DNA of 64,000 nt from Polynucleobacter sp. UK-Gri1-W3 (lineage in GTDB: Bacteria; Pseudomonadota; Gammaproteobacteria; Burkholderiales; Burkholderiaceae): contig NZ_JACVQA010000006.1 of the NCBI RefSeq assembly GCF_018881595.1, positions 62,001-126,000 of the forward strand. Reading direction: 5' to 3'. The position numbers were made by a program, and so were the translations under genes. The notes beneath the pieces were generated by a model. It saw only the letters and a program-made list of their open reading frames with translations, made no database searches and was not told the DNA's origin. The stretch's first letter is position 1. Each line of letters starts with the position of its first letter. Below, in pieces: positions 1 through 64,000 of the stretch.

Positions 1-1
1 C

Positions 2-856
2 AATCCGCGAGTTCAGGCAATTACTCTTCGCCTGGTGACTGATTTATGCAAAGCGATTGAAGACTTAGATATCACCCCAACAGAGTTTTGGAAAGGTTTA
101 GAGTATTTCTCAGAAGCCGGTGCCCGTAATGAATTGGGTCTTTTAGCCCCCGGTATTGGTCTAGAGCGCTTCTTAGATATACGTTCCGATGAGGCTGATG
201 AGAAGGCTGGCCTGGCAGGCGGAACTCCCCGCACAATTGAAGGCCCTTTGTATGTTGCCGGCGCTCCAGAGTCTAAAGGTTTTGCTCGAATGGATGATGG
301 CTCTGAAGTGGATAAAGCTGATCCACTGTTTATGCAGGGCACAGTTTTTGGCGCGGATGGTAAGCCATTAGCTAATGCAAAGGTGGAAATGTGGCATGCC
401 AATACATTGGGTGGCTATTCATTCTTTGACAAGACTCAGCCTGCGTATAACTTACGTCGCACGATCATCACTGATGAGAATGGTCGTTATGCCATGCAAA
501 GTATCGTGCCAAATGGTTACGGATGCCCTCCGGATGGGTCTACCCAAGCATTATTGAATCTATTGGGTCGCCATGGCCAGCGTCCGGCGCACGTGCACTA
601 TTTTGTGACGGCACCTGGTCATAGAAAGTTAACTACTCAAATCAATATTGATGGTGACAAGTACCTCTGGGATGACTTCGCTTTTGCTAGTCGTGAAGGT
701 TTGGTACCGCCACTAGTTCGTGTAAGTGATCCAGCTGAAATGAAGGCAAAAGGTGTGCGTAAGCCTTATGTATCCATTGATTTTGATCTTCATTTAGTGG
801 TTGAGAAGCCTGGAGCTGCTTCAGGAATTGTTGATAGAGCCCACTTCGCTGCGTAA
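2..856 (+). CDS. catA: Catechol 1,2-dioxygenase, 5'-truncated by window edge
   Basis: Intradiol ring cleavage of catechol to cis,cis-muconate, using non-haem Fe(III), in the cytoplasm. The frame is open to the window edge and the residues before the first possible GTG (position 35) already read like the family (NPRVQAITLRLV), so the real start lies upstream and about 20-30 residues are missing. The Fe ligands are visible: Tyr in GGYSFFD, Tyr in NGYGCPPDG, and the two His in RPAHVHYF, with the expected 24-residue step from the second Tyr to the first His. It is the first visible gene of the benzoate operon, 44 bp ahead of benA. The muconate enzymes catB and catC would have to be upstream or elsewhere. 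Confidence 0.95.
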   Translation, partial: NPRVQAITLRLVTDLCKAIEDLDITPTEFWKGLEYFSEAGARNELGLLAPGIGLERFLDIRSDEADEKAGLAGGTPRTIEGPLYVAGAPESKGFARMDDGSEVDKADPLFMQGTVFGADGKPLANAKVEMWHANTLGGYSFFDKTQPAYNLRRTIITDENGRYAMQSIVPNGYGCPPDGSTQALLNLLGRHGQRPAHVHYFVTAPGHRKLTTQINIDGDKYLWDDFAFASREGLVPPLVRVSDPAEMKAKGVRKPYVSIDFDLHLVVEKPGAASGIVDRAHFAA

Positions 857-900
857 TTTGAATTTGGGGTGCTTGCACCCCTTTCATAAAGGATAAAAAA

Positions 901-2267
901 ATGATTCCAATTCATGTAGATAACAGTCCAAAACTCAAAAGCCTTGATGAATTTCTAGTCGAGGATAAAGAGAAGGGCGACTATCGCCTCCACCGTAGTG
1001 CATTTACCGATAAAGACTTATTTGAATTAGAGATGAAGCACATCTTTGAGGGTAATTGGATTTATTTGGCGCACGAAAGTCAAATCCCAAACATCAATGA
1101 TTACTACTCTACCTATATTGGTAGTCAGCCAATCTTCATTTCTCGTAATCGTCAGGGTGAACTGAATGCCATGATGAATGCTTGTAGCCATCGTGGCGCT
1201 CAGTTGTGTCGTCATAAGCGCGGCAACAAGGCTACTTTCACTTGCCCATTCCACGGCTGGACATTTAATAACAGCGGAAAGCTCTTGAAGGTAAAAGATC
1301 CAGAGGAGGCCGGCTACCCAGAGTGCTTTAACAAGGAAGGCTCACACGATCTCAAGAAGGTGCCTAAGTTTGAAAGCTATCGCGGCTTCTTATTTGGTAG
1401 CTTGAATGATGATGTTGCCCCTTTAAAGGACTTTTTGGGTGAAGCCGCCAAGATCATTGACATGATTGTGGATCAATCTGCTGATGGACTCGAAGTATTG
1501 AAGGGCGCTTCAACTTATACCTTTAACGGTAATTGGAAGCTTCAGGCAGAAAACGGTGCTGATGGTTATCACGTATCTGCTGTTCATTGGAATTACGCTG
1601 CAACTACCAACCATCGTAAAGAGCAAGAAGCAATTCGCGAGGACAACATCAAGGCGATGGATGCTGGTAAGTGGGGTAAGCAGGGTGGTGGCTTCTATTC
1701 ATTTGATCACGGCCATATGCTCCTCTGGACAAAGTGGGCTAATCCACAGGACCGGCCAAATTTCCCGAGGCACCAGGAATTTTCCGATAAGTTTGGCAAA
1801 CCAATTGCTGATTGGATGATTGAGCGCTCCAGAAATCTTTGCTTATATCCAAACGTGTATTTGATGGATCAGTTTGGCTCCCAAATTCGCGTGCTGCGCC
1901 CATTGGCTGTTGATAAAACTGAAGTCACTATCTACTGTATTGCTCCTAAAGGCGAATCAGCAGAAGCACGCTCTAGAAGAATCCGTCAATACGAAGACTT
2001 CTTTAACGTGAGCGGTATGGCTACTCCAGATGACTTGGAAGAGTTTAGAGCTTGCCAGGAAGGCTTTGCTGCAAAGACGATCGAGTGGAACGATATGTGT
2101 CGTGGTTCAGAGCATTGGATTAAAGGCGCTGACGATGCGGCTAAAGAGATCGGCTTGAAACCCGTATTAAGTGGCTTGAAAACTGAAGATGAGGGCCTGT
2201 ACACAGTTCAGCATCGCTATTGGCTTGAAACAATGAAAAAAGCAGTTGAGCAAGAGCAGGTGAGCGC

Positions 2268-2271
<4 letters not shown>
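901..2271 (+). CDS. benA: Benzoate 1,2-dioxygenase, large (alpha) subunit
   Basis: Catalytic oxygenase subunit (456 aa, normal length) that dihydroxylates benzoate to the cis-diol with BenB and the reductase BenC. A Rieske [2Fe-2S] motif is seen near residues 90-117 (CSHRGAQLC ... CPFHGW), and the mononuclear iron region is [12 protein letters not shown] at about residues 218-230. An AAGGAT ribosome site precedes the ATG. Its stop overlaps the benB start by 4 bp, implying translational coupling. Anthranilate or toluate dioxygenases are close relatives, but the benB-C-D-E neighbours and the absence of anthranilate genes favour benzoate. Confidence 0.95.
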
Positions 2272-4583
<2,312 letters not shown>

Positions 4584-4584
<1 letters not shown>

Positions 4585-5783
4585 TGAAGCGCGCCTTTTT
4601 CGAAGATATTTCACCCTCTTCAATTACGGCTGGCTTTCTTGTTGTATTGATTTCCTATGCTGGGCCGATGCTGATATTCTTTCAGGCCGCATCTCTAGCT
4701 CAGGTATCTAATGAAGTTCTATCTTCTTGGGTATGGGCGGTATCGTTTGGTGGTGGTATTTCCGGGATTTATCTCAGTTGGAAATATAAGATGCCGATCA
4801 TTACTGCTTGGTCCGCTCCTGGCGCTGCTCTCTTAATCACCTTATTTCCGCATATGTCGGTCAATGAGGCAATTTCTTCTTATATCACTGCCGCAATGAT
4901 CATTCTATTGATTGGCATTACGGGTACCTTTGACAAGCTAATAAAGCATATACCCAAGGGAATAGCAGCCGGAATGATGGCGGGCATTCTATTTCAGTTT
5001 GGTATCAATATATTTAAATCTGTATCAACCATGCCTGCCTTGGCTTTATCGATGATTGGAATTTATCTGATATTTAAAAGGCTGATACCAAAATTCGCGA
5101 TCTTAGTTGTTTTATTTTCAGGAATCGGGCTGGCATATCTCATTGGTGATGTTAATCCAGATAATTTCAGGCTAGCTTTGGCACATCCAACATTCATAGC
5201 TCCTGTGTGGACATGGGAATCCACATTCAGCTTTGCAATACCGTTGGTTCTAGTAAGTTTGACCGGCCAATACTTGCCGGGAATGGCAATCCTCAAGTTA
5301 TCGAGCTATCACGTGCCCGCTAAGCCCATTATTACTTTTACAAGCTTCATGTCACTGGTAACCGCATTCTTTGGTGGCATTACTACTACGACTGCAGCGA
5401 TTACGGCAACCCTATGTACAGGCAAAGAAGCTAACGAAGATCCAAACAAGCGATATGTTGCAGGCATTTTCAGCGGCGTTTTCTTTTTAATTGGCGGTTC
5501 CTTAGCAGGTTCAATCGTTCTCATTTTCACTAGTCTTCCAAAAGAGCTCATCGCGCTTTTGGCTGGCTTAGCTTTACTTGGCGCAATCGTCACTAGCCTC
5601 ATGAGCACTTTAGAGGAACCTGATCATCGTGAGGCTGCCGCAATCACATTTTTAGCAACTGCATCTGGTATGACTTTTTTAGGTCTGGGATCAGCATTCT
5701 GGGGAATTGTGATTGGATCTATTGCATATGTTGTTTTTGATAAAGATTTATTGAAATTAAAGAGTAAAGAAAAGAATGATTGA
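4584..5783 (+). CDS. benE: Benzoate/H+ symporter, BenE family
   Basis: Inner-membrane protein of 399 aa with about 11-12 hydrophobic segments, of the BenE family of proton-coupled benzoate carriers. Recognisable segments include WSAPGAALL (about residues 75-83) and a Thr-rich stretch GGITTTTAAITATLC near residues 265-279. Its position inside the ben operon supports benzoate as substrate. It overlaps benD by one base and pcaI by 8 bp. Confidence 0.92.
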
Positions 5784-6444
5784 TAAAACATCGGCTTCAA
5801 TACATGAGGCTATAAAACAAATCAAAGATGGCTCAACCGTCATGATTGGGGGCTTTGGGACGGCTGGTCAGCCTGCGCAGTTAATTGATGCTTTGATTGA
5901 GCATGGAGCCAAAGAGTTAACAGTAGTAAATAACAATGCTGGAAATGGTGATCTTGGCTTAGCTGCCTTATTAAAAGCTGGTCAAGTAAAGAAGATTATC
6001 TGTTCATTTCCAAGGCAATCTGACTCTTACGAGTTTGATAAGTTGTACTATGCCAAAAAAATTGAACTCGAATTAGTCCCGCAAGGTAACTTAGCGGCTC
6101 GCATTCAGGCGGCAGGGGCTGGTCTTGGTGCTATCTATACCCCAACAGGATTTGGCACCCTCTTGGCTGAAGGCAAAGAAAGCAAAGTTATTAATGGCAA
6201 AGGCTATGTGCTTGAGTATCCGATTCATGCCGACTTTGCACTCATTAAAGCATTTAAGGGTGATCGCTGGGGCAATCTTACTTATCGAATGAGTGCTAGA
6301 AATTTCGGTCCCATTATGGCGACCGCAGCTAAATGCACCATCGCGCAGGTAAATGAAGTGGTGCCATTGGGGGATATTGATCCCGAGCATGTTATTACAC
6401 CAGGCATTTTTGTGAAGCACGTTGTTGCTGTGAAAGGGAAATAA
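5776..6444 (+). CDS. pcaI: 3-oxoadipate CoA-transferase, subunit A
   Basis: Alpha subunit (222 aa) of the transferase that moves CoA from succinyl-CoA to 3-oxoadipate in the beta-ketoadipate pathway. The CoA-transferase family I signature GGFGTAGQP appears near residues 24-32, and VVNNNAGNGD follows near 50. The ATG lies within the 3' end of benE (8-bp overlap) and pcaJ follows after 2 bp, so it is co-translated. A scoA-type succinyl-CoA:acetoacetate transferase is the main alternative; pcaF and pcaD next door argue for 3-oxoadipate. Confidence 0.9.
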   Translation: MIDKTSASIHEAIKQIKDGSTVMIGGFGTAGQPAQLIDALIEHGAKELTVVNNNAGNGDLGLAALLKAGQVKKIICSFPRQSDSYEFDKLYYAKKIELELVPQGNLAARIQAAGAGLGAIYTPTGFGTLLAEGKESKVINGKGYVLEYPIHADFALIKAFKGDRWGNLTYRMSARNFGPIMATAAKCTIAQVNEVVPLGDIDPEHVITPGIFVKHVVAVKGK

Positions 6445-6446
6445 AA

Positions 6447-7094
6447 ATGGCATACCAACGTTTAACTAGAGAGCAAATTGTACAAAGAGTGGCCCAAGAT
6501 ATTCCGGAGGGCTCTTACGTTAATTTAGGTATTGGGTTGCCTACCAAGATCGCTAATTACCTTGATGCCGATAAAGAAATATTTTTACAAAGCGAGAATG
6601 GTGTTCTTGGCATGGGTCCAGCTCCAGCTAAGGGGGATGAAGATTCTGATTTGATCAACGCAGGGAAAGAATTTATCACCCTATTAAAGGGCGGCTCCTA
6701 TTTCCATCATGGCGATTCGTTCACGATGATGCGGGGTGGGCATATTGATATTTGTGTGTTGGGAGCATTCCAAGTTGCTCAAAATGGCGATTTAGCAAAT
6801 TGGCATACAGGTTCACCAGATGCCATTCCAGCAGTCGGTGGGGCAATGGATTTGGCCATTGGCGCTAGAAACGTGTTTGTCACTATGGAGCACGTAACTA
6901 AGAATGGTGAGGCAAAGATTGTTGAAAAATGCACATACCCACTTACCGGCATGGGTTGCGTAAATCGCATTTACACAGATCTTGCTGTTATTGATGTCAC
7001 ACCAAACGGTTTGATTGTGAGTGAAATGGTTCCTGGACTTACCTTGGATGAGTTGCAGAAGCTCACCGACGCACCTTTATCAATGGCTGAATAA
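6447..7094 (+). CDS. pcaJ: 3-oxoadipate CoA-transferase, subunit B
   Basis: Beta subunit (215 aa) carrying the catalytic Glu in the SENGVLGMG motif (about residues 50-58); NLGIGLPTK near residue 26 is the other signature of the family. It starts 2 bp after pcaI and its TAA overlaps the pcaF ATG (TAATG). Confidence 0.92.
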   Translation: MAYQRLTREQIVQRVAQDIPEGSYVNLGIGLPTKIANYLDADKEIFLQSENGVLGMGPAPAKGDEDSDLINAGKEFITLLKGGSYFHHGDSFTMMRGGHIDICVLGAFQVAQNGDLANWHTGSPDAIPAVGGAMDLAIGARNVFVTMEHVTKNGEAKIVEKCTYPLTGMGCVNRIYTDLAVIDVTPNGLIVSEMVPGLTLDELQKLTDAPLSMAE

Positions 7095-8302
7095 TGAAAA
7101 ATACTGTAAACGCATATATTTGTGACGCTATCAGAACCCCTTTTGGTAGATATGGTGGCTCACTGGCTACTTTAAGGGCAGATGATCTAGCTGCCCTCCC
7201 AATTCAAGCATTGATGATGCGCAATATTGTGGATTGGTCTGCGCTAGACGATGTCATTCTGGGTTGTGCGAACCAAGCTGGTGAAGATAACCGCAACGTC
7301 GCAAGAATGGCTGCATTGTTAGCTCGTCTGCCTGTCGAAGTTCCTGGTTCTACCGTTAATAGGTTATGTGGATCTAGCCTTGATGCAATTGGTATTGCTG
7401 CAAATGCTATTAAAGGGGGCGGCAATCACTTGATGATCGCTGGTGGCGTAGAAAGTATGTCGCGTGCTCCATTCGTGATGGGTAAGGCTGATTCCGCATA
7501 CTCGCGTACTGCAAGGATTGAAGATACAACCATTGGTTGGCGCTTTATTAACCCGCTCATGAAAGCACATCATGGCGTGGATTCAATGCCAGAGACAGCT
7601 GAAAATGTAGCTGAAGATTTTAGGATTTCCCGTGCTGATCAAGATCTGTTTGCGTTCACCAGTCAGCAACGTACCGCTAAAGCGCAAGAAGCGGGAATTT
7701 TTGATGATGAAATCATCCCCGTCAATATCCCTCAGAAAAAGGGTGACCCAGTTGTATTTGCAAAAGATGAGCATCCACGTTTAACAACATTAGAAACGCT
7801 AGCCTCTTTGAAAAGTATTGTGAAGCAGGGCGGTACTGTTACGGCCGGAAACGCTTCAGGCGTTAATGATGGCGCTTGCGCTTTGCTCATGGCATCAGAT
7901 GTGGGTATTAAGCAGCATTCTCTAGCTCCAAAAGCGCGTGTAGTTGCAGTTGCTGCAGCAGGTGTTGCTCCACGAATTATGGGATTTGGTCCATCACCCG
8001 CAGTCAAGAAAGTATTAGAGAAGTCGGGTTTAAAGCTAAGCCAAATGGATGTGATTGAGTTAAATGAGGCCTTTGCTTCTCAAGCCTTGGCGGTCACTCG
8101 TGATCTTGGTCTTCCAGACAATACGGCGCACGTTAATCCAAATGGTGGCGCTATTTCTCTGGGGCATCCCTTGGGCGCATCAGGCGCAAGACTGGTCACA
8201 ACGGCAATGTACCAACTCATACGTACCAAAGGCAGGTATGCACTGTGCACTATGTGTATTGGCGTTGGGCAGGGTATAGCCATGATTATTGAACGAGTTT
8301 AG
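7094..8302 (+). CDS. pcaF: 3-oxoadipyl-CoA thiolase
   Basis: Thiolase of 402 aa splitting 3-oxoadipyl-CoA into succinyl-CoA and acetyl-CoA, the last step of benzoate breakdown. Nucleophilic Cys in [10 protein letters not shown] (about residue 92), His in [17 protein letters not shown] (about 355), and the second Cys in [11 protein letters not shown] near the C-terminus. The length matches PcaF/PaaJ. Context supports PcaF over a generic acetyl-CoA acetyltransferase. Confidence 0.93.
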
Positions 8303-8310
8303 GAGTAGTA

Positions 8311-9114
8311 ATGAGTATTGCGCACATTAACGGTATTGACGTTTTTTATCTTACAGATGGAGACCCTCACAAACCAGCGATTATTTTTTCTAATTCCCTT
8401 GGAACAGATCATTCCATGTGGGATGGTCAGCTTGAAATATTGAGAAGAGATTTCTACTTAATCAGATACGACACTAGAGGTCATGGATTAACTCACTCTC
8501 CAAAGGGTCCGTACACCATTGCACAGCTAGCAAATGATGTTTTAGGTCTTCTTGATTACCTCAGTATTGATAAGGCTTTCTTCTGTGGAATTTCGATGGG
8601 CGGGCTTATTGGTCAATGGCTAGCAGTTAATGCGCCAGAAAGAATTGAAGCCTTGGTGATTGCTAATACTGCGCCAAAGATTGGTACGGAACAGGCATGG
8701 AAAGAGCGTGCAGCGCTCGTTAGAAAAGAAGGACTCAATACTATTGCAGAATCCGCTCCTTCAAGATGGTTTACACCAGAGTTTTATGGTTCAAGCCCTA
8801 AAGCAGTTAACGAATTACTGATTAACTTAAAAAATATGAACCCTGAAGGCTATGCAAGTTGTTGCGATGCCCTGGCTAGTGAGGATCTGAGAGGGAGTAT
8901 TTCAAAAATTGGGATTCCTACATTGATTATTGGCGGGGATAAAGATCCAGTTACCACTCTTGATGATGCTCAACATATCCAAGCACAAATTAAGGGCTCC
9001 ACAATCTTAGCAATACCAGCATCACATATTTCAAACATTGAAGCAGAAGTTGAGTTTAATCAGGCAATAAAGCATTTTTTTGCAAGCCAAGTAAAACAAG
9101 AATTGGAGACGTAA
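8311..9114 (+). CDS. pcaD: 3-oxoadipate enol-lactonase
   Basis: Alpha/beta hydrolase of 267 aa hydrolysing 3-oxoadipate enol-lactone to 3-oxoadipate. The oxyanion region is SNSLGTDHSMW (about residues 28-38), the nucleophile elbow GISMGGLIG (about 93-101), the acid is in GGDKDPVT and the His in PASHISN. A GGAG ribosome site precedes the ATG. Gene order F-D in this operon fits the pathway. Confidence 0.93.
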   Translation: MSIAHINGIDVFYLTDGDPHKPAIIFSNSLGTDHSMWDGQLEILRRDFYLIRYDTRGHGLTHSPKGPYTIAQLANDVLGLLDYLSIDKAFFCGISMGGLIGQWLAVNAPERIEALVIANTAPKIGTEQAWKERAALVRKEGLNTIAESAPSRWFTPEFYGSSPKAVNELLINLKNMNPEGYASCCDALASEDLRGSISKIGIPTLIIGGDKDPVTTLDDAQHIQAQIKGSTILAIPASHISNIEAEVEFNQAIKHFFASQVKQELET

Positions 9115-9116
9115 TC

Positions 9117-10427
9117 ATGAGTCAAATTGATGTACATAAGTTAATAGACGAGGCGAAGTTTAGTAAGTTCCACTGGGGCCTCCTGTTTTGGTGTGGTCTG
9201 GTCATTATTTTTGATGGTTACGACCTGGTTATCTATGGTGTAGTACTTCCAAAATTGATGACTGAGTGGCAGCTTTCACCAATGCAGGCCGGTACTTTAG
9301 GAAGTTATGCACTATTTGGCATGATGTTTGGTGCCATGTTCTTTGGCCCCCTATCAGACAAGATTGGCAGAAAGAAAACCATTGCAATGTGCGTTACATT
9401 GTTTAGCTTCTTTACATTTATCAACGGGTTTGCAGAGAGCCTCACCCAATTTGGCATCTGCCGATTTATAGCGGGCCTGGGTATTGGCGGGGTGATGCCA
9501 AATGTTGTTGCCTTGATGACTGAATATTCACCCAAGAAAATTCGCAGTCTCTTGGTCACTATTATGTTTAGCGGCTACTCAGTAGGGGGAATGTTATCCG
9601 CTGGCGTCGGAATCTTTTTGATTCCAATTTATGGCTGGTCATCAGTTTTCTTCGTCGCCATCATTCCGTTGCTACTGCTACCGATCATTCTTTATTTCTT
9701 GCCAGAGTCTCCAGGATTTCTCATTAAATCTAATCGCAATGCAGATGCGGCCAAAGTTTTAAAGAAAATTGCCCCTGAATATGCATCTGTAAGCTCAAGT
9801 GAGTATGTATATCCGCTTGGGAATGCCTCTAGTTCTGTGCCTTTGTTATCACTATTTAAGGATGGTCGCTTTTTTAGTACTTTAATATTCTGGACTTCAT
9901 TCTTTATGTGCCTCTTGATGGTGTACGCATTAGGATCTTGGTTACCAAAGCTCATGAACAAAGCTGGGTATGAAATGGGTTCAAGCCTAATGTTCTTGAT
10001 GGTTCTAAATATTGGCGCTATCTTTGGAGCGGTTGGTGGTGGTTGGTTGGCTGATAAGTTCCACCCACGTAAGGTGCTTACCATTTTCTTCATTTGTGCG
10101 GCAGCTTCAATCAGTCTCTTAGGTGTTAAGAGTCCATTTTTAGTGCTGAACTTATTGGTTGCTATTGCAGGTGCAACGACAATTGGTTCTCAAATCTTGC
10201 TATATGCCTATGTCGCTCAATATTACCCACTAAAAATACGTTCCACTGGTATTGGTTGGGCTTCTGGTGTCGGTCGTGTCGGCGCAATCTTGGGCCCAGT
10301 GCTAGGGGGTACTTTGTTAAGCTTAGGTCTGCCACTGGAATTTAACTTCTATGCATTTGCAATTCCTGGTGCAATTGCATGTGTGGCTATTGCCTTGGCT
10401 GGTAGATCTGGTCATGATGCGAAATAA
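9117..10427 (+). CDS. MFS aromatic acid:H+ symporter (PcaK/BenK type)
   Basis: Twelve-TM major facilitator of the aromatic acid:H+ symporter family (436 aa). The TM1 motif DGYDLVIYG and the loop 2-3 motif GPLSDKIGRKK are both present, as is PESPGFL after TM6. A GGAGA ribosome site lies just before the ATG. It gives the operon a second uptake route alongside BenE. The exact substrate (benzoate, 4-hydroxybenzoate or another aromatic acid) cannot be read from sequence. Confidence 0.88.
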   Translation: MSQIDVHKLIDEAKFSKFHWGLLFWCGLVIIFDGYDLVIYGVVLPKLMTEWQLSPMQAGTLGSYALFGMMFGAMFFGPLSDKIGRKKTIAMCVTLFSFFTFINGFAESLTQFGICRFIAGLGIGGVMPNVVALMTEYSPKKIRSLLVTIMFSGYSVGGMLSAGVGIFLIPIYGWSSVFFVAIIPLLLLPIILYFLPESPGFLIKSNRNADAAKVLKKIAPEYASVSSSEYVYPLGNASSSVPLLSLFKDGRFFSTLIFWTSFFMCLLMVYALGSWLPKLMNKAGYEMGSSLMFLMVLNIGAIFGAVGGGWLADKFHPRKVLTIFFICAAASISLLGVKSPFLVLNLLVAIAGATTIGSQILLYAYVAQYYPLKIRSTGIGWASGVGRVGAILGPVLGGTLLSLGLPLEFNFYAFAIPGAIACVAIALAGRSGHDAK

Positions 10428-11403
10428 AGTGATGCGCCTTTTTGCATTCTTCATAATTGGCTTGGGTGCAGTATTGATTCATTGCGAGCCTGCATTCGCT
10501 CAAGAGTGGCCTGCAAAGTCAATTCGTTGGATTGTGCCATTTCCTCCTGGCGGTGCGATGGATGTCATCGCGCGCGCCTTAGCTGATAGGTCTTCAAAGA
10601 CATTGGGTCAGGCGATTATTGTGGAAAACAAGCCTGGCGCAGGAGGAAATATTGGATCAGAGCTTGTGGCACGCTCTGATGCTGATGGATACACCATGTT
10701 GATTACATCAATTGGTATGGCGACTAATAAATATCTCTATCCAAAGCTACCCTATGACCCCGTAAAAGATTTTTCACCCGTTAGTTTGGTTGCTATTGTG
10801 CCTAATGTATTGGTTGCCAATGCTACTCAGCCAAACGTAAAAACGGTAACTGATGTTATTGCCAATGCAAAAGCTCAACCAGGAAAGCTCACCTATGCTT
10901 CTGCGGGTAATGGTACGTCGATTCATTTGGCGGGAGAGGTATTTACCTCAATGGCCAAAATTGATATGCAACACATTCCCTATAAAGGAAGCGGACCCGC
11001 ACTAACAGATCTACTGGGTGGGCAGGTTAATTACATGTTTGATAGCATCACATCAGCTAAGCCCCATATTGCATCAGGGAAACTGCGAGCTATAGGCCTT
11101 ACAACAACTAAGCGCTCTAAATCTTTGCCGGGCATTCCTACTATTGCCGAGTCTGGGTTGCCTGGGTATGACGTCACACCATGGTTTGCTGTTTTTGTGC
11201 CCGCCAAGACCCCAAAGGCCACCGTCAAAAAACTCAATGCCGCCTTACTTTCTAGTATGGCTAGTCCAGAAATTAGGGAAAAGTTTGAGGCCATTGGTGC
11301 TGAGCCAATAGGCTCTAGTCCAGAAGAGCTCGCAATTTATCTCAATAAAGAAATTGATCGCTGGGGCAAGGTGATCACTACCAACAATATTAAATCTGAT
11401 TAA
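10414..11403 (+). CDS. Bug/TctC-family periplasmic binding protein
   Basis: Tripartite tricarboxylate transporter-type binding receptor (about 329 aa). I chose the ATG at 10414, which overlaps the end of the MFS gene; the frame is open further upstream, and an ATG at 10432 would also leave a signal peptide ending near AFA|QEWP. Family motifs: IVPFPPGGAMDVIAR, ENKPGAGGNIGSE, PYKGSGPALTDLLGGQ. No TctA/TctB membrane partners are nearby, as is usual for the expanded Bug proteins of Burkholderiales. It is the last gene of the benzoate operon and may bind an aromatic acid in the periplasm. Confidence 0.87.
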   Translation: MMRNKVMRLFAFFIIGLGAVLIHCEPAFAQEWPAKSIRWIVPFPPGGAMDVIARALADRSSKTLGQAIIVENKPGAGGNIGSELVARSDADGYTMLITSIGMATNKYLYPKLPYDPVKDFSPVSLVAIVPNVLVANATQPNVKTVTDVIANAKAQPGKLTYASAGNGTSIHLAGEVFTSMAKIDMQHIPYKGSGPALTDLLGGQVNYMFDSITSAKPHIASGKLRAIGLTTTKRSKSLPGIPTIAESGLPGYDVTPWFAVFVPAKTPKATVKKLNAALLSSMASPEIREKFEAIGAEPIGSSPEELAIYLNKEIDRWGKVITTNNIKSD

Positions 11404-11459
11404 AGGTTGGAATTTCATGCTTGGGATGGCGTTATTTAAAACCATTACTTTTAATTATG

Positions 11460-11487
11460 TTAAATCGCATAAGAATGCATTAGACAT
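11460..11487 (+). promoter_or_regulatory. Conserved 28-bp site upstream of the porin (copy 1)
   Basis: This 28-bp block, running from TTAAATCG to ATTAGACAT, matches positions 13823-13850 at 26 of 28 bases. It lies 96 bp before the porin start. It contains the inverted pair GCAT-N4-ATGC and ATG..CAT half-sites, a plausible LysR operator. Function is inferred. Confidence 0.6.
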
Positions 11488-11583
11488 CATTAAGTAGTTT
11501 ACATAGACTGAGTCCGACTGCAGTAATTACATTCGGGTGAACAAAATAAATTGAACCTTACATAAGGGAAAAGGGAGTTAAGA

Positions 11584-12825
11584 ATGAAAAAAGTTATGAC
11601 AGCGGTTGGCTTAGTGGCTGCATGCGCAGGTGCAGCACAGGCGCAATCAAGCGTTATTGTTTACGGAATTATTGATGCTGGATATGTTGGCGGGAATTCT
11701 AGGATTAGTTCTTCAGCCATTACAACTAACGGCGGTCAAACAAAGACTACTGTTAATCAATTTGGTAGCAATGCAGAGAGTTCAAGTCGTATTGGTCTTA
11801 AAGGAGTTGAGGACTTGGGTGGCGGTATGACAGCATTTTTTACAACCGAGTTTCAATTAGAGCCACAAGATCAAACACTTTCTGGTAATTCTAATAACGG
11901 ACTTTTTAATCGGCAGGCTTTTGTTGGCTTGAAGAAGAATGATTTAGGTCAAGCGGCGGTTGGGCTGCAATACACTCCTATTTTTAATGCAGGTCTTGCT
12001 ACTGATCCAGGTGCTTTTAATAACCTAGCGGGTAACGTGATATACGCAAGCACCAAAGGCATTGCTAGTGCCAGTGCTGGTCAAACATATATTGGATTTA
12101 CAGCCCGTACTGCCAACACTCTCTCATTTAAGACGGCTTCGTTTGCTGGGGTTACAGCAAGCGGTATTTACACTTTGAACAATAAGAATGAGTCTCAAAG
12201 CCAAACAGGCAGCACGATTTCTGGCGGAAATACCAATGCTAGTGGCTGGGGTCTTGGTTTAGATTACACCTACAATAAGTTTTATATTGCAGCCGCTTAT
12301 CAAGCGTTAAAGCAATTTACAACAGCAGATTCTCTATTAACTCCTTCTACTACAAATTCTCATGAGTGGACAAATGCCCAAGCAAATGGTGGAACTACGG
12401 CATCTGCGCTTCCTGGCGGTAACGCCTTAAATGTGCAGGATAACCAGTTTTATGCTGGTGCAACCTATGATTTTGGGATTGTAAAGACCTATGCCCAATA
12501 TTTGACGCGTAAAGCAACATCAACTATTACCCCTAACTATTATCTCGGCCGCTCCGCTGAGCAACTTGGTGTTCGTGGATATGTCACTTCAAATATTGAA
12601 GCATGGGGTTCTGCAGGGCTAGGTCGTTACACGGCTATGGGCTTGAACTCACCAACAGCAAATTTCAATGGCTGGCAGGTTGGTTCAAACTATTGGTTTA
12701 GTAAGCGTACCAATCTTTATGCTATGTATGGACAGACAGTAGTATCAAATGCAACAACAGCGTCTGGAGTAACAGCAAGTGCCAGTATTAATAATTATGC
12801 AATTGGTATGCGCCACACCTTTTAA
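11584..12825 (+). CDS. Trimeric Gram-negative porin (general/specific diffusion)
   Basis: Outer-membrane beta-barrel porin of the betaproteobacterial OmpC/Omp32-like type, 413 aa. Signal peptide of about 20 residues ending AQA|QSS, first strand SSVIVYGIIDAGY, the RIGLKGVEDLGGG turn typical of these porins, and a C-terminal Phe (GMRHTF) as required for BAM recognition. A GGGAG ribosome site precedes the ATG. It is preceded by a site also found at the LysR/Bug intergenic region and followed by a strong terminator, so it is probably monocistronic and regulated with the neighbouring uptake genes. Confidence 0.93.
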   Translation: MKKVMTAVGLVAACAGAAQAQSSVIVYGIIDAGYVGGNSRISSSAITTNGGQTKTTVNQFGSNAESSSRIGLKGVEDLGGGMTAFFTTEFQLEPQDQTLSGNSNNGLFNRQAFVGLKKNDLGQAAVGLQYTPIFNAGLATDPGAFNNLAGNVIYASTKGIASASAGQTYIGFTARTANTLSFKTASFAGVTASGIYTLNNKNESQSQTGSTISGGNTNASGWGLGLDYTYNKFYIAAAYQALKQFTTADSLLTPSTTNSHEWTNAQANGGTTASALPGGNALNVQDNQFYAGATYDFGIVKTYAQYLTRKATSTITPNYYLGRSAEQLGVRGYVTSNIEAWGSAGLGRYTAMGLNSPTANFNGWQVGSNYWFSKRTNLYAMYGQTVVSNATTASGVTASASINNYAIGMRHTF

Positions 12826-12853
12826 ACTTAAATCTCCATTATTAAAAGTTTGA

Positions 12854-12878
12854 CCCGCCTCTAGAGGCGGGTTTTTTT
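12854..12878 (+). terminator. Rho-independent terminator after porin
   Basis: Perfect 18-bp GC-rich palindrome CCCGCCTCTAGAGGCGGG followed by seven T. It ends the porin transcript and overlaps the end of the convergent LysR gene. Confidence 0.9.
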
Positions 12879-13788
12879 ATTCTTTTTGAATTGTCATCTG
12901 ATTTGGTCGTTCGCTTAAGTCCTTTTCAATAAAGTCTCTTACGTGACGCAGGAGGGGTGACTCAGTTCTGTTCTCAATGGTGACAAATCCAAATCGAGCA
13001 GTGGCATTTAATGGTGGCGTAAGGATAATCTCTTCCAGATCTAGTGCTGAATTTCGAATGGCTAGTAGTACTGTATTGCTTTGCTCTGCCACTTCAACTA
13101 AGCTAGATATCTCGCTGCACTTGATGTTTACAAGGTTCTCAAGGTTTGCATCCTTGCCATACCGGTCAATAATAGTTTTTTCTGTTGCTTCACTTAAAGC
13201 AGTAGATGCAATCGGATACTTCCTAAGATCATCCATGGCGATCTTCTTCATCTTCCTTAGTGGATGGCCTTTGCGAACCATAAATGCACCTGGCGTCTCA
13301 TGAATAATTTCCATCTTTAAATCTTGAGATGGCTTCATGGATCGAGCATTGATAATTAGCGCATCTAATTTTCTTGCTCTTAATGATTCAATCAGCATGC
13401 CTGTTTTGCCTCTGGCAATTTCGATATGAAGATGGGGGTAGTGAACGGCAATGTGCTTTAGTAGCCGAGTCATCAGTAAGGCGCCTGGCCCAGACCCCAT
13501 ACCAATTCTAATTTGGCCGCTCAAGCCATTTTTGAAATTTCGATTGGTTTCTTTTATATCTTTTGCTAGGTCAAGCAATATTTGTGAGCGTCGTAGTATT
13601 TCTTCGCCGAATGCAGTGAGTATAGTTTGTCTACCTTGGCGGTCAAATAGTTTTGCCCCAAGTTCGTCCTCAAGAGATTTGATACTTCTGCTGAGTGCGG
13701 GCTGCGTTACAAAGAGGTTTTCAGATGATTTTATAAATGAGCCTGTTTTTGCTAGCTCACTCATATGCCTTAGTTGTGTCAGCGTCAT
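12877..13788 (-). CDS. LysR-family transcriptional regulator
   Basis: About 303 aa with an N-terminal winged HTH (LTQLRHMSELAKTGSF ... TQPALSRSIKSLEDELG, residues 1-60) and a C-terminal LysR substrate-binding domain. The frame opens with a TTG at 13800, but GGGAGG lies just ahead of the ATG at 13788, which I take as the start. It is divergent from the Bug-amidohydrolase pair and convergent with the porin, and a shared 28-bp sequence lies in both upstream regions, so it is the best candidate regulator of both. The inducer is unknown; hippurate or a related aromatic amide is an inference. Confidence 0.9.
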   Translation of the reverse strand: MTLTQLRHMSELAKTGSFIKSSENLFVTQPALSRSIKSLEDELGAKLFDRQGRQTILTAFGEEILRRSQILLDLAKDIKETNRNFKNGLSGQIRIGMGSGPGALLMTRLLKHIAVHYPHLHIEIARGKTGMLIESLRARKLDALIINARSMKPSQDLKMEIIHETPGAFMVRKGHPLRKMKKIAMDDLRKYPIASTALSEATEKTIIDRYGKDANLENLVNIKCSEISSLVEVAEQSNTVLLAIRNSALDLEEIILTPPLNATARFGFVTIENRTESPLLRHVRDFIEKDLSERPNQMTIQKE

Positions 13789-13822
13789 ATTGCCTCCCAA
13801 TTTGCCATTACATTAAGTTATA

Positions 13823-13850
13823 TTAAATCGTATCAGAATGCATTAGACAT
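13823..13850 (+). promoter_or_regulatory. Conserved 28-bp site in LysR/Bug intergenic region (copy 2)
   Basis: Same block as 11460-11487 with two substitutions (C to T and A to C). It sits between the divergent LysR gene (start 13788) and the Bug gene (start 13901), the classical place for a LysR autoregulatory and activator site. Confidence 0.62.
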
Positions 13851-13900
13851 TCCAATTTGGGGTACCTAGAATAGGCTCTACATTAAAGAAGAAGGGCTTC

Positions 13901-14887
13901 ATGATGAAATTGACCAGGTTTTTATCCTCAGTTTTATGTACTTTGACGATTGCCTCTGGGGCGGGGGCTCAAACTTACCCTAGTAAACCAGTGAGTTTGG
14001 TTGTGCCTTATCCGGCCGGCGGTGTATCCGATGTCATCGCACGCATTGTGAGCCCTGCGCTTTCTAAAAAATTAGGCGAAGCAGTCATTGTTGAAAACAT
14101 TGGCGGAGCAAGCGGTGGTATCGCTGCTCAGAAAGTACTCAATAGCCCACCAGACGGTTATTTGGTGATGCAGGGTTCTCCTAATGAATTAATCTTGGGG
14201 CCGCTGGCAAATTCAGCAATTAAGTTTAAGAGTGAAGACTTTCGCCTGGTACAGATGATTGGTTCCGCACAAATTGCATTCTTAGTTAGAGGTGATATGC
14301 CGGTGAAAGATGTGGATTCATTTTTAGCGTATGCAAAAAAATCCGCTCAAGAAGGCAAGCCTTTATCTTACGCAAGTGTTGGCCCCGGCTCTTTCTATCA
14401 TTTGTTAGGTGAGCAGCTCTCAAAAGAGACCAAGATCCCAATGACCCATGTCCCTTACAAGGGTGCTGGCCCAGCATTGCAAGACTTAATTGGCGGTCAG
14501 ATTGATTTCTTCTTGGCGCCCTACGGAAAGTCTCATGATGAACTTGCTAAGCAAGGCAGAATTAAGTTGCTTGCGATGCTCAATGCTAAACGTCTAGATA
14601 GCGTTAAGGATTATCCGGCGATCACCGAGAGCAAAGGATTAAAAGGGTTTACGTATTCAATCTGGACAGGTTACTTTGTTAAGAAAGATACGCCTGAGCC
14701 AATCGTCCAGACTTTAAATAAAGCTTTGGGTGAAGTGCTCGAAGATCCAGCTGTGAAGTCTGGTCTGGACGCTAACAGTCTATTGATCGCCAAACCATTA
14801 ACATTGAATGAGTTAAATAAGGTTTATGGTGACGGCACAGCGCAATTTAGGGCTATCGCAAAATCTATTAATCTGCAGCCACAATAA
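13901..14887 (+). CDS. Bug/TctC-family periplasmic binding protein
   Basis: 328 aa, signal peptide ending near GAGAQT, then the family motifs LVVPYPAGGVSDVIAR, VENIGGASGGIAA and VPYKGAGPALQDLIGGQ. It is the first gene of a two-gene unit with the M20 amidohydrolase (12 bp gap) and is divergent from the LysR gene. The pairing suggests that the ligand is the amidohydrolase substrate, possibly hippurate; this is inference. No TctAB partner is seen. Confidence 0.88.
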   Translation: MMKLTRFLSSVLCTLTIASGAGAQTYPSKPVSLVVPYPAGGVSDVIARIVSPALSKKLGEAVIVENIGGASGGIAAQKVLNSPPDGYLVMQGSPNELILGPLANSAIKFKSEDFRLVQMIGSAQIAFLVRGDMPVKDVDSFLAYAKKSAQEGKPLSYASVGPGSFYHLLGEQLSKETKIPMTHVPYKGAGPALQDLIGGQIDFFLAPYGKSHDELAKQGRIKLLAMLNAKRLDSVKDYPAITESKGLKGFTYSIWTGYFVKKDTPEPIVQTLNKALGEVLEDPAVKSGLDANSLLIAKPLTLNELNKVYGDGTAQFRAIAKSINLQPQ

Positions 14888-14899
14888 GCAACTTATCTA

Positions 14900-16069
14900 A
14901 TGAACCAAGCACATGAATTGGCTTCTATTGAGGTTGAAGAGTTTATTTCTCTGCGGAGAGATATTCATCAGCATCCAGAGCTGGCCTTCGAAGAATATAG
15001 AACCGCTACTTTAGTTGCACAAAAACTGAAGTCTTGGGGTTATGAGGTGCACGAAGGCATTGGCGGTACCGGTGTTGTTGGCGTTTTAAAAAATGGCAAT
15101 GGCGAGATGTCTATCGGTTTGCGTGCAGATATGGATGCCCTGCCAATCCATGAGCAAACCGGAGCGGAGTGGTCGAGCTGCAATCATGGAGTTATGCATG
15201 CCTGCGGCCATGATGGACACACGGCCATGTTACTTGCAGCAGCAAAAGAGTTGGCTGCTAAAAAAGACTTTTCGGGAACGGTGAATTTAATATTCCAGCC
15301 GGCAGAAGAGGGTGGCGGTGGCGCATTGCGAATGATGGCAGATGGTTTATTTGAACGCTTTTCATGTGATTCAATATTTGCTATACACAATATGCCAGGC
15401 TATCCGGTAGGTCATCTGATATTTCGAGATGGACCAGCAATGTCATCTAGCGATTATGTAACCATTGAGATTAACGGCGTAGGTGGGCATGGTGGTATGC
15501 CACATAAGGCATCGGATCCAATAGTTGCAGCATCTTCCATAGTCATGGCGCTACAGACCATTGTTTCTCGAAATGTTGACCCACAGCAATCGGCCGTAAT
15601 TACAGTGGGTGCCTTTAATGCGGGCCATGCCAATAATGTTATCCCAGCTCATGCAAAATTAGAGTTGAGTATTCGCGCTTTAGATCCGCAAGTAAGAATT
15701 GATATTGAGGCGCGAATAAAATCTCTCGTTCATGCCCAGGCTGAAAGCTTTGGTTTAACCGCAAATATTATTTGGAAAAAGGGATATGCAGTATTAGTAA
15801 ATTCATCTGCAGAAACTGAATTTGCCAGAAATGTTGCGGTTGACTTTTTTGGGGAAGCCGCAGTTACAAGGCAAGGCCCCGCATTATCTGGTAGCGAAGA
15901 TTTTGCATTTATGCTGGAGAAGATCCCTGGCTCCTATCTTTTTATTGGCAATGGGGATACACCAGGAACTTGTATGGTGCATAACCCTGCCTACGACTTT
16001 AATGATGGAAATATTGCTATTGGCGCAACATTTTGGTCTGAGCTGGTGAAGCAATATTTGAAGACTTAG
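14900..16069 (+). CDS. M20 family amidohydrolase, hippurate hydrolase-like
   Basis: Zn/Mn-dependent amidohydrolase of 389 aa (M20D/HipO/IAA-amino acid hydrolase group). Signatures: RRDIHQHPELAFEE (about residues 19-32), GLRADMDALPI (about 74), the metal motif MHACGHDGHTAM (about 98), FQPAEEGGGG (about 133), dimerisation-domain GVGGHGGMPHK (about 193), and the C-terminal SGSEDFAFM. It would cleave an N-acyl amino acid. The ben/cat/pca operon on one side and a glycine riboswitch gene on the other make benzoylglycine (hippurate) an attractive substrate, but other N-acyl amino acids remain possible. Confidence 0.85.
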   Translation: MNQAHELASIEVEEFISLRRDIHQHPELAFEEYRTATLVAQKLKSWGYEVHEGIGGTGVVGVLKNGNGEMSIGLRADMDALPIHEQTGAEWSSCNHGVMHACGHDGHTAMLLAAAKELAAKKDFSGTVNLIFQPAEEGGGGALRMMADGLFERFSCDSIFAIHNMPGYPVGHLIFRDGPAMSSSDYVTIEINGVGGHGGMPHKASDPIVAASSIVMALQTIVSRNVDPQQSAVITVGAFNAGHANNVIPAHAKLELSIRALDPQVRIDIEARIKSLVHAQAESFGLTANIIWKKGYAVLVNSSAETEFARNVAVDFFGEAAVTRQGPALSGSEDFAFMLEKIPGSYLFIGNGDTPGTCMVHNPAYDFNDGNIAIGATFWSELVKQYLKT

Positions 16070-16085
16070 TATTTGAAGGTATAGT
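16058..16085 (+). promoter_or_regulatory. Candidate sigma-70 promoter for the riboswitch transcript
   Basis: TTGAAG (16058-16063) and TATAGT (16080-16085) separated by 16 bp, straddling the end of the amidohydrolase gene. Transcription would begin about 10-15 bp before the first glycine aptamer. Confidence 0.5.
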
Positions 16086-16101
16086 ATTAAAAGTATTTAA
16101 A

Positions 16102-16290
16102 TCATTCTCGGGAGAGATTGCTTTTACAGCAACGCCGAAGGAGCAACCGCCCCGGAAACTCTCAGGCAAAAGAACCGAAATGATCTTTAAACTCTGAAGA
16201 GATATTGGGTATTCGTCATCCAATAACACCGAAGGAGCAAGCAAATATTGAATATTTGCGAATCTCTCAGGTCCAGAACAGAGGGGGCCC
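16102..16290 (+). ncRNA. Tandem glycine riboswitch (gcvT element)
   Basis: Two consecutive glycine aptamers. The first (about 16105-16187) shows CGGGAGAG, CGCCGAAGGAGCAA and ACTCTCAGGCAAAAG; the second (about 16192-16283) shows AAGAGAT, CACCGAAGGAGCAAG and ATCTCTCAGGTCCAGAACAG. The paired CCGAAGGAGCAA and CTCTCAGG elements are diagnostic of the class. It sits in the leader of the FAD amino-acid dehydrogenase gene, starting 35 bp after the amidohydrolase stop. Known members of this class usually activate glycine-degrading genes when glycine is high; the expression platform here (a GGGGGCCCC stretch at about 16283-16291 may take part) is not resolved. Confidence 0.95.
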
Positions 16291-16336
16291 CTTGAGCATC
16301 TGCAATGGGTAACCCTGACGTTTGAAGGATCTAAAA

Positions 16337-17596
16337 ATGAAATCATTTGTAATTATTGGTGGCGGTATCACAGGCGTTACAACCGCTTATGTTTTAGCAA
16401 AGCGTGGCTACGATGTCACTTTAATTGAGCGCCATCGTTATGCTGGCATGGAAACATCCTTTGCCAATGGCGGCCAACTTTCTGCATCTAATGCAGAGGT
16501 CTGGAACCACTGGTCAACGATCATGAAGGGCATGAAGTGGGTATTTAAAAGAGATGCCCCACTATTAATTAACTTAAAGCCTGACTGGCATAAGATTTCA
16601 TGGTTTGCAGAGTTCATTGCCTCGATTCCGAATTACAAGAGCAATACCGTTCAGACCGCACATATGGCGATTGAAGCCAGAAAGCATCTATTTGCTTGGG
16701 CAAAGCAAGAGGGTATTGATTTTGATTTAAAGCGCGAAGGTATCTTGCATATCTATCGTGATCAGGCTGGCTTTGAGCATGCAGGCAAAGTCTCTAAGAT
16801 GCTTGCTGAGGGCGGGCTAGGGCGTACTGCCGTTACACCCCAAGAGATGAAAGAAATTGAGCCTACGCTTGCCGGTAAATATTATGGTGGTTATTACACC
16901 GAAAGCGATTCCACAGGTGATATTCATAAGTTCACTCATGGGTTGTCAGAGGCTGCTGCAAACTTGGGTGTTAAAACCATTTATGAGCATGAAGTGCTTT
17001 CTGTTCAGTCCGATGGCAATCGTGTGAACTTAACCCTGAGCAAAGATGGGCAAGCGAGTCAGCTTGTTTTTGATAATGTCGTTGTGTGTGCTGGGGTTGG
17101 AAGTCGTGATCTTGCTTCGCAGTTAGGTGATCGCGTCAATGTCTATCCGGTTAAGGGCTATTCAATAACGGTGAATTTGACTGATAAAGCTAGCCAAGAG
17201 GGTGCCCCGAATGTGAGCCTGCTTGATGATGAAACTAAGCTCGTTACTAGTCGTCTTGGGGTAGATCGATTCCGCGTTGCAGGGACTGCAGAATTTAACG
17301 GTATCAATCGAGATATCCGCGCGGATCGTATTAAGCCTTTGATTGATTGGGTTAACCAATGCTTCCCTGAAGTTAGCACTCGCTCGGTAGTGCCTTGGGC
17401 TGGATTACGTCCAATGATGCCAACAATGATGCCAAAAGTAGGCTTGGGTAGTAAACCTAATGTGTATTACAACACTGGTCATGGCCATTTAGGTTGGACC
17501 TTATCTGCCTGTACTGCTGAAATGATTGGTGATGTGATCCAGTATGGCGAAACCACTAAAAAGGTTAGTTCGCCAGCAAGCCTAAAGTTTTCTTGA
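16337..17596 (+). CDS. FAD-dependent D-amino acid dehydrogenase (DadA-like), riboswitch-controlled
   Basis: 419 aa with an N-terminal dinucleotide motif IIGGGITGVTTAYVLAKRG, the DadA-type segment FANGGQLSASNAEVW, and C-terminal PWAGLRPMMPTMMPKVG and NTGHGHLGWTLS. The ATG at 16337 has a GAAGGA ribosome site; an in-frame TTG 15 bp upstream is less likely. DadA-type enzymes oxidise small D-amino acids and some act on glycine, passing electrons to the respiratory chain. The glycine riboswitch in its leader points to glycine as the physiological signal and probably the substrate. Confidence 0.9.
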   Translation: MKSFVIIGGGITGVTTAYVLAKRGYDVTLIERHRYAGMETSFANGGQLSASNAEVWNHWSTIMKGMKWVFKRDAPLLINLKPDWHKISWFAEFIASIPNYKSNTVQTAHMAIEARKHLFAWAKQEGIDFDLKREGILHIYRDQAGFEHAGKVSKMLAEGGLGRTAVTPQEMKEIEPTLAGKYYGGYYTESDSTGDIHKFTHGLSEAAANLGVKTIYEHEVLSVQSDGNRVNLTLSKDGQASQLVFDNVVVCAGVGSRDLASQLGDRVNVYPVKGYSITVNLTDKASQEGAPNVSLLDDETKLVTSRLGVDRFRVAGTAEFNGINRDIRADRIKPLIDWVNQCFPEVSTRSVVPWAGLRPMMPTMMPKVGLGSKPNVYYNTGHGHLGWTLSACTAEMIGDVIQYGETTKKVSSPASLKFS

Positions 17597-17603
17597 GTAA
17601 GTA

Positions 17604-17638
17604 ATTGATAAGCGTTACTTAAAGTAACGCTTATCAAT
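17604..17638. repeat. Perfect palindrome, 17-bp arms (palindrome family copy a)
   Basis: Arms ATTGATAAGCGTTACTT around a single central A, 8 bp after the dehydrogenase stop. The core GCGTTACTTAAAGTAACGC recurs at five other places in the window. There is no T-run, so it is not a classical terminator although it could fold as one. Confidence 0.9.
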
Positions 17639-17785
17639 CTTCAAAAAATAACTTTGGAGCAACGAAGTGCTAGATGGTTGTTCCAAAATTCCTTTGGTTT
17701 CTAAAACCAAAGACCGATAGACCACTTCTTTTAAATCCATGAATTTGCTTACACATTTGCTTACACACCGACACTGACCACCCGC

Positions 17786-17808
17786 AGACCCCCTTTTTAT
17801 AGGGGTCT
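17786..17808. other. Hairpin AGACCCC/GGGGTCT
   Basis: Inverted repeat with 7-bp arms in the gene-poor stretch before the tRNA 3'-half. Just upstream (about 17748-17769) the words TTTGCTTACACA occur twice in tandem, possibly the edge of a lost element. No gene is recognisable in 17639-17820. Confidence 0.45.
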
Positions 17809-17820
17809 AACTTGGGTGTC

Positions 17821-17907
17821 TGCTCTCATAATCCTTTGGTCCCAGGTTCAAGTCCTGGTGGGCCCACCAGAAAAGCAAACCCTCATCAGTAATGGTGAGG
17901 GTTTTGT
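17821..17907 (+). repeat. tRNA-Ile(CAU)-like 3' half plus hairpin (copy A)
   Basis: From the anticodon loop CTCATAA onward the sequence is a full tRNA 3' half: variable loop, T-arm GGTTCAAGTCC, acceptor strand TGGGCCC, A and CCA (ends 17869). The D-arm and 5' acceptor are absent, so it cannot be a functional tRNA. It is followed by a hairpin CCCTCATCA/TGGTGAGGG and a T-rich tail. The CAU anticodon loop with TTGGTCCCAGG resembles tRNA-Ile(CAU). Same-orientation copies recur at 19788, 22049, 24826, 27791, 51155 and 55865. Confidence 0.88.
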
Positions 17908-17910
17908 CTT

Positions 17911-18567
17911 TTAGTCCTTTTGAATTAGTTGCTCAAATGCATTTATGAATGACTCGGGAGGCTGGGCTCCTTGTAAAAGGTATTGATTATTAAGAATGAT
18001 TGATGGAACAGAGCTAATACCAGCGCTTGTATAGGTAGCTTCTTCTTCACGCACTTCGTTAGCAAATTCATTGTTTTTGAGTATTTCTTTAGCTCTGTCT
18101 TTGTCTAGCCCAGCACGTATTACCGCATCTATCAAGTTTTCTTGATCATCTAAATTTATGGCAAGGCAAAAGTAAGTATTGAGTAATTCTTTTTTAAGAT
18201 CAGCTTGCTTTTGCAAGTCATATTCTTTGGCAGCCCAATACAAAAGACGGTGGCAATCAAAAGTGTTGTAAACCCTTTTTCTACCTTCTGGATGAAATGC
18301 AAATCCAGCTTCTAACGCTTTAGCCCTAATATTAGATTGATTGGCTTTAACTTGGTCCGCAGTTAAGCCATATTTTTCTGTGAGATGCTCAATTGCGTCT
18401 TGTCCACCCTTAGGCATATTTGGATTAAGCTCAAAGGGATGAAAATGTACTTCAAAATTTGCCTTATTGCTTAACCCGGCTATGGCCTGATTGAGGTTGC
18501 CTAATCCGACAGCACACCAGGGGCAAGCTACATCAGATACATAATCTATTTTGATAGTAGGTTTCAT
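17911..18567 (-). CDS. DsbA family oxidoreductase, FrnE-like
   Basis: 218 aa cytoplasmic thioredoxin-fold protein with CPWC in VACPWCAVG (about residues 14-22), the FHPFELNPNMP segment and the later GISSVPSIILNNQYLLQGAQ typical of FrnE-type disulfide isomerases. There is no signal peptide. It stands alone between the tRNA fragment and the 150-bp repeat. The substrate is unknown; polyketide-related naming of FrnE should not be read as function. Confidence 0.88.
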   Translation of the reverse strand: MKPTIKIDYVSDVACPWCAVGLGNLNQAIAGLSNKANFEVHFHPFELNPNMPKGGQDAIEHLTEKYGLTADQVKANQSNIRAKALEAGFAFHPEGRKRVYNTFDCHRLLYWAAKEYDLQKQADLKKELLNTYFCLAINLDDQENLIDAVIRAGLDKDRAKEILKNNEFANEVREEEATYTSAGISSVPSIILNNQYLLQGAQPPESFINAFEQLIQKD

Positions 18568-18614
18568 CGCTTTATTCTACAGAAGCAAATTAGTAATGAA
18601 ATGAAAGATAAATA

Positions 18615-18635
18615 AGCTTTACTTAAAGTAATGCT
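18615..18635. repeat. Palindrome family copy b (imperfect)
   Basis: AGCTTTACTT / AAGTAATGCT around a central A, with one non-pairing position per family arm. It begins a segment (to 18897) that parallels 20501-20770. No gene is recognisable in 18568-19086 outside the repeats. Confidence 0.75.
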
Positions 18636-18747
18636 CATCCCTCCAACATACCTCCACAACTCGCCATTAATCCCCACTCTTAGCCATACTTTCTTTTGGC
18701 TAGATTGACTCCAGTAATTCATCCAACTTGGTTACTCTAGCTTGGAC

Positions 18748-18897
18748 TCAGAAGCTAAAGTATGTGTACGGCAATTAAAAAAGAAAGTACACATCAACTC
18801 ATACACCGTACCCAACCCTCTATCAACGCGAGCATAGTGCCGTATGGCAATGTCGCTATAAAGTGGATAACAAGTGGATACGAGCCACTATCAAAGA
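18748..18897. repeat. 150-bp direct repeat, copy 1
   Basis: Matches 20621-20770 at 149 of 150 bases; weaker similarity extends upstream to the neighbouring palindrome. It contains the inverted pair ATGTGTAC ... GTACACAT and the hairpin GCCGTATGGC. A short ORF beginning MCTAIKKESTHQ is shared by both copies but diverges after the repeat, so coding is doubtful. It lies just upstream of the toxin-antitoxin pair. Confidence 0.92.
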
Positions 18898-19030
18898 GAC
18901 TAAGTTTGACTTGGCGATGAATAAGTCTAAAGAGCTGTTGGTGGAAGTGGGATTCGTAAAAATTCTGGGACTCCAGCGACCATTAAGGGCTTATTTGCTA
19001 TATGGCAAGGTAAAAGTGGGTGATTTACAT

Positions 19031-19068
19031 AGGTTCCCAAAAGGAACTTATTGCGCTATAATGGAACC
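19031..19068 (+). promoter_or_regulatory. Promoter and probable operator of the toxin-antitoxin operon
   Basis: A consensus -10 TATAAT (19057-19062) lies 25 bp before the antitoxin start. It is embedded between AGGTTCC, GGAACTT and GGAACC words that form inverted repeats, the usual layout for antitoxin autoregulation. The -35 is weak, which fits a regulated promoter. Confidence 0.6.
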
Positions 19069-19086
19069 ACCTAACGGAGAACAATC

Positions 19087-19296
19087 ATGTCTATTAACGT
19101 GAAATTATCGGAAAACCTTGTTGAGCAAGCTAAAGTGTTTGGAAGTGTCGAGCATCGCTCAGTACCTAAGCAGATTGAGTATTGGTCGCAAATCGGCAAG
19201 ATCGCTCAAGAAAACCCAGATTTACCATTCTCTTTGATTCGCGAGATCTTGATTGCCGATCAAGAGCCAGTCGTTGGTGAGTACGTTTTTAACTAA
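19087..19296 (+). CDS. ParD-like antitoxin
   Basis: 69 aa. The pattern MSINVKLSENLVEQAK followed by HRSVPKQIEYWSQIGKIA resembles the ParD-like antitoxin family, with a ribbon-helix-helix N-terminus. A GGAG ribosome site is present. It overlaps the toxin start (TAATG). It would bind and neutralise the downstream RelE/ParE-type protein and repress its own promoter. Confidence 0.85.
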   Translation: MSINVKLSENLVEQAKVFGSVEHRSVPKQIEYWSQIGKIAQENPDLPFSLIREILIADQEPVVGEYVFN

Positions 19297-19574
19297 TGCG
19301 TTTACTAGTCACGGCCACTTTTGCAAAGGCTACAAAAAAACTGCATACACCGCAAAAGCTAGAGTTAGATGCTGCACTTAAGCTTATTTGCAAAGATCCT
19401 GAGATCGGCGAGGCAAAGGTGGGAGATTTGTTAGGCGTATACGTTTATAAATTTAGGTTGTCTCAGCAACAATGTTTATTGGCGTATCGAATTTTGGATG
19501 CAGAAAGTATCAAACTATTAACATTTGGCCCGCATGAAAATTTCTATAGAGATTTAAAACGTCAAGACGAGTAA
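19296..19574 (+). CDS. RelE/ParE-superfamily toxin
   Basis: 92 aa. The sequence (FAKATKKLHTPQK, KVGDLLGVYVYKFRL, LLAYRI, LTFGPHENFYRDLKR) has the RelE/YafQ fold pattern with basic residues in the core strands and an aromatic/basic C-terminus. Its start overlaps the antitoxin stop by one base. RelE-type members cleave mRNA at the ribosome while ParE-type members poison gyrase; the C-terminal FYRDLKR favours the RelE-like side, but this is not settled. Confidence 0.87.
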   Translation: MRLLVTATFAKATKKLHTPQKLELDAALKLICKDPEIGEAKVGDLLGVYVYKFRLSQQQCLLAYRILDAESIKLLTFGPHENFYRDLKRQDE

Positions 19575-19600
19575 TAGGCCTCTTTAATTCAATGATTCAT

Positions 19601-19787
19601 AGTGATAGTCGCTGTGTGAATGGTGTCAAATTCGGAGAAAGCTAAAGGTAGAAATATCCAAGCTAACGCCGAGCGAAGCTTAGTAGAGATACTTTGAACG
19701 TGTAGAGACTAGACGGCACCCATCTAAGTTCAGAAATGAATACGGTGAAGGAATAGTCCAGGGAGTAGTGAAAGCTACACAAATCGG
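19601..19787 (+). ncRNA. Group I intron, Azoarcus tRNA-Ile type (IC3)
   Basis: The core follows the Azoarcus ribozyme closely. P3 is GGTGTC (19622-19627) with GGCACC (19715-19720); P4 is TTCGG with CCGAG; P7 is GACTA (19707-19711) with TAGTC (19754-19758); P9 is the hairpin GTAG-TGAAAG-CTAC. Long matches to remembered Azoarcus blocks include GTGTAGAGACTAGACGGCAC and CATAGTCCAGGGAG with one change. It ends in G and is followed by AATCC, the 3' part of a CAU anticodon loop. A possible P1 pairs exon TCAT (19597-19600) with intron GTGA (19602-19605). P2 is very short or lost and the tRNA 5' half is missing, so self-splicing is doubtful. Confidence 0.88.
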
Positions 19788-19870
19788 AATCCTTGGCTCC
19801 CAGGTTCAAGTCCTGGTAGGGCCCACCAGAAAAGCAAACCCTCATCAGCAATGGTGGGGGTTTTGTCTTT
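19788..19870 (+). repeat. tRNA-Ile(CAU)-like 3' half plus hairpin (copy B, 3' exon of the intron)
   Basis: Starts exactly where the group I intron ends, with AATCCTTGG, T-arm GGTTCAAGTCC and a CCA end at 19828 (one base is inserted in the acceptor, TAGGGCCC). The downstream hairpin CCCTCATCA/TGGTGGGGG with a T-rich tail matches copy A. No tRNA 5' half lies upstream; the toxin gene ends 26 bp before the intron. Confidence 0.87.
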
Positions 19871-19872
19871 TG

Positions 19873-19893
19873 AGCGTTACTTTAAGTAACGTT
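19873..19893. repeat. Palindrome family copy c
   Basis: AGCGTTACTT / AAGTAACGTT around a central T, 3 bp after the hairpin tail of tRNA copy B. Confidence 0.85.
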
Positions 19894-19909
19894 TTGCAGG
19901 ATATATAAA

Positions 19910-20410
19910 TTAATGAATTTGTCCACTCAGAGCGAATTCCCTTAGAGCATTACCAGGTGTGATTGTGCTTTTGTAGAGTGGTCCACAGGGAGTATCGGCC
20001 ATCATCATTGAGAGTGAAAAGCAATTATCTGCATAATGCATGGACTGATAGCCTTCTAGATGATAAGTAAACATATTTAAAATACCAATGATGCTGCGAT
20101 TGGTTGATTTGCAATAAATCACCTTATCAAGATGATCTAACTCCTGTTGCATAAAAGATTCGCTTACACCTTGAGAAAGCAAGATCTTAAATAGGTATTG
20201 TGGGAATCGCTCTACTAGGTTTGATGCTGGAGCTAGTGGCATCAACACTGGTAGTAGGGTTCTTTCATTTACAAACAACGCCACTTGAGGTTTTGAAAAT
20301 ATTGCCTTAGCATACCAATTGCCCAAAATATTGTCTCCCTTCCCAGCGGGTTTGTTTACGCCTAAAGAGACCCGATCTAATAATTGTTTTGAGCAGTGTA
20401 AATAAAACAT
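19910..20410 (-). CDS. Unrecognised conserved-looking protein (possibly DUF6933-like)
   Basis: 166 aa, soluble, no signal peptide. The pattern LHCSKQLLDRVSLG ... NWYAKAIFSKPQVALFVNERTLLPVL resembles a family of small proteins in which a conserved WYA and a F.NE.TL motif occur; I recall this as DUF6933 but cannot confirm it. Being alone on the minus strand between a palindrome and a tRNA fragment, it behaves like an independent module. Function unknown. Confidence 0.7.
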   Translation of the reverse strand: MFYLHCSKQLLDRVSLGVNKPAGKGDNILGNWYAKAIFSKPQVALFVNERTLLPVLMPLAPASNLVERFPQYLFKILLSQGVSESFMQQELDHLDKVIYCKSTNRSIIGILNMFTYHLEGYQSMHYADNCFSLSMMMADTPCGPLYKSTITPGNALREFALSGQIH

Positions 20411-20500
20411 TGGAAGGCGCCTCTGATTAGGTCTAAGGTCAACTTTCTTTTTACCATATGCGGTAAAAAGCTTGAATTTTATTAAAATCCATAAGCCTTG

Positions 20501-20521
20501 CCGTTACTTAAAGTAACGCTC
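20501..20521. repeat. Palindrome family copy d
   Basis: CCGTTACTT / AAGTAACGCT around a central A; it opens the second copy of the duplicated segment that ends at 20770. The rest of 20411-20925 carries only the duplicated segment and the iterons described below. Confidence 0.85.
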
Positions 20522-20620
20522 ATTCTCGATTTATTGCCATTAGCCACCACAACTAGCCACAAGTTCTTTTGGCTAAATTGACCCCAGTAATTCATCCAAA
20601 GAGGTTGTCCTAGCCTGGTG

Positions 20621-20770
20621 TCAGAAGCTAAAGTATGTGTACGGCAATTAAAAAAGAAAGTACACATCAACTCATACACCGTACCCAACCCTCTATCAAC
20701 GCGAGCATAGTGCCGTATGGCAATGTCGCTATAAAGTGGATAACAAGTGGATACGAGCCGCTATCAAAGA
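20621..20770. repeat. 150-bp direct repeat, copy 2
   Basis: 149 of 150 bases identical to 18748-18897. Here it leads into the HATPase/STAS-like gene instead of the toxin-antitoxin pair, so the same leader precedes two different cargo genes. Confidence 0.92.
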
Positions 20771-20863
20771 AACCCAACTTAGTTTGGCGGTTAATAGGGT
20801 TAAAAGAGACTCAGAGTATCGTTAAACGCTATTTAAGCAGGGTTTCTTGTCAATTCCTGACTA

Positions 20864-20918
20864 AAAACTTTACAATGATTTCATAAAACTTTACAATAAT
20901 TCCATAAAACTTTACAAA
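20864..20918 (+). promoter_or_regulatory. Three 21-bp-spaced AAAACTTTACAA iterons
   Basis: AAAACTTTACAAT recurs at 20864, 20885 and 20906 (last copy AAAACTTTACAAA) with an exact 21-bp period, two helical turns, ending 7 bp before the ATG of the next gene. The layout suggests cooperative binding on one DNA face, perhaps by the winged-helix protein encoded downstream. Confidence 0.75.
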
Positions 20919-20925
20919 AATAGAC

Positions 20926-21966
20926 ATGAAATTTGCCAATACAAAGCGCTCCCAAGAGGTACGCCAGTTCTTGGTAAATGGCGTTAAAGCCAATCAACTC
21001 GATTTAGCTCATGCTGCAATGGCAAAGTTTGGCCTTACTAGGCAGGCTATCCATGCACATTTTGCAGCCTTAGTTAAGGATGGATTTTTAGCTTCCAGCG
21101 GAAGCACCAAGGCGCGTGTATATCAATTAGGTATAAAGCGATTTCATGACGGTCTATTTAAATTAAAGGGACTGGAAGAGTCTGAAGTCTATTCAAGTGA
21201 CTTTAGTGAAATATTTAATGGCTTGCCTAAAGAAATTGCCAATATTTGTCATTACGGCTTTACTGAAATGCTAAACAACGCCATTGATCATTCAGAGGGT
21301 ACTGAGGTCTATATTCATGTAGAAAGAACGCCTGATTTTGTTTCAATAGCTATTGTTGACAATGGCGAGGGAATTTTTAACCATATTGCTAGATTATTGA
21401 AGTTACATAATCCACGTGAGTCTATTTTGGAGTTGAGCAAAGGAAAGCTTACAACTGATCCAAGAAATCATACTGGGCAAGGAATCTTTTTCTCATCCCG
21501 AGCTTTTGATGAATTCTTTATTTTCTCTGGTGATTTAGTCTTTACGCATGCTGACGGTTCGGGAATAGACTTTTTACTACATAACGAAAACAGTCATCAA
21601 GGAACCAGGGTTGTCATGAAAATAGCGCTTAATTCAGAAAGAGTATTGCGTACGGTATTTGATAGTTTTAGTGGTACGGAAGATGAAGATTACGCGTTTA
21701 ATAAAACCGTTGTTCCAGTGAAGTTGGCTCTATACGAAGGTGGGCAACTTATTTCGCGTTCGCAGGCGAAGCGAATTTTAAATCGTGTTGATCGTTTTAA
21801 GACTGTACTATTAGATTTTAAAGGTGTTGGATCAATTGGTCAGGCCTTTGCGGACGAAGTGTTTCGTGTTTTTATTAAACAAAATCCGCAAATTACCATT
21901 CACCCTATTAATGAGAGCTTAGAGGTTAAAAAAATGATTAAGGCTGCTCAAAGCAATTTAGGATAG
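20926..21966 (+). CDS. wHTH - HATPase - STAS-like (DUF4325-type) regulator
   Basis: 346 aa, three parts. Residues 1-70 look like a winged helix (DLAHAAMAKFGLTRQAIHAHF). Residues about 95-225 form a GHKL ATPase with the N-box GFTEMLNNAIDHS, G1 VDNGEGIF and G2 HTGQGIFFSS. Residues about 250-340 form a STAS-like domain (TVLLDFKGVGSIGQAFADEVFRVF split around position 290). There is no histidine-kinase phosphoacceptor domain and no membrane segment, so it is more like an anti-sigma/anti-anti-sigma fusion. The gene follows three iterons and its stop abuts a group I intron remnant. Candidate accessory regulator or conflict-system protein; function unknown. Confidence 0.85.
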   Translation: MKFANTKRSQEVRQFLVNGVKANQLDLAHAAMAKFGLTRQAIHAHFAALVKDGFLASSGSTKARVYQLGIKRFHDGLFKLKGLEESEVYSSDFSEIFNGLPKEIANICHYGFTEMLNNAIDHSEGTEVYIHVERTPDFVSIAIVDNGEGIFNHIARLLKLHNPRESILELSKGKLTTDPRNHTGQGIFFSSRAFDEFFIFSGDLVFTHADGSGIDFLLHNENSHQGTRVVMKIALNSERVLRTVFDSFSGTEDEDYAFNKTVVPVKLALYEGGQLISRSQAKRILNRVDRFKTVLLDFKGVGSIGQAFADEVFRVFIKQNPQITIHPINESLEVKKMIKAAQSNLG

Positions 21967-22048
21967 AGACACTACGGCACCCAACAAAGTTCAGGAATGG
22001 ATATGATGATGGCATAGCTCAGGGAGCGGTAAAGGCTACAGAAACCAG
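21964..22048 (+). pseudogene. Degenerate 3' part of a group I intron
   Basis: Aligns with the 3' half of the intron at 19601-19787: TAGAGACACTACGGCACCC, AAGTTCAG, GGCATAGCTCAGGGAG and the P9-like GGCTACAGAAACC. The P7 strands no longer pair well and P1-P6 are absent, so it is dead. It runs directly into the tRNA 3' half at 22049. Confidence 0.75.
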
Positions 22049-22122
22049 AAGCCTTTGGTCCCAGGTTCAAGTCCTGTTTGGCCCACAAGAAAAGAAAATA
22101 CCAACCTACGGGTTGGTATTTT
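22049..22122 (+). repeat. tRNA-Ile(CAU)-like 3' half plus terminator (copy C)
   Basis: AAGCCTTTGGTCCCAGG with T-arm GGTTCAAGTCC, but the acceptor end has decayed (TTTGGCCCACAA). It is followed by a strong terminator hairpin ATACCAACC/GGTTGGTAT with a T-run, different from the hairpin of copies A and B. Confidence 0.83.
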
Positions 22123-22196
22123 TCATAGTTACTGTAATTTATATGCTTGATGTTTTTAAGTATTAAAATTCATTTTGGAAATGGCGTAAAAGAAAA

Positions 22197-23264
22197 CTAT
22201 TTAATTGACAGACGTTTTTCAATCCAAGTACTCAGTAATGCTGCTAGCTCAATTGAATTGTCATCTTGCATCAACATATGCGTATTTCCTTTTATGCCAA
22301 TTTCGGGCAGAACGAGTAATTCAGCTTTGCCGCCTTGCGCATTGACCTTAGTAACAAATTCTCTGCAAGCTTTTAGTCGTGGAGCCCATCTAGTTGAAAG
22401 TTCAACAAAATCGCCAAACATCACAAGTGAGGGTATTTTTAGATAAGGCGTTAAATCCGAATCTGCAGCGGGACATGCTGCTGGCTCAATAGAGATGATT
22501 CCTGCAATACCATCGTTACTAATTTTGGCAGAATTAAATGGAAAAATACCAGATTGTGAATGGCTTATCAACACAGTTTTTTTGAGCTCTTTTGATAGCG
22601 TTGACAATGCTATTGGTGTAGCGTTGGGTTCCTCGAGGCCATAGTACCAGTCGGCTACCATCTGTTGCCAAAGGCCTTTTTGTGCGGTAATGGGAAATCT
22701 TTGGTTCTCAAACGTCTTTGGATATTCAGCACCAAAGCGAAAGATTTGCCAGGCGCCCTCATGGCTAGCGGCAATTACAGTCGGCAATTTTTCAGGTGGC
22801 ACTTGATTGGTTTTAACCGCATTGATTTGAGAGGCAGAATTGACTGCAGAGCGGCCACGTCCAACTTGATCAATGACATAGGTTGGAAAGCCCCTGCGGA
22901 CAAAGTATTCGTTCCACCCCATGCGATTATCTGGAGTTGATTCCCAGGTCTTGCCTGTTAGGCAGCAACCATGTATCAGGACGATGGAGGTCGACTTGGC
23001 TTTAACGGGAATTTGATATGCCACATACATCTGATCTAGAGTGATCGTTCCTTTGGAGCCAAAGGCTGGCATGGTTGATAGGGTATCAGATGTGACATCT
23101 TGACCGCCAACAAAGAAGCTTCCCTGCTTGTTAATAATGAGCGGTGCTTTTAGAGCTGATTCTGAAAGGGGTGTTATTGGGTAGTTTTGGGAAAATGCGG
23201 AATGTGCAATAAAAGCGCTTGCTATTGATATGAATACACGTGCTGCATAAACATTGATTATCAT
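22197..23264 (-). CDS. Secreted alpha/beta hydrolase (esterase-like)
   Basis: 355 aa with an N-terminal signal peptide (ISIASAFIAHSAFSQ). Alpha/beta hydrolase features: oxyanion segment IVLIHGCCLTGKTW (about residue 94), nucleophile elbow SHSQSG (about 232), and a late His in GNTHMLMQD near the C-terminus. It is divergent from the serine hydrolase gene at 23497, sharing a 232-bp upstream region with no obvious operator. Substrate unknown. Confidence 0.85.
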   Translation of the reverse strand: MIINVYAARVFISIASAFIAHSAFSQNYPITPLSESALKAPLIINKQGSFFVGGQDVTSDTLSTMPAFGSKGTITLDQMYVAYQIPVKAKSTSIVLIHGCCLTGKTWESTPDNRMGWNEYFVRRGFPTYVIDQVGRGRSAVNSASQINAVKTNQVPPEKLPTVIAASHEGAWQIFRFGAEYPKTFENQRFPITAQKGLWQQMVADWYYGLEEPNATPIALSTLSKELKKTVLISHSQSGIFPFNSAKISNDGIAGIISIEPAACPAADSDLTPYLKIPSLVMFGDFVELSTRWAPRLKACREFVTKVNAQGGKAELLVLPEIGIKGNTHMLMQDDNSIELAALLSTWIEKRLSIK

Positions 23265-23496
23265 TAAATCTCCTTTTTTAGTTTTAATTTAATTGAATGG
23301 TTCCTATATCTGAAACATCCTTATATTTTTTCTTTGCGTTATTACGATATAGCACGTCAGAGTGTTTGGGGTTAGTACTAGTTTACCCATTGAATTAGTA
23401 ACCGGATATTTTTTGTGCGCTGCACTAAATTTATGCTGGGGTTGAAAAATACCACATGCTATTCTTGTTCGAAATTAATACAACAAGGAGACCGAC

Positions 23497-24810
23497 ATGC
23501 GATATCAAAAAAATCTTATTAATAAGTTACTTGTAGCAAGCTTTTTTATCAGCAACTTAGCGATTGCACAAAACATTCCAACAGCAAAGCCTGAGGATGT
23601 TGGCATGTCATCTGCGAGATTGAAAAATGTGAAGGCCTCTTTGCAGGCTGAGGTAGATAAAGGCAATATTCCTGGTGCGGTAGTCATGATCAACCGCAAA
23701 GGAAAGTTGGTTTATTCAGAGGTAGTGGGTTATCAAGATAAAAGCACCAATAAGCCTATGAGCAAAGATTCTATTTTTAGAATCTATTCAATGACCAAGC
23801 CGCTAGCATCTGTTGCAGCAATGATTTTGGTGGAGGAAGGCAAGATGCAGTTAGCCGATCCAATCTCTAAGTTCATGCCTGAGTTTGCCAATATGCAAGT
23901 TAGCGTAGGAACAAAAGATAGTAGTGGCAATATGGAGTACTCCTTAGTGCCTGCAGCAAAGCCAATCACCGTACAGGATCTATTGCGCCACACATCAGGA
24001 ATTGGCTACCCAGAAATTACTTCCAATCCTAATATCAAGAAGGCATATACCGATGCTGGTCTTTATGTGGCAGGCGGTACTGACTATGATCAACGTCGTG
24101 TCACCCCGCAAGAAATGATCACGGGTATTGCAAAGGCACCATTAAGTACTCAGCCTGGGACTAACTGGGAATACGGTATGTCCGTAGACTTGTTGGGTCG
24201 CGTAGTTGAAGTAGCCTCCGGCAAACGTCTTGGGGATTTCCTACAAGAGCGTTTGTTTACTCCTTTGCAGATGAAGGACACTGCATTTTCTGTCCCTGCG
24301 GATAAGCAGTCACGTATTGCTGAGCCATTCACAACTGATCCATTTAATAAAGCTCCTATCAAGTTGCTAGATGTCACCATCAAGCCAAACAATGATTCGG
24401 GTGGTGCAGGGGCAGCAGGTACGGCTGGTGACTATCTAAACTTTGCCAGCATGATGCTCAATGGTGGTGAGTTAAATGGCCAAAGAATTTTGTCGCCAAT
24501 GACAGTTAATTTGATGGCATCTGATATGTTGGGCAGTAGAACAACGGTACCGCTTTCGCCTGGTCAATTGCTGATGGGTGTTGATGGCTACACTTTTGGT
24601 CTCGGTTTTATGGTTCGCCAAGGTCAGGGCCTAGCATCTGTTGATGGCTCTCCTGGTGAATACATGTGGGCTGGAGCGGCAGGCACTTTCTTCTGGATTG
24701 ATCCAAAAGAGCAATTAGCCGTAGTGGTCATGAGCCAAGTTCCAGGTCCTATTCGACCGTACTATCGCCGCATGATTAAGCAACTGGTTTCTGCAGCGGT
24801 AGTCAAATAA
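23497..24810 (+). CDS. Secreted serine hydrolase, beta-lactamase class C/esterase family
   Basis: 437 aa with a signal peptide (FFISNLAIAQ). The beta-lactamase-fold SxxK is SMTK in FRIYSMTKPLASVAAM (about residue 98), the YxN-equivalent is WEYGMSVDLLG (about 225), and the domain ends with an AGAAGTFFWIDP segment typical of EstB/CubicO esterases. The motif set favours esterase or D-aminopeptidase over true AmpC. AAGGAG precedes the ATG. Confidence 0.9.
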   Translation: MRYQKNLINKLLVASFFISNLAIAQNIPTAKPEDVGMSSARLKNVKASLQAEVDKGNIPGAVVMINRKGKLVYSEVVGYQDKSTNKPMSKDSIFRIYSMTKPLASVAAMILVEEGKMQLADPISKFMPEFANMQVSVGTKDSSGNMEYSLVPAAKPITVQDLLRHTSGIGYPEITSNPNIKKAYTDAGLYVAGGTDYDQRRVTPQEMITGIAKAPLSTQPGTNWEYGMSVDLLGRVVEVASGKRLGDFLQERLFTPLQMKDTAFSVPADKQSRIAEPFTTDPFNKAPIKLLDVTIKPNNDSGGAGAAGTAGDYLNFASMMLNGGELNGQRILSPMTVNLMASDMLGSRTTVPLSPGQLLMGVDGYTFGLGFMVRQGQGLASVDGSPGEYMWAGAAGTFFWIDPKEQLAVVVMSQVPGPIRPYYRRMIKQLVSAAVVK

Positions 24811-24825
24811 AGTAATTAATTTTTG

Positions 24826-24897
24826 ACCCCAGGTTCAAGTCCTGGTGGGCCCACCAATGAAATCAACGACTTAGGGAGAAATTCCTAAGTCGCTTTT
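24826..24897 (+). repeat. tRNA 3' end plus terminator (copy D)
   Basis: Begins only at the T-arm (CCCCAGGTTCAAGTCCTGG), keeps the exact TGGGCCCACCA end (24856), and is followed by the hairpin CGACTTAGG/CCTAAGTCG and TTTTC. The same hairpin type occurs at 57184. It lies 16 bp after the serine hydrolase stop and could serve as its terminator. Confidence 0.85.
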
Positions 24898-24957
24898 CAT
24901 TCTGTGTCACTCAGTGTGTAAGCAATCTCTATACCTCTTCCACTAAAGCCCCAATAG

Positions 24958-25143
24958 GTATATAGACTCGCCAATGGGGCAATGAACCGCTTGGAGATTG
25001 CAACCCTATTTGCATTGGGATCACATGTGAGGCTGGTATTCAGGAAGTTGATGGAGAAAAAGATCGGTGACACTAGAGCGCAACAGATATTCGCCATTTT
25101 TGCTTTCTTGGTGGCACTCAACCTAATTTATAAAACGGTATAG
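24958..25143 (+). pseudogene. Remnant of a membrane protein C-terminus
   Basis: An open stretch with no plausible start ends in RAQQIFAIFAFLVALNLIYK and a stop at 25143, a hydrophobic C-terminal helix with a preceding basic segment. It resembles the tail of a multi-TM exporter (TauE/SafE-like is my guess). The rest of 24898-25299 shows no gene and presumably holds the cydAB promoter. Confidence 0.45.
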
Positions 25144-25299
25144 ATCTCACGGTAAGGTGTCTAATTAAGGGGCGCCCTTTCAAGGCTATCAGCGCCTGTA
25201 TTTAAGATACCATGCCGACGGGAATGCTATCAAATGGGGCTCAGCACGCAAAGACGGTAAAGGGCATAATAAAAATATATTAAAAATAAGAGGTAAAAA

Positions 25300-26652
25300 A
25301 TGCTTGATACGCTTATTTTGAGCAGAATTCAATTTGCTTCAAATATGACTTTTCATATTCTTTTCCCAACGATATCCATTGCTTTGGGATGGGTACTTTT
25401 CTATTTCAAGGTTAAATTTAATAAGACTGGTGAGTCGGTATGGAGTGAGGCTTATCAATTTTGGGTCAAGATATTTGCCCTAACTTTTGCTCTTGGCGTA
25501 GTAAGCGGTATCACGATGAGTTTTCAGTTTGGAACTAACTGGCCTGGATATATGCAAACGGTCGGTAATATTGCAGGACCTTTGCTTGGATACGAAGTTT
25601 TATCAGCATTCTTCCTTGAGGCAACTTTTTTGGGGATTATGTTGTTTGGCTCTAAAAGAGTCTCTCAAAGAGCTCATACTATCGCCACATTTTTAGTTGC
25701 TTTCGGTACTTCGCTTTCGGCATTCTGGATCATTGCCCTAGATTCTTGGATGCAAACCCCACAAGGGTTTGAGATGATCAATGGCCAAGCACATGCAACC
25801 AATTGGATTGAGGTTGTCTTTAATCCCTCAATGCCCTATCGCCTCCTGCACATGATGACAGCATCATTTTTGACAGTAACGTTCTTAATTGCAGGCATTT
25901 CTTCTTATCGATATTTGAAGGGCATCAATCTGTCTGGCAACCGAGCACTGATCAAACTGGCAATGACCGTGGCGGTAGTGTTAGCCCCTTTGCAAATTAT
26001 CCTTGGTGATTCACATGGCCTAAATACTCTAGAGTATCAGCCTGCAAAGGTAGCGGCAATGGAGGGAATTTGGGAAACAACCAAAGGCGCCCCCGCCGTT
26101 TTGTTTGCCTTGCCCGATGAAGCTATTAAAGCTAATAAATACGAAATAGCCATTCCAAAGCTGGCATCTTTATATTTGACGCACTCATTTGCGGGTGAGG
26201 TGAAGGGTTTGGATGCCTTTCCTGGTGCAACTCCACCAGTCACCCCCATTTTCTTTGCCTTTCGTATCATGGTCGGCATCGGTATGTTGATGCTCTTAAC
26301 CGCATTCGTTGGGTTTTATCTGACAAGAAAAAATAAAGAACTACCAACCTGGCTATTAAAGGTTTTAAGCGTGATGACTTTCTCGGGTTGGGTCGGCGTA
26401 GTTGCCGGCTGGTATGTGACCGAAATAGGCAGACAGCCTTACCTTGTTAGTGGGGTGCTCAAGACTGCTGATGCGGTTACTAAAGTGCCTACTAATATGG
26501 TTTTAGGTACACTCGTTATGTACCTTGCGCTTTATTTGGGACTCATTGTTTCCTATATCTGGGTTGTTTTTTATTTGGCAAGACAAACTCTTCTCGTGCA
26601 TATTATTGATGGGCAAAAATCAGGCTTAACTAACAGCATTGCAGGAGCATAA
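25300..26652 (+). CDS. cydA: Cytochrome bd-type quinol oxidase subunit I
   Basis: 450 aa, about nine TM segments. Haem-ligand region LSRIQFASNMTFH near the N-terminus, and the GRQPY motif (TEIGRQPYLVSG) near residue 375. The Q loop is short, so it belongs to the cyanide-insensitive-oxidase (CioA) branch rather than the long-loop E. coli type. It reduces O2 with ubiquinol and has high oxygen affinity. Together with cydB, 2 bp downstream, it forms a complete two-gene module; no small cydX-like ORF is evident after cydB. Confidence 0.93.
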   Translation: MLDTLILSRIQFASNMTFHILFPTISIALGWVLFYFKVKFNKTGESVWSEAYQFWVKIFALTFALGVVSGITMSFQFGTNWPGYMQTVGNIAGPLLGYEVLSAFFLEATFLGIMLFGSKRVSQRAHTIATFLVAFGTSLSAFWIIALDSWMQTPQGFEMINGQAHATNWIEVVFNPSMPYRLLHMMTASFLTVTFLIAGISSYRYLKGINLSGNRALIKLAMTVAVVLAPLQIILGDSHGLNTLEYQPAKVAAMEGIWETTKGAPAVLFALPDEAIKANKYEIAIPKLASLYLTHSFAGEVKGLDAFPGATPPVTPIFFAFRIMVGIGMLMLLTAFVGFYLTRKNKELPTWLLKVLSVMTFSGWVGVVAGWYVTEIGRQPYLVSGVLKTADAVTKVPTNMVLGTLVMYLALYLGLIVSYIWVVFYLARQTLLVHIIDGQKSGLTNSIAGA

Positions 26653-26654
26653 GC

Positions 26655-27668
26655 ATGATTCCTAATTTATCTGAGGCATCTGGTTGGCTGCCCCTTTTCT
26701 TTTTGGTTGCCATGGGTATTGCAATGGTGGCTTACGTTGTTCTAGATGGATATGACTTGGGTGTAGGCATCCTATTAAATCAGGCAAGCGAATCAGAAAA
26801 AGACATCATGATTTCATCAATTGGTCCTTTTTGGGATGCCAATGAAACATGGTTGGTACTCGGAGTCGGCGTACTCTTGATTGCCTTTCCAATGGCGCAT
26901 GGCATTATTTTGACTGAGCTCTATCTGCCAGTGGGCATCATGTTAGCCGGTTTAATTTTACGGGGCGTCTCTTTTGACTTTCGTGCAAAAGCACATTTGA
27001 GTCAGAAGTCAGTCTGGAACTTCTTATTCTTTTTTGGTAGCCTCTTGGCCGCGGCATCTCAAGGGGTGATGGTTGGTAGAGAAGTGATTGGTTTTGACTC
27101 CGGCTACTTAGGGTGGATATTCTCGTTCATCGTGGCACTTTGTCTGCCTGCTGGATATGCCCTATTGGGGGCTGGCTGGCTGATTATGAAGACTTCTGGC
27201 GACTTACAGCTTAAGGCAGTAGGCTGGGCAAGAAGGTGTTTGTTATTAACGGCTCTAGGCGTTGGGATCATTTCTGTTGCGACACCATTCTTTAGTTCAG
27301 AGATTGCGGCTAAGTGGTTTAACTTTCCTAATGTCTTTTTCTTGCTGCCTTTTCCAGTTTTGACCCTGGCGTGTTTTGTCTTAATTGATTTGAACTTGCT
27401 AAAAATGCAAAGAGATAAGCCGGCGCCAGTTTGGATTCCTTTTGCCCTTAGCGTAGCCATTTTTGTTTTGGCTTTTTTAGGGATTGCTTACAGCATGTTT
27501 CCCTATATCGTCGTAGACAAAATGACAATCTGGGAAGCGGCATCAGCTACAGAGTCTTTATGGGTAATATTTTGGGGGGCAGTAGTTGTGCTACCAACCA
27601 TCATTGGATACACAATTTATTCTTACAAAATCTTCTGGGGCAAAACCGAGCCGCTTAGTTATTACTAG
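26655..27668 (+). CDS. cydB: Cytochrome bd-type quinol oxidase subunit II
   Basis: 337 aa, eight to nine TM segments; the N-terminal YVVLDGYDLGVGILL and GPFWDANETWLVLG segments are diagnostic of CydB. It begins 2 bp after cydA. The assembly transporter genes cydCD are not in the window. Confidence 0.93.
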   Translation: MIPNLSEASGWLPLFFLVAMGIAMVAYVVLDGYDLGVGILLNQASESEKDIMISSIGPFWDANETWLVLGVGVLLIAFPMAHGIILTELYLPVGIMLAGLILRGVSFDFRAKAHLSQKSVWNFLFFFGSLLAAASQGVMVGREVIGFDSGYLGWIFSFIVALCLPAGYALLGAGWLIMKTSGDLQLKAVGWARRCLLLTALGVGIISVATPFFSSEIAAKWFNFPNVFFLLPFPVLTLACFVLIDLNLLKMQRDKPAPVWIPFALSVAIFVLAFLGIAYSMFPYIVVDKMTIWEAASATESLWVIFWGAVVVLPTIIGYTIYSYKIFWGKTEPLSYY

Positions 27669-27721
27669 AGTAATGGTATTTGCATCTGTTGAATCAAGGA
27701 AGCTTTAGGATTCGAGCTTTT

Positions 27722-27744
27722 GAGCATTACTTTAAGTAACGCTC
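27722..27744. repeat. Palindrome family copy e
   Basis: GAGCATTACTT / AAGTAACGCTC around a central T, with one mismatched pair; 47 bp ahead of tRNA copy E. The intervening GAAGCAACGAAGTG resembles GGAGCAACGAAGTG near 17658, so the shared unit is longer than the palindrome alone. Confidence 0.85.
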
Positions 27745-27790
27745 ACCAACATTAAGTACAAGTACATTGAAGCAACGAAGTGTTGGATGC

Positions 27791-27880
27791 TTGCTCTCAT
27801 AATCCTTTGGCCCCAGGTCCAAGTCCTGGTGAGCCCACCAGAAAAGCAAACCCTCATCAGAAATGGTGGGGGTTTTGTTT
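27791..27880 (+). repeat. tRNA-Ile(CAU)-like 3' half plus hairpin (copy E)
   Basis: Anticodon loop CTCATAA, TTTGGCCCCAGG, a damaged T-loop (GGTCCAAGTCC) and GAGCCCACCA (ends 27840), then the copy A type of hairpin CCCTCATCA/TGGTGGGGG with T-run. The region 27669-27984 contains no gene apart from these repeats. Confidence 0.85.
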
Positions 27881-27904
27881 TTTTGGGACAATTTTAGGGG
27901 TGGA

Positions 27905-27946
27905 GTATGCAGCTATCTTGACCCTACTGTAAGATCTTTCCATAAC
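27905..27946 (+). repeat. 42-bp block shared with 55977-56018
   Basis: About 35 of 42 bases match the block at 55977-56018, with the last 18 bases (TGTAAGATCTTTCCATAA) identical. Both copies lie just downstream of a tRNA fragment and just upstream of a gene start, so they may be part of the repeat unit or carry a promoter. Confidence 0.7.
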
Positions 27947-27984
27947 TTCTATAAAACTTCTTTTAGTGATTGGGTGTGTACTGT

Positions 27985-28614
27985 ATGTCAGTAGATAGGG
28001 TCGTAGTCTGTGACCAATGCGATTTGGTGCAGCTAGAGGTTGAATTGGAGCCTGGTGGCAAAGCCTATTGCAGTCGCTGCGAGAATGACTTGTATCGCAG
28101 TCAGCCGGATGGTCTGCGACGCTGTTTGATATTTGCACTGACTGCAGCCGTTTTATTTTTGATTTCGAATTCCTTCCCGATCGTCAGCATTGATTCGCAG
28201 GGCCTAACAAATTCAACTACCCTACTCGATGCTGCGGAAAGACTTATACAGGATGGCATACCCAGTATTGCGGGACTTGTGTTTACGACAACATTCTTGA
28301 TGCCTGCTCTGGAAATTATGTCAGTGATCTATTTGCTCTTACCACTTCATTTTGGACGACTGCCGCCCGGATTTAATCTCGCATGCAGATTAATGCATCT
28401 GGTAAAGCCATGGGCCATGATTGAAGTGTTTATGTTGGGGCTTCTGGTAACTGTCTCAAAGCTAAATGCCTTTGCTACAGTTATCCCAGACATTGGATTG
28501 ATTTCTTTTATTTTGCTAATGTTCTCGATAACAGCTTCGGCAGCAAATTTCGATGTCCATACTTTTTGGAAGCAGGTAGATGCGGTCAAAAAAGGGCGGG
28601 GGTCGGTTTGGTAA
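27985..28614 (+). CDS. pqiA: PqiA-family membrane protein, first half
   Basis: 209 aa from the ATG at 27985 (an upstream TTG at 27970 is possible). N-terminal zinc-ribbon-like CDQCD ... CSRCE, then four hydrophobic segments. It corresponds to the first half of the E. coli PqiA/LetA protein (about 420 aa), which works with an MCE protein in lipid traffic across the periplasm. Its stop overlaps the start of the second half, so the pair is translationally coupled. Confidence 0.85.
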   Translation: MSVDRVVVCDQCDLVQLEVELEPGGKAYCSRCENDLYRSQPDGLRRCLIFALTAAVLFLISNSFPIVSIDSQGLTNSTTLLDAAERLIQDGIPSIAGLVFTTTFLMPALEIMSVIYLLLPLHFGRLPPGFNLACRLMHLVKPWAMIEVFMLGLLVTVSKLNAFATVIPDIGLISFILLMFSITASAANFDVHTFWKQVDAVKKGRGSVW

Positions 28615-29258
28615 CAGCTGTTTCATGTGGAATTATTGCTTGTGAAACATGTGGCTATGCACAGCGTATCCCACAAGGGTCGGGGCATTTGGCTTGCATG
28701 CGTTGTGGAGCAAGAATGCATTCACGAAAGACAAATAGCATTAGCCGTACTTGGGCCCTTGTGATTGCAGCCTATGTTTTGATTATTCCTGCAAATTTAA
28801 TGCCTGTGATGGCAACCGGCTCCCTCTTCGGAACTGAAAAAGATACGATTTTTGGCGGGGTTGTTTTCCTTTGGACCTCCGACTCGCAAATATTAGCCAT
28901 CATCTTATTCTGCGCCAGTATTGTGATCCCTTTTGCAAAGCTATTTTCCTTAACCTTTCTATTGATTTCTGTGCAAATCCGCTCAACCTGGAAGCCTAAA
29001 CTTCGCGCAAAACTCTATCGGATAGTTGAGGCGATTGGGCGCTGGTCAATGATTGACGTTTATGTTGCCACCATGCTCACAGCCCTCGTACAATTTGGAA
29101 GCTTGATGTCTATTCGTGCAGGCGCTGGCGCAATAGCTTTTGCAACCGTAGTGGTTCTGACTATTTTTGCTGCAAAAAGTTTTGATCCTCGGCTCATTTG
29201 GGATGCTGCGGATCGCTCAAAAGAAAACAATCATTTAGCTAAGGATTTGAATGTCTAA
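28608..29258 (+). CDS. pqiA: PqiA-family membrane protein, second half
   Basis: About 216 aa from a TTG at 28608 preceded by a GGGCGGGGG ribosome site; a farther TTG at 28566 is possible. It has a second zinc-ribbon (CETCGYAQ ... CMRCGARM) and four TM segments, matching the C-terminal half of fused PqiA proteins. It overlaps pqiB by 8 bp. The split is probably the normal form in this lineage because both halves are intact. Confidence 0.85.
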   Translation: MVTAVSCGIIACETCGYAQRIPQGSGHLACMRCGARMHSRKTNSISRTWALVIAAYVLIIPANLMPVMATGSLFGTEKDTIFGGVVFLWTSDSQILAIILFCASIVIPFAKLFSLTFLLISVQIRSTWKPKLRAKLYRIVEAIGRWSMIDVYVATMLTALVQFGSLMSIRAGAGAIAFATVVVLTIFAAKSFDPRLIWDAADRSKENNHLAKDLNV

Positions 29259-30870
29259 CTTATCTCAAGGACCTGAGCTTCCTGATCTTCCGTCTGCAGT
29301 GGCTCAGGCCAAACGACATTGGGCGCCTCAGATTATTTGGATTATTCCAATTGTGGCAGTTCTGGTTGGATTGGGCTTAATGTACAAAGCAGTGATAGAC
29401 CACGGACCAACTATTACCGTTGCCTTTAAAACAGGCGATGGCCTGGTCGCAGGAAAAACCTTTGTGAAGTTTAAAGAAGTCACTATTGGTTTAGTAAAGA
29501 CGGTCATCTTGTCTGAAGACCATCAGCAAGTAATTGCAACCATTCAACTGAATAAAGATGCGGCGGATTTTGCAGGAGAAGATACGCGATTCTGGATTGT
29601 TCGGCCACGTATTACTGCGAGTGGAGTTTCAGGTTTAAGTACTTTGCTTGATGGGCCTTTTATCGCCGCCGATATTGGTCAGTCGACTACTAAGGCTGAT
29701 AGCTTTGTGGCGCTTGAGGTTCCTCCGATTTTGACTGGCGGTAATCCGGGGCGTGAGTTCATATTAAGAGCCCCTACTTTAGGGTCACACGGCATTGGGA
29801 CGCCAGTCTATTTTCGTCGCCTAAGTGTGGGTCAAGTAGTTGCATATGATCTCGACAAAGATGGCAAGAATATTTCTATTAGAGTATTTGTTAATGCACC
29901 TTACGATCAATATGTGACAAATAATGCGCGCTTTTGGAATGCTAGTGGTATTGATGTGAGTCTCAATGCATCAGGTATTCAGCTTCAAACAGAGTCTTTG
30001 GTGGCGGTTGTCGCAGGTGGCATTGCTTTTGAGGCTCCGCAGAGCCAGGATGATAGGTCTGAGCGAATTTCTAACCAACTAAGTCAAGTTGCTGCGACTG
30101 ATTCTGTGCAGGCAAGTTCAAGCCTGACCGAGCGCGCAAAAGAGGATGCTGTATTTACGCTCTTTCCAACCCGCGTAATGGCTATGAAGCAGTCTGATAC
30201 CCGAACTCAACGCTTTGTACTGAACTTCAAACAATCTGTTCGTGGATTGTCGGTAGGTGCGCCAGTAGAGTTTAGGGGTGTCAACCTTGGCGAAGTAGTC
30301 AGTATTGAAACAGCAATGGATCCAAGGACTTATGAAGTCATTCAGCCAGTTGAGATTTTCCTGTATCCCGACCGTCTTAAAGTGCGCTCCCTGAAAAGTG
30401 GGGCTATATTGCCTCCACCTGTGAACGAGTTAGAGCGATTGAAAGCGCTTATCAAGAAAGGCTTTCGTGCGCAATTGCAGACGGCTAGCTATTTAACTGG
30501 ACAACAATATATTAATTTAGATTTTTTCCCGGACGCGCCAAAATATACTTTCAATCCCTCCAATTACCCGCCTGAATTACCGGTTATCCCGAATGCTCTT
30601 GAGGATGCTGAAAAGACAGTGGCTAATGTACTTATAAAGACGGATCGCTTAGTGACGAAGTTGGACGAGAAAATTATTCCTGAGTTTGATAAAACATTAA
30701 AAAATGTCAATGCCATTACCGAAAGCGATTCACCTTTAATAACAGATATGCGTGATTCCATGCGCGAGTTAACAAAAGCAGCAACCTCAATCAAAACTTT
30801 GACGGATATGTTGGACCAGCAACCGCAATCTCTGATATTTGGTAAGCCGGCAGAGGGAGTGAAGAAATGA
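29251..30870 (+). CDS. pqiB: PqiB, MCE-domain (MlaD-type) transport protein
   Basis: 539 aa, one N-terminal TM helix (IIWIIPIVAVLVGLGLMYKA, about residues 28-47) followed by three MCE domains (around residues 50-130, 165-225 and 300-410) and a C-terminal helical part, as in PqiB. Such proteins form hexameric tubes between inner and outer membrane. It overlaps pqiA and pqiC by 8 and 4 bp, so all four genes form one operon. Confidence 0.9.
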   Translation: MSNLSQGPELPDLPSAVAQAKRHWAPQIIWIIPIVAVLVGLGLMYKAVIDHGPTITVAFKTGDGLVAGKTFVKFKEVTIGLVKTVILSEDHQQVIATIQLNKDAADFAGEDTRFWIVRPRITASGVSGLSTLLDGPFIAADIGQSTTKADSFVALEVPPILTGGNPGREFILRAPTLGSHGIGTPVYFRRLSVGQVVAYDLDKDGKNISIRVFVNAPYDQYVTNNARFWNASGIDVSLNASGIQLQTESLVAVVAGGIAFEAPQSQDDRSERISNQLSQVAATDSVQASSSLTERAKEDAVFTLFPTRVMAMKQSDTRTQRFVLNFKQSVRGLSVGAPVEFRGVNLGEVVSIETAMDPRTYEVIQPVEIFLYPDRLKVRSLKSGAILPPPVNELERLKALIKKGFRAQLQTASYLTGQQYINLDFFPDAPKYTFNPSNYPPELPVIPNALEDAEKTVANVLIKTDRLVTKLDEKIIPEFDKTLKNVNAITESDSPLITDMRDSMRELTKAATSIKTLTDMLDQQPQSLIFGKPAEGVKK

Positions 30871-31487
30871 GGATGCTATCTGCTTCTGTATTGTTGGGTC
30901 TGATGCTGGTTGGGTGTAGCTCACCGACAACATCCTATTACAAACTCAGCTCAGAGCCCATACCGGTTATGGCGGAGACGGATAATACAATACGGCTGAT
31001 GGTCGGTCCGGTAAGTGTTCCCGGGGGTATGGATCGCCCTCAGCTGGTAGTGCAAAGCAGCGGTAATCAGGCACAGGTATTTGAATATAATCGCTGGTCT
31101 GGATCTCTTAAAAGCGAAATTGCACGTGTGATTGGCGCAAGCCTAGCACGTGATTTGGGAACTCCAAATGTGTGGAATTTTGCAGAAAGCACCCAAACAA
31201 ATTTTGATTATCAAATCTTCATCGAAGTGCAAAATTTAGAGAGCAACCCTGGGGATAGCGTCTTAGTTGATGTGCTCTGGACAATTAAACCCGGGAATAG
31301 CAAGCGTAAGCCTACAGATAAAAATACAAACTCAAGTTCAGTTTCTGGTATGAATTCAAAAACGAAGATGGGGCGCTCATTGGTTCGCGAATCTGTAGCG
31401 GGTACTAGTGTTGATGCGCTGGTTGCCGCCCAAAGTCGCGCCTTTTCAAAGGTGGGTATGGAAATCACGCAATCGATTCGTGACTAG
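30867..31487 (+). CDS. pqiC: PqiC-family outer-membrane lipoprotein
   Basis: 206 aa with a lipobox (LVGCSS, about residues 15-20) and the ABC-type transport auxiliary lipoprotein pattern SPTTSYYKL ... VGPVSVPGGMDRPQLVV ... YNRWSGSLKSEIARV. It would anchor the PqiB tube at the outer membrane. ATGA overlap with pqiB. Confidence 0.88.
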   Translation: MRMLSASVLLGLMLVGCSSPTTSYYKLSSEPIPVMAETDNTIRLMVGPVSVPGGMDRPQLVVQSSGNQAQVFEYNRWSGSLKSEIARVIGASLARDLGTPNVWNFAESTQTNFDYQIFIEVQNLESNPGDSVLVDVLWTIKPGNSKRKPTDKNTNSSSVSGMNSKTKMGRSLVRESVAGTSVDALVAAQSRAFSKVGMEITQSIRD

Positions 31488-31501
31488 TTTTTCATTACCA
31501 A

Positions 31502-31564
31502 GCCTTGCCTGCGGCAAGGCATACCCACCAGCAAAGCAAGCCCTCGTAAGGAATGGTGGGAGCT
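31502..31564 (+). terminator. Hairpin after pqiC, with a degenerate tRNA-end/hairpin trace (copy F)
   Basis: GCCTTGCC/GGCAAGGC (31502-31520) is a strong stem without T-run, 14 bp after the pqiC stop. It is followed by CCCACCAGCAAAGCAAGCCCTC and GGTGGGAG, which look like a worn version of the CCCACCA-plus-hairpin unit. Confidence 0.55.
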
Positions 31565-31579
31565 TCATATTTCTTGGGA

Positions 31580-32347
31580 TTATTTCTTAAGACGGTAACC
31601 GGTTCTAAAGATCCAAATGACAACCGCAATTGATGTTGCTAAAAAAGACAATGTCATTCCTAGGCTCACCCAAAGCGACACGTCCTCAATGCCGTAAAAG
31701 CTCCAGCGAAAGCCGCTAATGAGATACACAACTGGGTTGAGTAAGGCTACTTTTTGCCAGAAGGGTGGCAAAACAGAAATCGAATAAAAGCTGCCACCCA
31801 GGAATGTTAGGGGCGTGATGATGAGTAGGGGCACTACTTGAAGTTTTTCAAAGCCATCTGCCCATATGCCAATAATGAAACCAATCATGCTGAAAGTGAT
31901 TGAAGTGATCACCAAATAAAACAGCATCCATAAGGGATGATCTATTTGAAGTGGCACAAAAAAAGTAGCAGTAGCCAGAATGATCAGGCCCAAAATAATC
32001 GATTTACTTGCTGCAGCACCAACATAGCCCATCACAATCTCTAATGGAGATATCGGCGCAGAGAGGATCTCATAAATAGTTCCGCTAAATTTAGGAAAGT
32101 AGATTCCAAATGAGGCATTAGAAATACTTTGCGTGAGCAGTGAAAGCATGATTAGCCCAGGCACGATAAATGCCCCATAGGAGATTCCCTCCATCTGGGT
32201 CATGCGTGAACCAATCGCAGAACCAAAAACAATAAAGTACAAGGAGGTCGAGATAACAGGAGCAATAATGCTTTGCATTAACGTGCGCCGCGTTCTTGCC
32301 ATCTCAAATTTATAGATGGCTCGTACGCCATGGAAATTAAGCTTCAT
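31580..32347 (-). CDS. ABC-2 type transporter permease
   Basis: 255 aa, six TM segments, with the ABC-2 signature [17 protein letters not shown] near residue 180 and an N-terminal cytoplasmic segment typical of YadH-like permeases. It follows the ATPase gene with an 11-bp overlap. Substrate unknown; such pairs may export glycolipids, polysaccharides or drugs. Confidence 0.87.
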
Positions 32348-33278
32348 TGGTATCTTCTTCTGAGTTAACGAGATTTACAAAGATTTCTTCTAGTGAACTC
32401 TGTTTTGTATGGAGGTCCTTAAAGATAATGCCAAGGCTAGTGATCTTTTGTAACAGCTGTGCAATATTGATATCTTCGTCTTTGGCGTCAAAGCGATAAG
32501 TAAGCTCATATTTATCTTCTGAAAGACTTAGGCTGGGTAAATCCAACTCCTTCGGAAGACTCTGGAGCGGACTTTGTAGCTGAAGGGTTAACTCCTTTTT
32601 ACCCAATTTATTCATGAGGGCTAATTTGTTGTCTACCATGATGAGTTCGCCGCTACGAATAATGCCAATACGATCTGCCATTTCTTCAGCCTCTTCAATA
32701 TAGTGAGTCGTGAGAATGACGGTAGTGCCGTTGTCTTTCAGAATTTTGACCAAATTCCACATATCTTTTCTGAGGCTGACATCCACTCCAGCAGTGGGCT
32801 CGTCCAGAAAAAGAATGCTGGGTTCATGAGAGAGTGCTTTTGCAATCATCACTCGGCGCTTCATACCACCAGATAGCGTCATGATCTTGTTATAACGTTT
32901 ATCCCATAAGGACAAGTCCTTCAGAATCTTTTCAATGAAGGCCGGATTAGGCGCTTTCCCATACAAGCCCCGGCTAAATGTTACGGTATTCCAAACAGTT
33001 TCAAAAGAGTCGGTAGCGAGCTCTTGAGGTACGAGGCCAATTAATTCTCTAGCCTCGCGGTAATCGCCAATGATATCTTTGCCATCTACTAAAATCCGAC
33101 CACTGCTGGGGCTCACGATTCCGCAAATAATGCTGATGAGAGTGGTTTTTCCAGCGCCATTTTGTCCAAGCAGAGCAAAGATCTCACCTTTGGATATCTC
33201 TAAATTAATGTCTTTTAGGGCCTGGAAGCCAGACTGATAAGTCTTATTGAGATGGGAAATAGAGAGGATGTTAGTCAT
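32337..33278 (-). CDS. ABC transporter ATP-binding protein (YadG-like)
   Basis: 313 aa. Walker [11 protein letters not shown] (about residue 38), signature LSGGMKRRV (about 139), Walker [13 protein letters not shown] (about 159) and H-loop TTHY. The C-terminal region of about 90 residues after the NBD is typical of DrrA/YadG ATPases. It forms an exporter with the permease encoded immediately downstream. Confidence 0.9.
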
Positions 33279-33383
33279 AAGAGCTAATGATATTAGAAAT
33301 CAAGCCACCGTAAGAAATCCCAATCATTAGATTGAAGGGGAATACTTAAGATGTTCAGAGGACTTGTAGTCGAGTGCTGAATT

Positions 33384-33458
33384 TGGAGGCGGAAACCTGG
33401 AATCGAACCAAGGTAGTGAGATTTGCAATCTCATGCATAGCCACTCTGCCATTCCGCC
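33384..33458 (-). tRNA. tRNA-Cys(GCA)
   Basis: Complete cloverleaf on the minus strand: acceptor GGCGGAA pairing with TTCCGCC, anticodon loop TTGCAAA with GCA, T-loop GGTTCGATTCC, discriminator T, and an encoded CCA. 75 nt. It is the only complete tRNA in the window. Confidence 0.95.
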
Positions 33459-33690
33459 ATCAGTAGAAGGATAGCTTAAGAATTCGAATCATTTATTAAA
33501 GTAGCCCCATTAAAAAATTGTTTACAAAATTCCGGAAATTTTTTGCCTACTTAATTTTTGAGTAGAACTATAGTTAAAGTGAGCTGAATGGCGATATCCC
33601 CTTGCTTTGATCCCTGATTTGATTGTTTTTTAGGAAGTCGGCCAAAATTTGCCAAATCCCATAGAATTGCTTGACTAGTCAACTTATTCT

Positions 33691-33875
33691 ATGAAAAAGC
33701 TGGTAAATAAAGAATATGTTGCTGGTAATGAATATACGATTGCTGATATTGCTCACTTTGGCGGGATGTAGCAGGCTATCCAAATGTAAAGCGTTAGTAC
33801 GATCAGGTTGCTAGTCGCTCAGCAGTCAAAGTAGCTATTTCAAAATTACAGGCTTTAGTGCCTCCAACCGCTTAA
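33691..33875 (+). pseudogene. Glutathione S-transferase C-terminal remnant
   Basis: Translates as KEYVAGNEYTIADIA followed by scrambled frames containing YPNVKR and a tail SRSAVKVAISKLQALVPP. The first part is a typical GST C-terminal domain motif (L....Y.AG..YTIADI). Internal stops and frame changes show decay. The rest of 33459-33884 has no recognisable gene. Confidence 0.6.
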
Positions 33876-33884
33876 GGAATTGTG

Positions 33885-34499
33885 ATGACGGATATGTATT
33901 CATATGAGCCGAAGAACGGACATGGCTTACCGCATGATCCATTTAATGCCATTGTGGGTCCAAGGCCGATTGGCTGGATCTCAACCCAAAGTAAGACTGG
34001 TGTTGTTAATCTAGCACCATATAGCTTTTTCAATGCCTTTAACTATGTTCCACCGATTATTGGTTTTTCTAGTGTTGGCTATAAAGACACTCTAAGAAAC
34101 ATTGAAGAAACTGGTGACTTTGTATGGAATTTGGTAACAATCGATTTAGTAGAGGCAATGAACCAATCGTGCGCCCCATATCCTCCTGAAGTCAGTGAGT
34201 TTGATGCTGCCGGACTTGAGAAAGCGAAATCAACATTAGTTCTGCCCCCAAGAGTTGCTAAAGCCAAGGTCGCATTTGAATGTAAATGCACTGAGATCAT
34301 TCAGCTCAAGGGTATTTCAGGTGAAAAGGCTCAGACATGGTTGGTACTTGGGGAGGTGGTAGAAATCCATATTGCTAAGTCGTTATTAAAAGAAGGGATC
34401 TACGAAACCTCAGAGGCTGGTCATGTCCTTAGAGGCGGCGGTCCAGGCGATTACTTCACTATTGGTAAAGAGCAGCTCTTTAAGCTGTATAGACCATAA
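33885..34499 (+). CDS. Flavin reductase-like FMN-binding split-barrel protein
   Basis: 204 aa from the ATG at 33885 with AAGGA upstream. The motif PRPIGWISTQSKTGVVNLAP followed by SFFNAF is the FMN-binding signature of the flavin reductase-like domain (PF01613 type). Probably an FMN-binding oxidoreductase; partner and substrate unknown. Confidence 0.87.
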   Translation: MTDMYSYEPKNGHGLPHDPFNAIVGPRPIGWISTQSKTGVVNLAPYSFFNAFNYVPPIIGFSSVGYKDTLRNIEETGDFVWNLVTIDLVEAMNQSCAPYPPEVSEFDAAGLEKAKSTLVLPPRVAKAKVAFECKCTEIIQLKGISGEKAQTWLVLGEVVEIHIAKSLLKEGIYETSEAGHVLRGGGPGDYFTIGKEQLFKLYRP

Positions 34500-34541
34500 T
34501 AATTTTTAAATGACCTACAGGTACTGAGTGAGCCGATAAAT

Positions 34542-34653
34542 ATGAATAAAGTAGCTTTAATCATTGGAGCTCTGGCCTTGTGTAAGTGCTGTCTTTGCTA
34601 GGGAACCTGTTAATGTAGGTCATACCGTTGCATTGGCATCGCGAGATAATTAA
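34542..34653 (+). pseudogene. Frameshifted remnant of a small secreted protein
   Basis: Begins MNKVALIIGALAL; a frame change after the Leu codon restores SAVFAREPVNVGH and ends at a TAA at 34653. The length (112 nt) is not a multiple of three, which supports a one-base indel in a signal-peptide ORF. Confidence 0.4.
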
Positions 34654-34657
34654 AAGA

Positions 34658-35290
34658 CTATTTTTTCCAAACGCTTGCTAACCATGGTTGTTGTTCAATA
34701 GGTAGTCCACTTGGCCTATAGTAATGTTCAATTTCAGTGAACTGTGCATTTGCCATAAAAGATCTCCAAGCCGCTAGATCATGATAAGAACCAAAGCGTT
34801 CTCCATACCAAACTTCTTCGTTATTACCCCGAGGATTTGAGCTAAAAAGAATGCCATTGTGTTTTAGGCTTGCCCATAAATTACTTAGTACTTTGGGCAA
34901 TAGCTTATTGGGAATATGAAATAGTGAAGCGTTCGCAAAAATACCGTCAAAAGTATTTTCCGGCAAAGATAAGTTAAAAAAATCCTGGACTAGGATTTCG
35001 CAACCGCTTTTCGTTTTAGCTATTTGAGCCGCTTCTTTGCTGCCTTCAAGCCCAATAGCAACATGACCAAGCCTGGTAAAGGTCTGTAGATCTCTTCCCG
35101 GACCACATCCAAAATCCAGAATATGAAGCGGTGGCTTAGTCTTGATTGCGCGTAATAGGGCATCGATATTTTGACTGACATCATGATCTTTTGTGCCCTC
35201 ATCATAAGAAACAGCATGTTGATCATAATGCGCAATAGTTTTTTGCGAGATTAAGGCAGACTCATTTGTGAGATTTTTAAATGTAGACAT
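34658..35290 (-). CDS. Class I SAM-dependent methyltransferase
   Basis: 210 aa from the ATG at 35290 (an in-frame TTG lies further upstream). Motif I is LDFGCGPGRDLQTF (about residue 53), followed by GLEGSKEA and FDGIFANASLFH, which place it in the TehB/UbiE-like group. Substrate not evident. The upstream YceI gene ends only 20 bp from this start, so the two could be co-transcribed. Confidence 0.85.
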   Translation of the reverse strand: MSTFKNLTNESALISQKTIAHYDQHAVSYDEGTKDHDVSQNIDALLRAIKTKPPLHILDFGCGPGRDLQTFTRLGHVAIGLEGSKEAAQIAKTKSGCEILVQDFFNLSLPENTFDGIFANASLFHIPNKLLPKVLSNLWASLKHNGILFSSNPRGNNEEVWYGERFGSYHDLAAWRSFMANAQFTEIEHYYRPSGLPIEQQPWLASVWKK

Positions 35291-35309
35291 AATGAGTTTG
35301 AAACTAAGA

Positions 35310-35876
35310 CTATTCTTTTGACGCCTCAATTACTATATTTAGGCTTATTTCATCGCCAACAAAAGGTACATATTTTCCCAGATCAAATTCTGAGCGACTT
35401 AACTTCGCGCTTGCGTTAGCGCCACACATATATTTCAAAGTAATCAAGTTACGACTGCAAGCGAAGTTACTTACTTCAATATTGACGGGTTTGGTAATGC
35501 CTTTAATGGTCAGCTCGCCTGAGAGTGATGTAATAGTCTGATCATTGAATATAACCTTATCAGAAGTGAATTTGGCTACAGGAAATTTTTCAGAATTAAA
35601 GTAATTTTCGGATCTAAGTAGCTTATTAAAAGTATCGGAGCCTGTGCTGACTGAGCCAGTCTCAATTGCAACATCTATAGTGCCGCCATCCATTTGATCA
35701 TTCAGTGTAATAGTTCCATTCACCCTATCAAAACGACTAGTTTGAATTGAGTAAGCTAAATGTTTGTAGCTAAAGCTAACAAAGGTATGCTCAGGATCGG
35801 TTATATAAATTTCTGCTGCTTGTGCCGAGGAAGTCACCAAGGTCAGGAGCAAAGCAGCTATATAAAAAAAGTTCAT
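35310..35876 (-). CDS. YceI-family periplasmic lipid-binding protein
   Basis: 188 aa with signal peptide (LLLTLVTSSAQA|AE) and the lipocalin-like YceI features: DPEHTFVSFSYKHL, FDRVNGTITLND, SENYFNSEKFPVAKF and GELTIKGITKPV. Members bind polyisoprenoid or similar lipids in the periplasm. Confidence 0.92.
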   Translation of the reverse strand: MNFFYIAALLLTLVTSSAQAAEIYITDPEHTFVSFSYKHLAYSIQTSRFDRVNGTITLNDQMDGGTIDVAIETGSVSTGSDTFNKLLRSENYFNSEKFPVAKFTSDKVIFNDQTITSLSGELTIKGITKPVNIEVSNFACSRNLITLKYMCGANASAKLSRSEFDLGKYVPFVGDEISLNIVIEASKE

Positions 35877-36066
35877 TAGATATTTTAGGTGTTGATATGG
35901 GTATGTGCTAAATAAACGATCCCATCCTCAGTACAGGCCTAAATACCTTGTTTTTTGGCCTTTCCGACGGTTAGGGTATCAATTTGGTCTTTAAGGGGCA
36001 AGCAAGGGTGAGCATAAAGTCAATTTATATGAGTTAATTCATTTAATTAACTTAATAGGAAGAATC

Positions 36067-36447
36067 ATGTTTAGTCACATTATGTTGGGCGCAAATGACT
36101 TAGAATTTTCAAGGGGCTTCTATGATGCTGCTCTAGGAGCTTTGGGTATCAAAGCTGGGAGCTTTAGTCATGACAAATACTTTTATCGCGGTCCTGGTGG
36201 AGTCTTTGCTATTACTAAGCCTATTGATGGTAACGAAGCTACTCATGCCAATGGCGGCACAATTGGCTTTAGCGCTAAATCAATTGCTGATGTAGATGCA
36301 TTCCATGCCATCGGTGTTGCTCATGGTGGCACTTCCTGTGAAGGTGATCCAGGCTACCGAGAGGGTGTCGCCGGCACTATATATATTGCTTGGCTCAGAG
36401 ATCCTGCTGGCAATAAAATCTGCGCAATGCATAGGCCGCCGAAATAA
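36067..36447 (+). CDS. VOC-family (glyoxalase-like) protein
   Basis: 126 aa, a single vicinal-oxygen-chelate domain with MFSHIMLGANDLEFSRGFYD at the N-terminus and YIAWLRDPAGNKICAMH at the C-terminus. It is a small metalloenzyme or binding protein; substrate unknown. AATAGGAAGA gives a ribosome site. Confidence 0.9.
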   Translation: MFSHIMLGANDLEFSRGFYDAALGALGIKAGSFSHDKYFYRGPGGVFAITKPIDGNEATHANGGTIGFSAKSIADVDAFHAIGVAHGGTSCEGDPGYREGVAGTIYIAWLRDPAGNKICAMHRPPK

Positions 36448-36494
36448 AAGCTTGCTTCGCTTTGGGGTGGGTTCGGTGGATTTGGCGAGATTAG

Positions 36495-38057
36495 CTAAAA
36501 CTCAAGGGTAAGTTGTGAGCTTGCCTCTGTAGTTTTAGCTGTAGATTTTTTACGTACGTCCCTGCTTGCTCGAGAAGCATGTTTATCGACAACTGATTTT
36601 TTTCCAGCCTGAACCTCCGATAGGTTGCGTCTAGCATGCAAGCGATCTTTAGATAGCTTTGTGGCAACAGCAATATCTACTAATGGCTGGGGAATGTCTC
36701 TACCAATCTCAATGCCAATGCTGCTTTGTACTTCTTGAGGTATATTCCAAGGCTCAAAAAGCCATGTGTCGGGTACTTGACGCATATGGGGAAGCCATTT
36801 TCTAACGAAAAAGCCCTTTTGATCATGGTCTTGTGCTTGCTTGATCGGGTTATAAACACGAGTTACATTGATCCCGGTTGTACCCGATTGCATTTGCAAT
36901 TGACTCCAATGGATTCCGGGCTCATAGTCTAAAAATTGAGTGGCTAACCAATCTCCTACTGGTTTCCAGTGTAGCCAAAGTGGATAGGCCGCAACCGAGA
37001 CTAGCATCGCACGCATTCTAAAATTCAGCCATCCTGTTTCACGTAGCATCATGACGCAGGCGTCCACCATAGGCCAACCCGTCTTACCATCCTTCAAGGC
37101 ATTGAAGTAATCGTCATTAAATTCATTCTCACGTAATGCATCATATCCACGGTGCATATTTCGCCACTCGATTTCAGGCTCACTCTCCAGCTTTTGAATA
37201 AAGTGACAATGCCAATACAAACGACTCATAAAGGCAGTTAAACCTGATTTTCTTCTACTGGCATCGGGTGGCATTTGCAGTAGTTCTTCATTTGCTGCTT
37301 GCACTACTTCTCTGATGCTAAGACATCCATAGGTCAGATACACAGATAATCGGGAGCATGCATCTGGCGCTGATAAAGGTGATGAAATTCCACCTCGGTA
37401 CCACATGCTGCGCTGCTTTAAAAAACTATTCAGTATTTTAAGTGCAAGCGATCTTCCGCCGCGTTGCCTCAATGGTGGATTATGTCTTAGGTGTGCCGGT
37501 GCCTTCATAGTAGACGGCGTCAGATAATGAGCGCTGGGGTTCGGCACTGGCATGCTAGAGAGCGGGGCTTTCCAAAATCGAATGGGTGGCAGTTCACATA
37601 AAGGCGCTTCCATGTGCTTTTGCCAATGAGCATGCCATTCATTACGATTTTTTAGTCCTCTAATAACTCCAAACTGGGCATGTTGACCCCAATAAATGCC
37701 GCGAGACTGACACCATTTGCCAACGTCTCGATCTCTTGAATAAGTAAATCCATTGCCAGTTTCCTGATGAGAATGCAAACCCTGAAAAGGATTAGCTTCC
37801 CAGATGTTATTTAGCACTTCAGTAACTTCACCTACATGGATTTCGATAGTGCCGCCGCGTAAACGAAGCTGGGTATCGAGGTCGTGAAGGGACTCCCGAA
37901 TAAACTCAAAATGTTGGAGGGCAACATCAGGCTGCATCCATAACGTTGGCTCAAGCACGTAAATGCAGCGAATTGGCCCTATCTTTGCAGCCTCGAGAAG
38001 AGCGGTATGGTCCTCACAGCGCAAATCACGCTTAAACCATACCAGTTGATAACTCAT
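36495..38057 (-). CDS. Cryptochrome/photolyase-family FAD protein
   Basis: 520 aa. The N-terminal antenna domain begins LVWFKRDLRCEDHTAL; the C-terminal FAD domain has GKTGWPMVDACVMMLRETGW and NFRMRAMLVS, and the later WSQLQMQSGTTGIN. This is the two-domain organisation of the family. The C-terminal tail of about 60 residues is basic (ARRNLSEVQAGKKS...). Whether it repairs CPD or is a cryptochrome-like light sensor cannot be decided here. Confidence 0.88.
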   Translation of the reverse strand: MSYQLVWFKRDLRCEDHTALLEAAKIGPIRCIYVLEPTLWMQPDVALQHFEFIRESLHDLDTQLRLRGGTIEIHVGEVTEVLNNIWEANPFQGLHSHQETGNGFTYSRDRDVGKWCQSRGIYWGQHAQFGVIRGLKNRNEWHAHWQKHMEAPLCELPPIRFWKAPLSSMPVPNPSAHYLTPSTMKAPAHLRHNPPLRQRGGRSLALKILNSFLKQRSMWYRGGISSPLSAPDACSRLSVYLTYGCLSIREVVQAANEELLQMPPDASRRKSGLTAFMSRLYWHCHFIQKLESEPEIEWRNMHRGYDALRENEFNDDYFNALKDGKTGWPMVDACVMMLRETGWLNFRMRAMLVSVAAYPLWLHWKPVGDWLATQFLDYEPGIHWSQLQMQSGTTGINVTRVYNPIKQAQDHDQKGFFVRKWLPHMRQVPDTWLFEPWNIPQEVQSSIGIEIGRDIPQPLVDIAVATKLSKDRLHARRNLSEVQAGKKSVVDKHASRASRDVRKKSTAKTTEASSQLTLEF

Positions 38058-38143
38058 AATTAATCAGTAGAGAAGATGAATTGATATTGATGTTAGACGA
38101 TTAAGTTAGTTTTTTCCTTGTAGCGCAAAGTTAAGGCAATCAA

Positions 38144-39661
38144 TTACTTATTTAAAGCTTTGCGTTTGGGGGTCAGGACAGCTTGTGCGAGCAGGGCTAG
38201 AATAGCGGCCGGTATGGCGCCAGCAAGCATTAGGGCTTGATCATTCACAGCAAGCCCGGCTACTATACGGTCGCCAAAGCCACCAGCGCCTACTAATGCT
38301 GCAAGAGTGCAGGTACCGACGCCAATCACAGTAGCTGATGCTAAGCCGGTCATGATGATTGGCTTAGCAGAAGGTAGCTCAATAAAAAGCAATAATTTTC
38401 GCTCATTGCAACCAAGAGCCAAGGCTGCTTCTTTTAGGGTGGCTGGAACCTCCATTAAGCCAATGTGGGTAGCACTCACAATTGGTAGAAGGCCATAAAT
38501 AAATAAAGCCAGAACGGCTGGTACAGCCCCTATTTGATCTAATGCAGCAATCAAAATAGTTAGTAATGCAAGAGAGGGTATCGTTTGTAAAATGCTAACA
38601 GCCCCTAGGATCCATGTCGAAAATTGGGGTCGACGGTATGCAACAATTCCAAGGGGAACTCCAACGAGAAGAGCCATAACTGAAGAAATCGAAACCAACA
38701 GAACATGATCTCGGAGTGCGGTAAAAAAATCTGGGCCAAAAAGTAACTTAAAAAATCTTGAGAGCTTTCTAGGACTCGGTTGATCATGGGTAGATTGATT
38801 TAAAAATCCACGGGCAATAATTTCAAAGCTGATGCCGGACTCAGCCGCATTATTGAGTTTTGCTATTGTTGCTTCATTTAATGTTCCCGCTAATTTTTGT
38901 AGAGGCCTCTCATCAAAATCAGAGCGCATTAATAAGATTGCGTCATATCGTGGAAATGCCTGTCTGTCATCCTCCAATAGAGTCAGATTATTTTTCGTAA
39001 TTGCTGCATCGGTCGAGTATGCATCCACAATGTCGACGTCCCCACGAACAAGGGCATCATAGGCCAGGCCATGCTCCAGCACTTTTTTAGGTTTTATTTT
39101 GAGATCGTAAGTCTGAATAAGTGCAGACCAACCATCACTTCTGGTTTTGAATTCTGGAGATAAGGCAATTCGAAGTGTGGATTGCTGCTCAGTTGATAGA
39201 TTTGTGATGTCACTGATCCGTTTTATGCCTAGCTTACTCGCTTGTTCTGGCCTGATGGCAAGGGCATAAGTGTTGTTAAATCCAAGTGGTATCGCCGCTT
39301 TTAAACCCATAGGCTTGAGCCATGTATTAAGCTCATCTATTGAAGCTTGGGTTTCTGGGCGCTTTAGTATTTCTCGTAAAATAGTACCGGTGTATTCTGG
39401 GTAGACATCAATCTGACCTGTCTTTAGCGCTTGAATAACAATCGCAGTATTACCAAGGCCTTGGCGATGTATAGCCTTTATTCCTGCATCGTGTAATGTG
39501 AGATTCAGAAGCTCTCCAATGACATAGCTTTCTGTAAACCGTTTTGAGCCAACTACGGTTGTTTTTTCTAGAGGCTGAGCCAATACGCAGCAGCTTATAG
39601 TTAGACCAAAATATAAGCTGAGCCTAATCCAAAAAGAGAGGATGTACTTAGTGAAATACAA
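38144..39661 (-). CDS. Osmoprotectant ABC transporter: binding protein-permease fusion
   Basis: 505 aa. A signal peptide (ISCCVLAQ) is followed by an OpuC/ProX-type binding domain (about residues 30-295: VVGSKRFTESYVIGELL, GQIDVYPEYTGT) and then a ProW/OpuCB permease domain (about 310-500: five to six TM, EAALALGCNERKLL EAA loop). It would take up glycine betaine, choline or carnitine. The start appears to be TTG. No ATPase gene lies beside it, so it must use one encoded elsewhere. The order, binding protein first, is the reverse of OpuABC-like fusions. Confidence 0.87.
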   Translation of the reverse strand: MYFTKYILSFWIRLSLYFGLTISCCVLAQPLEKTTVVGSKRFTESYVIGELLNLTLHDAGIKAIHRQGLGNTAIVIQALKTGQIDVYPEYTGTILREILKRPETQASIDELNTWLKPMGLKAAIPLGFNNTYALAIRPEQASKLGIKRISDITNLSTEQQSTLRIALSPEFKTRSDGWSALIQTYDLKIKPKKVLEHGLAYDALVRGDVDIVDAYSTDAAITKNNLTLLEDDRQAFPRYDAILLMRSDFDERPLQKLAGTLNEATIAKLNNAAESGISFEIIARGFLNQSTHDQPSPRKLSRFFKLLFGPDFFTALRDHVLLVSISSVMALLVGVPLGIVAYRRPQFSTWILGAVSILQTIPSLALLTILIAALDQIGAVPAVLALFIYGLLPIVSATHIGLMEVPATLKEAALALGCNERKLLLFIELPSAKPIIMTGLASATVIGVGTCTLAALVGAGGFGDRIVAGLAVNDQALMLAGAIPAAILALLAQAVLTPKRKALNK

Positions 39662-39826
39662 ACGAGATTATTTCCATTAAAAATGCAAAATTTCATCATA
39701 TAAGCCTTTAGCTTATTATGCTCAGCCGGTAATTCAACAGATGACAGTTTTGAATCAGGAAAAATATCATCTTTGTCAGGGCCAGGTATTAATGAAGCAG
39801 TAACTCTGACAACTTTTGTTAATTTG

Positions 39827-40153
39827 TTAAGTATTCATCTTCGAGTCGACCGAGAGACAGGATTTCATGGCTTTTAATTCAATTGTCTTTAGCCACTCAG
39901 GCTTAGCCTTTGGGTTCATTACTAATTCGTTTACTTGTGACTTGCTAGCATTTTTAGAGATAAATTCTGCCTGGCAGGCGCAGTAAGCTGAAAAGTCCTC
40001 TTCAGTAAGGGCTTTACCTTTTGTACCTTTATGCTCTGCCACTTGTTCAACTGCACAATTCTTTTGATAGTCTTTTGAAATTGCTTGAGCATAAGTCGAG
40101 TTAGCCGTTATCAATAGAAAGGCTAAAGAAAGAGCTTTACGAAACACTGACAT
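39827..40153 (-). CDS. Small secreted cysteine-containing protein
   Basis: 108 aa from the ATG at 40153, which has AAGGAAA upstream; the frame opens 18 bp earlier. Signal peptide (LAFLLITANSTYAQA), then a charged domain with three Cys (NCAVEQ, YCACQ) and one near the C-terminus (KSCLSVD), suggesting disulfides. Not recognised. Nothing notable is seen in 39662-39826. Confidence 0.7.
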   Translation of the reverse strand: MSVFRKALSLAFLLITANSTYAQAISKDYQKNCAVEQVAEHKGTKGKALTEEDFSAYCACQAEFISKNASKSQVNELVMNPKAKPEWLKTIELKAMKSCLSVDSKMNT

Positions 40154-40326
40154 ACTATTTTTCCTTTTCATTCAATCTGGTTATTGACTATTCTTTCATG
40201 AATAACAAGATATGGTTTATTGGCTTCTAAATAAGCGCCTTCAATGAGAGTTGCACCCTCTAACTGTTTAATCTTCCTGGATGGCATATCGTTAAGGGGT
40301 AGGTTTGACGGCCTTCAAGAGGCTAA

Positions 40327-40428
40327 CTAGGAGCCTAAAAGGTGTTTTAAATAACGCTTAGCGTAAGCCCTGTGAGCATCTTGTGAAACTAGGATCAAAT
40401 TTCTTATTAATTGTTTGAGTCGCAACAT
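40327..40428 (-). CDS. Very small basic protein (33 aa) with strong ribosome site
   Basis: Reads MLRLKQLIRNLI ... KHLLGS, basic and amphipathic. AAAGGAG is placed ideally before its ATG, and a 30-bp palindrome abuts the ribosome site, which argues for real, regulated expression. It is too short for routine gene calling. Its N-terminus (LRLKQLIR) resembles that of another micro-ORF at 41227 (MRFIKQIIR). Function unknown. The stretch 40172-40326 has no other gene. Confidence 0.55.
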   Translation of the reverse strand: MLRLKQLIRNLILVSQDAHRAYAKRYLKHLLGS

Positions 40429-40440
40429 TGAAAACTCCTT

Positions 40441-40470
40441 TGACTAAGCATTAGGGTTAATACTTAGTCA
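40441..40470. promoter_or_regulatory. 30-bp palindrome, probable Rrf2-type operator
   Basis: TGACTAAGCATT-N6-AATACTTAGTCA, 11 of 12 positions symmetrical. It lies just upstream of the minus-strand micro-ORF and about 190 bp upstream of the Rrf2-family regulator gene. Size and symmetry suit a dimeric winged-helix repressor. Confidence 0.65.
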
Positions 40471-40590
40471 GTATGCGCCGCCTTTATTCACCTTGCAGGC
40501 TGGTAAAAACCCCTTTATTAGTAGTTTTATACGTAAAAACCCTAATAGGTACAAAATCAGATTTGTCTCCGACCTGCATTTAAGGTCCTT

Positions 40591-40616
40591 AAGTCGCCTC
40601 CGGGCGACTTCTTTTT
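40591..40616 (+). terminator. Terminator/attenuator ahead of the Rrf2 gene
   Basis: AAGTCGCC-TCCG-GGCGACTT followed by CTTTTT. No plus-strand gene ends here, so it may terminate a short leader RNA starting in 40471-40590 or attenuate the Rrf2 gene that begins at 40658. Confidence 0.75.
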
Positions 40617-40657
40617 AAGCTGTCCTTATTGAATTGCCTATCTAAGTGGGGGTTGTC

Positions 40658-41218
40658 ATGCTGAAGTACATCAACAAATCTCTTGAACAAACCATTAACA
40701 CCTTAATTGATATTACGGCGTATTCACGATTTGGAGTGCCCGTCAGAGCCATTGATATTGCCAAGCGTCAGCATCTTTCGTTAAGTCGGACTGAGATCCT
40801 ACTCTCTACTCTCAGATCGGCCTGCCTTATTCGTGCTGCCAAAGGTCGCAGGGGAGGTTATTTTTTAGCCAAAGACCCGAAAAGTATGACAATCAGAGAT
40901 GTGTTTTCAGCGGTTAACCATACAAGGTCCAGAAAAATTTCTATGAATGATTTGGCAAAAGAAATGATAGATTCTTTTGAGATGTATCTACGAGATTGTT
41001 TATCGAAAATTACCGCTAATTCGGTAGGGAAAAATATTAGAACTCAGCCTGCTCCAATGCAAATTTTGCCAGTATGGGACTCACAAAAATATCAAATTAA
41101 GCCCTTGCTGGAAAGAGCCAAGTGGGATACGCAGACTGTTGTGATTACAAAAGCAGAGATGCAAGTAGCAGAAAAGCTGGGACCTAATTCAATTTTCGAC
41201 TTTAGTAATTACCTTTAA
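40658..41218 (+). CDS. Rrf2-family transcriptional regulator
   Basis: 186 aa from the ATG at 40658 (the frame opens with GTG at 40646). Winged-helix segment VPVRAIDIAKRQHLSLSRTE, then the wing AKGRRGGYFLAKDP, the hallmark of Rrf2 proteins (IscR, NsrR, RsrR). The three-Cys [Fe-S] cluster motif is not clear (only isolated Cys), so it may be a cluster-free member. The long C-terminal part (about 100 residues) is unusual. It probably regulates itself and the micro-ORF via the 30-bp palindrome. Confidence 0.8.
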   Translation: MLKYINKSLEQTINTLIDITAYSRFGVPVRAIDIAKRQHLSLSRTEILLSTLRSACLIRAAKGRRGGYFLAKDPKSMTIRDVFSAVNHTRSRKISMNDLAKEMIDSFEMYLRDCLSKITANSVGKNIRTQPAPMQILPVWDSQKYQIKPLLERAKWDTQTVVITKAEMQVAEKLGPNSIFDFSNYL

Positions 41219-41226
41219 TAATCAAC

Positions 41227-41298
41227 ATGCGATTTATCAAGCAGATCATACGGTTTTACGATGAAGTAATCAGTTACATCAAGGCCTACTTGAGATGA
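41227..41298 (+). CDS. Possible 23-aa leader/micro-protein coupled to the Coq7-like gene
   Basis: MRFIKQIIRFYDEVISYIKAYLR in two halves: basic helix then amphipathic helix. It begins 8 bp after the Rrf2 stop and its TGA overlaps the next ATG (ATGA), a classical coupling arrangement. There is no strong ribosome site, so it may depend on upstream translation. Confidence 0.4.
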   Translation: MRFIKQIIRFYDEVISYIKAYLR

Positions 41299-41849
41299 TT
41301 GCTAAGATTATGCAAAACCCTCCGGTTTATTCAAAATACTTAGAGCGAGAATTACGCTCTGATCACGCTGGTGAGACAGGTGCGGTTTATATCTATAAAG
41401 GAATCATCGCGGTAGCTACATTTCGTAAAGAGCAGGAGCTTATTGACTTTGCTCGGCACCATGGCGCTACTGAGGCTGAGCATTTACAGTTGATCGAATC
41501 GGTTCTACAGAAAAGGTATCGCAGTCATTTGCTAGTTCCTTGGCGTATTGCAGGTTGGCTTACTGGTGCAATACCGGCACTATTCGGCAGAAATGCGGTC
41601 TATGCAACTATTGACGCAGTGGAGACATTTGTAGAACGCCATTATCAACAGCAAATTGACTATCTCCGAAAGCAAGGTGAACATGAGAAATTGCTGGAGC
41701 TATTGGTACGATGCCAGGATGATGAGATTGCTCATAAAAATGAGGCAAGATTAAAGAGCTTAGCCCCTGTGTCAGTAATTTTACGATTTTGGTGCGCTTT
41801 AGTTAGTAGCGGTTCTGCAAAGGCTGTTTTATTGGCTAGGCAGATTTAA
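41295..41849 (+). CDS. Coq7-like di-iron demethoxyubiquinone hydroxylase family protein
   Basis: 184 aa. Di-iron ligands as expected for the Coq7/ferritin-like fold: Glu in DHAGETGAVYIY, EAEHLQ, Glu in DAVETFVERHY, and DDEIAHKNEA. The sequence differs enough from the usual betaproteobacterial Coq7 that it may be a paralogue with another hydroxylation role. It starts within the end of a micro-ORF and is followed by a DsbA-family gene. Confidence 0.82.
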   Translation: MIAKIMQNPPVYSKYLERELRSDHAGETGAVYIYKGIIAVATFRKEQELIDFARHHGATEAEHLQLIESVLQKRYRSHLLVPWRIAGWLTGAIPALFGRNAVYATIDAVETFVERHYQQQIDYLRKQGEHEKLLELLVRCQDDEIAHKNEARLKSLAPVSVILRFWCALVSSGSAKAVLLARQI

Positions 41850-41891
41850 AGAATATGATTGCAATAGTTGATTAGCCGAGGTAGCGAAGTA

Positions 41892-42491
41892 ATGATTCAG
41901 ATCCAGATTTGGGCCGACTTTGAGTGTCCATATTGTTATTTTCAAACCATCGTTCTGGAAAATCTACAAGCCAAGTATCAAGGCAGATTAGAAATTGTGT
42001 GGCGAGCATTCGAGTTAATCCCAGTAGAGGGACAAGTGACACCCTCGCAATCCTATAAAGATAACTTTGAGACAGCAAAATCTGAGCCTATCGTTTTAAA
42101 GGAGGGTCTTGAGTTTTTAGTCCCAACTTTTTTAACATATACCTGGCTTGCACAGGAGAGCGTTTACTTCGCTAATTCTCAGGGCTTATCTTTAAAATTG
42201 GCTAGGGCTTTATTTGATGCATTTTTTCTGGGTGGACTTGATATCAGCAGTGAAGAAGTAGTGATGAAGATTGCCTCTAAAGTAGGATTAGACATCCAGC
42301 AGCTGAGGCAGGCACTCGATAATGGTAAATTGACTAAGCAGGTCATGGCCGATGAGCAAGAGTTTAAAACGTATGGGTTTCAGGGATTACCGGCAATGCT
42401 TATTGGTGAGAAGAATTTTTCACCTCGAAGTTTCATGCCTATAACGGGGTATAAAACCCTTGAAGAATTACTTGAGATCTTGCCTAAGTAG
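41892..42491 (+). CDS. DsbA-family oxidoreductase (FrnE/HCCA isomerase type)
   Basis: 199 aa from the ATG at 41892; the frame opens earlier at a TTG. CPYC in WADFECPYCYFQT, cis-Pro region GFQGLPAMLIG, no signal peptide. It lies 38 bp before senA on the same strand, so a redox role in the selenium cluster is conceivable, but unproven. Confidence 0.85.
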   Translation: MIQIQIWADFECPYCYFQTIVLENLQAKYQGRLEIVWRAFELIPVEGQVTPSQSYKDNFETAKSEPIVLKEGLEFLVPTFLTYTWLAQESVYFANSQGLSLKLARALFDAFFLGGLDISSEEVVMKIASKVGLDIQQLRQALDNGKLTKQVMADEQEFKTYGFQGLPAMLIGEKNFSPRSFMPITGYKTLEELLEILPK

Positions 42492-42529
42492 TGCAGGCGA
42501 TATTGATGATCTTCATTTTCTAAATCTAA

Positions 42530-43681
42530 ATGACACAGTTTGACTATCTGTGCTACGAGCCTTGGCCATTGCCAAGTAAGCTTCTAATGGATTTAGAGCG
42601 CTCGACTCACATGACACAAACCATCATTGGTAAGCTTGATCATGGCCAGGAAAAGGTCGCCTTATTGCCCGGATTAAATCCCCCGCATTGGGAGTTTGGC
42701 CATCTGATTTGGTTTCATGAATTTTGGGTTCATCGCAAAGGGGTGAAATCTAATCCTTCCTTTTTAGCCCATGCAGATGCTTTATTTAATTCTTCTGAAA
42801 TGATTCATGATGCTCGCTGGCAGGTACAAATACCTTCTATCGATATCTTGATGAATTACTTTTCGGATGTGGTGGAGCGTACACTTGCCATCCTCAGATC
42901 TGGAATCTTGAGTCCTGAGCAGGCTTACTTTATCCAGTTGGCTCTTTATCATGAAGATATGCACAATGAAGCGTTTGCTTATATGTGGCAATCTTTAGGT
43001 TACGTCTGGCCTCTTGAGCAAGGTCTGAAGGCTAGTCAAGACCAACATAATGATGTTGAGTCAAGATATATCCATGTTCCTCAGTGTCAATTTAAACTTG
43101 GGTCTGCACCAAATACAGGCTTTATTTTTGATAATGAGAAATGGCAGCATGAGGTATTAGTACCCAATTTTTCAATTTCAAGTCATGCAGTTAGCAACGG
43201 TGAATATTTAGAGTTTTTAAGATCTTTAAATGATGCAGGAATAAGCTTTATAGAGCATCAACCTGCGTATTGGAAAAAAGAGGGTAATACTTGGTTTGAG
43301 CGATTTTTTGATCAGTGGCGAGAGTTGGATCTCAATGCTTCAGTAAGAAATATCTCTGCCCATAATGCTGAGCGGTATTGTTTATGGAAGGATGTTCGGC
43401 TCCCTACTGAAAATGAGCTTAGCGTCTTAATGACAGCAGCGCGTGAGTCATGGCAACCATCTAGCTTATGGGAGTGGACTAGCAGTATTTTTAAGCCTTT
43501 TGAGGGCTTTAGCCCTGATCCTTATCAAGATTATTCGGCCCCATGGTTTGATAGCAGGCATCGGGTTTTGAAGGGCTGGAGTGTATATACCCCTGACTAT
43601 CTGCGTCGCTCCCAATTCCGTAATTTTTACATACCTTCCCGCAGTGACTTTTTTTGCGGCTTTCGCACCTGTTTGGCATAA
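42530..43681 (+). CDS. senA: SenA/EgtB-type sulfoxide/selenoneine synthase
   Basis: 383 aa. N-terminal DinB-like domain (about residues 20-165) with the non-haem iron motif HEDMHNEAF (HX3HXE) and C-terminal formylglycine-generating-enzyme-like domain (about 190-383: VPQCQFKLGS, RLPTENE, LWEWTSS, RVLKGWS). EgtB joins hercynine to a thiol; SenA joins hercynine to a selenosugar. The neighbouring SelD-like and senB-like genes favour SenA. A glutathione-using EgtB is the alternative. Confidence 0.8.
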   Translation: MTQFDYLCYEPWPLPSKLLMDLERSTHMTQTIIGKLDHGQEKVALLPGLNPPHWEFGHLIWFHEFWVHRKGVKSNPSFLAHADALFNSSEMIHDARWQVQIPSIDILMNYFSDVVERTLAILRSGILSPEQAYFIQLALYHEDMHNEAFAYMWQSLGYVWPLEQGLKASQDQHNDVESRYIHVPQCQFKLGSAPNTGFIFDNEKWQHEVLVPNFSISSHAVSNGEYLEFLRSLNDAGISFIEHQPAYWKKEGNTWFERFFDQWRELDLNASVRNISAHNAERYCLWKDVRLPTENELSVLMTAARESWQPSSLWEWTSSIFKPFEGFSPDPYQDYSAPWFDSRHRVLKGWSVYTPDYLRRSQFRNFYIPSRSDFFCGFRTCLA

Positions 43682-43740
43682 ATTAGGTAAGCTCACATAC
43701 TTAGCTGCCATCTTCTTACTTTTAAATTGAGTTCTTCAAC

Positions 43741-44781
43741 ATGACATATAACGGTCGTCTTACTTCCCTCTCTCATGGCGGGGGCTGTGGTTGCAAAATT
43801 GCTCCAGGTGTCTTGAGCGATATTCTGAAATCTTCCCCTATTCGCCAGATACCTGCTGCACTACTGGCAGGGTCTGATAACAATGAAGATGCCGCTGTTT
43901 ATCAAATCAACGAACATCAAGCGATCGTGGCGACCACAGATTTCTTTATGCCGATTGTCGATGACCCGTATCAATTTGGGCGTATTGCGGCAACAAATGC
44001 GATTTCAGATATTTACGCTATGGGCGCGCAACCTCTATTTGCACTGGCGCTATTAGGTATGCCAATTAATGTTCTTCCTTTGGAGGTGATTCAGCAGATC
44101 ACTGCTGGTGGTGAATCGGTCTGTGCAGAAGCCGGCATCATGATTGCCGGTGGCCACTCGATTGATACTGTAGAACCGATTTATGGCTTGGTTGCCATTG
44201 GCGTAGTAGACCCTAAAAAACTAAAGCGTAATAGTGGTGCAAAGTTAGGCGATAGCATCATCCTTAGCAAGCCCTTGGGTGTAGGAATTCTTTCTGCTGC
44301 GCTGAAAAAAGAGCAGCTTTCTGACTCTGCTTATCAGGAGATGATTGCCTTAACGACTAAGCTGAATAAACCTGGCGTCGCGCTATCCCAACTCGATAGT
44401 GTGCATGCGCTTACGGATGTGACAGGGTTTGGCTTAGCAGGGCACTTATTGGAACTGTGCCGTGGAGCAAAGCTTTCAGCTCAGATTCAGTGGGACTCTA
44501 TTCCAGTAGTTTCTGAGGCGGTCAAGCTGGTAAAAGAAGGTATCTTTACTGGCGCATCACCGCGTAACTGGCTGGGTTATGGTCATGAAATACAGATGGC
44601 CTCTCATTTGAATGAGTGGCAGCAAAACCTCTTGTCCGACCCCCAGACTAGTGGTGGTTTATTAATCTCTTGTAGCCCAGAAGCGACTGAGCAGGTATTA
44701 GAAATTCTCAGAGCAGATGGATTTGCACATGCTCAAAAAATAGGTCAATTTGTACAGGGCTCAGGCGTTTCTGTGGCCTAA
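43741..44781 (+). CDS. senC: Selenide, water dikinase (SelD/SenC)
   Basis: 346 aa. Active-site region HGGGCGCKIAPGVL (about residues 12-25) with the Cys and Lys of SelD, DNNEDAAVY, TTDFFMPIVDDPY and C-terminal SDPQTSGGLLIS. It makes selenophosphate from selenide and ATP. No selA, selB or ybbB lies in the window, and it sits between senA and a transporter, so service to selenoneine is likely. A general selD role cannot be excluded. Confidence 0.88.
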   Translation: MTYNGRLTSLSHGGGCGCKIAPGVLSDILKSSPIRQIPAALLAGSDNNEDAAVYQINEHQAIVATTDFFMPIVDDPYQFGRIAATNAISDIYAMGAQPLFALALLGMPINVLPLEVIQQITAGGESVCAEAGIMIAGGHSIDTVEPIYGLVAIGVVDPKKLKRNSGAKLGDSIILSKPLGVGILSAALKKEQLSDSAYQEMIALTTKLNKPGVALSQLDSVHALTDVTGFGLAGHLLELCRGAKLSAQIQWDSIPVVSEAVKLVKEGIFTGASPRNWLGYGHEIQMASHLNEWQQNLLSDPQTSGGLLISCSPEATEQVLEILRADGFAHAQKIGQFVQGSGVSVA

Positions 44782-44820
44782 GCTCTACTTCTTTAATTCA
44801 ATAGAAAGTATCCAAACAAT

Positions 44821-45693
44821 ATGAAACTAAACACTTTGAAATTTTCACTCGGCCTTGTTTTAGCAACGCTTTGCTTTAGCATGTTCACGCTTCCAGCTCA
44901 GGCGCAAGCCGTCTTACGTGTCTCCGCGATTCCGGATGAATCACCAACTGAGTTACAAAGAAAATTTCTTCCTTTAGGCGAATATCTTTCTAAAGAGACG
45001 GGTATGAAAGTCGAATTCACGCCTGTAACAGACTATGCCGCAGTTGTTGAAGCACTGGCAACAAATAAAATCGATATGGCATGGTTGGGCGGGTTTACCT
45101 ATATTCAAGCAAAAATTCGTACGAATGACGCCGTCAAGCCAATCATTCAGCGTCTTGAAGATGAAAAATTTACGAGTAAATTTATTGTTCCTGAGGCTGG
45201 TTCGGCAAAGACTTTGACTGATTTAAAAGGTAAGACCTTTGCCTTTGGTTCACCATCATCTACCTCAGGCCATTTAATGCCGCGTTTTTATCTAATGAAG
45301 GCAGGCATTAACCCAGACAGAGACTTTAAGAGCATTGCTTTTTCTGGAGCCCATGACGCAACAGTCGCATTTGTTGCTAGCGGTAAAGCAGATGCTGGCG
45401 CTTTAAATGCATCCGTTTGGGATAAATTGTCAGATGCTAAAAATCCTAATACCGAAAAAGTAAAAGTTCTTTATACAACGCCTCCGTATCATGATTACAA
45501 CTGGACCGTACGAGGTGGTTTGGATGCGGCGGTAACTAAAAAAATTAGCGATGCTTTTTTAAAGCTAAATGCTAACGATCCTGCTCAAAAAGAATTAATG
45601 GACCTTCAGAGGGCTAGCAAATATATTCCTACTAAATCATCTAACTACGATGAAATTGAAAAGGCTGCAATTGGTGCTGGTTTGATTAAGTGA
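44821..45693 (+). CDS. PhnD-type periplasmic binding protein, candidate selenium-oxyanion receptor
   Basis: 290 aa, signal peptide ending AQAQA|VLR, then the PhnD fold: SAIPDESPTELQRKF, LGEYLSKETGMKVEF, IDMAWLGGFTYIQA, FAFGSPSSTSGHLMPRF. The family binds phosphonate or phosphite. Here the gene is inside a selenium cluster, and I recall database names of 'putative selenate' for such proteins. The ligand is inferred. Confidence 0.85.
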   Translation: MKLNTLKFSLGLVLATLCFSMFTLPAQAQAVLRVSAIPDESPTELQRKFLPLGEYLSKETGMKVEFTPVTDYAAVVEALATNKIDMAWLGGFTYIQAKIRTNDAVKPIIQRLEDEKFTSKFIVPEAGSAKTLTDLKGKTFAFGSPSSTSGHLMPRFYLMKAGINPDRDFKSIAFSGAHDATVAFVASGKADAGALNASVWDKLSDAKNPNTEKVKVLYTTPPYHDYNWTVRGGLDAAVTKKISDAFLKLNANDPAQKELMDLQRASKYIPTKSSNYDEIEKAAIGAGLIK

Positions 45694-46475
45694 AAAAAAT
45701 AGCATTTGCATTTAAGCAAGTTAGTTTTAGTCATAGCAATGGCAAAGAGGCTCTAAAAAATATCAACATTAGCGCCTCAGCTGGTGAATCCATTGCGATT
45801 ATTGGATCATCTGGCTCTGGCAAAACGAGCTTGCTTAACTTGATAGCGACTTCACTGCGTCCTAGTATTGGATCGATATCAGTATTAGGTATTGATCCAT
45901 GGGCGATTTCAAAAGGGCAATTACGCCGTTTACGCTCTCAAATAGGCTTAGTACATCAAGCAGCTCCGATTCCACCAAAACAAAGAGTGATTACCGCAGT
46001 CTTGGCCGGCCGTCTTGGTCAATGGCCGCTCTGGAAATCTCTTCTGTCATTAATCTATCCGGTAGATATTACGGGTCCGCAGTTGTGTCTGCAAAAACTC
46101 GATCTCGTGGATCGCCTCTTTGATCGTTGTGACCAGCTGTCTGGAGGTCAATTGCAAAGAGTGGGTGTCGCACGTGTGCTGTACCAAAAGCCTCATTTAT
46201 TGCTGGCTGATGAGCCAGTCTCAGCTATGGACCCTGTCCTTTCTGATTTAACAATTCAGCGTCTATTAGAGGATGCTCGTACCAGAGATGCTTGCTTTGT
46301 GGCAAGCCTTCATGCGGTAGATATTGCCCTACGGTGGTTCCCAAGAATCATTGGGCTGAAGTATGGAGAAGTCTTTTTTGACTTACCGGCATCTGAAGTG
46401 AATGAAAGTTTGCTACAGCAGTTGTATGCATCTGAGCATGGTGTTCTGCCAAAGCAAGGTAGTGTAAATACATAG
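45690..46475 (+). CDS. ABC transporter ATP-binding protein (PhnC-type)
   Basis: 261 aa. Walker A GSSGSGKTSLLNL (about residue 38), signature LSGGQLQRVGVARVL (about 149), Walker B LLLADEPVSAMD. It starts within the last codons of the binding-protein gene (ATTAAGTGAAAAAA, with GTG start) and ends 2 bp before the first permease. It powers the PhnD-type importer. Confidence 0.88.
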   Translation: MKKIAFAFKQVSFSHSNGKEALKNINISASAGESIAIIGSSGSGKTSLLNLIATSLRPSIGSISVLGIDPWAISKGQLRRLRSQIGLVHQAAPIPPKQRVITAVLAGRLGQWPLWKSLLSLIYPVDITGPQLCLQKLDLVDRLFDRCDQLSGGQLQRVGVARVLYQKPHLLLADEPVSAMDPVLSDLTIQRLLEDARTRDACFVASLHAVDIALRWFPRIIGLKYGEVFFDLPASEVNESLLQQLYASEHGVLPKQGSVNT

Positions 46476-46477
46476 CC

Positions 46478-47305
46478 ATGGAAAGAGTGGTCTATTTTAG
46501 GGATCCAGATGCGCTCAAGCGTATTTTGGTGACGTGTATTGCATTAACGATTTTATGGCCAATGATGCAATTGGCGCAGTTTGATGTATTTGCATTATTT
46601 GAAGTTAGCAACCTCAAAGTTTTTACCAACTTCTTAATTCAGTTTTTTCCGCCCAATCTTCAGGCATCATTTTTAGTGCTAGTGCTTAAGGCTACTTTAG
46701 AGACTTTAGCCATGGCAACTGCAGGCATTGCTCTGGCAATGCTGATGGCAATTCCACTGGGCCTCATCATCACTTATAGTCTATCGATTTCGCGTATTGG
46801 CCCTGCCTCAGGTCACCGCGTTGCAAAACTTGGTAGATATCTTGCCCGAATGCTGATGTTATTACTCAGAGGTATTCCAGAAATTGTATGGGCCTTGCTG
46901 TTGGTGAGAGTGTTTGGTTTAGGCCCAATCGCAGGCGTGCTAGCAATTGCTATTACCTATGGTGGCATGCTCGCAAAAGTGTATTCCGAAATCTTAGAGA
47001 CTGAAAACACCCTACCCGCTAAAGCGCTAATAATGTTAGGTAGCGGCCGTATCAATGCATTTTTATATGGGTTATTGCCAGGCGCCTCACAAGAGCTAGC
47101 CTCTTACACAATCTATCGCTGGGAATGCGCAGTTAGGGCCTCGGTTGTCATGGGCTTTGTAGGTGCTGGTGGCCTAGGACAGCTTATGGACCAGTCAATG
47201 AAGATGCTCAACGGTGGTGAAGTATCTACCATTCTCATCGTATTTTTGCTGCTTGTTTTACTCGCTGACTACATCAGTCTCATTATTCGTCGGCAACTCG
47301 CATGA
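46478..47305 (+). CDS. ABC transporter permease (PhnE-type), first
   Basis: 275 aa, about six TM helices; EAA-type loop PAKALIMLGSGRINAFLYGLLP (its first 20 residues) and the PhnE-like FVGAGGLGQLMDQS. It overlaps the second permease by 4 bp. Two separate permeases suggest a heterodimeric channel. Confidence 0.87.
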   Translation: MERVVYFRDPDALKRILVTCIALTILWPMMQLAQFDVFALFEVSNLKVFTNFLIQFFPPNLQASFLVLVLKATLETLAMATAGIALAMLMAIPLGLIITYSLSISRIGPASGHRVAKLGRYLARMLMLLLRGIPEIVWALLLVRVFGLGPIAGVLAIAITYGGMLAKVYSEILETENTLPAKALIMLGSGRINAFLYGLLPGASQELASYTIYRWECAVRASVVMGFVGAGGLGQLMDQSMKMLNGGEVSTILIVFLLLVLLADYISLIIRRQLA

Positions 47306-48096
47306 ACCGCTATCCTGCTCGCGAATTTTGTCTAAAGTGTCTCATTACGCTTATGCTGATTGCGCTATTTATTGTGGTGAGCTTTGTGTATCTTTCATTT
47401 AATCCTCTAGCTTTGTTTACTAAACAAGCTATGAGTGATGTTGTTATTTATACAGCGCGCTTTTTTCCACCAGATCTCTCGCCATCTTTTTTGCAGAAGG
47501 TGTGGAGTGGTGTATTGCAGACCTTGGCCATCTCTGCCTTAGCCACTTTATTAGCGGCAATTGTGAGCCTTTTTCTAGCGCTACCTGCAGCTGGACAGTT
47601 TGGTCATAGCGCAAAAGTGGTGACCCGTTTTTTCTTAAATTTTTTGCGCTCGGTGCCAGAGCTTGTTTGGGCGGTATTAATGGTACTAGCAGTAGGTTTA
47701 GGACCATTTGCTGGAACCCTAGCGCTCGCCTTGCACACCACAGGAGTGCTAGGGCGTTTATTTGGCGAAACCCTGGAAAATCACTCTCCCAAAGCAACTC
47801 AAGCGCTGAGATTGGCTGGGGCAAGTAACACTCAAGCATTTATTTATGGGGCTTTGCCAGGGATCTATTCTCAACTACTCTCTTATAGCCTTTATCGTTG
47901 GGAAATGAATATACGTATGGCTACGATATTGGGATTTGTCGGTGCAGGGGGTCTTGGACAAATTCTGTACTACGAACTCTCTTTATTACATGAGCAGCAA
48001 GCCTCAACAGTCATCATAGCAATGCTGGTATTAGTCATTGGTGTAGACATGATTAGCAATAAACTCCGTAGAGTACAAATGCACAGTCTTGGCTAA
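47302..48096 (+). CDS. ABC transporter permease (PhnE-type), second
   Basis: 264 aa, paralogue of the preceding gene: FLRSVPELVWAVLMVLAVGL, TGVLGRLFGETLEN, ATILGFVGAGGLGQILYYEL. The ATG overlaps the stop of the first permease. It is 29 bp before egtD. Confidence 0.87.
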   Translation: MNRYPAREFCLKCLITLMLIALFIVVSFVYLSFNPLALFTKQAMSDVVIYTARFFPPDLSPSFLQKVWSGVLQTLAISALATLLAAIVSLFLALPAAGQFGHSAKVVTRFFLNFLRSVPELVWAVLMVLAVGLGPFAGTLALALHTTGVLGRLFGETLENHSPKATQALRLAGASNTQAFIYGALPGIYSQLLSYSLYRWEMNIRMATILGFVGAGGLGQILYYELSLLHEQQASTVIIAMLVLVIGVDMISNKLRRVQMHSLG

Positions 48097-48125
48097 ATTA
48101 GGTAATATGAAAAAGGAATATTGAA

Positions 48126-49058
48126 GTGAGTCAAGAGAAATTGTCCGGTCAAAAATTAACTGATGAAATTATTGCTGGTCTTTTGCAAGAGCAGCCAGCG
48201 ATATCACCAAAGTTTTTCTATGATGAGATTGGCTCTCACTTATTTGAGGCAATTACTTTTTTGGAGGAGTATTACCCAACCCGAACTGAAAAACAAATCA
48301 TGGCGCAATATGGCGAAGCAATGGCTTTGACGATTGGAAAGTGCGATGTTTTATTGGACTTAGGGGCTGGTAACTGTGAAAAGGGTAGTGCATTATTTGA
48401 TACCTTATTGCCCAAAGAATATCGGGCGCTAGACATCTCAAAAGAATTTTTAGAGCAAGCAATCTCAGGCTTGCAAAAAGAATTCCCACAAATTCAGATG
48501 CAGGCACAAACCTGTGATTTACACGAAGAAATGGCGTTTCCTGATTTGGTAGGTCGAAAGAAAACTTTTTTTTATCCAGGCTCTTCTATTGGAAATTTTG
48601 ACCCAGATGCTGCGCTAGGGCTATTCAAAAATATTGTGAAAGTTTGCCAGGGTGATGGGGGTTTATTGATCGGCGTTGATCTAGTTAAGGGTCACGAAGT
48701 TCTATCTCGAGCTTATAACGATTCTCTTGGAATTACTGCCGCTTTCAATAAAAATATCCTCTTGCACCTGAATCGTCTTGTTAAAACCGATTTCAATTTA
48801 GAGTATTGGGAACACTACGCAATTTTTAATGAGCAACTTGCTAGAATCGAAATGTATCTTCGATCCACTCGGAGTCAATTAGTTTCGTTCCCCGGTGGTG
48901 AAAGGCGTTTTGATAGCGGTGCGTTTATTCATACTGAAAATAGCTATAAGTACACGCAAGAAAAATTTGAATCTCTTTTAATGAGTGCTGGTTTTAAAGC
49001 TGTACATTCCTGGACTGATTCAAATTGCTACTTTTTAGTTGCTTATGCGACAGCATAG
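48126..49058 (+). CDS. egtD: L-histidine N-alpha-methyltransferase
   Basis: 310 aa from a GTG start. SAM motif LLDLGAGNCEKGSALF (about residue 76), the conserved PKFFYDEIGSHLFEAIT at the N-terminus and FFYPGSSIGNFDP near 140 identify the EgtD family, which trimethylates histidine to hercynine. This is the precursor for SenA. No egtA, egtC or egtE is near, consistent with selenoneine rather than mycobacterial-type ergothioneine. Confidence 0.9.
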   Translation: MSQEKLSGQKLTDEIIAGLLQEQPAISPKFFYDEIGSHLFEAITFLEEYYPTRTEKQIMAQYGEAMALTIGKCDVLLDLGAGNCEKGSALFDTLLPKEYRALDISKEFLEQAISGLQKEFPQIQMQAQTCDLHEEMAFPDLVGRKKTFFYPGSSIGNFDPDAALGLFKNIVKVCQGDGGLLIGVDLVKGHEVLSRAYNDSLGITAAFNKNILLHLNRLVKTDFNLEYWEHYAIFNEQLARIEMYLRSTRSQLVSFPGGERRFDSGAFIHTENSYKYTQEKFESLLMSAGFKAVHSWTDSNCYFLVAYATA

Positions 49059-49059
49059 G

Positions 49060-49087
49060 GCCTGATTGATTATTTAATCAGGCTTTT
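49060..49087. terminator. Bidirectional terminator between egtD and senB
   Basis: GCCTGATT / AATCAGGC with an 8-nt loop and TTTT on the plus side. It overlaps the last codons of senB. Confidence 0.8.
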
Positions 49088-50026
49088 AATGAGCTTTTGA
49101 ATAGATTTTTGCTCTAATTCTGGCTTAGTGATCTTCTGTCGCAAAGCAATCGCCCTACTTAATTTTTGATAAAAGGCTGGATTGGTTTCAGCCTTGGTTA
49201 GTAGTTTGCTTAAAGCAAGTGTATCGCCTACTGGATAGTAAGCGGGGTAGGTATCTCCTAGTAAGCCGCGATTACCTGGAATATCTGATGCAATTACGGG
49301 GATGCCAATAGAAGTGGCCTCAGACACCACATGGGCGCCACCTTCCATAACGCTGGAGATTATCATCACGTGTGAGCGAGAGAGCCACTGTAGTGTCTTA
49401 GAGTGACTCAGCTGGCCTAACCATCGATAACGCTTCACGTTTTTTTCAATAGAGAGTGCTTGCTTTTTAAACTCCGAACTCATTGCCTTGCCGAGTTGTA
49501 CCAGCTGAATCTTGCTGTTTGAGGGCAAGTGGGACAGACATTGCGCAGCACAAAAAGGATCTTTTTCTGAGCGCAGGTGGCCAATGATGCTGGCTAAAAA
49601 ATGACGTTTTGGTGGCGATTTTCTAGTGACACCTTTTACTGACTGGTAAATCACTTGGACTTTATGATGAAATTGCTTAGGCAAGGATTGAATAGCATCT
49701 GGTTGAAGAACCACAATCGCATCAGCCATCTCCATTGACTTGATAACTTTAGTGGAGTTTTTTAGGTCTCGGTAGATGTCTGTTCCGGTCATGATTAAAA
49801 CGACTGGATGATTGGGGTAAGCTTTTTTAAACCCTTGAATAGAGTCATGACTTCGTAGCCCATGCAGTGCAATCAGAACATCACATGGCTTTTTAGACCA
49901 TTGCTCTGTAATAGCGCTTTGGTAATTGAGGCGTAACAAGAATTTATTCCACCGTAAAGCAGTAATACGGTTTCCGTGAAGGGTGCCGGGGGGTGCAGGC
50001 GTTACGATTTCAATACGCAGTTTCAA
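49070..50026 (-). CDS. senB: Selenosugar synthase, glycosyltransferase-like
   Basis: 318 aa, GT4-like fold. The N-terminus reads IEIVTPAPPGTLHGNRITA, and HGLRSHDSI, MTGTDIYRDL, HLRSEKDPFCAA, and the C-terminal SVMEGGAHVVSEATSIGIPV with SDIPGNRGLLG follow. The TPAPPG..HGNR..A.RW pattern is what I associate with SenB, which makes a selenosugar from selenophosphate and UDP-sugar. It starts with a TTG that aligns well. It is convergent with the senA-egtD operon. Confidence 0.83.
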   Translation of the reverse strand: MKLRIEIVTPAPPGTLHGNRITALRWNKFLLRLNYQSAITEQWSKKPCDVLIALHGLRSHDSIQGFKKAYPNHPVVLIMTGTDIYRDLKNSTKVIKSMEMADAIVVLQPDAIQSLPKQFHHKVQVIYQSVKGVTRKSPPKRHFLASIIGHLRSEKDPFCAAQCLSHLPSNSKIQLVQLGKAMSSEFKKQALSIEKNVKRYRWLGQLSHSKTLQWLSRSHVMIISSVMEGGAHVVSEATSIGIPVIASDIPGNRGLLGDTYPAYYPVGDTLALSKLLTKAETNPAFYQKLSRAIALRQKITKPELEQKSIQKLIKSLIK

Positions 50027-50178
50027 GTCAATAAATCCGGGTTTGCCTAGATATAAAAGTTATGTACTAAGTGATTCTAGGGCAAATGGTAAAGATACGT
50101 ATAAAGCGAATCAATTGTCATGATTTATGCCTGTGGGTATGATAGTCTGAGGATTCGCTAACCCGATTGGAGATGTAG

Positions 50179-50595
50179 ATGAAGATTAATTATGTTTTTG
50201 CTAAAGCTGCTTTTTTATTAGGTGTTGGGATTGCCTCATTTGGTGTGTCAGCCCAGTCTATGAAAGTAACTCTAACCGGAGCCCAAGAGGTGCCGCCAGT
50301 CATGACTTCCGCATCTGGAGTGGGCTCAATTATGGTTGCTCCAGATGGCGCTGTATCCGGAACCATCACTACCATGGGTATGGAAGGGACTATGGCGCAT
50401 ATTCACGAAGCCCCTATGGGTCAAAATGGCCCGGTAATTGTTCCATTTAGTAAAACTGCAGAAAATGTGTGGTCGGCTCCAGTAGGTGCTAAATTAACCG
50501 AGGCTCAGATCCAAAGCCTGAAGAGCGGAAATCTTTATCTCAATGTTCATAGCGCTACAAATAAATCTGGTGAAATTAGGGCGCAGCTTAAGTAA
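50179..50595 (+). CDS. Secreted CHRD-domain protein
   Basis: 138 aa, signal peptide (FGVSAQ), then a CHRD domain: LTGAQEVPPVMTSASGVGS, AHIHEAPMGQNGPVIV and LYLNVHSATNKSGEIRAQL. The domain is known from chordin and many bacterial exported proteins, with no fixed bacterial role. Confidence 0.9.
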   Translation: MKINYVFAKAAFLLGVGIASFGVSAQSMKVTLTGAQEVPPVMTSASGVGSIMVAPDGAVSGTITTMGMEGTMAHIHEAPMGQNGPVIVPFSKTAENVWSAPVGAKLTEAQIQSLKSGNLYLNVHSATNKSGEIRAQLK

Positions 50596-50642
50596 TGAGA
50601 ATATAGCTGCATCCTCAGCCTCATGTAACTAAGAATTGTATA

Positions 50643-50665
50643 AGCCACCTTCGGGTGGTTTTTTT
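50643..50665 (+). terminator. Rho-independent terminator after the CHRD gene
   Basis: AGCCACC-TTCG-GGTGGTT followed by a run of T. It is directly followed by palindrome copy f. Confidence 0.9.
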
Positions 50666-50688
50666 GAGCGCTACTTTATATAGCGCTC
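50666..50688. repeat. Palindrome family copy f (diverged core)
   Basis: GAGCGCTACTT / ATATAGCGCTC; outer arms match the other copies while the core has changed with partial compensation. Confidence 0.75.
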
Positions 50689-50758
50689 ACGACTTAGGGA
50701 TCTCGTGATTAGATAATTAAGCGTCCAGTCGCGCAGAAAGTGTCAATTAATCAGAGCC

Positions 50759-50962
50759 CTAATATCTCCGACGTTTTTTCCATGTATAAGGCTCACCATT
50801 TGGGAATTTACCGCTAGTGATGCCGTCTACCCCAAACTTGCCTGCAATCTCCAGTCCATTGAATTTAATCGTCACAAACTCACCTAGCTGCTTAGCCCAT
50901 CCCATGGCTTCATCCAGTGTCTTAAATTCATGAATTTTCGAATTATGTTCTATCGTTATCAC
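50759..50962 (-). CDS. Small unrecognised protein (67 aa)
   Basis: Starts at GTG; compact mixed alpha/beta composition with a basic tail (WKKRRRY). No signal or membrane segment. It is free of overlap and its codon pattern looks genuine, but I do not recognise a family. The stretch 50963-51154 has no gene that I can support. Confidence 0.55.
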   Translation of the reverse strand: MITIEHNSKIHEFKTLDEAMGWAKQLGEFVTIKFNGLEIAGKFGVDGITSGKFPNGEPYTWKKRRRY

Positions 50963-51154
50963 TTTAATGTCGCCGATGTTAATTGGATCTAATTGCTCAA
51001 TAGACTGCAGCGTAACCTGCTTTAGGAGAATGAAGTAATAGTATCTTCACTTATGCTCCGGAGGGTTCAGGATGAGTTCTTTTGCGATGCAAAAGTTACA
51101 CACCAATAAACAGGCAATGTGAGCTCTTGAAATTCTAGCTATTTTCTTTGGATG

Positions 51155-51243
51155 TCTACTCTCACAATCCTTCGGCCCTAGATTTCAGTCCTGGTAGGCC
51201 CATCAGTAAAGTAAACCCTCATCAATAATGGCAGGGGTTTTGC
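51155..51243 (+). repeat. tRNA-Ile(CAU)-like 3' half plus hairpin (copy G, degraded)
   Basis: CTCACAATCCTTCGGCCCTAG, T-arm turned to GATTTCAGTCC, acceptor TAGGCCCATCA, then CCCTCATCA/TGGCAGGGG and TTTT. It retains position and order of copies A, B and E with many substitutions, so it is older. Confidence 0.75.
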
Positions 51244-51322
51244 CTTCGTACTAACGCTTATATACCGATCAATAGCCATCCATATAATGGGATATCAACG
51301 AATATAAAAAGGTAGGGGCACA

Positions 51323-52768
51323 ATGAAGCAAAATTGGCGATTCTGGCTTCCGTTCGTTGTAGGTTTTTCATTGTATTTTTGTCCCACTCCTGCTGGGCTT
51401 GAGAATAATCAATGGCATTACTTCGCCATTTTCGCTGCTGTGATTGTTGGTTTGGTTGTGGAATCTATGCCGGTGGCTGCAGTGGGGCTTATTGGCCTAA
51501 CGCTCGCTGCAATTTCTGGTTTTATTGAAAAAGATCCCAACAAAGCATTGCGCTGGGCCTTATCAGGCTATTCTGAAAGTACTGTTTGGTTAATTGTTGG
51601 CGCATTTATTTTTTCTATAGGCTACAGAAAGAGTGGTCTTGGTAGGCGCATTGCCTTACATCTCGTCAAGGCTATGGGTAAAAAAACGATTGGTCTTGCA
51701 TATGCTGTCACATTAGCTGATGCATCTATTGCACCTGCTACCCCTTCAAATACGGCACGAAGTGGCGGAACTATTTATCCGATTGTCAGCAACATCCCCC
51801 ATATTTATGGCTCAGAGCCAGGGCCTACAGCAAAGAAAATTGGTACTTACATCATGTGGTGTGCCTTTGCCGCGACTGCTGTCACGAGTTCGATGTTCTT
51901 GACTGCTTTAGCGCCAAATATTGCAGCTCTAGGTATAGCTAAAAAAACGATAGGCCTTGATATTCAATGGTCGCAATGGTTTTTTGGATTTGCACCATTA
52001 GGTATCTTGCTACTCATTTTGGTTCCGCTTCTAGGATATCTAGTTTGCAAACCAGAAATCAAAGAGAGTCCAGAGGTTCCGGCTTGGGCGCTTGGCGAGC
52101 TCCAAGCGATGGGCTCACTATCTCGGAATGAAAAAACAATGTCAGTCTTGGTCATATTGGCCATGCTTCTTTGGATTACAGGCTCTAATCCTGACATCAC
52201 ATTACCCTTTTTAGGTTCCAATTTTATTAACCCAACGATGGTTGTTTTTGTCATCATCTCCCTGATGCTTCTTTTGAACGTCATTACATTTGACGATATC
52301 GTGAGCGAGAAAGGCGCGTGGGAAGTCTTCTTTTACTTCACCTCATTGCTCACTTTAGCCTCTGGACTCAATGAAATTGGTTTTATTAAATGGCTTGCGA
52401 CAGGAGTTTCTCAGCACCTAGATGGAATTTCCCCAACGATAGCTACCTTGCTTTTGGTGAGCCTATTTTTTTGGATTCATTACGGATTTTCTAGTATCAC
52501 GTCTCATGCAGCCGCTGTGCTGCCTGTCGTGCTTGCGGTAGGACAAGGAATCCCCGGTATAGACATGACGGTTCTTACCTGCTTGTGTCTTTACTCCCTG
52601 GGTTTGATGGGGGTAATTTCCCCTTTTGCAACGGGTCCTGCTCCTTTGTACTACGGTAGTGGTTACATTGGTAAAACTGACTTCTGGAAGTTTGGCCTAA
52701 TTTTTGGAATGGTTTTTTTCCTCGGGTTGATAGGTATTATTTATCCGTGGCTAGTATTTTTACGTTAG
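51323..52768 (+). CDS. DASS/SLC13-type anion transporter
   Basis: 481 aa, about 12-13 TM segments. DASS features: SGYSESTVWLIVGAFIFSIG, ADASIAPATPSNTARSGGTI and the repeat-like SSITSHAAAVLPV. Close to the 2-oxoglutarate/malate and citrate/tartrate antiporter branch (CitT/YbhI-like). It probably carries a dicarboxylate; it stands alone. Confidence 0.87.
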   Translation: MKQNWRFWLPFVVGFSLYFCPTPAGLENNQWHYFAIFAAVIVGLVVESMPVAAVGLIGLTLAAISGFIEKDPNKALRWALSGYSESTVWLIVGAFIFSIGYRKSGLGRRIALHLVKAMGKKTIGLAYAVTLADASIAPATPSNTARSGGTIYPIVSNIPHIYGSEPGPTAKKIGTYIMWCAFAATAVTSSMFLTALAPNIAALGIAKKTIGLDIQWSQWFFGFAPLGILLLILVPLLGYLVCKPEIKESPEVPAWALGELQAMGSLSRNEKTMSVLVILAMLLWITGSNPDITLPFLGSNFINPTMVVFVIISLMLLLNVITFDDIVSEKGAWEVFFYFTSLLTLASGLNEIGFIKWLATGVSQHLDGISPTIATLLLVSLFFWIHYGFSSITSHAAAVLPVVLAVGQGIPGIDMTVLTCLCLYSLGLMGVISPFATGPAPLYYGSGYIGKTDFWKFGLIFGMVFFLGLIGIIYPWLVFLR

Positions 52769-52854
52769 TAATTTCATTAAATTGGGTGGTAATGGAATTA
52801 CTAAGCCGTGTTTTATTGCATACTGAATTGTCCGTTTGTAAAAAGGCGCCGTAA

Positions 52855-54318
52855 TTGAATATTGATATCAATCAAGTGCTTCTTCGGGAGCGCTATCCTG
52901 CAGGGAAATTTAGGGATGGTAGAGACTATCCTGCGGTTGATGAATTAAAGCCGCTCACTTTACTAAAAGCGAGTATTCCCACTTTATTTCAATACACGGG
53001 TAAGGACGAATTAATGCCTCCACCCGAAAGATCTCGCCCCAGAAAAGAAGTCCAGGCTGCAGCATTGCTAGGAGCGATTCAAGCGAAAAGCTATTGGGAA
53101 GAGGAGTGGATTGGTTTTTGGAGAGATCATTTCTCTGTTTATGGTTATGAGCAAAATGTAGGTGCTTTTTTGCCTCACTGGGAATATGAGGTTATTCGTA
53201 AGAATGCCTTTGGTAATTTCCGACAATTTCTTGAAGTGACCGCAACTCATCCTTGTATGTTGTATTACTTAAATAACAAAAGTTCTCGCGCAGGGAGTGC
53301 AAATGAGAATTACGCAAGAGAATTATTTGAGCTTCACACGCTAGGACGAGGTGCTTATTTAAATAATCTATATGCCCAATGGCGAGAGGTTCCTGGGGCA
53401 TCTCAAGGTAAGCCTAAGGGTTATATAGATCAAGATGTATATGAAGCTGCTAGGGCATTTACTGGTTGGACGGTGGAGGACGGCACTGGTATTGGTGGTG
53501 GACAAAATCTCCCGAAGACGGGACAGTTCATTTACCTGGAATCATGGCATGACAACTACCAGAAAAGAATTCTGGCTACTGAATTTGATGCTTATAGCGG
53601 CCCCATGAAAGATGGTAAAAAAGTATTGGATTTATGTGCCTTTCATCCCGCTACAGCACATCATCTTATGCGTAAATTAATCAAACGAATGATTAATGAT
53701 GAACCCTCAGAAAAAATGATTCAAAGTGCGCAAGCGGTATTTATAGAACATCGAAATGCGCCGAATCAATTAAGTCTTCTTTCTAAACATATTGCAAACC
53801 TTGCTTCATCCATTCCCAAGGAGGGTCGCCAGAAAGTTAGAAAACCCATGCGCCTTGCTGCAGTTTTCATTAATGCAGTAAATCTGCCATTTGACATCTC
53901 TGAAGGAAAAATCATGGCTCAAGTGGAATCTGCGGGGCCAGCCCTATATGGTTGGGTTTCGCCTGAAGGGCCACCAGATGGATTGCAATGGAATTTATCC
54001 GCCGCATACCTGAGGCAGAGAATGGTGTTGATTCAGGGACTCTCTGAAAATTGGTGGGGAACTGGTGAATGGAATCCATTTAATAATCTTTCATCAAACC
54101 CTTCATATAGTCAGCTTTTATCTCGCTGGGAGATCCCATTATTTGGTCAACCTAGGCCAGATTTATCCCAAGCTCTGATTCGATCCCAGGGATTGACGAA
54201 CTCAGATCGTGTTGGCGATATAAAAGTAGCAAGGCGAATGGTTGGTTATCTCGCTTGTGCCCCCTCCTTTCAAACTGAGGCAATTGAGCCTGATTTTTTT
54301 GCGGGGGAGCGGATATGA
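52855..54318 (+). CDS. DUF1800 family protein
   Basis: 487 aa from a TTG directly after an in-frame TAA. Signatures: WIGFWRDHFSV, LEVTATHPCMLYYLNN, ENYARELFELHTLG, VYEAARAFTGWTVEDG, HLMRKLIKRM. The usual N-terminal start of the family (a short helix with LL.R..FG) is missing, and MELLSRVLLH in another frame upstream (from about 52791) may be its remnant, so a 5' frameshift is possible. It is paired with DUF1501 by a 4-bp overlap, the normal arrangement. Function unknown. Confidence 0.82.
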   Translation: MNIDINQVLLRERYPAGKFRDGRDYPAVDELKPLTLLKASIPTLFQYTGKDELMPPPERSRPRKEVQAAALLGAIQAKSYWEEEWIGFWRDHFSVYGYEQNVGAFLPHWEYEVIRKNAFGNFRQFLEVTATHPCMLYYLNNKSSRAGSANENYARELFELHTLGRGAYLNNLYAQWREVPGASQGKPKGYIDQDVYEAARAFTGWTVEDGTGIGGGQNLPKTGQFIYLESWHDNYQKRILATEFDAYSGPMKDGKKVLDLCAFHPATAHHLMRKLIKRMINDEPSEKMIQSAQAVFIEHRNAPNQLSLLSKHIANLASSIPKEGRQKVRKPMRLAAVFINAVNLPFDISEGKIMAQVESAGPALYGWVSPEGPPDGLQWNLSAAYLRQRMVLIQGLSENWWGTGEWNPFNNLSSNPSYSQLLSRWEIPLFGQPRPDLSQALIRSQGLTNSDRVGDIKVARRMVGYLACAPSFQTEAIEPDFFAGERI

Positions 54319-55523
54319 ACTTTCATTCCATTGACCGACGTGAATTTTTAAAAATTACCTTAGCCACTTCATTTGCTGGAATTGGCAATGTTGCTTTTTC
54401 TCAAGATCTAAAAAAGTCAGGCGGTGTATTGACTGCCCCACAAATGTCTCATCCCTTCATTGTTGTATTTTTGCGGGGAGGCGCCGATGGCCTATCTATT
54501 TTGTCCCCGCTTAATGATACAAACTTCTTAGCCGCAAGACCGCCAGAAATGCGGTTTTCAACGGAGGTTAGTGGCGGACGAGTTGAGTTGGCTGGTACTA
54601 CTTTGTATTGGCATCCTGAGGCGGCGCCCTTAAATGATCTGTTTGTAGATCGCAAATTGATTGCGTGGCCAGCACTCGGAATTCTGGATGAAACTCGCTC
54701 CCATTTTGAGGCCCAAGAAATCATAGAGCGCGGGGTTAGTTCTTTAAATACATTGCCTGATGATTTGGGTTGGATGGCTAGACAAGTTATTTCGAAAAAT
54801 CAATTTCACAAAAACTCACTACCTTTATTTGCAGGAAATAATAATTCGCCAAGATCGATGCAGGGTGCCCATAGAGCCATTGCGGTGCGAGATATCCAAA
54901 ATGGAATTGCGTTACCAAATGGCACGGGGGGATTTAACGCAGTTAGCGCATTGTGTAATGTAGATTCTGGCTCAGTTTCTGCTCCCTGGATGAAAGACCA
55001 TTTGAGTAATTTGGATTTTATTAACCAAACCCTTGGTAAGGGGCTTGCTAAGCCATTGCCATATGAGGGCGCTGGAAAAACATCCTATCCAAATGCCGAT
55101 CCTGGTGTCGGCCTACGTTCTGTTGCTAGGTTAATTGATGCTAATGTTGGTCTTCAGTATGCATGGGTAGATCAGCCCGGTTGGGATACTCACGAAAATC
55201 AGCCCGGAAGATTAAATGGGCAGATTAAGAATCTCAGCACAAGTCTTAAGGCATTTGCTGAAGATATGGAGGCAAAAAGACAGCCCTATACCTTGGTGGT
55301 GATGACAGAATTTGGAAGGCGTTTGCGTAGCAATCGAAGCAATGGAACTGATCACGGTCATGGATCACTGGGGCTCATATTGGGAAGCAATGTTCCAGGT
55401 GGTCAAGTTCTGGGTGAGTGGCCCGGCCTAAGTACTGGCGCATTAGATCGAGGGGTGGATTTGGCGGTTACAACGGATTATCAAAAGTTTTTAAATCAAG
55501 CCTTTAGTTATCAAAAAGTGTAA
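54315..55523 (+). CDS. DUF1501 family protein with Tat signal
   Basis: 402 aa. The twin-arginine motif is DRREFLKITL (residues 7-16), then VFLRGGADGLSILSP, DETRSHFEAQEIIERG and VVMTEFGRRLRSN with NGTDHGHGSLGLILG, a sulfatase/phosphatase-like metal-binding pattern. It would be exported folded to the periplasm, with the DUF1800 protein as partner. Confidence 0.88.
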   Translation: MNFHSIDRREFLKITLATSFAGIGNVAFSQDLKKSGGVLTAPQMSHPFIVVFLRGGADGLSILSPLNDTNFLAARPPEMRFSTEVSGGRVELAGTTLYWHPEAAPLNDLFVDRKLIAWPALGILDETRSHFEAQEIIERGVSSLNTLPDDLGWMARQVISKNQFHKNSLPLFAGNNNSPRSMQGAHRAIAVRDIQNGIALPNGTGGFNAVSALCNVDSGSVSAPWMKDHLSNLDFINQTLGKGLAKPLPYEGAGKTSYPNADPGVGLRSVARLIDANVGLQYAWVDQPGWDTHENQPGRLNGQIKNLSTSLKAFAEDMEAKRQPYTLVVMTEFGRRLRSNRSNGTDHGHGSLGLILGSNVPGGQVLGEWPGLSTGALDRGVDLAVTTDYQKFLNQAFSYQKV

Positions 55524-55528
55524 TAACT

Positions 55529-55837
55529 ATGATGATTAGAATTTTAGCGACTATATTATTTCTTTTTCAACTCACCCAATTTGTATTGGCAAATGATGAA
55601 GTAGAGGGTATTGATAAAGCACGAGTATTTCCTGTTCAAAAAAATAACACTGTGATACACAGCGCTTCTAAGAATGAAGAAGATGCTAATGCAAACCAGA
55701 CTACTTTACCTTCTTCAAGTCCTCCTAACAAATCACCACCAAAAGACACTAGTTTATTAATCAATGGAAATGGTGGTTCAACCAATCGTGCGGCTGGTGG
55801 AAATGCGACCTTGCGAAAACGTTTTACATTTGATTAG
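55529..55837 (+). CDS. Small secreted protein of the DUF1800/1501 unit
   Basis: 102 aa. A signal peptide (ATILFLFQLTQFVLA) is followed by a low-complexity Ser/Asn/Pro-rich region. It starts 5 bp after the DUF1501 stop, so it is co-transcribed. No family recognised. Confidence 0.65.
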   Translation: MMIRILATILFLFQLTQFVLANDEVEGIDKARVFPVQKNNTVIHSASKNEEDANANQTTLPSSSPPNKSPPKDTSLLINGNGGSTNRAAGGNATLRKRFTFD

Positions 55838-55864
55838 CTAAATTACATAGTTTTCTTTAGATAG

Positions 55865-55955
55865 CTACTCTCATATTCATCTGATCCCAGGTTAAGTCCT
55901 GGTGGGTTCACCAGATAAACAGACTCTCATCATAAATAATGGAGGTTTTGTCTTT
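55865..55955 (+). repeat. tRNA-Ile(CAU)-like 3' half plus hairpin (copy H, degraded)
   Basis: CTCTCATATTCATCTGATCC, CCAGGTTAAGTCCTGG (one base lost from the T-loop), TGGGTTCACCA, then CTCTCATCAT ... AATGGAGGTTTTG. The order of elements matches copies A and E. Confidence 0.78.
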
Positions 55956-55976
55956 TGGGTCACGTCCAGGGCGTGA

Positions 55977-56018
55977 GTGTGCAAGCATATTGGCCCTAAT
56001 GTAAGATCTTTCCATAAC
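55977..56018 (+). repeat. 42-bp block shared with 27905-27946
   Basis: Second copy; it ends 12 bp before the start of the interrupted hydrolase gene. An AAGGAG ribosome site follows. Confidence 0.7.
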
Positions 56019-56030
56019 AAAAGGAGACTT

Positions 56031-57128
56031 ATGAAGATCAAATTACATTTTCTTGGCGTATGTTTAGCGCTGACATTTTGCTCTACCAGTTTATTTGCGC
56101 ATAAAGATGCAGAGCCGGTTCATCAAACCTATTCTGAGGGCAACTTTCCTCTTGAGAATGGATCAACAATCGAGAATTTTAAAATTTCCTAAACAACGCA
56201 GGGAACTTTAAATGTAGATAAATCAAACGCTATTTTGATGGTGACCGCGATTGGCGGCAATCACCATCGGATTGACTACCTCATTGGCCCTGGTAAGGCA
56301 TTGGATACTGATAAATACTTTGTCATTTGTACTGATGCTATTGGTAATGGATTGACATCCTCCCCTTCCAATAGTCAAACACAGGCAAATGTGAGTTTTC
56401 CGGAATTTAACATTCGGGATATGGTCAATAGTCAATATCGCTTAGTCACTGAGTATTTTGGAATTACCAAGTTAGTGACAGTAGTAGGTGCTTCTATGGG
56501 TGGTATGCAAGCTTTGCAATGGGCGGTTTCTTATCCCAATGCAATGCAGTCAGTCGTTCCAATTATTCCGCTAGCAAAAACACATGCCTGGACTACAGGG
56601 GTGCTTGAGATGCTTAGGCAGAGCATCATGACTGACCCAACTTACCAAGGAGGTAAATATGACAAGCCGGTTGAAAAGGGGATGCGCCTATGGGCAGGAT
56701 GGTTGAGTGGCGTGATTGTCAGAACACCTACTTATCAGAACCAGCAATTCAATACACCTGAGGCAGAAATCAACTTTCTGAATAAGCTTCAAGACGCATC
56801 TTGGAAACGTATGGATGCAAACGATTGGATTTGGCAATCACGCGCATATGACCGCCATGATATTGGTCAAACAAAAGGTTTCAACGGTGATACGATCACT
56901 GCTTTAAAATCCATTAAAGCAAGGGCGCTGATTCTCGCGGGTACTGGAGACTTATTAAATCCAGAGTCTGATGCAAAAGAATCTGCAAAATACATTCCTA
57001 ATGTTAAGTATGTCGCGATTAATGATGTGATGCCTATGGGTCATTTATCAGGAGCGGGTGCAACGCTAAATGAAAATGAAGTTCAAAATAAATCAATTAA
57101 GCAGTTTTTATCGACACTCAAGAAATAA
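56031..57128 (+). pseudogene. MetX-like alpha/beta hydrolase interrupted by one in-frame TAA
   Basis: One continuous frame of 365 codons with a single stop at 56190-56192. Before it: ribosome site AAGGAG, ATG, signal peptide (LALTFCSTSLFA|HKD) and the start of the domain. After it: NAILMVTAIGGNHHRIDYLI, TDAIGNGLTSSPSNS, GASMGGMQALQWAVS (nucleophile Ser), GTGDLLNPE and MGHLSGAG (His). These belong to the homoserine O-acetyltransferase-like hydrolase family, here exported. A Tyr codon (TAT/TAC) mutated to TAA is the simplest cause. The rest is undamaged, so the event is recent, or the stop is read through. Confidence 0.85.
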
Positions 57129-57139
57129 ATTCAAGGAAC

Positions 57140-57210
57140 GCCTCGGTCTTATAGAGGCTTGATAGAGTCACCAATGAAATCATAGGCTTAGGGAGAAATT
57201 TCTAAGTCGC
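57140..57210 (+). terminator. Two hairpins, the second matching tRNA copy D's terminator (copy I)
   Basis: GCCTC/GAGGC (57140-57161), then CACCAATGAAATCATAGG and the hairpin CTTAGG..AAATTTCTAAG with TTTTC (57184-57213). The CACCAATGAAATCA junction is the same as in copy D, so this is a remnant of the same unit with the tRNA part lost. Confidence 0.75.
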
Positions 57211-57214
57211 TTTT

Positions 57215-57910
57215 CTACCAAGGTAATTTTTCACCGGAATAAGTCAGAAAGCTACCTGAATCTTCTTTCTTCACATTCGCAAGGACATTAAACATGTCGT
57301 TCACTGCCTCTAGAGGATCCCTGCCGATTTGCTGCCCACGAAAAGGTTGTGATAACCCAGAGTTGACGGTACCGGGATGAAGGGCAATCAAAGCAATATT
57401 GGGTTTCGTTCTTGCAAACTCGATCGATGCTGTTTTGATGATCATATTAAGTGCAGCTTTAGAGGCTCTATAGCTATACCAACCGCCGAGTCGATTATCT
57501 TCAATGCTGCCCACCTTGGCGGATAGTGTTGCCATGACACTGTGCTTTGGATCCAAGATTTTAGAAAAGTACTTAATGGTTAATGCAGGACCAATGGTGT
57601 TGGTATTAAACATTTCAGTTAATTGGGTCGGATTTAAATCATCCAATTTCTTTTCAGGCATCCATTGCTCTGAGTGCAATGCCCCAATAGTGTTAATGAT
57701 CAATTGAAATGGGCCTAATTCAGCCAGACTATTTGCAGAGGCTTCAATAGTCTCGGGATGATGGTAGTCAATTGCATTGGGAGAATTACGATGAATGCCA
57801 ATGACTTTGGAGCAAGATGGATTGCCCCCCAGAAGTTTTACAAAATGGGAGCCAATAGTTCCCGATGCTCCAATGATAAGGGCGCTAAATGGATTGGGAA
57901 GTAAGCTCAT
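57215..57910 (-). CDS. Short-chain dehydrogenase/reductase
   Basis: 231 aa. NAD(P) motif IIGASGTIGSHFV (about residues 12-24), catalytic Ser region TLSAKVGS and YSYRASKAALNM (Tyr/Lys), and LHPGTVNSGLS. It resembles the CsgA/short SDR group. AAGAGA precedes the ATG. Substrate unknown. Confidence 0.88.
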   Translation of the reverse strand: MSLLPNPFSALIIGASGTIGSHFVKLLGGNPSCSKVIGIHRNSPNAIDYHHPETIEASANSLAELGPFQLIINTIGALHSEQWMPEKKLDDLNPTQLTEMFNTNTIGPALTIKYFSKILDPKHSVMATLSAKVGSIEDNRLGGWYSYRASKAALNMIIKTASIEFARTKPNIALIALHPGTVNSGLSQPFRGQQIGRDPLEAVNDMFNVLANVKKEDSGSFLTYSGEKLPW

Positions 57911-58062
57911 GGTCTCTTTTCAAAGCGATCAGTAATTTCAAGGTATTTAAGAGACTTTAGCGCAGTTCGCACAAAAGGGTATGCACACATCCTTGTCTTT
58001 TAGCACTTATCTCATTAGCTTGCTATGCTTAGGGATGTTTGCATATATATGAAATAGTCCAA

Positions 58063-58752
58063 GTGAATATTAACTCCGATTACAGCAAGAGAATTGTCAT
58101 AAACCACCATGACTTGCCTTGGGCCCCCAGTCCTGAGCCAGGAGTTGAGCGACGCATGCTTGATCGTATCGGTGATGAGGTTGCAAAAGCGACTTCAATC
58201 GTGCGCTATCAACCGGGAACTCAATTTAAAACCCACACCCATGAATTCGGTGAAGAGATCTTGGTTTTAGAGGGGGTATTTAGCGATGAGACTGGTGATT
58301 ACCCTGCCGGTACTTATCTGATGAATCCCCCAGGTTCTTCTCATGCTCCATTTAGTAAGTCCGGCTGCACTCTTTTTGTGAAGTTGCGTCATCTTGGCTC
58401 AGATCAAGTGGTGCGAGAGGTCATTGATACCAAAACTGCTCCTTGGTACCAAGGTATGGTTCCGGGTCTTCATGTGATGCCACTCATGCAGCAGGGTAGC
58501 GGCTCAACCTTAGTGCGTTGGGCGCCTCAAACGTATTTCAATCCCCATAAGCATTATGGTGGTGAAGAAATCTTTGTAGTGGATGGAGTCTTTGAAGATG
58601 AGCATGGGCGATATCCGGCTGGATCTTGGATCAGAAGCCCTCATATGAGCTTACATCAACCGTTTAGTAAAGAGGGCTGCATTATCTTTGTAAAAACTGG
58701 GCATCTACAAGAGGGTAGTGATAGCAACGGTACTAAGCGAGCTTCTTACTAG
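58063..58752 (+). CDS. Double-cupin (ChrR-like) protein
   Basis: 229 aa from GTG at 58063 (a TTG 24 bp upstream is possible). Two tandem cupins: THTHEFGEEILVLEGVF with YPAGTYLMNPPGSSH, and NPHKHYGGEEIFVVDGVF with YPAGSWIRSPHMS. Each has the His/His/Glu metal set. ChrR-type cupins sense singlet oxygen or bind Zn as anti-sigma factors, but no anti-sigma domain and no ECF sigma gene is adjacent, so it is probably an enzyme or free-standing cupin. Confidence 0.87.
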   Translation: MNINSDYSKRIVINHHDLPWAPSPEPGVERRMLDRIGDEVAKATSIVRYQPGTQFKTHTHEFGEEILVLEGVFSDETGDYPAGTYLMNPPGSSHAPFSKSGCTLFVKLRHLGSDQVVREVIDTKTAPWYQGMVPGLHVMPLMQQGSGSTLVRWAPQTYFNPHKHYGGEEIFVVDGVFEDEHGRYPAGSWIRSPHMSLHQPFSKEGCIIFVKTGHLQEGSDSNGTKRASY

Positions 58753-58754
58753 AG

Positions 58755-59330
58755 TTAGGGGCTGGGATAAATCTGGTGAGATAAGTACTGCCCATTCTTG
58801 TTAACCTTTACCAAAACCATATCCCCTACGTTAACAACTTTCCCTGTGTAGGCTTGTATGTTGACATGATGGGTTACTAGAATCAGCGGTGCCTTGTTAT
58901 TGCTATTAAGCTTGGACTGAATCAATTTCTCCAGCTCTTTTGTTTGCTGTTTTTCAAGACTCATGTCATCGAAGAATGAGCCCAGGACTGGAGAAATCTG
59001 TACAGGCCCTATATTCAGGAGCTTGGCCGTATCCATGCATCGACACCACTGACTGCTAATAACGTTTGCGGAAGTAATGCCCTGATTTTTTAACCAATCT
59101 CCTATCAGAACAGACTGCTTTTTCCCGTAGTCCCCTAGATTTCTCTGGGTAGAGCATTTATCTAGTTGGTAGCCTTTAGGATCACCGTAGCCCGGGGCAT
59201 CTGCATGTCGCATGAGAAGCACATGCTGCCCGTCATTTAAGTCACTCGCTAAATTAGCGTTTGCCAGCAGGGGAAAAAGACCAAACGCAATACTCCCTAA
59301 TGTAGAGATCAAGATATTGATGAAATTCAT
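58755..59330 (-). CDS. Exported histidine phosphatase-superfamily protein
   Basis: 191 aa, signal peptide (AFGLFPLLANA). The catalytic RHG variant is LLMRHADAPG (about residues 38-47) with SSQWCRCMDTAKL and a late His in LVTHHVNIQAYTG. It is convergent with the cupin gene and 37 bp downstream of folB. Confidence 0.85.
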   Translation of the reverse strand: MNFINILISTLGSIAFGLFPLLANANLASDLNDGQHVLLMRHADAPGYGDPKGYQLDKCSTQRNLGDYGKKQSVLIGDWLKNQGITSANVISSQWCRCMDTAKLLNIGPVQISPVLGSFFDDMSLEKQQTKELEKLIQSKLNSNNKAPLILVTHHVNIQAYTGKVVNVGDMVLVKVNKNGQYLSHQIYPSP

Positions 59331-59367
59331 GGCAAATGTCTCGCTGATTTTTTGTATTGAATAAAGC

Positions 59368-59754
59368 CTAGTTTCTTAATCTTGTTAAGGCTTCCTGGTC
59401 AAGACTTAACCTCACGCCAAGTGAGCCAGAGTGATTGTTAACGGGTGATTTTCTAAGGCCGATTTCTAGTGATTGAACTTCAGGGTAATTAGCACAGGCT
59501 TCAACGATTCTGCTCATCAACCTTTCCTGAGTTTCATAACGGCATTCACCAGCTAGCCTGGAAATCTCAAGGACAAGAGGATCATAATCAAAGACCTTGC
59601 TCATCTTATCCTCGGCAATCAGCACGAGATTCGAGTCAATCCAAAGGGTGAGATCTAGCAAATGACTGTCGGGGATGATGTCACCGGCCTTATAGGTTCC
59701 GATCTGAGTTTGCAGTTTGAGATCTCGTAATTCGATAGATGCTTTGCGCGACAT
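59368..59754 (-). CDS. folB: Dihydroneopterin aldolase-like protein
   Basis: 128 aa. FolB pattern: IELRDLKLQTQIGTYKAGD, LTLWIDSNLVLIAEDKMSKVFDY (first 20 residues only), and SLEIGLRKSP. It would cleave dihydroneopterin in folate synthesis. It lies 10 bp after the renalase-like gene, same strand, so it may be the end of the alkB-renalase-folB operon. Confidence 0.83.
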   Translation of the reverse strand: MSRKASIELRDLKLQTQIGTYKAGDIIPDSHLLDLTLWIDSNLVLIAEDKMSKVFDYDPLVLEISRLAGECRYETQERLMSRIVEACANYPEVQSLEIGLRKSPVNNHSGSLGVRLSLDQEALTRLRN

Positions 59755-59764
59755 AATCTAAGCC

Positions 59765-60775
59765 TTATGGGTTGAATGCTGCTGAAATATGGATTGCACT
59801 TGCTAATTTATGGCCACTTAACCACGCTCCCTCAACTCTGCCACCATTGAGCCAGTCTCCACACAGACTAAGCTTGTTGTCTGTATTCAGAATAAAGCCT
59901 GCCTCTGTATTCGTTGCTCCACTTGCGTAACGCCAGCGATGGATAGCGATTTCAGCATTCTGACAATTGAGTCCAAGCTGCTTTGCGGACTCTAGAATCA
60001 ACTTGCCAGCCTCTTCTTTATCCAACTCAATCCACTGCTGGCTCCATTGGGGATTAGCATGTATTGTCCAGGTTTCTTGACCTGTACGTCCAGGCTTGGA
60101 GTTATTTTGAGAGATCCAGCTAATGATTTCATTATTAATAAAGGCGGCATCAAAAGGCATATCAACTTTTTCTGAGAATCGCGCCATCACTGTCCAACAG
60201 CCTTGCATATTTACGCTAGAGCAAAATGCTTCAATAGAGTGATCTATTAATTTGGTAAGAGCGTAGCTCTGGGGTGCAGGAATTGCTAATACTAAGTAGT
60301 CAAATGATTGGGTAATGTCGCCATTCTCTAGACTGTGGAGATGCCATTTCCCATCTTGCTGGTAAATCTTATCAATGGTCTGATTGCACTCTATCGATAA
60401 GTTTTTGGCTAAATATTGACCGGGCGAATTCATGGCGGGTACGCCTACATAGCGGCTCTCTTTAGAGCTGCTCTCTTGCCATTGACCGCTTTCATATACA
60501 GATAGATGTGGATGCCAAGCGGCTGCTACACCTGCCTTAATCCAGGTATTGAGTTCTTCAATAAACACCAGATCTCTTGCTGTGAAATATTGAGCTCCAT
60601 GATCCGCGGACCAGCCTGCACCATGGCGAGTACTCATCCGTCCGCTTGGTCCGCGACTCTTTTCGTATACCCGAACTTCAAAGCCATGAGCTTGCAAGCT
60701 CGAGGCGCAACTGAGACCTGCTATACCTGCGCCAATGATGGCCACAGTGACTTTTGGTTTGGTCTCATTTGGCAT
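59765..60775 (-). CDS. Renalase-like FAD/NAD(P)-binding oxidoreductase
   Basis: 336 aa. FAD motif VAIIGAGIAGLSCASSLQ (about residues 10-27), then VYEKSRGPSGRMSTR and DHGAQYFTARD typical of renalase-type amine oxidases, and C-terminal LCGDWLNGGRVEGAWLSGH. It overlaps the end of the alkB gene by 11 bp. Renalases oxidise reduced-NAD isomers; the exact activity here is inferred. Confidence 0.87.
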   Translation of the reverse strand: MPNETKPKVTVAIIGAGIAGLSCASSLQAHGFEVRVYEKSRGPSGRMSTRHGAGWSADHGAQYFTARDLVFIEELNTWIKAGVAAAWHPHLSVYESGQWQESSSKESRYVGVPAMNSPGQYLAKNLSIECNQTIDKIYQQDGKWHLHSLENGDITQSFDYLVLAIPAPQSYALTKLIDHSIEAFCSSVNMQGCWTVMARFSEKVDMPFDAAFINNEIISWISQNNSKPGRTGQETWTIHANPQWSQQWIELDKEEAGKLILESAKQLGLNCQNAEIAIHRWRYASGATNTEAGFILNTDNKLSLCGDWLNGGRVEGAWLSGHKLASAIHISAAFNP

Positions 60776-61394
60776 AGGTATTGATTTTTCTAAACGTTAA
60801 ATTCATGCGGATATCAGTCACAGTTTTGGTTTTCAGCAAAGCATGCTGCCAATATTTTTGAGTGGGTGCATACATGATCAGGGCGCTACCACTCTCTAAA
60901 AACAGAGATATGGTCTCTTTGTCTTTTTTATGGCGAAAAGCAAATTTGCGCTGCGCCCCAAGACTTAGCGATGCAATGGGTGATAAGGGGTCAAGCTCCT
61001 TTTCATCATCACTATGCCAACCCATGCCATCATTTCCATCGTGGTAGAGGTTAAGCAAGCAAGAATTAAACTCTGCCTCTGATATTTTTTCTAATTGTTC
61101 TTTAATTAGAATGAGATGAGGTGTCCATGCTTGCGGGATCTTTTGCACCCCTGAGTACGTATAGCTACACTGAGGATCTCCAACCCAAGCAACCTTACGC
61201 CGAGTGGTTACCAACTTTCCAAACATCATGAGTTGCTCTGGCTCCCACTTGAGCGAGGCTTGAAGCTGGCCCATTAATTTAATGGAGTCTTGTTCAGTAA
61301 AAACCTTGGGGTAGTAGTGAGCGCCCCCATCCTTTGGCAGAATATTCACAGCCGTGTCGCCAAGGGGGGTTTCAAATAAAGTGCTTTGCATCAT
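60765..61394 (-). CDS. alkB: AlkB-type 2-oxoglutarate/Fe(II) DNA repair dioxygenase
   Basis: 209 aa. The Fe ligands HSD in NDGMGWHSDDEKELD (about residue 127) and a later His in WQHALLKT, followed by RMNLTFR (2OG-binding Arg). PQCSYTYSG is the substrate-loop region of AlkB homologues. It repairs alkylated bases. Divergent from a small Cys-rich gene. Confidence 0.9.
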   Translation of the reverse strand: MMQSTLFETPLGDTAVNILPKDGGAHYYPKVFTEQDSIKLMGQLQASLKWEPEQLMMFGKLVTTRRKVAWVGDPQCSYTYSGVQKIPQAWTPHLILIKEQLEKISEAEFNSCLLNLYHDGNDGMGWHSDDEKELDPLSPIASLSLGAQRKFAFRHKKDKETISLFLESGSALIMYAPTQKYWQHALLKTKTVTDIRMNLTFRKINTYAK

Positions 61395-61474
61395 TTATTA
61401 ATTGCAAGATCAAGCGCTAGTTTCATAAAAACCCTAGAATAGTCTTAATTTCAATTTCTTGATTAGGCTAATTT

Positions 61475-61654
61475 ATGAAGACCCCAGACAAACGCTGCTG
61501 CGGCTCAGGCGTATGCATTATTAATGATGCAGGTGAGTGTTGGTGTGGACAAGTTTGGGATGGCGAAAAAATGGCCGCCCCTAGCTTGAATTTACCCATC
61601 AAGCAGAATAAGGTTGAGGAGTTGGATTCAAGCAAGGTAAAGCCTGGCTCTTAG
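61475..61654 (+). CDS. Small cysteine-rich protein (59 aa)
   Basis: MKTPDKRCCGSGVCIIND, then ECWCGQVWDGEKM and a charged tail. Five Cys in the first 25 residues (CC, C, C, C) suggest a metal site. It is short and missed by routine length cut-offs, but Cys spacing and the conserved look of CWCGQ.WDG.KM support a real protein. Family not named here. Confidence 0.7.
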   Translation: MKTPDKRCCGSGVCIINDAGECWCGQVWDGEKMAAPSLNLPIKQNKVEELDSSKVKPGS

Positions 61655-61666
61655 CCACTTGTCTAT

Positions 61667-62044
61667 TTATGACAGTTTGACCAAAAGGTAGATAAAAGTA
61701 ATTAACTGAAATAAATTAATCACAACGCTTGCGCCATGCAGGATGTGAAAACGGCGATTTTGACCTTGATCTTTGGCCTCATTAATTTTCCCGGTCAAGT
61801 AGAACAAGGTAAAGGCAAAGAGTAGTGCGCAGATCGCTAGTAAGCTCTTACCGACTCCATCGGGCACAGTGAAAATGCAAACAGTAGTAATTAAACCTAG
61901 GCAGGCATAGTACTTTGGAAAAAAGTTCCGAACGTATTTGCTAGACCATTCGACAGGGAGCACCTTAAAAACAGTCGGTGCTACGACTACGGTAAAGAAA
62001 AGCATGATGCCAACCATGCCCGATAGAAGGTAACTAGTAATCAT
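61667..62044 (-). CDS. DUF4149-like membrane protein
   Basis: 125 aa, four TM helices, with VVVAPTVFKVLP near residue 20 and a central NEAKD. Convergent with the small Cys-rich gene. Function unknown. Confidence 0.78.
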   Translation of the reverse strand: MITSYLLSGMVGIMLFFTVVVAPTVFKVLPVEWSSKYVRNFFPKYYACLGLITTVCIFTVPDGVGKSLLAICALLFAFTLFYLTGKINEAKDQGQNRRFHILHGASVVINLFQLITFIYLLVKLS

Positions 62045-62062
62045 GACGTCTTTCTAAATGAA

Positions 62063-62923
62063 TCATCCGTAAACTCTACGGAGTGAGTGGGCGGCCACCC
62101 CATCTTTAAGGGCCTCACGAATCGGTACTGCAATTAAATCGACACTCTTTTTCACTGCTAGGCGCTCAAACAGGTTGGGTGTTGGCCTATTGATAAAGGG
62201 ATAGACCCAATCTGGAAGATTCAGATAGCCGGCACGAGTGATCAGTTTGATAAAGGGCTTTGCGGCGAGCTTACTTGGAAAGTTTTCTAGTAGCTCAAGG
62301 ATGCTTTTTGCACGCTCCCCAAAATAAAGTTCAGGAATGTAGCCCTTAATCGCGTCATCTGTTTTGGCGTAGGTAGTAGGTAAATTATGAGCACCCATTC
62401 TTTCGCCAAGAGATTTCATTTCAATAAAGTATTGATCCTTATCCTGTGTACTTAATTTCTCTTTTCGATAATCTTCGAAAGCTTGCATGAAGCTATGTGT
62501 TTCTGTGAGATGAACCCAGGCTAGTAAATGAGGGTCTGTGGCTGAGTATGGTTTGCCGAATTCATCAAAGCCACTAATCTTTGCATGAATCTGGTTAACC
62601 CTTTCAATGATGTTATCTGCCATCTCGGTTGATCCATAAGTAGTAGCTGCGATGAAGAATGCTGTTCTTCCTAGTCTGCCCTTAAGATCCTCTCTAAAGC
62701 TGGAGTGATCCCATACTCCCGCTAAGGCTTGTGGATGTAAGGCTTGCAAGATTAGCGAGCTGATGCCGCCAATCATCATCGAGATAAAGTCCGCATGTAC
62801 TTTCCAGGCAATAGATTCTGGGCCAAAGAGGCCGCGATCGCCTGGTGGCGTTAGAAAGGCAACCGGAGGTCCACTACCCCCAACCATTTCACGAATCGTT
62901 TTACGAATAAGCTCATCAAGCAT
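62063..62923 (-). CDS. DUF2236 / MpaB-like oxygenase family protein
   Basis: 286 aa. SMMIGGISSLILQALHPQAL with GVWDHSSF, RLGRTAFFIAATTYG and LLAWVHLTETHSF are hallmarks of the latex-clearing-protein/MpaB-like haem oxygenase fold; His in WVHLTETHSF and ALHPQAL may bind haem. Substrate unknown. It is 4 bp downstream of the Lon-domain gene. Confidence 0.87.
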   Translation of the reverse strand: MLDELIRKTIREMVGGSGPPVAFLTPPGDRGLFGPESIAWKVHADFISMMIGGISSLILQALHPQALAGVWDHSSFREDLKGRLGRTAFFIAATTYGSTEMADNIIERVNQIHAKISGFDEFGKPYSATDPHLLAWVHLTETHSFMQAFEDYRKEKLSTQDKDQYFIEMKSLGERMGAHNLPTTYAKTDDAIKGYIPELYFGERAKSILELLENFPSKLAAKPFIKLITRAGYLNLPDWVYPFINRPTPNLFERLAVKKSVDLIAVPIREALKDGVAAHSLRRVYG

Positions 62924-62927
62924 GGAT

Positions 62928-63569
62928 TTAATGCAGCATGAGATTACTTAAGCCATCATCCTCGATAATTTCCGTAACCAGATCAAGTCTGATTCTGGGA
63001 TTGGTTTGGGCTAGCAAATGGTTCTTTTGAGCTAGTGAAATGGGTAAGAGTTCTGCAAGGCGATTGGAAACCCAGCCGCAGTCATCTATCTTGAAGGGCC
63101 TCTTAAATGGGGATTCACCTAACAGATCTTCGCTTTGAATGACTGAAATAATTTCATTTAACAATTGAACTATCTTTTGGTGTTCTTCAGGAATGGGGGT
63201 AGCAGGATCATTCGGCAGAAGCTCAACTTCACCAATCCACAGGCCATTAAGTTCTTGCTGGCTATTCAGAAGATTAAAGCGCTGCGTTCCAAATGATTTA
63301 GTCATGTACAAGGCAGGCTGAATAGGATCAAAATCTTCTATTTGGGCCAGAGTTCCGATTTGAGAAAAGGTAGGGGGTGAATCTTCTTTGGAATCCTGAT
63401 CCTTCATGATGCTAACAACGCCAAATTCTGTTTTTTCACGCAAGCATGTCTTAATCATGTCGAGGTAGCGTGCCTCAAAGATCTTCAGGGCAATTACGCC
63501 ATCCGGAAACAGAACGGTTCCCAGTGGGAAAAGGGGTATTTTTCGTGTAGAGGAGTCTAAATTAGTCAT
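62928..63569 (-). CDS. Lon N-terminal (substrate-binding) domain protein
   Basis: 213 aa. IPLFPLGTVLFPDGVIALKI then FEARYLDM and a later GTLAQIEDF are the LON substrate-binding domain; there is no ATPase or protease domain. Stand-alone versions are common in Burkholderiales. Possible substrate adaptor; unproven. Confidence 0.9.
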   Translation of the reverse strand: MTNLDSSTRKIPLFPLGTVLFPDGVIALKIFEARYLDMIKTCLREKTEFGVVSIMKDQDSKEDSPPTFSQIGTLAQIEDFDPIQPALYMTKSFGTQRFNLLNSQQELNGLWIGEVELLPNDPATPIPEEHQKIVQLLNEIISVIQSEDLLGESPFKRPFKIDDCGWVSNRLAELLPISLAQKNHLLAQTNPRIRLDLVTEIIEDDGLSNLMLH

Positions 63570-63698
63570 TCATCCAATGTAATGGATTTGAATAATTTCT
63601 GCTGATGGCTAGACCGCATTAAATCCCCCATTTTGATCTCAGCTCAGCAATAAATGCCATTTCCGTTTACATTTAAGGGTCACTAATAAGGGGTAAAC

Positions 63699-63848
63699 AT
63701 GATCCAAAAACTTCGTATCAAGCTTGCTCGCTGGATCTTGGGTAAGCATTGCCCTTGCTATCAAATGGGATACCACTCTATGGTCGATTTTCAGCAAAGA
63801 AGTGCTGACCAGTTGGCAAAATCTCAAGAGCGCAGTAAAAGCCAATAA
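63699..63848 (+). CDS. Small basic protein (49 aa)
   Basis: Starts MIQKLRIKLARWILGKHCPC with AAGGGG upstream and ends in a hydrophilic tail. It sits 33 bp before a DUF2244 gene on the same strand. An opposite-strand frame (63639-63896) is longer but looks like its shadow. Function unknown. Confidence 0.55.
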   Translation: MIQKLRIKLARWILGKHCPCYQMGYHSMVDFQQRSADQLAKSQERSKSQ

Positions 63849-63881
63849 ACTTTCGTTTGTCATGTCAAGACTTGCATAAAC

Positions 63882-64000
63882 ATGAAGCGCTGGCAAATGC
63901 GCAGAAACTGCGCGCTGACTCCCAAGCAGCTTCTCCAGTTCTACATAGTCCTGGTGTGCCTCTCTGTAACGGTTGGAATGGGATTCTTTTTGGCGGGGGT
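63882..64000 (+). CDS. DUF2244 membrane protein, 3'-truncated by window edge
   Basis: The first 39 residues are visible: RRNCALTPKQLLQFYI followed by a hydrophobic helix and GMGFFLAG. This is the N-terminus of the DUF2244 family, small two-TM proteins often found near cytochrome c oxidase genes. The rest lies outside. Confidence 0.7.
   Translation, partial: MKRWQMRRNCALTPKQLLQFYIVLVCLSVTVGMGFFLAG

Follow-up and report, generated by a model that had tools for sequence, protein, structure and literature searches.

Among described systems, the senABC cluster of Variovorax paradoxus DSM 30034 shares a SenA-type gene, SenB, SelD/SenC and EgtD-derived hercynine with the Polynucleobacter locus reported here, as far as its accounts in PMC10891094 and PMC10702425 go. 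It is described there as three genes and the word "transporter" is absent from the main texts of both papers, whereas the Polynucleobacter operon has a full ABC importer built in.

A study of 2024 and two reviews, one from 2022 and one from 2026, state that no specific (high-affinity) prokaryotic selenium transporter is known, or none to the authors' knowledge. Escherichia coli reportedly takes in selenite and selenate via the sulfate transporter, so that a dedicated system is not indispensable. YedE/YedF, a proposed selenium transporter, belongs to a protein family other than that of the importer described below. Like this importer, it was predicted from co-occurrence with SelD (PMC11097638, introduction), and that study reports that none of the Methanococcus maripaludis deletions, including yedE, removed a gene required for any selenium species tested. 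Peng 2016 (PMC5029168) proposed that an ABC transporter-related ATPase partners selD in an unknown selenium trait; it resembles the PhnC-like protein of our locus in being an ABC ATPase tied to selD, and is given in the portion of the paper concerned as pfam00005 only.

On the phosphorus side, the E. coli phosphonate importer PhnDCE has the same fold and component types as the importer of our locus but its binding protein carries a D/T/E cap instead of a tyrosine cap. PhnD1, which is ubiquitous in Prochlorococcus, present in many marine Synechococcus and crystallised from both, is a characterised binder of phosphite and phosphate. Its gene context is tesA, and the passages on gene order name no selenium gene next to it. 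Finally, the NCBIfam family TIGR04553 bears the name "putative selenate ABC transporter" but is a hypothetical equivalog, and name searches of the literature found no functional test behind it.

Selenoneine genes and the importer among them

The window, a stretch of 64,000 nucleotides from Polynucleobacter sp. UK-Gri1-W3, contains eight adjoining open frames with matches to the expected families (Table 1).

Table 1. Genes of the cluster, with positions in the window and the matches that identify their products.
Product	Coordinates	Strand	Evidence
SenA-like selenoneine synthase	42530..43681	+	DinB + FGE-sulfatase domains; NF041186 380 bits, cut-off 420; PDB 8ryz/8k5i E 2e-62
SelD/SenC selenide, water dikinase	43741..44781	+	PRK00943 521 bits (cut-off 299); TIGR00476 425 (cut-off 125)
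Periplasmic binding protein (SBP), PhnD fold, probably selenite-binding	44821..45693	+	TIGR04553 367.5 bits, cut-off 250
PhnC-like ABC ATPase	45690..46475	+	TIGR02315 204 bits, below cut-off 266
PhnE-like permease 1	46478..47305	+	TIGR01097 190 bits, below cut-off 217
PhnE-like permease 2	47302..48096	+	TIGR01097 256 bits, cut-off 217
EgtD, histidine N-alpha-methyltransferase (hercynine)	48126..49058	+	342 bits, cut-off 291; sole match in genome
SenB selenosugar synthase	49070..50026	-	367 bits, cut-off 300; EGGAHV motif + GHLR..K lysine present

The genes for SenA, SelD, the four importer components of PhnDCEE type and EgtD lie close together in one direction, and SenB converges on this run at a distance of 11 bp. 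The intergenic gaps in gene order (59, 39, -4, 2, -4, 29 and 11 bp) place the importer inside the run. The joint presence of the four sen and egtD-like genes and the exact position of the four-gene importer between senC and egtD, both claimed in a preliminary description of this DNA, are thus borne out. Near-identical clusters were found in other Polynucleobacter (for example loci L067 and L082), and distant genomes have a largely similar set of genes, with protein identities of 25-43% (loci L222, L223 and L227), which argues that the arrangement is not due to chance.

The NCBIfam SenA model is the best one for the SenA-like protein and is ahead of the EgtB model (185 bits) by about 195 bits; its best PDB matches are SenA structures and its GH and HEDMH histidines align with those of SenA, in which we take them to have a metal role. 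The SenA of a sister Polynucleobacter reaches 392 bits. The EGGAHV motif and the GHLR..K lysine of SenB align with 8jjn, and published work on the enzyme names the motif and a catalytic lysine, K158. That the operon makes ergothioneine instead of selenoneine, with an importer unrelated to selenium, could be argued from the score of SenA below its curated cut-off (380 against 420). This reading appears extremely unlikely given the lead of the SenA model, the presence of SenB and SelD within the cluster and the lack of any EgtB over cut-off in the genome, whose sole EgtB-family match at E <= 1e-20 is the SenA of the window, at 174 bits against a cut-off of 360. The case of cells making ergothioneine only, which the preliminary description had named as its refutation, was therefore rejected. 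An OpuBC-type gene at 38144-39661 was also considered as an ergothioneine/selenoneine importer and was dropped, its best solved relatives being ProX-type and EgtU a weaker match.

Association of the importer with selenium use

Genomes with an SBP over the TIGR04553 cut-off of 250 were counted as carriers. In the family sample of 249 genomes, the SBP was over cut-off in 9, SenB in 15 and SelD in 196. All nine carriers are among the 15 genomes with SenB (p 6e-13 by Fisher's test and 9e-12 when the genome of the window is excluded, relatedness being ignored in both values). Given the abundance of SelD, it is SenB and not SelD that the importer follows within the family. In the same way, five of nine SenB genomes of the genus have the importer and none of the 23 others (32 genomes in all), and none of 14 control genomes was over the SBP or the SenB cut-off. 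The class sample gave 14 carriers and 23 SenB genomes out of 370, with 10 having both; when the window's own genome was left out, SenB was present in 9/13 carriers and in 13/356 other genomes (p 1e-9). The association is incomplete in both directions, SenB being absent from 4 of the 14 class carriers and occurring without the SBP in 6/15 family and 13/23 class genomes.

SelD was over cut-off in all 13 other class carriers, in 4/15 genomes with only a below-cut-off SBP relative and in 7/52 with none, the last being a control set of the first genomes of the list rather than a random one, from which three SenB-positive SBP-less genomes (G336, G338 and G349) were omitted. When these three were all counted as SelD-positive, as the worst case, the control rose to 10/55 (p 4e-8). 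In another set of 50 SBP genomes, 44 had SelD over cut-off and six did not. Five of these six are MAGs; two have SenB and three MnmH, one genome having both, and neither was found in a SelD-less Pseudomonas MAG and the isolate P. anguilliseptica MatS1.

The product of mnmH is the tRNA 2-selenouridine enzyme. Among 77 named loci, the SBP has SenA and/or SenB nearby in 27, selD together with mnmH in 17, selD alone in one, a cys regulator or reductase in six and none of the scored neighbours in 26. Queries for these counts were proteins from the window itself plus three neighbours (>80 bits), so that diverged genes are missed; at locus L231, for instance, a SelD at the edge was detected only at a lower threshold. 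Families of neighbouring ORFs gave noisy results at GC-rich loci and were used only to pick genes for examination. Ten MAGs in which no selenium gene was found near the SBP (L122, L126-L133 and L155) have SenB elsewhere in eight cases, partially in one and not at all in one. Two lineages of the SBP share the same kind of gene set, and one of them has SelD fused to a pyridine-nucleotide oxidoreductase. These neighbourhoods support a link of the importer to two different selenium pathways, the sen genes and selD with mnmH. Moreover, in one genome (G089) SenA, the SBP and SenB are all fragmented at one place, and this joint decay of sen genes and importer supports the selenium link.

The preliminary description had read the position of the importer as a sign of dedicated selenium uptake. 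Uptake of selenium is supported computationally by the co-occurrence, the two pathways and the joint decay, but the importer is not tied exclusively to selenoneine, as it elsewhere accompanies selD and mnmH. Nor is it needed for tRNA selenouridine within the genus, since all 32 members have SelD and MnmH and 27 of them lack an intact importer. The same description had called the link experimentally unestablished; this agrees with our name searches, yet the idea is not wholly new in view of the NCBIfam name. What is added here is a quantified link to selenoneine and a pocket chemistry that argues for selenite.

The binding protein and its ligand

The window SBP is by score a member of TIGR04553 and falls below the cut-off of the PhnD equivalog model (193 bits against 261). 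Its closest fold is that of picocyanobacterial PhnD1 (PDB 5LQ5, 5LQ8 and 7S6G; TM 0.84), with which it is identical at the ten contact residues compared, those of a Tyr-capped phosphite/phosphate pocket. In the tree, PhnD1 lies inside the selenium-linked SBP clade (97/93) as sister (100/99) to a group of SBPs, several of them encoded within sen clusters that have an oxidoreductase-fused SelD. It has 10/13 clade-signature residues, as compared with 2/13 for PtxB, and an Ile in place of E113 of the selenium-linked proteins. The window SBP lacks the Tyr (at F117) and the Gln (at D225) of a PtxB-type pocket and falls outside the PtxB clade. An ordinary phosphonate importer was rejected on the basis of the score below the PhnD cut-off, the tyrosine cap and a search for the C-P lyase gene product PhnJ, which is absent from the window genome; among 38 carriers tested, this genome and 26 others lack PhnJ.

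The PhnDCEE-type genes probably encode a high-affinity ABC importer that would take up an oxyanion of selenium, hydrogen-selenite (HSeO3-) being the likeliest one, and would feed SelD. We infer selenium as the ligand, selenite as its form and transport as the activity from gene association and from pocket geometry judged by alignment. The SBP would hold three ligand oxygens with Y72, S147-T148-S149 and H178, D225 would accept a hydrogen bond from a protonated ligand oxygen, and Y226 would close over the fourth position, which is taken by H in phosphite and by the lone pair in selenite. The ATPase and the two permeases may then carry the ion into the cytoplasm, where selenite would be reduced to selenide and SelD would make selenophosphate from it. 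SenB would use this for a selenosugar and EgtD would provide hercynine, the two being joined by SenA into selenoneine, while selenophosphate may also supply MnmH.

The pocket alone does not tell selenium from phosphorus, so that a binder specific for phosphite or phosphonate, the other refutation named in the preliminary description, keeps some probability. A PhnD1-type importer of phosphite or phosphate, present in the sen operon by happenstance, would explain the contacts shared with PhnD1, a binder of both ions (phosphite 0.05-4.3 uM, phosphate 7-182 uM), and the presence of PhnD1 in the same clade; two solved proteins that bind phosphite or phosphate, PhnD1 included, exceed the TIGR04553 cut-off. 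In addition, the report on Synechococcus WH8102 states, where it treats expression, that PhnD1CE is induced by phosphorus deficiency, and a "phosphonate/selenate" SBP of P. putida, likened by annotation only, rises from 0.31% to 0.96% of the exoproteome on phosphate depletion. A screen of PhnD1 with diverse compounds gave shifts with phosphorus sources only, on a panel that may not have included selenium. Against this, P. marinus MIT9301 has a PhnD1 gene that does not respond to phosphorus, and PhnD1-bearing strains that lack PtxABCD-type genes fail to grow on phosphite, both according to partial accounts. Together with the strong association with SenB and SelD across two genome samples, the 17 loci with selD and mnmH and the joint decay in G089, this makes a phosphorus importer rather unlikely.

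Selenate, suggested by the family name, could be reduced in the setting of the six named loci where the SBP adjoins a sulfite-reductase-like gene, a CysB-type regulator or both. At neutral pH, however, selenate is completely ionised, which counts against it in a pocket with D225. Of 98 aligned rows, 95 have D at this position and three have N, and the equivalent Asp of Pm_PhnD touches the ligand, from which the authors of that structure inferred a protonated ligand oxygen. With no test behind the name found, selenate appears improbable. An organoselenium or sulfur compound such as methylseleninate, a selenosugar or hercynine seems very improbable: SenB chemistry involves selenosugars and the small methylseleninate resembles methylphosphonate, which PhnD1 binds weakly, but the pocket, small and closed off by the tyrosine cap, has no room for bulky groups such as 2-AEP, and the contacts are made to an XO3 group. 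Hydrogen-selenite would thus be expected to fit better than selenate or bulky organoselenium, owing to the pairing of the Asp with a protonated oxygen in a PhnD1-like pocket; of the three ligands named in the preliminary description, selenate, selenite and an organoselenium compound, it is selenite that is retained.

Marine PhnD1 and wider distribution

The preferred reading of a selenite importer may extend, tentatively and with some doubt, to the PhnDCE (PhnD1) system of Prochlorococcus and Synechococcus, which would then supply selenium for tRNA selenouridine and any other selenium product in the most abundant phototrophs of the ocean; its tight phosphite binding would be mimicry of HSeO3-. 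This is suggested by the position of PhnD1 inside the selenium-linked clade, by its signature residues and by a 2005 survey, the relevant entries of which list, for P. marinus and Synechococcus, a SelD extended by an NADH-dehydrogenase-like part and, for cyanobacteria, ybbB. The co-occurrence of PhnD1, SelD and MnmH in cyanobacteria rests on the literature. The Ile at E113, the shifts with phosphorus sources only, the induction in WH8102 and three Prochlorococcus genomes (W7-W9), listed in the 2016 survey's pertinent part with SelD and no known selenium trait, speak against it. Relatives of PhnD1 were searched for in viral contigs and none was found.

The importer is a concrete and widespread candidate for a selenium transporter, for which there are a structural model, a ligand prediction and, in Polynucleobacter and Variovorax, possible hosts. 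If the extension to PhnD1 is true, a role for the marine PhnDCE system would be explained. Annotations should meanwhile be read with caution, as the "selenate" genes of TIGR04553 and the "phosphite" genes of PhnD1 may be one selenite system.

The selenoneine cluster and its surroundings

ORF calling and family scans confirmed the gene content given in the preliminary description, namely the sen genes and a four-gene importer, eight genes in all. SenA, SelD, the binding protein (SBP), PhnC, two PhnE and EgtD are co-directional with successive gaps of 59, 39, -4, 2, -4 and 29 bp, and SenB is convergent to the end of this run with a gap of 11 bp. Because the gaps are small, the stretch from SenA to EgtD presumably forms a single operon. 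SenA is the least secure of the eight identifications: it reaches 380 bits with the SenA model versus a curated cut-off of 420, and the EgtB model gives 185 bits on the same protein. Its top structure matches are the solved SenA enzymes. SenB carries the EGGAHV motif, and the solved enzyme's lysine region is likewise present. EgtD has one match in the genome, where nothing of the EgtB family besides SenA was found at E <= 1e-20. The source assembly comprises 2.30 Mb in 22 contigs; MnmH is encoded on a different contig from the cluster, and the C-P lyase PhnJ has no match in the genome. The nearest named relatives of the SBP belong to Polynucleobacter (96% identity).

Three further genes precede the cluster. 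The Rrf2-family regulator has a weak homologue near the sen genes of another locus (L071). The DsbA-like gene ends 38 bp before senA, a position kept in L082, L083 and L086, and is a possible thiol partner. The fusion of an OpuAC-type binding domain to a permease also occurs near the sen genes of Polynucleobacter loci L072, L082, L083, L086 and L087; its closest solved relatives are ProX-type osmoprotectant binders, the match to EgtU being weaker.

Coordinates of the features discussed
Feature	Sequence	Positions
OpuAC-type/permease fusion	window	38144-39661
Rrf2-family regulator	window	40646-41218
DsbA-like gene	window	41868-42491
Selenoneine cluster	window	42530-50026
SBP gene	window	44821-45693
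Lone divergent SBP, Pseudomonas anguilliseptica MatS1	L157	10001-10771

Association of the binding protein with selenium genes

The importer has strong ties to selenium use. In the family sample (249 genomes, each at least 90% complete), SBP, SenB and SelD exceeded their cut-offs in 9, 15 and 196 genomes, respectively, a partial SenB in G067 (252 bits) being excluded from the count. All nine SBP genomes, spread over four genera, have SenB. In two of them (G240, G241) SBP and SenB lie far from each other, so that linkage alone does not explain the co-occurrence. A decaying cluster was seen in G089 (L072), with broken pieces of SenA, SBP and SenB in one place and an apparently whole SelD; PhnE was not found at this locus.

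Among 370 genomes taken across the class, SBP was found in 14, SenB in 23 and both in 10. With the source genome set aside, SenB was present in 9 of 13 SBP genomes versus 13/356 others. It lay inside the fetched flank in 6/13 and elsewhere at about 16 kb (G516), at 114 kb (G418) or on a separate contig (G598). SelD, searched in 80 class genomes, was found in 13/13 with SBP, 4/15 with a below-cut-off relative and 7/52 others, these controls being the first of the genome list with three SenB-positive genomes omitted. If all three carried SelD, the control would become 10/55 (p 4e-8, by a Fisher test that ignores relatedness of the genomes, as do the other co-occurrence p values). The flanks of the 15 below-cut-off class loci contained none of SenA, SenB, SelD, EgtD or MnmH (0/15), and two of these genomes (G408, G463) have SenB elsewhere.

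The window SBP used as query retrieved 77 named loci. SenA and/or SenB lay in the fetched flanks of 27, selD and mnmH without them in 17, selD alone in 1, a CysB/CysI-type gene in 6 and none of these genes in 26. The neighbour queries were the window proteins plus three neighbours, which diverged genes may escape; the MnmH of L108 was identified at 513 bits. Whole genomes were searched for 50 of the 77, that is 49 of the 50 loci without sen genes (L144 omitted) plus L095. SelD exceeded its cut-off in 44 of these, SenB in 12 with one more partial, and MnmH was found in 38 of 40. Among the ten metagenome-assembled genomes (MAGs) in which the importer has no selenium gene found nearby, nine have a SelD frame with one internal TGA, resembling selenoprotein SelDs. 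In the betaproteobacterial MAGs L126, L130, L131, L155 (titled only 'bacterium'), L122 and L133, a CysB-type regulator stands close to the importer, joined in four of the six by a sulfite-reductase-like gene, and SenB is elsewhere in the genome.

Ligand prediction, marine PhnD1 and the phosphorus alternative

The structure model of the SBP (mean pLDDT 90.5) is closest to the marine PhnD1 structures 7S6G, then 5LQ5/5LQ8, with the phosphite binder PtxB next; the arsenic-oxyanion proteins ArrX and AioX are also among the matches. Alignment to 5LQ5 and comparison with the published contacts gave a pocket of D39, Y72, F117, S147, T148, S149, H178, N196, D225 and the capping Y226, all ten identical in PhnD1 and each kept in at least 95 of 98 aligned selenium-linked proteins. 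The pocket is not confined to the selenium-linked clade: 8/18 and 10/18 below-cut-off relatives have the F and the D, respectively. Near neutral pH, selenite is HSeO3- and selenate SeO4 2-. The Asp contact in Pm_PhnD led its authors to infer a mono-anionic, protonated phosphite. By chemical analogy with this contact, which would suit a protonated ligand, selenite rather than selenate is predicted for the window SBP.

A second SBP lineage (L222-L227 and L230-L233) shows 34-38% identity to the window SBP in the three members measured. At five of its loci, sen genes stand beside a SelD of 753-829 aa. In the two that were scanned (L224, L225), the N-terminal part is a pyridine-nucleotide oxidoreductase (TIGR03169, 508 and 484 bits) joined to a SelD part of 302 and 289 bits (cut-off 125), and both stay below the cut-off of the NCBI "fusion_not_SelD" model. 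Such a fused reductase would suit an imported substrate needing reduction to selenide. In a tree of 60 rows, PhnD1 groups with the selenium-linked proteins (97/93) and is sister to the second lineage (100/99). With TIGR04553 (cut-off 250), 7S6G scores 337, 5LQ5 299 and PtxB 163 bits, and PhnD1 has 10 of 13 signature residues, E113 not among them. According to Romero 2005, SelD carries an NADH-dehydrogenase-like extension in Synechococcus and P. marinus, and ybbB occurs alongside selD in cyanobacteria. "Selen..." terms are missing from the main texts of Bisson 2017 and Shah 2023.

Taken together, sequence evidence makes it likely that the cluster-embedded importer would take up a selenium oxyanion, probably selenite. 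An importer of phosphite or phosphate like PhnD1 is an unlikely alternative, which draws on the tight binding of phosphite by PhnD1 and on a ligand screen reported as negative outside phosphorus compounds. Shah 2023, who termed the system paradoxical and proposed phosphate import, noted its induction by P deficiency in Synechococcus WH8102, not in some Prochlorococcus; Bisson 2017 states that the P. marinus MIT9301 gene does not respond to P and describes the in vivo function as unknown. A P. putida protein of similar name, listed in one paper, becomes more abundant on phosphate depletion. Selenium uptake also has to accommodate SenB without the importer (6/15 family and 13/23 class genomes), the 27 of 32 genus members that lack an intact importer yet all have SelD and MnmH, and two Pseudomonas genomes with SBP in which SelD, SenB and MnmH are all missing. 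In P. anguilliseptica MatS1, the lone SBP (52% identity) has no PhnC/E found beside it, the genome no SelD or MnmH, and the protein is possibly a remnant. That the marine PhnD1 system imports selenite is a tentative proposal, somewhat doubtful on present evidence. The induction in WH8102, together with three Prochlorococcus genomes having SelD without a known selenium trait (Peng 2016, PMC5029168), slightly lowers the odds of both selenite readings and slightly raises those of phosphorus import.

The kind of transporter is already known, and its NCBIfam name, "putative selenate ABC transporter" (TIGR04553), is itself suggestive. One paper repeats this annotation and takes the transporter for an exporter, and Peng 2016 put forward an ABC ATPase encoded close to orphan selD genes. 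For selenite and selenate, the sulfate transporter of E. coli has been cited, and two reviews (2022 and 2026) as well as a 2024 study (PMC11097638) state that no specific selenium transporter has been identified. Literature searches of limited coverage, by family name and more broadly, returned no functional test of TIGR04553, and the available texts, including PMC10891094, PMC10903977 and PMC10702425, no link between SenA/SenB and a transporter or PhnD. This analysis adds the quantified selenoneine link, the selenite prediction and the proposed extension to marine PhnD1.

SenB without SenA in other Polynucleobacter

Three other Polynucleobacter genomes, G194, G182 and G151 (loci L075, L076 and L078), have SenB and no match to the SenA/EgtB family at 1e-20. 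In L076, SenB is flanked by an MFS permease, TonB and a TonB-dependent receptor, and the neighbours in L075 match these at 85-94% identity. TonB, ExbB, ExbD and another MFS stand beside SenB in L078. These loci perhaps serve a different selenosugar product and a different route of selenium uptake.
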